DNA of 24,937 nucleotides from Candidatus Pacearchaeota archaeon (GTDB lineage Archaea > Nanoarchaeota > Nanoarchaeia > Pacearchaeales > GW2011-AR1), in NCBI GenBank assembly GCA_002686195.1, contig NZAS01000003.1, forward strand, positions 1-24,937, given 5' to 3'. This document shows positions 1-24,937 of the stretch, piece by piece (position 1 is the first letter of the stretch; each line of letters begins with the position of its first letter). The notes under the pieces were generated by a model. That model was not told the origin of the DNA. It ran no database searches and saw only the letters and a list, made by a program, of their open reading frames with translations. The position numbers and the translations under genes are program-made.

Positions 1-2
1 TG

Positions 3-32
3 GAATCAAAACCAAAACAGGTGGAACAATGA
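3..32 (+). CDS. C-terminal end of an upstream gene (partial)
   Basis: Reading the frame that starts at base 3 gives nine sense codons (ESKPKQVEQ) ending in TGA at 30-32. That stop overlaps the ATG at 29 of the next gene in an ATGA junction, the same junction used repeatedly elsewhere in this window. The Lys/Gln-rich tail gives no clue to function. The piece is short and could be chance; the ATGA overlap is the only support. Confidence 0.45.
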   Translation, partial: ESKPKQVEQ

Positions 33-703
33 CAGAGACACATTATACATCTTCGACTCTCAAGGCAATCTTGCTCATCATAATTCTTACGGCTACTAGC
101 TCCGCAATTGAATTCACTCTAGATTCCCCACAAACAGCCAAGGTCAATGAACCTTTCCAAGTAACAATTTCTTCATCTTCTCAAGAAACCCATGATGTAA
201 AAATAATTATCTTCGATTCAGAAAACGAAATAATATCAGAAATCTATAACGACGGCTGGAAAAATCCTTTCTATTATATAAAATCAATTTTCCCAGAACA
301 AACACAATTTGAAATAAAACCCACGAGTTATTCGGAAACAGCAGAAATTTGCGCACGTCTCCGTGTTCCAGGAAAATCAAACTTTGATCAATCTTGTAAC
401 CTAATAACTTTAGAAAAACCTTCAGAGCAACAACAAGAAGAACTTTCTCCCCCTGTAGAAAATGAACAAATTACATCTCCAGTTACCCCAACTGCGGATT
501 TACCAGATAATAACCTGCCTTCTCCTCAAATAGAAAACAATCCTCCTACAATAAATAATGATGCCATAGTCCTAAACAACCCACAATCCTCAGAGCCAAA
601 TGAATTCACATCAAAAGAACAAAACAAAAGACTATACATCGTCTATGCCTTTACAATCTTCACAATCTTTATCATAATCTTATTAGCTTTAAGGAAACTT
701 TAA
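29..703 (+). CDS. Signal-peptide, single-TM surface protein of unknown function
   Basis: I do not recognise this 224-aa protein. It has a signal-like N-terminus (hydrophobic run about residues 12-26, ending in small residues near Ser24-Ala26), a beta-rich exported region of about 100 residues with two cysteines (108 and 123) that could form a disulfide, a Pro/Asn/Gln/Glu-rich linker (about 130-198) and a C-terminal membrane anchor (about 202-221) followed by RKL. The predicted topology is outside-facing domain, stalk, C-terminal anchor. The start at 29 is supported by a GGTGG motif just upstream and by an ATGA overlap with the preceding frame. The linker contains TADLPDN (155-161), encoded by a 24-nt stretch that recurs exactly in the uL24 gene. 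Confidence 0.8.
   Translation: MTETHYTSSTLKAILLIIILTATSSAIEFTLDSPQTAKVNEPFQVTISSSSQETHDVKIIIFDSENEIISEIYNDGWKNPFYYIKSIFPEQTQFEIKPTSYSETAEICARLRVPGKSNFDQSCNLITLEKPSEQQQEELSPPVENEQITSPVTPTADLPDNNLPSPQIENNPPTINNDAIVLNNPQSSEPNEFTSKEQNKRLYIVYAFTIFTIFIIILLALRKL
490..513 (+). repeat. 24-nt exact dispersed repeat, copy 1
   Basis: The 24 bases here are identical to 14514-14537 and in the same orientation. Both copies are read in the same frame (Thr-Ala-Asp-Leu-Pro-Asp-Asn) and both lie in the disordered Pro-rich part of otherwise unrelated proteins. Matching stops sharply on both sides. The repeat has no obvious inverted symmetry. Confidence 0.85.
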
Positions 704-706
704 CAA

Positions 707-716
707 AATTTAAAAG
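707..716 (+). promoter_or_regulatory. TATA-like box for the 160-aa gene
   Basis: ATTTAAAA lies in the 33-nt gap after the previous stop, centred about 25 nt before the ATG at 737. This is the spacing expected for an archaeal leaderless transcript. No Shine-Dalgarno sequence is visible. Confidence 0.55.
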
Positions 717-736
717 CCCCAAATCTATCAACAAAT

Positions 737-1219
737 ATGGAAAAAATCCAAGTATCAATGATTCTAGAAATTCTTGGCAGGCCAAAAGACCATGTAAAAG
801 AAGCCCTAAATACATTAGTTGTAAAACTTGGCGCTGAAAAAGGAGTAAATATCCTAAACAAAAACTACAACGAACCAAAGTTAGCAGAAGGCGCCAAAGA
901 CTTATTCACAACTTTTGCAGAAGTAGAAGCAGAATTCGAAACAATTGACACTTATTTTATGATTCTCTTTGCCTATCTTCCATCCCACATAGAAATAATT
1001 CACCCAGAAAAACTCGCATTTATGAATTTTGAATTCAATGAACTAGGAAACAAAATAACTGCAAGAATGCATGACTATGATGCAATCACCAAAAAAACAA
1101 TAGCAGAACGTGATTTTGTTCTCCAAAAACTACAAGAAGCAGCCCCTGATATTCACAAGCAAATCACCACACCCCCAGAAACAAAACAAGAACCTCCAAA
1201 AAAACCCAAAAAGAAATAA
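737..1219 (+). CDS. Conserved-looking 160-aa protein of unknown function
   Basis: This is a soluble, mixed alpha/beta protein with no signal peptide or membrane span and no zinc motif. Its N-terminus (EILGRPKDHVKEALNTLV) and a central segment (TTFAEVEAEFETIDTYF, then YLPSHIEIIHPE) look like a constrained folded domain of about 135 residues. A Pro/Lys-rich tail follows (about 144-160, ending PKKPKKK). I recall similar small proteins from archaeal genomes only loosely and assign no function. It probably has its own leaderless promoter. Its stop abuts the stop of the convergent membrane-protein gene with no bases between. Confidence 0.8.
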   Translation: MEKIQVSMILEILGRPKDHVKEALNTLVVKLGAEKGVNILNKNYNEPKLAEGAKDLFTTFAEVEAEFETIDTYFMILFAYLPSHIEIIHPEKLAFMNFEFNELGNKITARMHDYDAITKKTIAERDFVLQKLQEAAPDIHKQITTPPETKQEPPKKPKKK

Positions 1220-2467
1220 TCACTTCTTCTCAATCTCTTTAACTCTCTTTCCCAACTGATCTTTCCCAGGTTTCTTCTTCTTATATCTATAAACAACATA
1301 AATCACAATGAGTAAAACCACAATCCCAATAACCCACCCAATCCATCTATAACTTCCACCATCATCTGGAACAGAACAGCTTCCAACACAACAAGCACCT
1401 TCATAACTAGATACAACTTCCCCATCACAAGTTTCTCCAGCAGAGCATATCACTCCCGATAATTCAGAACAATAAAACAATTCACTTTCAACATAATCTT
1501 CTTCCAGATACGGAGTCACAATATCTTCTTCAGTTTCACCCAAACTTATCACAACTCTCAACTCCGACTCAAAGTCCCCAGACCTAGCATAAATAACTTC
1601 GTCAAGCTCATCTTCAATTTCTTTAACCAAACTCAAATTAAATTCTCCTTGGCTGTCAGGTTCAATAGAAATTCCAGAAGGTTCAATTAAAAAAACATCT
1701 TGATTATATTCAAACTCAATATTATCAATAGCATTTCTTCCAGAATTAATCAAAAAGAAAGGATACACTTCTCGCGCCCCAGTCAAAACAACGCTCTCCA
1801 AAATCCTCGGCTTAAATCTAAAATCTGGAAGAACAACCCTCCCTTCTCCAAGAATATTTATAGGCAAAGCATATTTACCAACACTTAATGTCCCAACCCC
1901 CAAAGCAAAATCCCCAATCTTAAAATCAACTTCATTTTCCCCAGGCTTCAATAATATTAAACCAAAGTCACTTTCAATTTCCTTATCAAAATCCTCATAT
2001 AAAAACAAGTCCAAAGAGAAGTCATCCGAAGTAACAACAAACCCAGGATTAATATTATAATCAACACTTCCATTTAAAACAGAAAAGTTCTGCTCAAAAT
2101 CCACAGAAGTAACTTGCCCAGAAACAGTTGTCACAATATCTTCCAAAACTAAAGTATAATCATTCTCATTTTCAGGAGCAATAAACCACAGATAATTCTT
2201 ATCCCCAATCTTCTTAATATCAAATTCCAAAGGAACAGAAACATGTCCTCTCTTAAAATCAACTTGCTCTTCCTTAATGCCTTCTAAAATATTCCCACTT
2301 ATTTCCAAAATCACTGTTTCCTTACTCTGATAAACCTCAGCAAGGTCAACAGAAATCGCAAATACACTAGGCATTAACAACATTGCCAAAACAAAAACAA
2401 TCAATTTCATTCCCATTTGGTTTAATTTATTCATACTTTCTGCAAAATGGGAATTAGAGATTTTCAT
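1220..2467 (-). CDS. Signal-peptide surface protein with Cys-rich module and C-terminal TM anchor
   Basis: I do not recognise this 415-aa protein. A signal-like hydrophobic segment (about 21-37) follows four possible Met starts (1, 12, 18, 20). Met1 is preceded by AGAG and lies 7 nt after the upstream stop, so it is kept, but Met18 or Met20 would give a more normal signal peptide. A beta-rich exported region of about 290 residues follows, possibly Ig-like by its alternating hydrophobic strands. Next come a Cys module (333-364, with an EGACCVG core), one TM helix (about 374-393) and a basic cytoplasmic tail. The Cys module resembles those in the neighbouring 618-aa protein, which suggests the two surface proteins are related or work together. 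They appear co-transcribed behind the primase. Confidence 0.8.
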   Translation of the reverse strand: MKISNSHFAESMNKLNQMGMKLIVFVLAMLLMPSVFAISVDLAEVYQSKETVILEISGNILEGIKEEQVDFKRGHVSVPLEFDIKKIGDKNYLWFIAPENENDYTLVLEDIVTTVSGQVTSVDFEQNFSVLNGSVDYNINPGFVVTSDDFSLDLFLYEDFDKEIESDFGLILLKPGENEVDFKIGDFALGVGTLSVGKYALPINILGEGRVVLPDFRFKPRILESVVLTGAREVYPFFLINSGRNAIDNIEFEYNQDVFLIEPSGISIEPDSQGEFNLSLVKEIEDELDEVIYARSGDFESELRVVISLGETEEDIVTPYLEEDYVESELFYCSELSGVICSAGETCDGEVVSSYEGACCVGSCSVPDDGGSYRWIGWVIGIVVLLIVIYVVYRYKKKKPGKDQLGKRVKEIEKK

Positions 2468-2474
2468 AATCTCT

Positions 2475-4331
2475 TTATTTTCCCATCTCTCTCAACTTTT
2501 TCAGCGTATCTTCAAACTCACTATCTTTCTTTCCTCTAGGGGCCGCCCTTCTCATAGGTGGTCTTCCCCTCGGAATAAAACCATGCATCATCCCTGGAGG
2601 TCCTCTAGGACCTGGCCTTCTCGGAGCCGCAGCCGTTCCAGCTCCACCTTTTCCACCCCCAAGCTTCTTAATCCTAATTCCTCCTCTAATTTTATGAATC
2701 CAAACCCTCAACTTATTTCTGAATATAATTCCCAAAACAACTAAGATAATTAATATAATGAGAAGAATCCAAAGCCACAATAAACTTCCGCTAGGATCAT
2801 CCTTTTCTTTACAACAAACATCACCTGTCAGAGCACAACTATCAGTACTTGCTTCTTCATCGCTGAAACAAGAACCTGCACAACGACCTCCGAGATTCAC
2901 ACAATCATTTCTTTCCGGTTCATTCTCACAAAAATCTCCAATACAACACGTCCCTTCAGAACTCGACTCTGTCCTTCCATTACATATTTGATTTGCCTCA
3001 CAAACAATCCCTCCTTTTTCAGAGCAGCTCGCCTCAATAACATTAACACTACAACAACTATCTCTAAAGCTCGAACAAGCATATTGATCCAAAATATTTC
3101 CTCCACTATCTAAACAGCTAGAACGTCCTTCACAATAGAATCCAGCTCCAGTACACGATGTTCCTCCTCCATTCCCAGGTCCAGAAACACCTCGTCCCCA
3201 TCCGGCATAAAGCAAAAATCCAGTGTCTCTCACATTATTATTATTCCAACAGCCGTCATTCGTTTGAATACTTATCAAATAATCCTTAGCTTGCCCAGCT
3301 TCAGAAGCCCCAGTTCCATCCAATCCCAAAAGACCAAGAGCAGTATCATAAAACCTATTATATGGACTTCCTGAAACATCCCAAAACTGCCCCTGCTTTT
3401 GCTCCTGAACAAGATTACCATATTGGTCTTCCCCATTCCTTAAAATATAAAGAAAAGAACTTGGCAAATATTTTCCATTATCATCAGCCAAAGCAAATAA
3501 ATATGGGACATACGCGTCCGTCTCCACACCTAATTTATTAAACAATAAAGCAGTCCATAAAGTTCCTTCATAGTTACAATTTCCACTCTGTCCAAAGCAC
3601 TTTGAATTAACATTCTCAGTTGTAGTTCCTAAAGACGCAGCACTATTGGTCTCTCCTGAAACAAAGACAGTCCCTGTCGAACCCTTTCTATATAATAAAG
3701 TCGTTATAAAATCCTCATCACAAGAAATCTCAAACTCTTCATCTAAACAATCATCATCAACTCTAAGCCAAAATCCTCCAGCCGCCACATCCAAACACGA
3801 TCCTCCTGAGCCAGTCAGAGTCATATCATCATTAACGTCAATGCCAGTATCAGTACTTCCATATTTTATATCACATTCAGCAGCCCCATGATTCGAAATA
3901 TCAATCTCAAGATACCAAGTCAAATCATCCGCGTTCTGCTCTCTTCCATTAAGCCAGTCTTCTATGTCTTCTGTCCCCTGCCCAGTTCTATCATATAAAA
4001 GTCCAACTTGCGCAGTCTCCTTTACAGTACAATCTCCATCTGGCCAGCAATCGCTATTTGACCTCTCTTTGTCAATAGTATCATCGACTTCATCAACATT
4101 TCCCAAAGCCAGCCCAGCGAAAATCGCCTCTTGCAAACTTAAATCCTTGTCTTCCACTTCATTCGCCAAACATTCATATGCTTTATCAATTCCTTCCTTA
4201 GAACTCTCAAAGTCACCATCCTCATCACTATCAATATTCGTGTCATTACTAGTATGATTAGTAGCACTTACAAGGCCAACAGCCAAAATCCCAAGTAGCA
4301 AAACAGCAACTAACAGCACTCTCTTTTTCAT
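2475..4331 (-). CDS. Large surface protein: alpha-toroid-like domain, Cys-rich modules, TM anchor, Arg/Gly/Pro-rich tail
   Basis: The reading frame is open to 4433, but the start is placed at 4331 (618 aa). There MKKRVLLVAVLLLGILAVG makes a clean signal peptide, and a TATA-like box sits 25 nt upstream. The upstream Met would overlap the primase gene by 68 nt. The exported part (about 30-380) has repeated helical segments such as YDTALGLLGLDG, AKDYLISIQTNDGCW and DTGFLLYAGWG, reminiscent of terpenoid-cyclase/prenyltransferase-type alpha-toroids; that fold call is inference. A Cys-rich region (about 393-507) contains three modules each ending in CC. One TM helix (about 516-537) and an Arg/Gly/Pro-rich, probably cytoplasmic tail follow. 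No catalytic residues are assigned. Confidence 0.8.
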   Translation of the reverse strand: MKKRVLLVAVLLLGILAVGLVSATNHTSNDTNIDSDEDGDFESSKEGIDKAYECLANEVEDKDLSLQEAIFAGLALGNVDEVDDTIDKERSNSDCWPDGDCTVKETAQVGLLYDRTGQGTEDIEDWLNGREQNADDLTWYLEIDISNHGAAECDIKYGSTDTGIDVNDDMTLTGSGGSCLDVAAGGFWLRVDDDCLDEEFEISCDEDFITTLLYRKGSTGTVFVSGETNSAASLGTTTENVNSKCFGQSGNCNYEGTLWTALLFNKLGVETDAYVPYLFALADDNGKYLPSSFLYILRNGEDQYGNLVQEQKQGQFWDVSGSPYNRFYDTALGLLGLDGTGASEAGQAKDYLISIQTNDGCWNNNNVRDTGFLLYAGWGRGVSGPGNGGGTSCTGAGFYCEGRSSCLDSGGNILDQYACSSFRDSCCSVNVIEASCSEKGGIVCEANQICNGRTESSSEGTCCIGDFCENEPERNDCVNLGGRCAGSCFSDEEASTDSCALTGDVCCKEKDDPSGSLLWLWILLIILIILVVLGIIFRNKLRVWIHKIRGGIRIKKLGGGKGGAGTAAAPRRPGPRGPPGMMHGFIPRGRPPMRRAAPRGKKDSEFEDTLKKLREMGK

Positions 4332-4349
4332 AAAAACCCAAGCCCAAAG

Positions 4350-4362
4350 AACTTTAAAAATG
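4350..4362 (-). promoter_or_regulatory. TATA-like box inside the region after the primase stop
   Basis: On the minus strand TTTTTAAAG is centred near 4356, exactly 25 nt before the chosen ATG at 4331. It supports both the internal start and a separate leaderless transcript for the surface protein, although read-through from the primase is also possible. Confidence 0.5.
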
Positions 4363-4365
4363 TTC

Positions 4366-5958
4366 TCACTTCTTCCACCCCTTAACTTTCCTAACAACTT
4401 CAACAATCGGATTCTTCTCCTTGGGATTCTCATCCAAAATCCCTATATCTCTATAAAAAGCATCATTAGCATAATTAGGCGGCAAAATCTTCTTTTTCTG
4501 TTTCAAATGCCAATCAACCTGTGCCCTCAAATAACCTTCTTTCAAACCTGGGCTGTTTCGCTTGTTCCAATCCCGAACAGTTTCATTTATCTTTTCAGGG
4601 CTCCACTCAATAGATTTCAAAAAAGTCAACAAAACAAAAAGTCCTCTTTTACGCCCATCAGAAACCCCTTTCAATAATTTCTTAATTGCCTTAGGGAACA
4701 TTTCAGCAGTAACTCCAACAATTTTAACATCATCATATTTCTTACCTTCATATTTCTTCCGACCTTCTCTTTCCTCATGATCATCATCCATTTTCTTCCA
4801 ACTAAGAGCAGCAGCCAACAATCTCTGCCCCTCACCGACTTCATTTTTAGGATAGAAATCCTTAATTTCAATTTTCATAGGATCAGCCATCTTAGGAACA
4901 AATCCGTCAATCTCAGTTTTAGTCAAAACAATCGAAGCAAGGCCTGTCTTCTCATGTAAAGAGTAAGGCATCCTAAACAAATGTCTCGGCGCAACTAAAA
5001 CCAAATCAAGCCCCCCAAGCATTTCCCCAGAAACCTCTTCAGAGAAATCCTCAGAATATTTCGCTTCACGAGCTTCCTTAGAATAAACAACTGTCCTATC
5101 TCCAGATTCTGTAGACATCTTACTATGAGAAGAATAACCACAATTAGAACATGAAAACATTTCTTGCTCATCAACAACTCCAAAAATTCCAGGACAATCA
5201 GGATTAATACACATCAATTTTTTCTTAGTAATTTTATGATTCGGCCTCTCAATCTTCGTCTTACATTCCTCACACTCAAAAATAACTAAACTTCCCTTCT
5301 CTCCAGTCTTACCACACTCCGGACAAACAATTTGCGTCAAATCTTCCTTAGATAAATTAGTTCTCTCTTTAACAGCCTCAAAATTTATCTCTTCCTTACC
5401 AACTTCTCTATTATAATCTTTCTTTATACTTGCCATCAAATACCTACAAATCGCCCGAGGCCATTCAGGAAACTGCGCTCTCGTCTTAAAACCTTCATAC
5501 TCCTCAGGAAAAGCATTCCCAGAAACAATCAAATGGAAACCCTTACTCCCAGAAAACTTAATCCCATAATTCTTCACTCCATGAGATTCCAAAGCCCCAA
5601 TAATCAATCTCAAAGCAATCTTCGAATAATCCAAATACGGAGAGTCAATATCAATCAACAAATCCCAGTTTTTCCTTAAAGCATCCATCTCCCCTTCACC
5701 CATATCAGAATTCAGCTCCAATGGATTATTCCAAATCTCTTCAGAACAATGCAAACTAGTAGCTCCTTTCTTAACAAGCCCATTCAAATCGCTTGGATAT
5801 TGAATAGTATCAGGCCTTTTCCCAAACGCCTCACCCATATAAGAAGGCACAACCTCCCTATCAACAGCAAACTTCAAAAGCACTTCTTGCACCTTCGGAT
5901 TACTATAATAAATCTGCCTAATCGCATCCATTCTCTTTTTCTTCTCATCTTTCTCCAT
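4366..5958 (-). CDS. priS: DNA primase: PriS catalytic domain fused to a cysteine-less PriL-C-like domain
   Basis: This archaeo-eukaryotic primase makes primers for DNA replication. The 530-aa chain has the AEP active site: DIDSP (Asp103, Asp105), SGSKGFH (136-142, nucleotide-binding His142), and LDLVL with Asp318 before a HLFRMPYSLHEKTGL segment typical of PriS. Between them lie two possible zinc sites: Cys212/215/229/232 and Cys250/255/270/273. That is more than the single zinc motif usual for PriS. Residues about 418-508 resemble the PriL C-terminal domain (AIKKLLKGVSDGRKRGLFVLL, then ILPPNYANDAFYRDIGI). The positions that carry Fe-S cysteines in normal PriL hold Ala, Tyr and Leu instead. 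Single-chain PriS-PriL fusions are known from nanoarchaea, so no separate priL need exist. It is divergent from PCNA. Confidence 0.92.
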   Translation of the reverse strand: MEKDEKKKRMDAIRQIYYSNPKVQEVLLKFAVDREVVPSYMGEAFGKRPDTIQYPSDLNGLVKKGATSLHCSEEIWNNPLELNSDMGEGEMDALRKNWDLLIDIDSPYLDYSKIALRLIIGALESHGVKNYGIKFSGSKGFHLIVSGNAFPEEYEGFKTRAQFPEWPRAICRYLMASIKKDYNREVGKEEINFEAVKERTNLSKEDLTQIVCPECGKTGEKGSLVIFECEECKTKIERPNHKITKKKLMCINPDCPGIFGVVDEQEMFSCSNCGYSSHSKMSTESGDRTVVYSKEAREAKYSEDFSEEVSGEMLGGLDLVLVAPRHLFRMPYSLHEKTGLASIVLTKTEIDGFVPKMADPMKIEIKDFYPKNEVGEGQRLLAAALSWKKMDDDHEEREGRKKYEGKKYDDVKIVGVTAEMFPKAIKKLLKGVSDGRKRGLFVLLTFLKSIEWSPEKINETVRDWNKRNSPGLKEGYLRAQVDWHLKQKKKILPPNYANDAFYRDIGILDENPKEKNPIVEVVRKVKGWKK

Positions 5959-5977
5959 AAAACTCCCAAAGCCGAAG

Positions 5978-5988
5978 ATTATTTATTG
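5978..5988 (-). promoter_or_regulatory. TATA-like box for primase
   Basis: On the minus strand CAATAAATAAT is centred about 25 nt before the primase ATG at 5958, with no Shine-Dalgarno motif in between. This fits a leaderless transcript divergent from PCNA. Confidence 0.5.
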
Positions 5989-6006
5989 TTTGTTATACAC
6001 CACAAC

Positions 6007-6017
6007 AATATTTAAAA
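6007..6017 (+). promoter_or_regulatory. TATA-like box for PCNA
   Basis: AATATTTAAAA is centred about 27 nt before the PCNA ATG at 6040. With the primase box it forms a compact divergent promoter in an 81-nt gap. Confidence 0.55.
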
Positions 6018-6039
6018 CCCCAAACCCCTCTTCTAAATC

Positions 6040-6768
6040 ATGAAACTAAAACTCGAAAATCCAAAGATTTTCTCGGACATTGTAACAATAATTTCAGATT
6101 TAGTAACAGAAGTAAAACTAAAAGTAACTAAAGAAGGCCTCTCTTTAAATGCAGTAGATCCCGCAAATGTTGCAATGGCCTACTTCAAAATTCCAACAGA
6201 CTTATTCGCAGAATTCGAGCTTGAAAAAGAAGAAATCCTCGGTCTCAATCTAGATAACCTAAAAGCAGTTCTAAGGCGTTGCAAGCCAGGCGCAGCCTTA
6301 ACTTTAGAAAAAGAAGCCAACATATTAAAAATAGGAATCCAAGACAGAGTGAAAAGAGATTTCTCATTAGCACTAATTGACATCGACTCAGAAGAAAAAG
6401 ACCTCCCAGAATGGGAATTCAATTCCGTAATAAAAATAAACGCAGAAACTTTAACAGAAGTCATAGAAGACTGTGCAATTGTATCAGATGCATGCACCTT
6501 AGCAGCCTCCCCAAACTCTTTCATAGTAGAAGCCCAAGGATTAAATTCAGCAAAAGCAGAATTCTCAACAGACGAAATAGAAATCCACTCAGGAAATTCA
6601 ACAGCCCGTTATTCCCTAGAATACTTAAACAAATTCATTAAAGGAGCAAAGATCTCCTCAAACGCAACCTTGAGTTTCTCAGACAATCACCCAATGAGAT
6701 TAGATTTCCCAACAGGAAATGTAATTCTATCATTCGTCTTAGCCCCAAGAATCGAACAAGAAGATTAA
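6040..6768 (+). CDS. pcn: PCNA, DNA polymerase sliding clamp
   Basis: PCNA forms the trimeric ring that tethers DNA polymerase, ligase, FEN1 and other PIP-box proteins to DNA. The 242-aa length is normal. The N-terminal half shows VKLKVTKEGLSLNAVDPANVAMAYFKI, the classic PCNA beta-strand pattern. The middle carries RVKRDFSLALIDID leading into the interdomain connecting loop, and the C-terminus has VILSFVLAPRIEQED, where the APRIE segment normally lines the PIP-binding pocket. Nothing appears truncated. It is divergent from the primase, so two replication genes share one promoter region. It is a single gene here; whether another clamp gene exists elsewhere cannot be seen. Confidence 0.96.
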   Translation: MKLKLENPKIFSDIVTIISDLVTEVKLKVTKEGLSLNAVDPANVAMAYFKIPTDLFAEFELEKEEILGLNLDNLKAVLRRCKPGAALTLEKEANILKIGIQDRVKRDFSLALIDIDSEEKDLPEWEFNSVIKINAETLTEVIEDCAIVSDACTLAASPNSFIVEAQGLNSAKAEFSTDEIEIHSGNSTARYSLEYLNKFIKGAKISSNATLSFSDNHPMRLDFPTGNVILSFVLAPRIEQED

Positions 6769-6782
6769 ATATTTCTAAATAA

Positions 6783-6861
6783 GCGAGGGAGACGCCTTCA
6801 TGGAGAGAGAATTGCGCCCCTCTATATGGCATTGAAATCAAATGTACCTAACGGCCTCCCG
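6783..6861. other. GC-richer convergent intergenic block with possible folded RNA
   Basis: The 93-nt gap between the convergent PCNA and zinc-protein stops is visibly richer in G and C than its surroundings. Its ends can pair: GGGAG (6787-6791) with CTCCC (6856-6860) and, after a 2-nt bulge, GCC (6794-6796) with GGC (6853-6855). Smaller internal pairings are possible (AGAG with CTCT at 6820-6823; CATT with AATG). It could be a small structured RNA, a bidirectional 3' end, or decayed coding sequence. No known RNA family is recognised. Confidence 0.25.
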
Positions 6862-7227
6862 TCAGAGAACATAGTCATCTTCATAGTGCCTATAATTGAA
6901 AGTCTCTAAAAAAGACTCCATATCTTCATCTGAAAAACCAAGTTTTTTCATAATCCTCGCAACACCATAAAAAAAGCAGTAAGAGCACATATGGGGCAGC
7001 TCATTCCAACATGAGATACAATAACCCACGCTCACATCATTCTCAACCAACTTTTTATCAACTAAGTAGAAAAGCATCGCCTGCTGTTCTTTAGGAATCT
7101 CCCGATCTCTAAGCCAGGCAGCAACCTCTTTAACATGACATCTCTCACATATAGGATGTTTTATAGCCTGCACACAAACACCACATATTGGGATTTCACT
7201 CTCTCTTTTTACCACATCTTGTTCCAT
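6862..7227 (-). CDS. Small protein with two four-cysteine zinc sites
   Basis: I do not recognise this 121-aa protein by name. It has two tidy four-Cys sets: Cys15/18 with Cys27/30 (CGVC and CERC) and Cys70/73 with Cys81/84 (CISC and CSYC). The near-identical spacing suggests two zinc-ribbon or treble-clef-like knuckles arranged as a tandem or pseudo-dimer. The region between them is helical (EVAAWLRDREIPKEQQAMLFYLVDKKL) and the acidic C-terminus is helical. There is no signal or membrane segment. It has a strong TATATATA box 25 nt before its ATG, so it is probably transcribed alone and leaderless. It lies directly downstream of the TrmB-family regulator and might be its target. A nucleic-acid or protein-binding role is a guess. 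Confidence 0.75.
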   Translation of the reverse strand: MEQDVVKRESEIPICGVCVQAIKHPICERCHVKEVAAWLRDREIPKEQQAMLFYLVDKKLVENDVSVGYCISCWNELPHMCSYCFFYGVARIMKKLGFSDEDMESFLETFNYRHYEDDYVL

Positions 7228-7247
7228 GCCAAAACAAAGTAAAAGAA

Positions 7248-7257
7248 CTATATATAC
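7248..7257 (-). promoter_or_regulatory. TATA box of the zinc-protein gene
   Basis: The minus strand reads GTATATATAG, centred 25 nt before the ATG at 7227. It is the most canonical TATA box in the window, with no Shine-Dalgarno sequence between it and the start. Confidence 0.65.
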
Positions 7258-7265
7258 AAGCGCGG

Positions 7266-7282
7266 TAGTCTTCAGTACTACA
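7266..7282. promoter_or_regulatory. Inverted repeat GTAGT-N7-ACTAC upstream of the zinc-protein promoter
   Basis: A perfect 5-bp inverted repeat lies about 10 bp upstream of the TATA box, between the zinc gene and the trmB stop. It could be an activator or repressor site. It is not the published TrmB-type TACT-N3-AGTA sequence, so linking it to the adjacent regulator is speculation. Confidence 0.25.
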
Positions 7283-7284
7283 TG

Positions 7285-8058
7285 TTAACTCTGTTCTTCA
7301 GTTTTCTCTCCAGTAGCAACAGGAATTTTTGCTCTCTCCCAATTTGCCTTGAAAATATTATAATAAGCCTGAGCAACCCTCTTACTTCTAATCTTAATAA
7401 AAGTATAAGGCTTCTCAAAAATCATGATATGAACAAAATTCCCACAGATAGAAGTATTAACAGCAGACTCTCCCTCTCCAAAAAGATACCTCGCCTCAGT
7501 TTTAGGTCTCTTATTCAAAGCACCAATCCTTGAAATCTCATCTTTAAAAATAATTTGAATTTCAGTTCCATTTTTAATTCTTTTATTATGATACTCATCC
7601 AAAAACCCCTCCCCCATAATATCAGTAACATTTATTGGAACATTATAAGTAAACATATCCATCTTCATATTTAAAAAATCATTATAGGCTTCTCTAAAAG
7701 AATTCATACCATGAGAAATAGAAACACTTTCCTCCTCCAAATCCATTTTTTCAATTTCTTTAATTCTGGGGATTACCTTTTCTACCTCATCTCTCTGAAC
7801 CCCAACATACTCCAAAATCGCATCAGCACTTTTAGCATTAAAAATCATACTCCCATCTTTTCTCGTCTCTTCAATAAGCCCTCTTTTCATTAGCCTTCTC
7901 AGAGCTTCATAAGCATTCGACCTATAGATATTAACTCTCTTTGAAATTTCCTGCACACTTGATCCAGGAGATCTTACCAAATCAAGGTAAATAGAAACCT
8001 CACTTTGACTAATCCCAACCGTCTTCAAAGCCTCAACTATCTTGTCTTCAGATTCCAT
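7285..8058 (-). CDS. TrmB-family transcriptional regulator
   Basis: This is a DNA-binding regulator with an N-terminal winged helix-turn-helix (about residues 5-75). The helix-turn-helix segment is VQEISKRVNIYRSNAYEALRRLMKRGLIEE, with the probable recognition helix at about 44-58. This is the TrmB/transcriptional-regulator pattern common in archaea. A helical linker (about 88-106) and a C-terminal effector or dimerisation domain (about 110-245) follow. TrmB proteins typically regulate sugar metabolism, but some sense other signals, and no sugar-uptake genes are nearby. It has one of the strongest Shine-Dalgarno sequences in the window (GGAGGGAGA, immediately upstream). Paired TATA-like elements arranged as an inverted repeat upstream suggest possible autoregulation. 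It is divergent from the ribosomal operon. Confidence 0.88.
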   Translation of the reverse strand: MESEDKIVEALKTVGISQSEVSIYLDLVRSPGSSVQEISKRVNIYRSNAYEALRRLMKRGLIEETRKDGSMIFNAKSADAILEYVGVQRDEVEKVIPRIKEIEKMDLEEESVSISHGMNSFREAYNDFLNMKMDMFTYNVPINVTDIMGEGFLDEYHNKRIKNGTEIQIIFKDEISRIGALNKRPKTEARYLFGEGESAVNTSICGNFVHIMIFEKPYTFIKIRSKRVAQAYYNIFKANWERAKIPVATGEKTEEQS

Positions 8059-8096
8059 TCTCCCTCCAACTTTATATAGCCCTTCAAATATATAAG
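8059..8096 (-). promoter_or_regulatory. trmB promoter region: SD, two TATA-like boxes, inverted repeat
   Basis: On the minus strand GGAGGGAGA (8067-8059) abuts the ATG. TATA-like boxes lie at 8079-8071 and 8096-8087; only the distal one places a start site upstream of the gene. CTTATATA and TATATAAAG flank a 10-nt spacer as an imperfect palindrome that could be an operator. Confidence 0.45.
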
Positions 8097-8129
8097 AATT
8101 GTTATACTAAAATCAAATCTTCAATTTCT

Positions 8130-8178
8130 AAGTTTTATACTTCAAACGAGAGTTAAAGATTGCTATCGCAATCTTTAA
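8130..8178 (+). repeat. Intergenic repeat with perfect hairpin, copy 1
   Basis: Bases 8130-8162 match 24896-24928 at 30 of 33 positions, the three differences all being transitions. The repeat runs into a perfect hairpin: TTAAAGATTGC (8153-8163), loop TATC, GCAATCTTTAA (8168-8178). The 3' arm merges into CTTTAAAAACC, which resembles the TATA element of the SBDS gene. It may therefore carry a promoter reading toward uL3. The rest of the 228-nt gap holds the trmB promoter and the uL3 leader region. Confidence 0.7.
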
Positions 8179-8219
8179 AAACCCTCAAATTCTTTCAAAA
8201 TAGAATCTAATTGGAAACT

Positions 8220-8267
8220 CCATATAGGAAATATGGTGTTAAATAAAATACAGTTGAGTTGAACTGT
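8220..8267 (+). promoter_or_regulatory. uL3 operon upstream region: TATA-like box and two small inverted repeats
   Basis: A TATA-like box TTAAATAAAATA lies at about 8239-8250. It is flanked by two perfect 6-bp inverted repeats: CCATAT/ATATGG (8220-8236, 5-nt loop) and ACAGTT/AACTGT (8250-8267, 6-nt loop). If transcription starts near 8270 these are operator-like DNA sites. If it starts from the upstream CTTTAAAAACC at 8173 they are leader hairpins. No Shine-Dalgarno motif precedes the uL3 ATG. Confidence 0.4.
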
Positions 8268-8286
8268 TTCAAAATGTTAATAGCAA

Positions 8287-9237
8287 ATGCCAACAGCAAA
8301 ACGACCAAGATATGGAAGCTTGCAGTTTTATCCGCGAAAGCGGGCAGCTAAGTTCTTACCTAGTGTAAACTGGAATACAATTTCTTCTGATAATCCTGGA
8401 ATCCTCGGATTTATAACATACAAAGTCGGAATGGCTTCAGCTGTAATAAAAGACTCAACAGAAAAGTCCCTAACAGAAAAGAAAAGAGTCACAATTCCCG
8501 TAACAATTCTCGAAGCCCCAAATATGAAAATATTCTCAGTTAGATTTTACAAAAACTCCAAAGTTATAAAGGACATTATAGTCTCAAACGATAAATCTTT
8601 GGTTTCTAAAGTAAAAGTCCCCAAGACCCTTTCTGACTTCGATAAAGAAATTCCAGAAGATTATGACTCAATCCATATTATAGCTTACTCCTTAGTCAAA
8701 CAAACAGGTGTAAAGAAAAAACCTGATCTAATAGAACTTGCCCTTTCTGGCCCAAAACCCTTAGACCTCATAAAACCTCTAATCGGAAAAGAAATTGCCT
8801 TAGCAGATTTTCTTAACGACTTCAATTTGTTTGACGTTCGTGGCTTAACAACAGGTAAAGGAATGCAAGGCCCAGTAAAAAGATTTGGCATAACATTAAA
8901 ATCACACAAGTCCGAAAAGGGCCGTAGAAATCCCGGTTCAATTGCTCCTTGGCATCCAGCCCACGTAACATTCAGAACTCCAATGGCAGGCCAGTTAGGA
9001 TTATTCTCTCGTGTCCATTACAATCACAAACTCATCTCTTCCGGAACAACTGAAGAAAAAGATATAAACCCCAAAGCCGGTTTCAAACACTACGGTAAAA
9101 TTAAAACTTCTTACATCATAATCAAAGGCTCCGTTCAAGGTCCACCAAAAAGACAAATTCTCATAACACCTGCTTTCCGTCCAACAAAAGCGAAGGAAAA
9201 ATTAAATTACGAGTTCATTAAACTAATCACAAAATGA
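8287..9237 (+). CDS. rpl3: Ribosomal protein uL3
   Basis: uL3 is an early-assembling large-subunit protein that reaches toward the peptidyl-transferase centre. The 316-aa length is slightly short for an archaeal uL3. The N-terminus RPRYGSLQFYPRKRA is the family signature and fixes the start at 8287. The long central loop around residues 190-245 (GKGMQGPVKRFG, then FRTPMAGQLGLFSRVHYN) matches the rRNA-binding extension. It is the first gene of the long operon and overlaps uL4 by ATGA. No Shine-Dalgarno sequence is seen, so initiation is probably from a short leader. Confidence 0.97.
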   Translation: MPTAKRPRYGSLQFYPRKRAAKFLPSVNWNTISSDNPGILGFITYKVGMASAVIKDSTEKSLTEKKRVTIPVTILEAPNMKIFSVRFYKNSKVIKDIIVSNDKSLVSKVKVPKTLSDFDKEIPEDYDSIHIIAYSLVKQTGVKKKPDLIELALSGPKPLDLIKPLIGKEIALADFLNDFNLFDVRGLTTGKGMQGPVKRFGITLKSHKSEKGRRNPGSIAPWHPAHVTFRTPMAGQLGLFSRVHYNHKLISSGTTEEKDINPKAGFKHYGKIKTSYIIIKGSVQGPPKRQILITPAFRPTKAKEKLNYEFIKLITK

Positions 9238-10025
9238 AATCCACATTATATACATCAGAAGGAAAAAAGAAATCATCTTTGGATTTGCCAAAACTCTTTG
9301 ATATTCAAATTAGATCAGATTTAGTAGACAAATATCTCCAAGCCACTAAGTTTCTTTTAACTCAGGCTTATTCTCCAGATCCAAAGGCAGGAAGAAAGCA
9401 TTCCGCATCCGGAACAATCTCCCACAAGAGACACGACTGGAAAGGACATTATGGACGTGGCATTTCCCGTATCCCTAGAAAGACAATGTGGCGAAGAGGA
9501 ACTCAATTTTATTGGGTTGGCGCAGAAGTCTCTTCTGCTAGAGGGGGACGAAGAGTTCATGGTCCTAAATTAATTAAAAGATTAAGAAAAATAAACAAAA
9601 AGGAAATCCAGTTAGCAATGAATTCTGCCTTAGCATCAACAGCCTCCCAAGACTTCGTGGCCTCAAGATATTCTTCTCTAGAAAAAGCACCTGAAATCCC
9701 AATGGTAATTGAATCTCTTCCACAAAAGACAAAATCCCTAGTCTTAGCATTAAAATCAATCTTCCCTAACTTAGATTCCTTAATTTTCAAAAATAAAACC
9801 GTCAGAGCAGGTAAAGGAAAACTAAGAGGAAGAAAATACAAATCTTCTGCAGGCCTCTTAATAATCACAGCCCCAGAAGAAAAAACAAAACTCTCAGGCT
9901 TCGACATACAATCCACAGATTCCCTAACAATTCAAGACCTCTATCCTTTAGGAAGATTAACTCTCTACACTCAAAAAGCAATAGACTCTCTAGAACAAAA
10001 GCCTAAGGGGGAGAAAAAAGAATGA
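9234..10025 (+). CDS. rpl4: Ribosomal protein uL4
   Basis: uL4 lines the peptide exit tunnel with an extended loop. In this 263-aa protein the loop lies at about residues 48-105 (RKHSASGTISHKRHDWKG through RGGRRVHGPK), rich in Gly, Arg and His as expected. The C-terminal region (RAGKGKLRGRKYKSSAGLLII) is also typical of archaeal/eukaryotic uL4. It starts inside the uL3 stop and ends in an ATGA overlap with uL23. The GGGGGAG near its end can serve as the uL23 Shine-Dalgarno sequence. Confidence 0.97.
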   Translation: MKSTLYTSEGKKKSSLDLPKLFDIQIRSDLVDKYLQATKFLLTQAYSPDPKAGRKHSASGTISHKRHDWKGHYGRGISRIPRKTMWRRGTQFYWVGAEVSSARGGRRVHGPKLIKRLRKINKKEIQLAMNSALASTASQDFVASRYSSLEKAPEIPMVIESLPQKTKSLVLALKSIFPNLDSLIFKNKTVRAGKGKLRGRKYKSSAGLLIITAPEEKTKLSGFDIQSTDSLTIQDLYPLGRLTLYTQKAIDSLEQKPKGEKKE

Positions 10026-10264
10026 TATTAAAACCAATAACATCTGAAAAAGCAGTAAAATTAATCGACCTAGACAACACTCTCTTGTTCCAAGTAGAAA
10101 GACAATCAAGGAAAGAGCAAATCAAAAACCAGGTTGAATCAGTTTTCGAAGTTAAGGTATCAACAGTCAGAACATTAATTCATAACAACAAAAAATTTGC
10201 TTATGTTAAATTAAATAAAGAAAATCCAGCAATCGACGTCGCAACTAAGCTGGGCATGATATAA
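10022..10264 (+). CDS. rpl23: Ribosomal protein uL23
   Basis: This small protein near the tunnel exit is the docking point for SRP and the translocon. The 80-aa length is normal for archaea. The N-terminal ITSEKAVKLIDLDNTLLFQVERQSRKEQIKNQVESVFEVKVSTVRT is a standard uL23 core, followed by a tight C-terminus ending AIDVATKLGMI. ATGA overlap with uL4. One base separates its stop from the ATG of a 22-codon ORF. Confidence 0.96.
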   Translation: MILKPITSEKAVKLIDLDNTLLFQVERQSRKEQIKNQVESVFEVKVSTVRTLIHNNKKFAYVKLNKENPAIDVATKLGMI

Positions 10265-10265
10265 A

Positions 10266-10334
10266 ATGACAAATATGACAAGAAGAAGTGTGCACAACTT
10301 TCCAGAGTTAGGAGTGAAAGGAGTAGGAGCATAA
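10266..10334 (+). CDS. Possible 22-aa microprotein between uL23 and uL2
   Basis: The 71-nt gap holds a 22-codon ORF that fits it exactly: TAA-a-ATG after uL23 and TAA-a-ATG before uL2, the same junction used by many genes of this operon. A second in-frame Met occurs at residue 4. The peptide is basic in its first half (core RRSVHNFPEL) and Gly/Val-rich at the end. It resembles no ribosomal protein I know, and archaeal operons normally have nothing between uL23 and uL2. Its last codons contain several GGAG motifs that can serve as the uL2 Shine-Dalgarno sequence. It may be a true microprotein or a coupling spacer. Confidence 0.5.
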   Translation: MTNMTRRSVHNFPELGVKGVGA

Positions 10335-10335
10335 A

Positions 10336-11031
10336 ATGGGAAAAAGAATAATTCAACAAGCACGTGGAAAAGGATCCCTAACTTATAGAGTTAGAAAAAG
10401 AGCTTTCAGATACAAAATAAGCTACCCAATGACAGAAGGAGAAGCAGAAATCCTTTCTTTAATCCACTCTCCAGCACATTCAGCACCCCTAATGAAAATT
10501 CGGATTTCAAAAGAAATTTTCTACAATCCAGCTTTCAATGGAGCATTTGTAGGACAGAAAATATTAATCAGTTCAGGAAAACCAAAAGTAGGAAGCATCG
10601 ATTCTCTAAAAGACATCCCAACCGGAACTCAAATTTATAATATAGAAAACAATCCAGGAGATGGTGGAAAATTCATAAGAACAGCCGGTTCTTCAGCAAC
10701 CTTAACAGCAAAACAAGACAATAAAATCACAATCCTAATGCCAAACAAAAAAACACTTTCTCTTAGCGGAGATTGCAGAGCAACATTAGGAATAGTAGCA
10801 GGTTCAGGAAAAACATTAAAACCATTTGTAACAGCCGGTAAAAAATATTACAAAATGAAAGCAAGAAGTAAACTCTGGCCAAGAGTTTCTGCCGTCGCTG
10901 TAAACGCAATAGACCACCCATTCGGTTCCGGTAGAGGAAAGAGAGTAAAGTCCAAGATTGCAAAACGTAATGCTCCACCGGGAAGAAGAGTAGGACACAT
11001 CCGTCCTAGGAAAACAGGGAGGAAGAGATAA
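10336..11031 (+). CDS. rpl2: Ribosomal protein uL2
   Basis: uL2 is a core large-subunit protein needed for subunit association and peptidyl transfer. The 231-aa protein has the archaeal N-terminus (GKRIIQQARGKGSLTYRVRK). Near the C-terminus it has AVNAIDHPFGSGRGKR with His194 in the strictly conserved position, then the basic tail ending RPRKTGRKR. The stop shares its last base with the uS19 start (TAATG). Confidence 0.97.
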   Translation: MGKRIIQQARGKGSLTYRVRKRAFRYKISYPMTEGEAEILSLIHSPAHSAPLMKIRISKEIFYNPAFNGAFVGQKILISSGKPKVGSIDSLKDIPTGTQIYNIENNPGDGGKFIRTAGSSATLTAKQDNKITILMPNKKTLSLSGDCRATLGIVAGSGKTLKPFVTAGKKYYKMKARSKLWPRVSAVAVNAIDHPFGSGRGKRVKSKIAKRNAPPGRRVGHIRPRKTGRKR

Positions 11032-11450
11032 TGGCAAAGAAAAGAAGGAAAGCTAAAGAAATAATTTCAACGAAAGAATTCCTTTACCGAGGAAAAACAT
11101 TAGAAGAGCTCAAAGCTCTAGATGTTCGTGAGTCTGCGAAGTTCTTACCTTCACAAAGTAGACGTTCTGTCTTGAAGAACTTTAACATGATTGAGAACTT
11201 CATAAAGAACTGCGAATCTAGGGTTTCAAAAAAGAAGAAAATCAGAACACACCTTAGAGACATAGTAATCGTTCCAAAGCTCGTTGGATTCACAATAGGA
11301 ATTCATAGCGGAAAAACATTCCAAGATATAGCAATAGAACCAGAAATGATTGGACATCGATTAGGAGAATTCGTCCCAACTCGTGGTTTAGTAAAACACG
11401 GAAGCGCAGGAATCGGAGCAACAAAGAGCTCAAGGGCTCTAAAGAAATAA
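11031..11450 (+). CDS. rps19: Ribosomal protein uS19
   Basis: This protein of the small-subunit head contacts the decoding region and the uL5/5S side of the large subunit. The 139-aa length fits archaea. An N-terminal extension of about 50 residues (KEFLYRGKTLEELKAL) is archaeal/eukaryotic in style. The conserved core at about residues 75-132 includes IVPKLVGFTIGIHSGKTF and the C-terminal GLVKHGSAGIGATKSSRA. TAATG junction with uL2; TAA-a-ATG junction to uL22. Confidence 0.96.
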   Translation: MAKKRRKAKEIISTKEFLYRGKTLEELKALDVRESAKFLPSQSRRSVLKNFNMIENFIKNCESRVSKKKKIRTHLRDIVIVPKLVGFTIGIHSGKTFQDIAIEPEMIGHRLGEFVPTRGLVKHGSAGIGATKSSRALKK

Positions 11451-11451
11451 A

Positions 11452-12111
11452 ATGGCTGAAGAAACACAAACACAACAGCAAGAGAAAAAACCTGAAGTCC
11501 CTTCTAGTCAAACTTCTACTCCTGTCCCTCCAAAATCTAATGAACAACCTAAAAAAACAGAAGCTCCTCAATCTCAGCCTTCTACAGATAACAAAGCTCC
11601 AGCTCCTAAAAAAGAAAAATCAAAATCCAAGATTGAAGAAAAACCAAAGAAACCTTTCGTAATAGCTAACGGAAGAAACCTTCACGCTTCAAAGAAACAC
11701 TGCGTTTACATTTCGAGTTTCATCACAAATAAAACAATTGATCAAGCCATCGCAGATTTACAAAAAGTCATAGCAATGAAAACTCCTGTACCCTTCAAAG
11801 GAGAAATCCCTCACAGAAAAGGGAAAATAATGTCCGGTCGTTATCCAGTAAAAGCCTCAGAATTATTCATAGCAGTACTAAAAGGTCTTAAAGGCAACGC
11901 AATTGTTAACAACATGGACTTAGACAAAACAAGAATAGTAGAATCCTCATCTTCATGGGCTTCACGTCCAATGAGGCGTGGCTCCGTCCAAGCAAAAAGA
12001 ACAAATGTAATAATCAAAGCTAAGGAATCTCGCTCACCGCAGCGAGAAGCTCCGCAGCAGAGCGAGGAAGCTCGCAGCAAGAGTGAGTCGAGATCAAAGG
12101 AGGCCAAATAA
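11452..12111 (+). CDS. rpl22: Ribosomal protein uL22 with long N-terminal extension and repeat-encoded tail
   Basis: uL22 lines the peptide exit tunnel. The core (about residues 66-188) is recognisable from GRNLHASKKHCVYISSFITNK through RRGSVQAKRTNVIIKAK. At 219 aa it is longer than the usual archaeal length of roughly 150. Residues 1-65 are a low-complexity Gln/Pro/Lys/Ser stretch, and about 192-216 is an Arg/Ser/Glu/Gln tail encoded by a palindromic DNA element shared with the uL24 gene. Neither end is needed for the fold. The start at 11452 keeps the TAA-a-ATG junction, but a start nearer the core cannot be excluded; no internal Met lies in the extension. TAATG junction to uS3. Confidence 0.94.
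   Translation: MAEETQTQQQEKKPEVPSSQTSTPVPPKSNEQPKKTEAPQSQPSTDNKAPAPKKEKSKSKIEEKPKKPFVIANGRNLHASKKHCVYISSFITNKTIDQAIADLQKVIAMKTPVPFKGEIPHRKGKIMSGRYPVKASELFIAVLKGLKGNAIVNNMDLDKTRIVESSSSWASRPMRRGSVQAKRTNVIIKAKESRSPQREAPQQSEEARSKSESRSKEAK
12026..12094 (+). repeat. Palindromic element inside the uL22 coding tail
   Basis: ATCTCGCTCAC at the left pairs with GTGAGTCGAGAT at the right, leaving one bulged T. An inner GCGAG (12042-12046) can pair with CTCGC (12071-12075). The outer parts are nearly identical to 14428-14474 in uL24. This copy is longer because its interior is roughly doubled (12041-12058 resembles 12059-12078). It is translated in frame as an Arg/Ser/Glu-rich tail. Confidence 0.75.
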
Positions 12112-12788
12112 TGGAAGAAAAGAAATTCGTAACTTTCAAGAAAGAAGAACTTGGCGTAAAAGAATACATCAAGAAAGAACTTGGAAAAGGTAAGATTAGC
12201 TCAGTCTCAATTGAATATACACCCATCGGAGAAAAAATAATCGTAGCAACTTCCAAGCCAGGTTTAGTTATCGGAAGAAGAGGAGAAAAGATAGAAAAGC
12301 TTACTCGTGTTTTGAAGAAAAGATTCCATCTAGACAACCCTCACATTGAAATCCAAGAAATCACAGAACCTTTGCTTGATGCTCAATTGGTTGCAGATGA
12401 AATCGCAGTAATGCTCGAACGTAAAGGCTCATTGAAGTTCAAAGTCATAGCATATAAAATGCTTCAAGAAATAGTAAAAGCCGGAGCTTTAGGTGTTGAA
12501 ATCCGTCTTAATGGAAAACTCCCAAGCGACCGTGCTAGATCCTGGAGATTCGCACAAGGATACTTGAAAAAAACAGGAGACCCAGCAAAAGTTGTGGACA
12601 AAGCCCAAAGCCAAGCTGTAACTGTCCCCGGAGTTGTAGGTATAGATGTATCAATCTTACCTCCAGATGCACACATCCATGATAAGATAGTTATCGACGA
12701 CAAAGTCAAAGCACAAATTAAAAATCTTCCAGTAGAACCTGAGCCAGAAAAAAAGAAAAAAACTAAATCCAAGAAGGCCAAAAAATGA
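12111..12788 (+). CDS. rps3: Ribosomal protein uS3
   Basis: uS3 lies at the mRNA entry channel of the small subunit. The 225-aa protein contains a type II KH domain with the GRRG loop at 55-58 (SKPGLVIGRRGEKIEKL) and the C-terminal domain around residues 120-190 (GVEIRLNGKLPSDRARSWRFAQGYLKK). A Lys-rich tail ends PEKKKKTKSKKAKK. TAATG start junction with uL22; ATGA overlap with uL29. Confidence 0.97.
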   Translation: MEEKKFVTFKKEELGVKEYIKKELGKGKISSVSIEYTPIGEKIIVATSKPGLVIGRRGEKIEKLTRVLKKRFHLDNPHIEIQEITEPLLDAQLVADEIAVMLERKGSLKFKVIAYKMLQEIVKAGALGVEIRLNGKLPSDRARSWRFAQGYLKKTGDPAKVVDKAQSQAVTVPGVVGIDVSILPPDAHIHDKIVIDDKVKAQIKNLPVEPEPEKKKKTKSKKAKK

Positions 12789-13003
12789 GTATCCTAAAAG
12801 CAAAAGAAGCAATCAATTTTAGCCCCCAACAAAGAAAAGAAAAGTTGAAAGAATTAAAGTTAGAACTAGTAAAAGCAAACGTGACTTCCCAAAAAACAAC
12901 TTCAAAAACAAAAGAAATCAAGAAAGCAATTTCAAGATTATTAGGCAGTGAAAAATCAGATTCAATACCTCCAAAGAAAAAGGAGGAATTGAAAGAAAAA
13001 TAA
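12785..13003 (+). CDS. rpl29: Ribosomal protein uL29
   Basis: This two-helix protein sits near the tunnel exit beside uL23. The 72-aa protein shows the usual antiparallel helices (QQRKEKLKELKLELVKANV, then KTKEIKKAISRLLG), with a charged C-terminal tail of about 17 residues. It overlaps uS3 by ATGA. Two bases separate its stop from the aIF1 ATG. Confidence 0.94.
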   Translation: MSILKAKEAINFSPQQRKEKLKELKLELVKANVTSQKTTSKTKEIKKAISRLLGSEKSDSIPPKKKEELKEK

Positions 13004-13005
13004 AC

Positions 13006-13302
13006 ATGGATACAAACGAATTCGGCATACCGACACAAGCCGACGTGTTTGAGGAAATCGCAAAGGGCGAGCAAAATATCCTGGTAACGATAGAAACAAG
13101 GCGGTACGGAAAGAAGATAACCCTTGTTTCAGGGTTCGACAAGACCGTGGATCTGAAGGCGATCGGAAAATCGCTAAAGGCAGTGCTTGCTTGCGGTGGC
13201 ACCATCAAGGATGGCGTCATTGAACTACAAGGAGACCATAAAAAGGCTGTTAAACCAGCTTTGGTAAAACTTGGTTTCCCAGAAGACACCATAAGCGATT
13301 AA
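13006..13302 (+). CDS. Translation initiation factor aIF1 (SUI1/eIF1)
   Basis: aIF1 binds the small subunit near the P site and enforces start-codon fidelity. The 98-aa length is normal. The SUI1 fold is evident from ILVTIETRRYGKKITLVSGFD and from the C-terminal half (LKAVLACGGTIKDGVIELQGDHKKAVKPALVKLGF, a segment close to invariant in the family). Its place after uL29 is the standard archaeal order. The RNase P protein Rnp1, usually found next, is absent. The first 65 or so codons are about 51% G+C with unusual choices such as CGG, GTG and CTG, against about 30% in uL29; the last 30 codons look native. Confidence 0.95.
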   Translation: MDTNEFGIPTQADVFEEIAKGEQNILVTIETRRYGKKITLVSGFDKTVDLKAIGKSLKAVLACGGTIKDGVIELQGDHKKAVKPALVKLGFPEDTISD

Positions 13303-13312
13303 CCAAACAAAA

Positions 13313-13323
13313 GAAATAAAAAG
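13313..13323 (+). promoter_or_regulatory. Possible internal promoter before uS17
   Basis: The operon's longest gap, apart from that holding the 22-codon ORF, is the 41 nt after aIF1. It contains GAAATAAAAAG centred 26 nt before the uS17 ATG, the spacing of the leaderless promoters elsewhere in the window. It is A-rich and not very distinctive. Confidence 0.3.
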
Positions 13324-13343
13324 CAAACAAAAACAGAAATAAC

Positions 13344-13670
13344 ATGGCAGAAAAAACAAAAGTCCAGAAAGAAAAATCCTCCCAAGAGGCAACAAAAACC
13401 ATAGTTGGAACCAGGGGGCGAGTATTTGAGGGCCAAGTAGTTAAGAAGTTCCCACACAGAGTCGTAATTGAATTTGAAAGAGTTGTAAAGATCCAAAAAT
13501 ACGAAAGATTCCACAAAAAGAAAACAAGAATCCACGCTCGACTTCCAGAAGGATTGCCTGTGGATTTACATGATATTGTACAAGCCCAAGAATGTCGACC
13601 ATTAAGCAAGATAGTCCATTTCATCGTCCTAAAAGTCATAAAGAAAGCCCCCAAGGAGGAAGCAGCATGA
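13344..13670 (+). CDS. rps17: Ribosomal protein uS17
   Basis: This OB-fold protein binds 16S rRNA early in assembly. The 108-aa protein has the family core at about 25-95: RGRVFEGQVVKKFPHRVVIEFERVVKI, KYERFHKKKTRIHARLP, and then the DIVQAQECRPLSKIVHFIVLKVI strand pair. About 20 N-terminal residues are a charged extension. It is preceded by a 41-nt gap rather than a tight junction and overlaps uL14 by ATGA. Confidence 0.96.
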   Translation: MAEKTKVQKEKSSQEATKTIVGTRGRVFEGQVVKKFPHRVVIEFERVVKIQKYERFHKKKTRIHARLPEGLPVDLHDIVQAQECRPLSKIVHFIVLKVIKKAPKEEAA

Positions 13671-14068
13671 AACCAATAACAGCCAAAGCCACAAGAGCAT
13701 TGAATATAGGCTCATTAGTAACAGCCGCAGACAATAGTGGAGCGAGAATCGTAAAAATAGTTAGCGTTAAGCATGGTAAATCCCGAAAAGGCCGTCAACA
13801 ATATGCAAAAATCGCAGATTGGGTAAAAGTTTCAGTCCGTGCCGGCAAACCAGATATGAAAGGCAAAGTATTCGACGCTGTCGTAATAAGACAAAAACGT
13901 TCTTACAAAAGATTAACAGGAGAACGTATTACCTTCGAAGACAATGCAGTTGCCTTATTAAAAGACGACAAAGGAAACCCACAAGGAACTCAAATCAAAG
14001 GCCCAGTTGCCAGAGAAATCCACGAGCGCTGGCCTCAAGTATCTAAAATCGCACAATTCGTACTATGA
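13667..14068 (+). CDS. rpl14: Ribosomal protein uL14
   Basis: This beta-barrel protein sits on the large-subunit interface. The start is placed at 13667, giving 133 aa. It forms an ATGA overlap with uS17 and makes the protein begin MKPITAKATRALNIGS, as archaeal uL14 does. The frame is open further left but only through uS17. Conserved blocks are TAADNSGARIVKIVSV, ADWVKVSVRAGKPDMKGKVFDAVVIRQ and FEDNAVALLKDDKGNPQGTQIKGPVAREI. Confidence 0.97.
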   Translation: MKPITAKATRALNIGSLVTAADNSGARIVKIVSVKHGKSRKGRQQYAKIADWVKVSVRAGKPDMKGKVFDAVVIRQKRSYKRLTGERITFEDNAVALLKDDKGNPQGTQIKGPVAREIHERWPQVSKIAQFVL

Positions 14069-14553
14069 AATCCAAATACTCAACTTCATGGAAAGCAAGT
14101 AAACAGCCAAGAAAACAAAGAAAATACAAAGCCAACGCCCCATTACACACAAGGCATAAATTTTTAAACGCAAACTTGTCAAAGACATTAAGAAAAAAGT
14201 ATGGCAAGAGAGCTCTTCCTCTCAGGAAAGGGGATGAGGTGCTTGTTATGCGCGGCTCTTTCAAAAAGAAAAAGGCAAAAATCGTTTCTGTTGATTTGCG
14301 AAGAACTCGTGTTACCCTTGAAAACATTCAAAGAACAAAGAAAGACGGAACAAAAGTGTCAGTACCTTTTTCACCATCTTCTCTTCAAATTCAAACTTTA
14401 ACTGAAGAAGACAGAAAACGTTTTAAGAATCTCGCTCACCGTAGCGAGTCCTCGAGCAAGAGTGAGTCGAGATTGAAACAAACAGAAGCCCCAAGTAAAA
14501 CTCCTCCAACAAAAACTGCGGATTTACCAGATAATAAAAAGGAGAAAAAATAA
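14065..14553 (+). CDS. rpl24: Ribosomal protein uL24 with two repeat-derived segments in its C-terminal tail
   Basis: uL24 is an assembly initiator for the large subunit. The core (about 1-115) includes the archaeal N-terminus (PRKQRKYKANAPLHTRHKF) and a KOW motif at about 53-76 (RKGDEVLVMRGSFKKKKAKI). The 162-aa length exceeds the usual 120 or so because of a tail from residue 121. Residues about 122-136 are encoded by the palindromic element also found in uL22. Residues 151-157 (TADLPDN) are encoded by the 24-nt repeat also present at 490-513. ATGA start overlap; TAA-a-ATG to eS4. Confidence 0.95.
   Translation: MKSKYSTSWKASKQPRKQRKYKANAPLHTRHKFLNANLSKTLRKKYGKRALPLRKGDEVLVMRGSFKKKKAKIVSVDLRRTRVTLENIQRTKKDGTKVSVPFSPSSLQIQTLTEEDRKRFKNLAHRSESSSKSESRLKQTEAPSKTPPTKTADLPDNKKEKK
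14428..14474 (+). repeat. Palindromic element inside the uL24 coding tail
   Basis: AATCTCGCTCAC (14428-14439) pairs with GTGAGTCGAGATT (14462-14474), giving 12 bp with one bulged T. The inner sequence can extend the hairpin (CGAG with CTCG). Both outer blocks match the uL22 copy almost base for base, but the first block is read one frame apart in the two genes (LAHR here, SRSP there). The second block is read in the same frame (SKSESR). Confidence 0.75.
14514..14537 (+). repeat. 24-nt exact dispersed repeat, copy 2
   Basis: Identical to 490-513 over 24 bases, with different bases on both sides. It lies 39 nt downstream of the palindromic element, so the uL24 tail carries two unrelated repeats. 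It encodes TADLPDN, as in copy 1. Confidence 0.85.
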
Positions 14554-14554
14554 A

Positions 14555-15181
14555 ATGCACATCAAAAGACAAGTAGTAACAAAGAAAATTCCAATAACAA
14601 GAAAAGGATCAAAATATGTAGCTCTGTCTTCCTCACATAAATCAGACTCTGTCCCATTAGTCATTGCAATCAGAGACATGTTGAAACTTGCCAAGACAGC
14701 CAAAGAAGTTCAAAAAATGATTAATCAAAAATTATTAAAAATCAACGGCAAACCAGCAACAGATCTAAAACAAAGCATAAAATTATTCAACACTTTCGAA
14801 GCCGATAAATCTTATATTCTCACATTGCTTCCAACAAAAAGATTCTCCTTCCAACCTTCAGAAAGCTCTGACAGGCTCTGCAAGGTCATCAATAAAAAAT
14901 CTTTAAAGAAAAATCAAACCCAACTAAACCTACATGATGGTTCCAACCTCGTATCTTCCGACGCTAAAATTAAGGTAGGAGATTCAGTAACTCTAGATTC
15001 CCAAAACAAAGTAAAATCTCATATTGCATTAGAAAAAGGCAAATCTGTCTTTGTCTTCTCAGGAAAGCACGCAGGCCTTGAAGGACAAATTCAAGAAATT
15101 GAAAACAAAAAACTAAAAATTAAATTCAAAGACGAGGAGGCCCCCGCCGAAATAGACCAAAGCCACGTTATAGCAAAATGA
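14555..15181 (+). CDS. rps4e: Ribosomal protein eS4
   Basis: This archaeal/eukaryotic-specific small-subunit protein is 208 aa, a little short of the usual 230-245. The start MHIKRQVVTKKIPITRKGSKYVA is typical. An S4-like RNA-binding region covers about 37-85 (VPLVIAIRDMLKLAKTAKEVQKMI), a central domain follows, and a KOW motif is near 158-185 (GKSVFVFSGKHAGLEGQIQEI). TAA-a-ATG junction with uL24; ATGA overlap with uL5. Confidence 0.94.
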   Translation: MHIKRQVVTKKIPITRKGSKYVALSSSHKSDSVPLVIAIRDMLKLAKTAKEVQKMINQKLLKINGKPATDLKQSIKLFNTFEADKSYILTLLPTKRFSFQPSESSDRLCKVINKKSLKKNQTQLNLHDGSNLVSSDAKIKVGDSVTLDSQNKVKSHIALEKGKSVFVFSGKHAGLEGQIQEIENKKLKIKFKDEEAPAEIDQSHVIAK

Positions 15182-15705
15182 ACCAAGAAACAAAACAAAA
15201 ACAATCAGAAAATAGTATGAGAAAAATAAAAATAGAAAAAGTCCTACTTAGCGCAGGTTCTGTTTCCGAAGACTTGCAAAAAGCAAAGAAACTTTTAGAA
15301 TTAATCTCAGGAAAAAAAGCACAACTAATCTCTTCAACAAAAAGAATCCCAGATTTCAACGTCCGTCCAGGCCTTGAAGTAGGAACTCGAGTGACTTTAA
15401 GAGGACCTAAAGCTCTAGAAGTCTTAAAACAACTTCTCGGCGGAGTCGGCAACACATTATACGAAGACCAAGTTTCAGAAAACCACTTTTCATTTGGTAT
15501 AAAAGAATATATTGAAATTCCAGGAATAGAATACCAAAGAGAACTAGGAATTCGAGGCTTCAACATAACAGTTGTCTTTGCACGCCCAGGCATCCGAGTA
15601 AAAAGAAAGAAAATCAAAACCGGCAAATTCCCAAAAAAACAACACATCTCACAAGAAGAAATTTTAAAATACATGGAGGAAAACTTTCAAACAAGTTTTA
15701 TTTAA
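15178..15705 (+). CDS. rpl5: Ribosomal protein uL5
   Basis: uL5 binds 5S rRNA in the central protuberance. The 175-aa protein shows the core blocks RIPDFNVRPGLEVGTRVTLRG, SFGIKEYIEIPGIEY and LGIRGFNITVVFARPGIRVK. The start at 15178 gives an ATGA overlap with eS4. An alternative start at Met14 (15217, MRKIKIEKVLLSAG) matches where most archaeal homologues begin, so the first 13 residues could be an extension or untranslated. Confidence 0.96.
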   Translation: MNQETKQKQSENSMRKIKIEKVLLSAGSVSEDLQKAKKLLELISGKKAQLISSTKRIPDFNVRPGLEVGTRVTLRGPKALEVLKQLLGGVGNTLYEDQVSENHFSFGIKEYIEIPGIEYQRELGIRGFNITVVFARPGIRVKRKKIKTGKFPKKQHISQEEILKYMEENFQTSFI

Positions 15706-15706
15706 A

Positions 15707-15937
15707 ATGACAGCATCAGATTGGAACAAAATACTCAGACAACTAAGAAACAAACCAGCAGTTATGCAAAAATTCCTAAAACATAACAAACCAAAAGACC
15801 GTACAACTGGAATCGCTAGAAAGAAATGCGAGCGTTGCGGTCGTTTCGGAGCTCACATGAAACAATATAATCTAAACCTATGCCGACAGTGCTTCAGAGA
15901 AATCGCTGAAGAAATCGGCTTCAAAAAACACAGTTAA
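15707..15937 (+). CDS. rps14: Ribosomal protein uS14, zinc-binding form
   Basis: This protein of the small-subunit head binds one zinc through Cys41/Cys44 and Cys59/Cys62 (CERCG and CRQC), so it is the zinc-plus form. At 76 aa it is longer than the 50-56 usual in archaea, owing to about 25 extra N-terminal residues (SDWNKILRQLRNKPAVMQKFL). Met20 is a possible internal start. TAA-a-ATG on both sides. Confidence 0.95.
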   Translation: MTASDWNKILRQLRNKPAVMQKFLKHNKPKDRTTGIARKKCERCGRFGAHMKQYNLNLCRQCFREIAEEIGFKKHS

Positions 15938-15938
15938 A

Positions 15939-16313
15939 ATGTCCCAAGATATAGTAGCAGACGCACTAAATCAAATGATGAACGCCAAGAGAAGAGGCAA
16001 ACCTACTTTGGAAGTCAAAAGACATTCTAAATTCCTATTATCAATTCTAGCAATCGCAAAACTAAAAGGCCACGTAAAATCCTTCAAGGCTAATGACAAA
16101 ACCCTTGAAATAGAACTCGACAAGTTAAACGGCTGTAAATCAATCAAACCTCGTTTAGTAGTCTCAGTAAAAGACATAGACAAGTACGTAAAACGTTATC
16201 TTCCAGCTAAAAACATTGGAACCTTAATCATCTCCACATCACAAGGTCTTATGACACACCAAACAGCTCAAGAAAAAAACATAGGAGGTTTCTTGATAGC
16301 ATATATCTTCTAA
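15939..16313 (+). CDS. rps8: Ribosomal protein uS8
   Basis: uS8 binds the central domain of 16S rRNA. The 124-aa length is standard. It begins DIVADALNQMMNAKRRGKP, as the family does, and ends with the C-terminal block IGTLIISTSQGLMTHQTAQEKNIGGFLIAYIF, whose ISTSQG loop and GG turn are hallmarks. TAA-a-ATG junctions on both sides. Confidence 0.97.
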   Translation: MSQDIVADALNQMMNAKRRGKPTLEVKRHSKFLLSILAIAKLKGHVKSFKANDKTLEIELDKLNGCKSIKPRLVVSVKDIDKYVKRYLPAKNIGTLIISTSQGLMTHQTAQEKNIGGFLIAYIF

Positions 16314-16314
16314 A

Positions 16315-16857
16315 ATGAGATCCAAAATCCAAGAATCAATAGAAATCCCTGAAGGCATTGAATGTACTTTTTCAGATAGAGCAATAAAATGTAAATCATC
16401 AGACTTAGAAATATCTAGATCTGTAACAACTCCAACAATCCAAGTAAAAATAGAAAAAAACCAACTAACCCTATTTGTCCTCAAAGGAAACAAGAAAGAA
16501 TACAAAATCATAAAGACTCTTATTTCTCACTTGAAGAACACATTCTCAGGACTTAAAGAAAAATTCGTCTACGAATTAGAATCAGCAAACGTCCACTTCC
16601 CTATGACTCTCAAAGTAGAACCTGGATTATTAATCATAAATAATTTCTTAGGAGAAAAAGTTCCAAGAACTGCAAAAATTCTTCCAAATGTCGAAGTCAA
16701 AGTAGAAGGTCAAACCATAATAGTCTCTTCAAATGATAGAGAAGCAGCAGGGCAAACAGCCGGGAACTTTGAGAAAGCAACCAAAGTCCATAATAGAGAC
16801 AGAAGAGTCTACCAAGACGGAATTTACATAACTAAAAAGGCAGGAAAGGAGATTTAA
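16315..16857 (+). CDS. rpl6: Ribosomal protein uL6
   Basis: uL6 lies near the GTPase-associated centre. The 180-aa protein has the two tandem uL6 folds: the first about 1-80 (IPEGIECTFSDRAIKCKSSD), the second about 85-175 with the conserved NNFLGEKVPRTAKILPNVEVKV and the C-terminal RDRRVYQDGIYITKK. Its stop is followed directly by the eL32 ATG. Confidence 0.96.
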   Translation: MRSKIQESIEIPEGIECTFSDRAIKCKSSDLEISRSVTTPTIQVKIEKNQLTLFVLKGNKKEYKIIKTLISHLKNTFSGLKEKFVYELESANVHFPMTLKVEPGLLIINNFLGEKVPRTAKILPNVEVKVEGQTIIVSSNDREAAGQTAGNFEKATKVHNRDRRVYQDGIYITKKAGKEI

Positions 16858-17196
16858 ATGGGAAGAAAATTTGTAAGACAAGAAACCAATAGGCATATTA
16901 AATTAGGGAAGAAAAGCAAAAGCAAGCAATCCTGGCGCAAACCAAAAGGAAGAGATAGCAAAATCAGATTAAACAGAAAGTCATATCCTGCAAAAGTAAA
17001 AATCGGCTACCAAACAGCAAGAAAAGAACAAAAAGAAATCAAAGTAATCAGAAATCTCAAAGATCTCGTTCCTTTAGAAAAAAACCAGCAAGCTTTATTA
17101 TCAGCAACTCTCGGGGCAAAGAAAAAACTAGACGTAATAAAGAAAGCTCAATCTCTTGGTATCAAATTACTAAACCTCAAAGGAGAAAAAAAGTGA
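16858..17196 (+). CDS. rpl32e: Ribosomal protein eL32
   Basis: This archaeal/eukaryotic large-subunit protein shows the signature FVRQETNRHIKLGKKSKSKQSWRKPKGRDSKIRL at about 5-38. The 112-aa chain is at the short end for the family, essentially only the conserved core, with no N-terminal extension. No spacer separates it from uL6. Its stop overlaps the GTG start of eL19. Confidence 0.94.
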   Translation: MGRKFVRQETNRHIKLGKKSKSKQSWRKPKGRDSKIRLNRKSYPAKVKIGYQTARKEQKEIKVIRNLKDLVPLEKNQQALLSATLGAKKKLDVIKKAQSLGIKLLNLKGEKK

Positions 17197-17612
17197 AACT
17201 AGAAAATAAAAAGAATCTCGCAGCAAGAGTCCTAAACGTAGGAAAGTCTAGAATCGTTTTCAACACATCTAGCCTAGCCCAAATCAAAGAAGCAATAACA
17301 AAGCAAGACATAAAAGACCTAGTTCAGGACAAATTAATTATAATTAAGCCAATCAAAGGAACTCTAAAAAAGAAAAAGAGAAAAACAAGAAGGCGTCAAG
17401 GTAGTATAAGGAAAAAACCTTCAACAAGAAAACAAGATTATGTAATATTAACAAGAAAACTCAGAGCGCATCTTTTAGTTCTAAAAAGCAGATCTAAGAT
17501 TTCCCCAGAAAACTTTAATCTTCTAAGAAAAGAGATTAGAGCTAAATCATTCAGAAGCTTATCACATATGAAAGAAAGAATTTCAGCAATAAATAGTGAG
17601 GTCAACAAATGA
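17193..17612 (+). CDS. rpl19e: Ribosomal protein eL19 (GTG start)
   Basis: This long helical protein forms an intersubunit bridge. The 139-aa length is typical of archaea. NKKNLAARVLNVGKSRIVFN is the classic N-terminus, followed by the very basic linker KKKKRKTRRRQGSIRKK and a long C-terminal helix. The start codon is GTG, in a GTGA overlap with eL32; it is the only non-ATG start assigned in this window. ATGA overlap with uL18. Confidence 0.96.
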   Translation: MKLENKKNLAARVLNVGKSRIVFNTSSLAQIKEAITKQDIKDLVQDKLIIIKPIKGTLKKKKRKTRRRQGSIRKKPSTRKQDYVILTRKLRAHLLVLKSRSKISPENFNLLRKEIRAKSFRSLSHMKERISAINSEVNK

Positions 17613-18079
17613 AAATTCCAAAAAGACGTAGACTAGAAAGAAAAACAGATTACAAACTCCGTCTGGCCCTGCTCAAATCTGGAAAGACTCGTCTTGTTCT
17701 CAGAAAAACAAACCGTTATTTAATCGCACAAATAGTTGAATCTGAAACAGCCCAAGACAAACCCCTATTGACTTTAAGTTCATCAGCTTTACTAAAGAAA
17801 GGATGGCCAAAAGACCTTTCAGGATCCTTAAAATCCCTCCCAGCAGCATATCTCCTCGGAGCACTAATTGCAAAATCAACAGATGAAAAAGGATCTTTGG
17901 TTTTAGATTTAGGAATGCACCGTAATGTTCATAAATCAAGACTTTATGCATTAGTTAAAGGCGCCCAAGACTCCGGATTAAAAATCCAGTGCGATCCAGA
18001 AGTTTTACCTAAAATAGAAGAAATAAACAAAAATGAAAAAACCAAGGCAATATTCGAAAAAATGAAAGGAGAAACATAA
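17609..18079 (+). CDS. rpl18: Ribosomal protein uL18
   Basis: uL18 binds 5S rRNA together with uL5. The 156-aa protein is shorter than many archaeal versions. Conserved parts are RRLERKTDYKLRLALLKSGKTRLVLRKTNRYLIAQIVE at about 6-43, then the core with LDLGMHRNVHKSRLYALVKGAQDSGL at about 100-125. ATGA start overlap with eL19; TAA-a-ATG to uS5. Confidence 0.95.
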   Translation: MKIPKRRRLERKTDYKLRLALLKSGKTRLVLRKTNRYLIAQIVESETAQDKPLLTLSSSALLKKGWPKDLSGSLKSLPAAYLLGALIAKSTDEKGSLVLDLGMHRNVHKSRLYALVKGAQDSGLKIQCDPEVLPKIEEINKNEKTKAIFEKMKGET

Positions 18080-18080
18080 A

Positions 18081-18881
18081 ATGGCAGAAAAAGAATCACC
18101 CAACGCACCTAAAACAATTGTTGAAGCTGTTCCAGAAGAAGTAGCTAACTTAGAAAAAGACCCTAAAGTAAAAGAGCAACTAGAAGAAATAGCAAGAGTA
18201 TCAGAAACAAGACAAGAAAGAGAACAAAGAGAGTATCAAGAAGCCCTTGTTTCATGGGTTCCAAAAACAGCCTTAGGAAAAGCAGTTAAAGCAAAGAAAG
18301 AAACAGACTTAGACAATATTTTGGAAAACGGAAAAAAGATTTTGGAGCCAGAAATCGTTGATTTATTAATAAAACTAGAATCTGACTTATTATTAATTGG
18401 ACAAGCAAAAGGAAAATTCGGTGGAGGAAAACGTAGGGCTTGGAGACAAACTCAAAAGAAAACACAAGAAGGAAACATTTTGACTTTCAGTTCAATGGCA
18501 GTTGTCGGAGACAAAAACGGCCATGTAGGAATCGGCTATGGAAAAGCAAAAGAAACTCTTCCCGCCAGAGAAAAGGCACTCAGAAACGCAAAGCTCAACA
18601 TAATAAAAGTAAACCTTGGCTTTGAATCTCCAGAATCTGAATCTGAAAAGTCTGTTCCTCATACAATACCTTTCAAAGTCCAAGGAAAAGAAGGAAGCGT
18701 TACAATTACACTATTACCTGCTCCGAGAGGAACTGGCCTAGTAGTTGCAGACCAAGTCAAAAAGATCTTAACATTAGCAGGAATAAAAGATGCTTATGGA
18801 ATAACAAGGGGAAAAACAAGAACAACTTTCAATTTGGCAAAAGCCTGCATTAATGCTCTAAATAAAACCTACCTAATTTAA
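18081..18881 (+). CDS. rps5: Ribosomal protein uS5
   Basis: uS5 helps form the mRNA entry site and affects decoding accuracy. The conserved part (about 90-266) has the double-stranded-RNA-binding fold with SSMAVVGDKNGHVGIGYGKA, and the C-terminal domain with LLPAPRGTGLVVADQVKKIL and GKTRTTFNLAKA. At 266 aa it is about 40-50 residues longer than common archaeal homologues because of an acidic, Glu-rich N-terminal extension (about 1-50). TAA-a-ATG on both sides. Confidence 0.96.
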   Translation: MAEKESPNAPKTIVEAVPEEVANLEKDPKVKEQLEEIARVSETRQEREQREYQEALVSWVPKTALGKAVKAKKETDLDNILENGKKILEPEIVDLLIKLESDLLLIGQAKGKFGGGKRRAWRQTQKKTQEGNILTFSSMAVVGDKNGHVGIGYGKAKETLPAREKALRNAKLNIIKVNLGFESPESESEKSVPHTIPFKVQGKEGSVTITLLPAPRGTGLVVADQVKKILTLAGIKDAYGITRGKTRTTFNLAKACINALNKTYLI

Positions 18882-18882
18882 A

Positions 18883-19305
18883 ATGTTAATCGCAATAAGA
18901 ATTTCAGGACTTGTAAAGCTCCCTCAAAAAGTAGAGCAAACTCTCTCTCGCTTAAGACTCAGAAGAAAATATGCAGCAGTTCTTCTCAAGCCAACTGAAG
19001 AAAACTCAAAAATCCTCAAAAAAATAAGGAACTATATTGCATACGGTGTAATAGACAAGAAGACCCTTACAGATTTAATTAAGAAGCGTGGCATTCCATT
19101 AGATAAAGAAAAAAAAGTTGATCCAGAATCTGTTGTCTCCCAATTAGAAAAGAAATCTCCAAGTGAATTAAGCATCAAGCCTTTCTTCAGACTTCATCCT
19201 CCACGAGGAGGAATTGACTCCAAAAAACATTTCCCTGTTACTGCAAAAGCAGTTCTTGGAGACAATAAAGAAAAAATAAATGACCTCGTCAGGAGAATGC
19301 TATAA
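18883..19305 (+). CDS. rpl30: Ribosomal protein uL30
   Basis: uL30 is a large-subunit protein in an archaeal long form of 140 aa. The N-terminal core (LIAIRISGLVKLPQKVEQTLSRLRLRRKYAAVLL) is the family ferredoxin-like motif. The C-terminal extension contains FFRLHPPRGGIDSKK, conserved in archaeal and eukaryotic uL30. Its stop shares a base with the next ATG (TAATG), which belongs to a small zinc protein rather than the expected uL15. Confidence 0.95.
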   Translation: MLIAIRISGLVKLPQKVEQTLSRLRLRRKYAAVLLKPTEENSKILKKIRNYIAYGVIDKKTLTDLIKKRGIPLDKEKKVDPESVVSQLEKKSPSELSIKPFFRLHPPRGGIDSKKHFPVTAKAVLGDNKEKINDLVRRML

Positions 19306-19502
19306 TGCCTTCTGAAAAAGAAGAATCAAATGCTTGGGAATGCAAATGCGGCCATCTCGAATACTCAGAAATGCCTCCAGAGGATTGCCAATCTTGTTTA
19401 AGAATAAATTCATTCAAACTCTGTCCTGCATCAGAACTAGAAGAAAAGCAAGAAGAAATGCTCATGGCTGAATTACCTAAATCAGAGGATGAAGATGAAT
19501 AA
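19305..19502 (+). CDS. Rubredoxin-like zinc-ribbon protein within the ribosomal operon
   Basis: This 65-aa protein carries a rubredoxin/rubrerythrin-tail-like metal site: WECKCGHLEYSEMPPEDCQSC, with Cys13, Cys15, Cys28 and Cys31 as likely ligands. The first knuckle is C-x-C-G rather than C-x-x-C-G. An extra Cys40 (CP) follows. The C-terminal 20 residues are strongly acidic. It lies where uL30 is normally followed directly by uL15 and is firmly within the operon: TAATG junction with uL30, and its last codons overlap the uL15 start. The function is unknown; a ribosome-associated zinc or iron protein is conceivable. Confidence 0.85.
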   Translation: MPSEKEESNAWECKCGHLEYSEMPPEDCQSCLRINSFKLCPASELEEKQEEMLMAELPKSEDEDE

Positions 19503-19953
19503 GAGAAAAAAATCAACAAGACATCACGGATCCCACACACACGGTCGTGGCTTCAAAAAGAAAGCTCGTGGTTCTGGCCATCGTGGAGGAATCGGCATGG
19601 CTGGATCAGGCAAAAGAGCAGACCACAAGAAAACCCTTGTTCTAAAAGAGCATGGAAACAAATATTTCGGAAAAACAATAAGAGTAGCCCGTCGGATTTC
19701 TAAGAAATTAAAGGCAATTAACCTCTCCCAGATTTCAGAAAAATACAAAGACAAAAAAGAAATTAATTTATCAAATTACAAAATCCTCAGTCAAGGTGAA
19801 CTAACAATCAAAGCAAAAATAAAAGCATTTTCAGCCTCCAAGAAAGCCATTGAAAAAATCAAATCCTCTGGCTCTTCAATAGAACTAGAACTAGAAGCTC
19901 CTAAGCCCGAACCAAAAGAAGAAAAAAAGGAAGAGAAAAAATCTTCTCAATAA
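19495..19953 (+). CDS. rpl15: Ribosomal protein uL15
   Basis: This late-assembling large-subunit protein shows RKKSTRHHGSHTHGRGFKKKARGSGHRGGIGMAG at the N-terminus, the His/Gly-rich uL15/eL27a signature. Two ATGs compete, at 19489 and 19495. The second is chosen because GAGG (19485-19488) lies 6 nt before it, against directly adjacent for the first, and because the family begins close to this point. The chosen form is 152 aa. It overlaps the zinc-protein stop by 8 nt. The C-terminus is a disordered Pro/Glu/Lys tail. Confidence 0.95.
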   Translation: MNKRKKSTRHHGSHTHGRGFKKKARGSGHRGGIGMAGSGKRADHKKTLVLKEHGNKYFGKTIRVARRISKKLKAINLSQISEKYKDKKEINLSNYKILSQGELTIKAKIKAFSASKKAIEKIKSSGSSIELELEAPKPEPKEEKKEEKKSSQ

Positions 19954-19964
19954 CTTTTTAAACC
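19954..19964 (+). promoter_or_regulatory. TATA-like box before secY
   Basis: CTTTTTAAACC lies in the 30-nt gap after uL15, centred 25 nt before the SecY ATG. It fits an internal leaderless promoter; the T-run could alternatively be a weak terminator for the ribosomal operon. Confidence 0.45.
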
Positions 19965-19983
19965 TCCTTAATTTAAGAAAAAC

Positions 19984-21375
19984 ATGGCATTAGACCTAAG
20001 ATCAATTTTATACAATCTCCCTGAGGTTAAACGTCCCCTAGAAAAGCGTCTTAGCTTCAACTCCAAATTAAAATGGACTTTAATAATTCTAGGAGCTTTC
20101 TTCATATTAGCAAACATCTCCCTTTACGGCCTAGCAGCCAACTCATTAGAAAGATTCGAATTCATAGCTATAATCCTAGGAACTGACTTTGGTTCAATAA
20201 TCAGTCTAGGTATTGGGCCAATCGTTATGTCATCCATTATCTTGCAGCTATTAGTCGGCTCTGGCATCCTAAACATCGACACAAAATCCCCGGAAGGAAA
20301 AAGATATTTCCAAGGTCTCCAAAAAATAGGAGTTATCTTCTTCATCATCTTCGAAGCAATGGTCTATGTTTTAATGGGAGGACTACAAGCAGCCCCAGGT
20401 TTCACAGGAATTGTAATCTTTCAATTAATATTAGGAGGCTTCGCAATCCTATTCATGGATGAAGTCGTCCAAAAATATGGCTTCGGCTCAGGTGTCTCCT
20501 TATTCATTGTAGCAGGAGTCGCATGGCGTTTATTCACAGCCCTATTCCAGTTCATGGGAATACAAGGAGAAAACTGCCTTCTAAACTTTTCAAACACACC
20601 TTGCGCAGGTAATCTACTAATAATTATCCAGTCAATAATCAATGGAGCCCCAAGAGAAGCTTTATCTTCAATAATTGCCATTGCAGTAACTATAGTAATC
20701 TTCCTCGGAGTTGTCTGGGCACAATCACTTAAAATCGAAGTCCCTCTAACATATGAAAGGGTCCGTGGCTATTCAGTAAAATGGCCATTAGCATTCTTCT
20801 ACGCTTCAGTTATTCCAGTAATCTTAGTCTCAGCATTAATAGCAAACCTCCAACTCTTCGGTTCTCTTTTAGAGAGCTGGCTCGGCCATCCAACTTTCCT
20901 AGGAAGCTTTTCCGAAGGACAAGCAGTCTCTGGTGTAGCTTATTGGTTAGGCAGTTCCAATATTCCAGAACTATTAATCCGTGGAGGTTTAACAACAAGT
21001 CACATTTTCCAAGGCATCTCTCACTTGCTATTCTTCATGATATTCGCAGCCATCTTCTCAGTCTTTTGGGTAAAAACATCTGGAATGGACGAATCCAGCC
21101 AAGCAAAAAATATCTTATCATCAGGTCTCCAACTTCCTGGATTTAGAAAAGACCCAAGGGTTTTAGAATCAATCTTAAAGCGTTACATTCTGCCCCTAAC
21201 AATAATGGGCGGTCTAGCAATAGGTTTCCTTGCAGCAATCGCAGATTCTCTGGGAGCTCTAACTTCTGGAACAGCAATCCTTCTAGCTGTAATGATTATG
21301 TATCAGTTATATCAGTCAATTGCACAACAACACGCAGTTGACATGCACCCAGCTCTAAGAAAGATTATTGAGTAA
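19984..21375 (+). CDS. secY: Preprotein translocase subunit SecY
   Basis: SecY is the protein-conducting channel for export and membrane insertion. The 463-aa protein has about ten membrane helices. Conserved parts include the plug/TM2 region (GIGPIVMSSIILQLLVGSG), KYGFGSGVSLFI near TM5, the cytoplasmic loop YERVRGYSVKWPLAFFYASVIPVI before TM7, and the C-terminal YQSIAQQHAVDMHPALRKIIE. It follows uL15, as in nearly all archaea. It would handle the signal-peptide proteins encoded near the left edge of the window. Confidence 0.97.
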   Translation: MALDLRSILYNLPEVKRPLEKRLSFNSKLKWTLIILGAFFILANISLYGLAANSLERFEFIAIILGTDFGSIISLGIGPIVMSSIILQLLVGSGILNIDTKSPEGKRYFQGLQKIGVIFFIIFEAMVYVLMGGLQAAPGFTGIVIFQLILGGFAILFMDEVVQKYGFGSGVSLFIVAGVAWRLFTALFQFMGIQGENCLLNFSNTPCAGNLLIIIQSIINGAPREALSSIIAIAVTIVIFLGVVWAQSLKIEVPLTYERVRGYSVKWPLAFFYASVIPVILVSALIANLQLFGSLLESWLGHPTFLGSFSEGQAVSGVAYWLGSSNIPELLIRGGLTTSHIFQGISHLLFFMIFAAIFSVFWVKTSGMDESSQAKNILSSGLQLPGFRKDPRVLESILKRYILPLTIMGGLAIGFLAAIADSLGALTSGTAILLAVMIMYQLYQSIAQQHAVDMHPALRKIIE

Positions 21376-21385
21376 ATTTAAATAG
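21375..21385 (+). promoter_or_regulatory. TATA-like box before the DUF106 gene
   Basis: AATTTAAATAG overlaps the end of the secY stop codon and is centred 38 nt before the ATG at 21418, predicting a leader of about 13 nt. Co-transcription with secY is equally possible. Confidence 0.35.
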
Positions 21386-21417
21386 GTAATTTTCATATTA
21401 TCTCTGTTTTAAAAAAG

Positions 21418-21945
21418 ATGAACAAAGGAATGAAAGTAATGCTTCTTGTAATGATTGTTTCTTTAGTCATTGCTTCATTATGGAACACTATCCCTTTCAT
21501 CAAAGACACAATCCACCTCATTCTCAATCCAACAGCAGGTGCACTTCTTAACTGGAACACAGATATTGGAATGATCATAGTAACTTTAATAATAATCTTA
21601 CTAATAACTCTCGTCCAAAAATTCACAATTGACGCAGAAACAATGGCTGAAATCAAAAAAGAGCAAAAGTTCCTAAAAGAAGAGATGAAAACTTACAAGG
21701 AGCATCCAGAAAAGATGATGGAACTCCAGAAAAAGCAGTTAGAAATGATTCCAAGAACTTTTGAGATAACAATGAAACCCCTAATCTACACAGCAATCCC
21801 AATCATCCTTTTCTTCAGATGGTTTAATGACTATTTCACAGCAGTTGACGTAAAAATCTTCGGCTTCTTCTCTTGGTTCTGGGCATACTTGCTCCTTAGC
21901 ATAATCTTCTCACTAATACTCCGAAAGATTCTTAAACTGCCTTAA
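21418..21945 (+). CDS. DUF106 / Oxa1-superfamily membrane insertase-like protein
   Basis: This 175-aa archaeal DUF106 family member is related to the YidC/Oxa1/EMC3 insertases. It has TM helices at about 6-22, 50-67, 119-135 and 148-168. The cytoplasmic region between the second and third (about 68-115, AETMAEIKKEQKFLKEEMKTYKEHPEKMMELQKKQ) is a charged coiled-coil pair typical of the superfamily. The segment MIPRTFEITMKPLIYTAIPIILFFRWFNDYF is the most family-like part. In many archaea this gene is separated from secY by adenylate kinase and followed by a cytidylate kinase; here it follows secY directly. A role in inserting small membrane proteins is inferred from the superfamily. Confidence 0.9.
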   Translation: MNKGMKVMLLVMIVSLVIASLWNTIPFIKDTIHLILNPTAGALLNWNTDIGMIIVTLIIILLITLVQKFTIDAETMAEIKKEQKFLKEEMKTYKEHPEKMMELQKKQLEMIPRTFEITMKPLIYTAIPIILFFRWFNDYFTAVDVKIFGFFSWFWAYLLLSIIFSLILRKILKLP

Positions 21946-21963
21946 GCCCATATTTCTCATACA

Positions 21964-22371
21964 ATGTCACGAAATAATACTAGAAGAAATGCAAGAAAAC
22001 GTAAGAAAAACGGAGACGAACCTCCCGATCCTTTCGGGACTTTCCCAATTGAATTTCCAGACGAACAACGTAGATTAGAGTGGCAATTTCCAATTAATGG
22101 TACACGTCGTAGGGAATACACAGTCACTTTAACTGATACAGATTCACAAGAAGTACTATGGAGTACAACGATAGACTACTCAAATAAAAGTTCATTAAGA
22201 CATAATCCTATTGGAACTGGAGACTCCCCAGAAATTTTACTACCTTATCTCCCACTAATTCGAGAACATAATGGCAATCCTTCATTACATAACGCTTCAG
22301 ATGATATGGGGAGACAAATAGAAATAGATACAGCTCGGCAAAAAAGAAGACCTTCTTACGCTCGAGCTTAG
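21964..22371 (+). CDS. Unknown 135-aa soluble protein
   Basis: I do not recognise this protein. The N-terminus is very basic (SRNNTRRNARKRKKNG), then Pro-rich (EPPDPFGTFPIEFPDEQ). A middle region with alternating hydrophobic residues (REYTVTLTDTDSQEVLWSTTIDY) could form beta strands, and the C-terminus is basic again. It has no signal peptide, membrane span or cysteine. It starts 18 nt after the DUF106 stop and its TAG abuts the psmA stop on the opposite strand. Coding status rests on the intact 135-codon frame filling the gap between two known genes. The basic ends suggest nucleic-acid binding, but this is a guess. Confidence 0.65.
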   Translation: MSRNNTRRNARKRKKNGDEPPDPFGTFPIEFPDEQRRLEWQFPINGTRRREYTVTLTDTDSQEVLWSTTIDYSNKSSLRHNPIGTGDSPEILLPYLPLIREHNGNPSLHNASDDMGRQIEIDTARQKRRPSYARA

Positions 22372-23097
22372 TTACTTAACAAACTTCTTCAACTCTTCAC
22401 CAAACATCTTAACTAATTTTCCGCTTTCCAAAGGCACAGAAGCAACATCAAATCTTTCCAAATCAAAATTCTTTCCTAAAACCTCTTTAAATATTTTCAA
22501 ACACAACTTAATCCCATCTTCAATTGTCATGTCTTCTTTATAATCTCTTCTCAAATCTTCTTTGATCTTCTCATCATTTTCCCCAATTGCATTTGCTTTG
22601 TAAGCATAAAAGTTCCCAGTAACATCAGTTGTATACAAATGCGCTTTATTCTTATTAACTCCAGCCAATAAAATAGCAGCTCCAAATGGCCTCGCTCCTC
22701 CATACTGAGTAAACATCTGCATCTTATCAGCAATCATTCTCACAACACTCAAAGGCTCCACAGGACTTCCATATGTAACTCTATGCTGCTGAGCTAACAC
22801 TTGCGTCTGATCAATCAAAATTCTTATATCAGAACTTATCCCAGCTCCAGTTGCAATCAAATGTTCATCAATCTCAAAAATCTTCCCAGCAGATTCAGGC
22901 GCAATCAACTTATCTCTAATCCTCTTGTCAGCAACAATCACAACTCCATCTTTGCAAACAAGACCAATTGAAGAAGGCCCAAGCCTAACTGTCTTCTCAG
23001 CATACTCAACTTGAAGCAAGTGCCCTTCAGGACTGAACATAGTCGCGGCTCTGTCATAACCCATTGCCTGATGCTGCATTTCTGTCGGCATATCCAT
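22372..23097 (-). CDS. psmA: Proteasome subunit alpha
   Basis: PsmA forms the outer rings and gate of the 20S proteasome. The 241-aa protein has the alpha-type N-terminal signature GYDRAATMFSPEGHLLQVEYAEK (about 13-35) and the core VVIVADKRIRDKLI, GISSDIRILIDQTQVLAQQHR and MQMFTQYGGARPFGAAILLAG. It has no catalytic N-terminal Thr, as expected. The start at 23097 has a GGAGAGGAG Shine-Dalgarno region. It is preceded by a short upstream ORF and a hairpin that includes the start codon. The usual archaeal neighbours (SBDS and exosome genes) lie to the right, but psmA is on the opposite strand here. Confidence 0.97.
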   Translation of the reverse strand: MDMPTEMQHQAMGYDRAATMFSPEGHLLQVEYAEKTVRLGPSSIGLVCKDGVVIVADKRIRDKLIAPESAGKIFEIDEHLIATGAGISSDIRILIDQTQVLAQQHRVTYGSPVEPLSVVRMIADKMQMFTQYGGARPFGAAILLAGVNKNKAHLYTTDVTGNFYAYKANAIGENDEKIKEDLRRDYKEDMTIEDGIKLCLKIFKEVLGKNFDLERFDVASVPLESGKLVKMFGEELKKFVK

Positions 23098-23126
23098 ACT
23101 TACTCACTCCTCTCCTGAGTATGGAT
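23092..23126 (-). promoter_or_regulatory. Inverted repeat sequestering the psmA start codon
   Basis: On the mRNA strand ATCCATACT (23126-23118) and AGTATGGAT (23100-23092) are perfect 9-bp complements around a 17-nt loop. The loop holds the purine-rich Shine-Dalgarno region GGAGAGGAG. The psmA ATG lies inside the 3' arm. The 5' arm and loop belong to the upstream ORF, so translating ribosomes would open the stem. Confidence 0.55.
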
Positions 23127-23156
23127 GCTCAAAATCTTTGATTTTGTTGTGTTCAT
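23100..23156 (-). CDS. 18-codon upstream ORF in the psmA leader
   Basis: The ORF runs ATG to TAA and encodes MNTTKSKILSIHTQERSE. An AAGGAG Shine-Dalgarno sequence (23171-23166) sits 9 nt before its ATG, and a TATA-like box near 23202 would start the mRNA about 6 nt before that. The TAA ends 2 nt before the psmA ATG. It also contains a small hairpin, CAAAATC-ttt-GATTTTG (23146-23130). It looks like a coupling or leader peptide; no amino-acid run suggests classic attenuation. Confidence 0.5.
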   Translation of the reverse strand: MNTTKSKILSIHTQERSE

Positions 23157-23195
23157 ATTTTTCAACTCCTTATCTTAATATTATCATCAAGAAAT

Positions 23196-23210
23196 TTAAT
23201 TATAAAAAAC
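23196..23210 (-). promoter_or_regulatory. TATA-like box for the psmA leader
   Basis: On the minus strand TTTTTTATAATTAAA is centred about 23202. A start about 25 nt downstream (near 23177) places the AAGGAG of the upstream ORF right at the 5' end of the mRNA. Confidence 0.45.
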
Positions 23211-23254
23211 CTTTGTTTACCTCTTATTTAAGTTTATCTATAAATTGACCAATA

Positions 23255-23267
23255 TAATTTAAATAAC
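23255..23267 (+). promoter_or_regulatory. TATA-like box for the EamA permease
   Basis: TAATTTAAATAAC is centred 26 nt before the ATG at 23287, a leaderless arrangement. It is divergent from psmA; the 189-nt gap holds both promoters and the psmA upstream ORF. Confidence 0.5.
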
Positions 23268-23286
23268 CACAATAATTAGCCTTTAG

Positions 23287-24147
23287 ATGGTAGAATTATC
23301 TTGGTTTGTTTATGCAATTTTTGCAGCTATATCTTACGGAATCTTTCTGTCTCTGTATAAAATGCCTTCTTCTAAAAACCAGAGTAAATTTCTCATTTCT
23401 TTCATACAGCACATAGTCGGACTAATTATCTCTCTAGTTTTCTTTTTCAATCATATTTATCCCGTATCTAAAGAGGGGCTATTGCTCTCATTAACTATCG
23501 CAGTTTTATTTGTCTCCCTTTCACTCTCACAAATGTATACATTGAAATACATAAACACAAGTTCTTTATTTCCAATTACAACAACGGGAAGCTTAGTTTT
23601 AGCAGTATTGGGAGGCCTATTTTTATTCGGAGAAAGAATCTCGCTAGTTAATTTTCTAGGAATTTTTTTAGTAATTGCAATTATATTTGGCTTCATATAC
23701 CAAGGCAAAAAAATTAAATATTCTGCTCAAATACTTTTCATTATATCTGCCCTAATATCCATTTCCGCAGTTATTAAAATTTTTCAAAAATTCATCGCAG
23801 ATTCAATATCTATTCCAACATTTCTTATTTATGAACATCTTTTTGCATCTCTTTTACTTATTCCCTTAGTATTTTTATTTCACAAAAAAGATTTAAAACA
23901 AGCTTTAACAAAAAGATCATTCATAACTGGTAGTTTCGTAGGACTTTTTGGATTTTTAGGTTTTTATACTTTATTAACTGCCCTTTCAAAAGGCCCATTG
24001 ACATTAATCTCACCAATTCAGTCAACATATATACTAGTAACTGCAATAGTTAGTGCCATCCTATATAAGGAGAAACTAACAAAAAGAACAATTTTGCTAA
24101 TTCTTCTGGCAGTTCTCTCAATATTTTTAATAAAATTTAATTTCTAA
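23287..24147 (+). CDS. EamA/DMT-family permease
   Basis: This is an integral membrane transporter of the drug/metabolite superfamily with about ten helices in two EamA repeats (about 1-140 and 147-286). It has the repeat-end motifs VLGGLFLFGERISLVNFLGIFLVI and ITAIVSAI-like AIVSAILYKEKLTKRTILLILLAVL; a conserved Glu precedes the last helix of each half, as in the family. The substrate cannot be predicted. Sampled stretches are about 27-28% G+C, against about 43% in a sampled part of psmA. It separates psmA from SBDS, which are usually clustered in archaea, so it may be an insertion. Confidence 0.9.
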   Translation: MVELSWFVYAIFAAISYGIFLSLYKMPSSKNQSKFLISFIQHIVGLIISLVFFFNHIYPVSKEGLLLSLTIAVLFVSLSLSQMYTLKYINTSSLFPITTTGSLVLAVLGGLFLFGERISLVNFLGIFLVIAIIFGFIYQGKKIKYSAQILFIISALISISAVIKIFQKFIADSISIPTFLIYEHLFASLLLIPLVFLFHKKDLKQALTKRSFITGSFVGLFGFLGFYTLLTALSKGPLTLISPIQSTYILVTAIVSAILYKEKLTKRTILLILLAVLSIFLIKFNF

Positions 24148-24157
24148 ATTCCATAAC

Positions 24158-24172
24158 AATTCTTAAAAACCC
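24158..24172 (+). promoter_or_regulatory. TATA-like box for SBDS
   Basis: CAATTCTTAAAAACC is centred 25 nt before the SBDS ATG at 24191. It closely resembles the sequence following the 8153-8178 hairpin (CAATCTTTAAAAACC). Confidence 0.55.
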
Positions 24173-24190
24173 TTTACTCATAATATTAAC

Positions 24191-24871
24191 ATGCCAAACG
24201 TAGAAGCCCGTGTTAGAGTAAAAGAAAAACAATACGAAATCCTAGTCGATTTAGACGAAGCCCTCAAGGTAAAAGACGGTTCTGGCGACATCACAGCCGC
24301 GTTACAATCCAATGCAATTTTCTATGATTTACATAAGGGTCTCCAAGCATCAGAATCAGATCTAAAAGCAGCCTTCGGAACTTCAGACTTATACGAAGCC
24401 AGCAAACAAATAATCCAAAAAGGAGAAGTCCAAAAAACCCAGGAATTCCGCTCCGCAGAACAAGAGAAAAGAATCAAACAAGTAGTGGATTTGATAATAA
24501 CAAACGCAGTCGACCAAAACGGAAACCCTTATACAGAAGATAGAATAAAAAGAGCGATATCAGAAGTTTCCTACAGCTTCACCAATGCTCCTCCAGAACA
24601 GCAAATGCCAAAACTAATTGAAAAATTAAAAACAGTAATCCCAATCAGCCTCGAATTAAAAAGAATAAAATTAACAATCCCTGCCCAATACACAGGACAA
24701 GCCTACGGCCTTATCAATGAATACAAAGAAGACGAAGAATGGCTCCCAAACGGAGACTTGCAAGTAATAATAAACATCCCAGCAGGAATGCAAATCGACT
24801 TCTACGACAAACTGAACAACATCACCCACGGAGCCGTACAATCCGAAGAGCTACAAGCAGAGCCTGAATAG
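24191..24871 (+). CDS. SBDS/Sdo1 ribosome maturation protein
   Basis: SBDS helps release the anti-association factor aIF6 from the large subunit during late maturation. The 226-aa protein has the three expected domains: N-terminal (about 1-85, ARVRVKEKQYEILVD and SDLYEASKQIIQKGEVQKT), central helical (about 88-155, QEKRIKQVVDLIITNAVDQNGNPY, then RIKRAISE) and C-terminal ferredoxin-like (about 160-226, LTIPAQYTGQAYGLINEY). In archaea it usually leads an operon with exosome genes rrp4 and rrp41, which would be just beyond the right edge if that order holds. It has its own leaderless-type promoter. Confidence 0.96.
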   Translation: MPNVEARVRVKEKQYEILVDLDEALKVKDGSGDITAALQSNAIFYDLHKGLQASESDLKAAFGTSDLYEASKQIIQKGEVQKTQEFRSAEQEKRIKQVVDLIITNAVDQNGNPYTEDRIKRAISEVSYSFTNAPPEQQMPKLIEKLKTVIPISLELKRIKLTIPAQYTGQAYGLINEYKEDEEWLPNGDLQVIINIPAGMQIDFYDKLNNITHGAVQSEELQAEPE

Positions 24872-24895
24872 ATTTCTCCGAAATCTTTAAACTCG

Positions 24896-24937
24896 AAGCT
24901 TTATACTTCAAGCGAGAGTCAAAGATTGTACCACAAT
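24896..24937 (+). repeat. Intergenic repeat with hairpin, copy 2 (cut by window end)
   Basis: The 33 nt at 24896-24928 match 8130-8162 with three transitions. The hairpin 5' arm AAAGATTGT (24921-24929) is followed by ACC and ACAAT, the first half of its complement, when the window stops. Compared with copy 1, the arm change C to T is matched by G to A in the opposite arm. Confidence 0.65.

Follow-up and report, generated by a model that had tools for sequence, protein, structure and literature searches.

A Dispersed, Probably Selfish Palindromic Element of Pacearchaeota Found at tRNA-Gene Ends and in Frame within Ribosomal Protein Genes

Introduction

Rickettsia provides the best-known examples of selfish palindromes that lie in frame within genes, and another group of palindromic repeats, the REP sequences, is linked to the RAYT / Y1 transposase. 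Much larger elements also use tRNA genes: integrative elements and casposons, which are kilobases long and carry their own integrase, target the 3' ends of tRNAs, fragments of which they duplicate. The Rickettsia palindromic elements (RPEs) are bacterial and about 150 bp long (PMC10969869), and PMC12306157 gives REP sequences as 14–40 nt in E. coli and as seldom overlapping coding regions. Mitochondrial GC clusters are flanked by short direct repeats, AG or ACT, that are likened to target-site duplications (PMC4478555).

Here, we report that two palindromes in the uL22 and uL24 genes of a Pacearchaeota archaeon (DPANN) are members of a dispersed, strongly covarying family of hairpins, mostly 47–81 nt long. 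We consider it probable (roughly 0.8) that both represent a selfish, non-autonomous palindromic element that is, or formerly was, mobile in Pacearchaeota; mobility is read from differences between species.

Results

Two Palindromes in Ribosomal Protein Genes

The window (the whole stretch of DNA analyzed, 24,937 nt) contains the following features:

11452..12111, + strand: host gene uL22 (Pfam PF00237, precomputed for P0121, an identical protein; NCBIfam NF003260, E 6e-22, under the curated cut-off)
12026..12095, + strand: 70-nt-class palindromic element, in frame in the uL22 C-terminal tail, read ESRSPQREAPQQSEEARSKSESRS (covariance model R1)
12027..12037, + strand: left arm of the outer stem of copy 1, partner 12083-12094 (fold and pair table of alignment A1)
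12083..12094, + strand: right arm of the outer stem of copy 1, with an unpaired bulged T at 12088 (fold and alignment columns)
14065..14553, + strand: host gene uL24 (NCBIfam TIGR01080, E 1.6e-39, above cut-off)
14428..14474, + strand: 47-nt-class palindromic element, in frame in the uL24 C-terminal tail, read NLAHRSESSSKSESR (covariance model R1)
14428..14439, + strand: left arm of the outer stem of copy 2, partner 14462-14474 (fold)
14462..14474, + strand: right arm of the outer stem of copy 2, with an unpaired bulged T at 14467 (fold)

The preliminary description of this locus had noted outer blocks that are shared by the two genes and pair with each other, and both are indeed present without a mismatch: the left block, AATCTCGCTCACCG, at 12026-12039 and 14428-14441, and the 19-nt right block, AGCAAGAGTGAGTCGAGAT, at 12076-12094 and 14455-14473. 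When up to three mismatches are allowed, the right block occurs twice in the window against 0.00 expected from shuffled windows; the left block gives three matches against 1.27 expected, which is weak evidence by itself. The arms pair around one bulged T over 12 bp in uL24 and over 11 bp plus a C-G pair in uL22, both copies fold better than their shuffles (z -2.91 and -3.25) and their G+C content (0.60 and 0.54) compares with 0.37 for the whole window. Against covariance model R1, the uL22 copy scores 91.7 bits (E 1.2e-23) and the uL24 copy 46.1 bits (E 3.5e-10), both being part of the model's 20-copy training alignment.

The junction of the uL22 copy lies within the Glu codon of a KAKE motif at the end of the uL22 core. 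Translation bears out the earlier reading that the left block is used in two frames (SRSP, within ESRSPQR, in uL22; LAHR, within NLAHRSE, in uL24) and that the right block yields SKSESR in both proteins; SPQREAPQQSEEAR is an example of a predicted insert-encoded peptide in a ribosomal protein. The accompanying claim that ordinary homologues lack these tails needs narrowing: a charged, variable tail occurs in most of the listed uL24 relatives, and it is the inserted segment that is absent from them.

A Dispersed Family within One Archaeal Order

The covariance-model search that had been proposed as a means of finding further copies yielded 99 matches in 17 genomes (model R2). Two covariance models place the family in 17 and, under strict filters, 18 of the 200 genomes of the order, drafts of unknown completeness, with copy number reaching 26 in one genome (covariance model); the most copies are found in genome G025, and those of the source genome were counted within the window only. 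Outside the order sample, the 371 genomes of the phylum gave three weak matches (G300, G309, and G409; E 6e-6 to 5e-5). The model is specific, in that 560 kb of other loci produced a single match, itself a further member of the family, in uL24 of L008. The 97 model matches in 82 sources comprise 92 distinct copies, the other five being duplicates of places already counted, and the classification into site classes covers these 92, further R2 matches being left out. The outcome that would have spoken against the preliminary description, only two copies and a tail kept as protein in all relatives, was not observed.

Chance similarity, or convergence among charged peptides in ribosomal tails, could be entertained on the grounds that K-, E-, and S-rich tails are common in these proteins; it is nevertheless vanishingly improbable. 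It is refuted by model specificity together with nucleotide identity across species (90% by blastn, E 1e-20), which reaches this level to genomes whose uS3 is only 71–75% identical, and noncoding copies and covariation speak against it as well.

A known Rfam RNA family was rejected for want of a match at the copies: Rfam 15 gave only a sub-threshold SMAD5-AS1_2 match at the window copies (18 bits vs 50, opposite strand), and in two further sets of 10 and 14 loci the only matches were to tRNA, 5S rRNA, and a group I intron, besides a plastid match under threshold, none of which names the element. H/ACA and C/D guide RNAs were set aside by inspection for their box motifs, and a search of viral contigs with two core patterns returned no exact match.

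Conserved Hairpin, Variable Peptide

Paired positions change predominantly on both sides, with 82 two-sided and 7 one-sided cells in alignment A1 (95.5% of cells paired) and 447 and 48, respectively, in alignment A2 (96.1% paired). All 20 rows of A1 have T in the bulge column; among the 92 distinct rows of A2, 82 have T, nine a gap, and one C. Complete copies measure 47–81 nt, except for one of 94 nt. Within the large class (69–74 nt), all eight coding copies are exactly 70 nt long, compared with 18 of 46 other copies. Arms are shared across size classes within a genome: their identity is 0.749, whereas 500 label shuffles give 0.637 and at most 0.693, a comparison made without four partial copies, one odd copy (L129), and copies shorter than 45 nt. 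Additionally, pairs within one genome agree at 69/70, 70/71, and 46/47 positions, and we count these near-identical pairs, which lie at or near different tRNA genes, as pointing to recent spread.

Twelve of the 92 copies overlap coding sequence in the sense direction, and 11 of these are read through in frame, in hosts that include uL22, uL24, uS3, uS4, uS11, eL31, MetRS (twice), and DNA polymerase B; the remaining copy, in uL24 of genome G008, stops at an internal stop codon. These 12 were chosen from open frames by inspection and family matches, with other overlapping frames, several of them antisense, dismissed as spurious; the count also omits two copies (L097:385 and L095) that lie immediately upstream of an aIF2-beta and an FtsX gene. 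Since coding copies are kept in frame, they are presumably translated, and because 11 of 12 keep the frame, an mRNA-spliced intron or a translational bypass (as in mitochondria) was set aside. Two reading frames are used, by 10 and two copies; this use of frames, together with the compensatory changes in the hairpin, upholds the original proposal that the nucleic acid is conserved and not the peptide. Nine of the 12 coding junctions fall at GA, against a background of 8% (p 2e-8).

Empty sites are clean in MetRS. In an alignment of 14 genomes, of which G015 is uninformative (its reading is cut at an internal stop), one genome carries an insert at site A, one other carries an insert at site B, and 11 of the 13 informative genomes have neither. 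With many copies, empty sites, covariation, and frame use in hand, the suggestion of a mobile palindrome resembling those of Rickettsia is supported. The two ribosomal genes singled out at the start are genuine hosts within a wider range that takes in tRNAs and mostly translation proteins.

One-Ended Contact with tRNA Genes

The exact tRNA-end junction, the preferred site, had no place in the preliminary description. In 12 genomes, 34 of the 92 distinct copies lie no more than 3 nt from an intact tRNA gene, where 2,000 null draws from the same loci gave 0.20 on average and never more than 3, and all make contact via the element's left end: 26 lie in sense after a tRNA 3' end, eight lie antisense before a 5' end, and none makes contact via the right end. 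Contact with tRNA genes is thus directional. Four copies occupy tRNA-Gly(GCC) at the intron position. Among the other 54 copies, extra tRNA sequence of at least 9 nt is found at the left end of 20 and at the right end of five; of the 13 right-half matches to the right of copies, nine are in G005 and two are part of another full copy. The points of attachment are the ends of the mature tRNA, after N73 or before position 1, and sites inside the T arm. At flush sites a target-site duplication is not evident by eye, and other sites carry duplicated tRNA 3' fragments. Twenty-two of the 92 copies belong to none of the site classes (flush tRNA, intron position, tRNA fragment, coding).

The 26 sense copies directly after tRNA 3' ends and the strongly conserved structure in A1 and A2 are what one would expect if the hairpin were a functional RNA of tRNA transcription units (a trailer stabilizer, a terminator, or an appended small RNA) and the coding copies its spill-over. 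However, eight copies sit in antisense at a tRNA 5' end and another 12 within coding genes, strict filters leave 182 of the 200 genomes of the order without a match, the copies match no Rfam family, and G-U intermediates are rare, as for a DNA palindrome (48 changes on one side, 447 on both). We regard this reading as quite improbable.

RNA copying, in which element RNA is joined to tRNA ends, or a reverse transcriptase jumps templates, before genomic recombination, would suit junctions at mature tRNA ends and within the T arm, and also coding hosts that are mostly translation genes, as a rule highly expressed by general expectation. It is unlikely, however, given that reverse transcriptase is found in only seven of 17 bearing genomes and not in the copy-richest, G025 (drafts that may be incomplete), that the antisense 5' junctions require a second step, and that G-U pairs are rare.

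Candidate Mobilizing Enzymes

Among the enzymes tested in the bearing draft genomes, none was found that would mobilize the element. Y1 transposase (Y1_Tnp) occurs in six of 18 bearing genomes and in 76 of 200 overall, and is missing from eight of the nine genomes with most copies; Cas1 and IS110 each occur in one of 18. None of the three tracks the element in these draft assemblies, and linkage to Y1/HUH transposase, Cas1, or IS110 was rejected on this gene distribution. Tyrosine recombinase is uninformative: all 17 bearing genomes and all 14 control genomes have it. The distributions of Y1, IS110, and Cas1 weigh against the idea that the copies are REP-like or MITE-like derivatives which a known DNA transposase (Y1/HUH, IS110, or casposase) moves in trans, a rather improbable account to which the arms shared between size classes (0.749 vs 0.637 shuffled) and the resemblance of the bulged hairpin and one-ended target junction to IS200/IS605 and REP hairpins lend some weight.

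Discussion

We hypothesize that the selfish element is inserted by an activity that is probably host-encoded, with its left hairpin tip joined, in a transposition-like manner or by template switching, to a 3' end of DNA laid bare where a structured sequence begins or stops. Its preferred targets are the exact tRNA 3' end (in sense), the exact 5' end (in antisense), the tRNA-Gly intron position, duplicated tRNA 3' fragments, and coding sequence, mostly at G-A dinucleotides, where the copy is retained in frame and would persist only where a disordered peptide is tolerated. New copies may enter beside the tRNA and push older ones outward, a pattern seen mainly in one genome.

Whether this amounts to a new mode of mobility, in which machinery not encoded by the element joins the left DNA-hairpin tip to exact tRNA-gene ends in either orientation with new copies tRNA-proximal, we answer only tentatively, at somewhat under even odds, our confidence being lowered because the polarity rests mainly on one genome. 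If true, tRNA-gene borders would act as polar recorders of insertions, and there would be in-frame spill-over into translation genes. That attachment to tRNA ends is exact and one-ended itself points to an insertion process unexplained by the enzymes tested, and, with copies at the borders of mature tRNAs, at the position of an intron, and within ribosomal proteins, the family bears on the origin of introns, tRNA flanks, and lineage-specific ribosomal tails.

Several described systems share part of this profile. REP sequences are likewise palindromic and repeated, in bacteria and archaea; the Pacearchaeota element differs from them, as PMC12306157 describes them, in being mostly 47–81 nt long and in having 12 of 92 copies in coding sequence, and a REP-type link to Y1 has no counterpart here (Y1_Tnp in six of 18 bearing drafts). 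As in MITEs, the ends are terminal inverted repeats, the outer arms pairing over 11–12 bp with a bulged T. Use of tRNA 3' ends is common to integrative elements and casposons, whereas the body seen in the Pacearchaeota element is a hairpin only. Fungal mitochondrial GC clusters and double-hairpin elements are also tiny mobile palindromes of compact AT-rich genomes that vary in copy number and encode no enzyme; the flanking direct repeats described in PMC4478555 belong to the GC clusters, whereas no target-site duplication is established for the Pacearchaeota element. By description, the likeness is to the RPEs, short palindromes dispersed in a small genome and in frame in unrelated protein genes (here 11 of 12 coding copies), from which the Pacearchaeota element differs in being mostly 47–81 nt, archaeal, usually furnished with a bulged T, and often at tRNA ends. 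An archaeal family in universal genes (uL22, uS11, MetRS, and DNA polymerase B) would show that in-frame palindromes are not peculiar to one bacterial genus.

Two Ribosomal Protein Copies Belong to a Dispersed Palindromic Family

The window carries two copies of a hairpin element with a bulged T in its outer stem (coordinates on the forward strand):

12026-12095, 70-nt copy within the uL22 gene
14428-14474, 47-nt copy within the uL24 gene

The two outer blocks and their pairing, which the preliminary description had placed at these sites in uL22 and uL24, were confirmed, and the arms are common to the 70-nt and 47-nt copies. The right block occurs twice in the window where shuffles predict 0.00 occurrences, far beyond chance; the left block alone has three matches at ≤3 mismatches against 1.27 expected, which is not beyond chance. 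Compared with shuffled sequence, both copies form better folds (z -2.91 and -3.25); their G+C contents, 0.60 and 0.54, exceed the 0.37 of the window. An unfiltered scan of the window with the family model turned up no further convincing copy, the next-best match scoring 11.8 bits (E 0.33).

Other repeats were observed in the window. An exact 24-nt direct repeat encoding TADLPDN (490-513 and 14514-14537) lies in an unrelated open reading frame (29-703) and in the uL24 tail just behind the palindrome, and may represent another small dispersed sequence. An intergenic repeat of 48 nt, hairpin-like and 85% identical between its two sites (8115-8162 and 24881-24928), has an outer arm bearing a faint resemblance to the element.

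Copies beyond these two were counted in draft genomes of relatives (G-numbers below). A blastn search with the uL22 copy against 25 Pacearchaeota genomes returned matches at E ≤1 in nine, with strong copies (up to 90% identical, E 1e-20) in G025, G005, G008, and G024, despite the uS3 proteins of G005 and G025 being only 75% and 71% identical to that of the window; the nearest uS3 relatives of the window, at ≤82% identity, are from loci titled Candidatus Pacearchaeota or Nanoarchaeota (DPANN). Twenty copies, including the two of the window, were aligned (A1) and used to build a covariance model (R1). R1 detected the family in 17 of 200 genomes of the order (E 1e-3) and a second model, R2, in 18 of 200; filters were strict in both scans, and no more than 25 candidates were scored in any genome. 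When the ceiling was raised to 150 candidates, R2 returned 99 matches across 17 genomes, the richest having 26; the preliminary description had said that many copies would support a mobile element. An even sample of the phylum gave matches in 12 of 371 genomes at E 1e-4; nine of these had already appeared in the order sample, and the other three were weak. Because the copies that trained R1 were found by similarity to the uL22 copy, the counts may lack distant subfamilies. The single R1 match in 560 kb of other loci is itself a family member, lying in uL24 at locus L008, and a viral contig collection held no exact match of two core patterns.

Single-base differences separate the members of three near-identical pairs (69/70, 70/71, and 46/47), two of them in G144 and one in G008; this is recent spread or gene conversion, and the members sit at or near different tRNA genes. 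At L098:3048-3184, tRNA-Leu(aag) is followed by a direct tandem of two copies, of which the second has a truncated left arm.

Paired Changes Preserve the Hairpin

A1 was aligned by sequence, without fitting to the structure; in it, 95.5% of cells are paired and 18 of 23 pairs show double changes, with 82 double-changed cells versus 7 one-sided. None of 500 shuffles reached the pairing and change values, although 34 did attain the count of further pair types; with the partners slid out of register, pairing fell to ≤38%. The alignment of all copies (A2), which was fitted to the model and hence leans towards it, gives 96.1% pairing and 447 double versus 48 one-sided changes. So few one-sided (G-U) changes would be expected if the palindrome were kept as DNA rather than RNA. 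The unpaired T is present in 20/20 rows of A1 and in 82 of 92 distinct rows of A2 (nine have no base, one a C). Element sizes are mostly 47, 63-67, 69-74, and 80-81 nt, with one of 94 nt, and arms of different size classes within a genome resemble one another (0.749) beyond shuffled genome labels (mean 0.637, maximum 0.693, 500 shuffles), as would be the case if recognition acted on the ends.

The Left End Is Joined to tRNA Genes

Among 92 distinct copies classified from 97 matches, 34 in 12 genomes lie ≤3 nt from an intact tRNA gene (22 at exactly 0), and all 34 make contact through the left end, 26 after the 3' end in sense and eight before the 5' end in antisense; right-end contact occurred in none. 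Random placement in the same loci gave a mean of 0.20 flush copies and a maximum of three in 2000 draws. These counts are probably lower bounds, because ARAGORN, run with its default code both allowing and disallowing introns, overlooked some tRNAs, such as that whose tRNA-like 3' end precedes L097:4052. Besides these 34, a copy sits at the canonical intron position of tRNA-Gly(GCC) in four genomes:

L102:5166-5239
L115:3039-3102
L077:1501-1565
L089:1501-1547

There the intron is largely one copy of the element, of differing size class, suggesting that tRNA introns can arise from the element or be enlarged by it.

Among the other 54 copies, tRNA sequence of ≥9 nt immediately adjoins the left end in 20 cases and the right end in five. 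Many left-end fragments are second copies of a nearby tRNA's 3' end, with about 60-490 nt of intervening DNA (rich in hairpins in the loci inspected) separating the tRNA from the 11-16 nt of tRNA 3' end that adjoin the element; elsewhere, antisense copies adjoin a tRNA 3' fragment starting in the T arm or further 3'.

Motifs of the right half within 300 nt of copies number 13 on the right and one on the left (background 2 in 426 kb); those that are fragments number 11 and 0, the rest belonging to neighbouring full copies. Insertion thus looks polar at tRNA-joined copies, since the right side there is the tRNA-distal side, the evidence coming mainly from one genome (G005, 9 of the 13).

Several loci showed further features. 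In G135, the left end of two antisense copies (L085:1501-1569 and L103:3032-3112) falls exactly at an open reading frame start and supplies the first two bases of its ATG; these junctions parallel the antisense tRNA 5'-end junctions, and transcript starts might be targets. At L057:1290-1720 and L061:1280-1580, another palindrome (TATGC...GCATA) comes directly after tRNA-Gly genes, together with a tRNA 3' half whose T loop is seemingly interrupted by two hairpins (by eye), a hint that other palindrome families exploit these tRNA ends too. A group I intron (Rfam RF00028, E 1e-19) lies at L120:2644-2871 in a Pacearchaeota genome, near an element copy and repeated sequences resembling tRNA 3' fragments.

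Copies within Coding Sequence

Twelve copies overlap coding sequence in sense:

uL22: window, G025
uL24: window, G008
uS11: G177, G008
uS3: G135
uS4 and eL31: G025
Methionyl-tRNA synthetase (MetRS): G025, G172
Family B DNA polymerase: G178

The uS3 tail of G025 contains a thirteenth, partial copy. Of the 10 full coding copies outside the window, 7 are in ribosomal protein genes. The reading frame passes through the element in 11 of 12, that of G008 uL24 ending at a stop within it. As the preliminary description had claimed, the element is read in different frames: ten copies, including the truncated G008 uL24, begin in the frame read as SPQRxxPQQSEEARSKSES in typical copies, and two, window uL24 and G025 uL22, use the LAHRSE frame. 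All eight large-class coding copies are exactly 70 nt, versus 18 of 46 other large-class copies, which suggests selection for frame and hence that these copies are translated. The left junction is G-A in 9 of 12 (background 8% in the same genes; p 2e-8); in window uL22 it falls inside the Glu codon of a KAKE motif, at the end of the conserved core.

Empty sites were found. MetRS was compared in 14 genomes, 13 of them informative: the insert follows KKPWE in G172, lies between the conserved YC..C and CP.H motifs in G025, and both are lacking in the other 11. By an approximate peptide pattern match, an element-like peptide occurs at or near the uL22 site in 5 of the 119 homologues listed of 882 (P0130, P0155, P0158, P0159, and P0192) and in none of the 119 listed of 1500 for uL24. 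The uL22 site thus looks like a recurrent insertion or an old one often lost.

A Proposed Mechanism of Joining

Across all tRNA classes, the partner of the left tip is a 3' end belonging to something structured, namely a tRNA 3' end, the complement of a tRNA 5' end, a T-arm point, or an intron position. We hypothesize that an activity joins the left tip of the hairpin to a DNA 3' end, which would be exposed when a polymerase or nuclease encounters a strand folded like a tRNA. Candidate activities, any of which would suffice, are a hairpin-acting transposase, a recombinase, and template switching. Coding targets are marked only by G-A, and structure does not explain them. None of five enzymes sought tracks the element, although their absence is weak evidence because draft genomes may be incomplete. 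Y1_Tnp occurs in 76 of 200 order genomes and 6 of 18 bearing genomes, and is absent from eight of the nine richest in copies; Cas1 occurs in 10 of 200 and 1 of 18, and IS110 in 4 of 200 and 1 of 18. Tyrosine recombinases are present in 17/17 bearing genomes but also in 14/14 controls. An RNA route with template jumping is possible; reverse transcriptase was found in 7 of 17 bearing genomes and not in G025.

Comparison with Known Systems

Among the papers listed from the open-licence part of PubMed Central, none was found to describe an archaeal family of this kind. The element falls outside REP sequences as defined in PMC12306157. Mitochondrial GC clusters and double-hairpin elements, as described in PMC4478555 and PMC7218506, offer one close analogy. 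The other is the likeness first proposed for the window copies: Rickettsia palindromic elements insert in frame, according to the review PMC10969869, and the archaeal element works like them in this respect, with 11 of 12 coding copies in frame.
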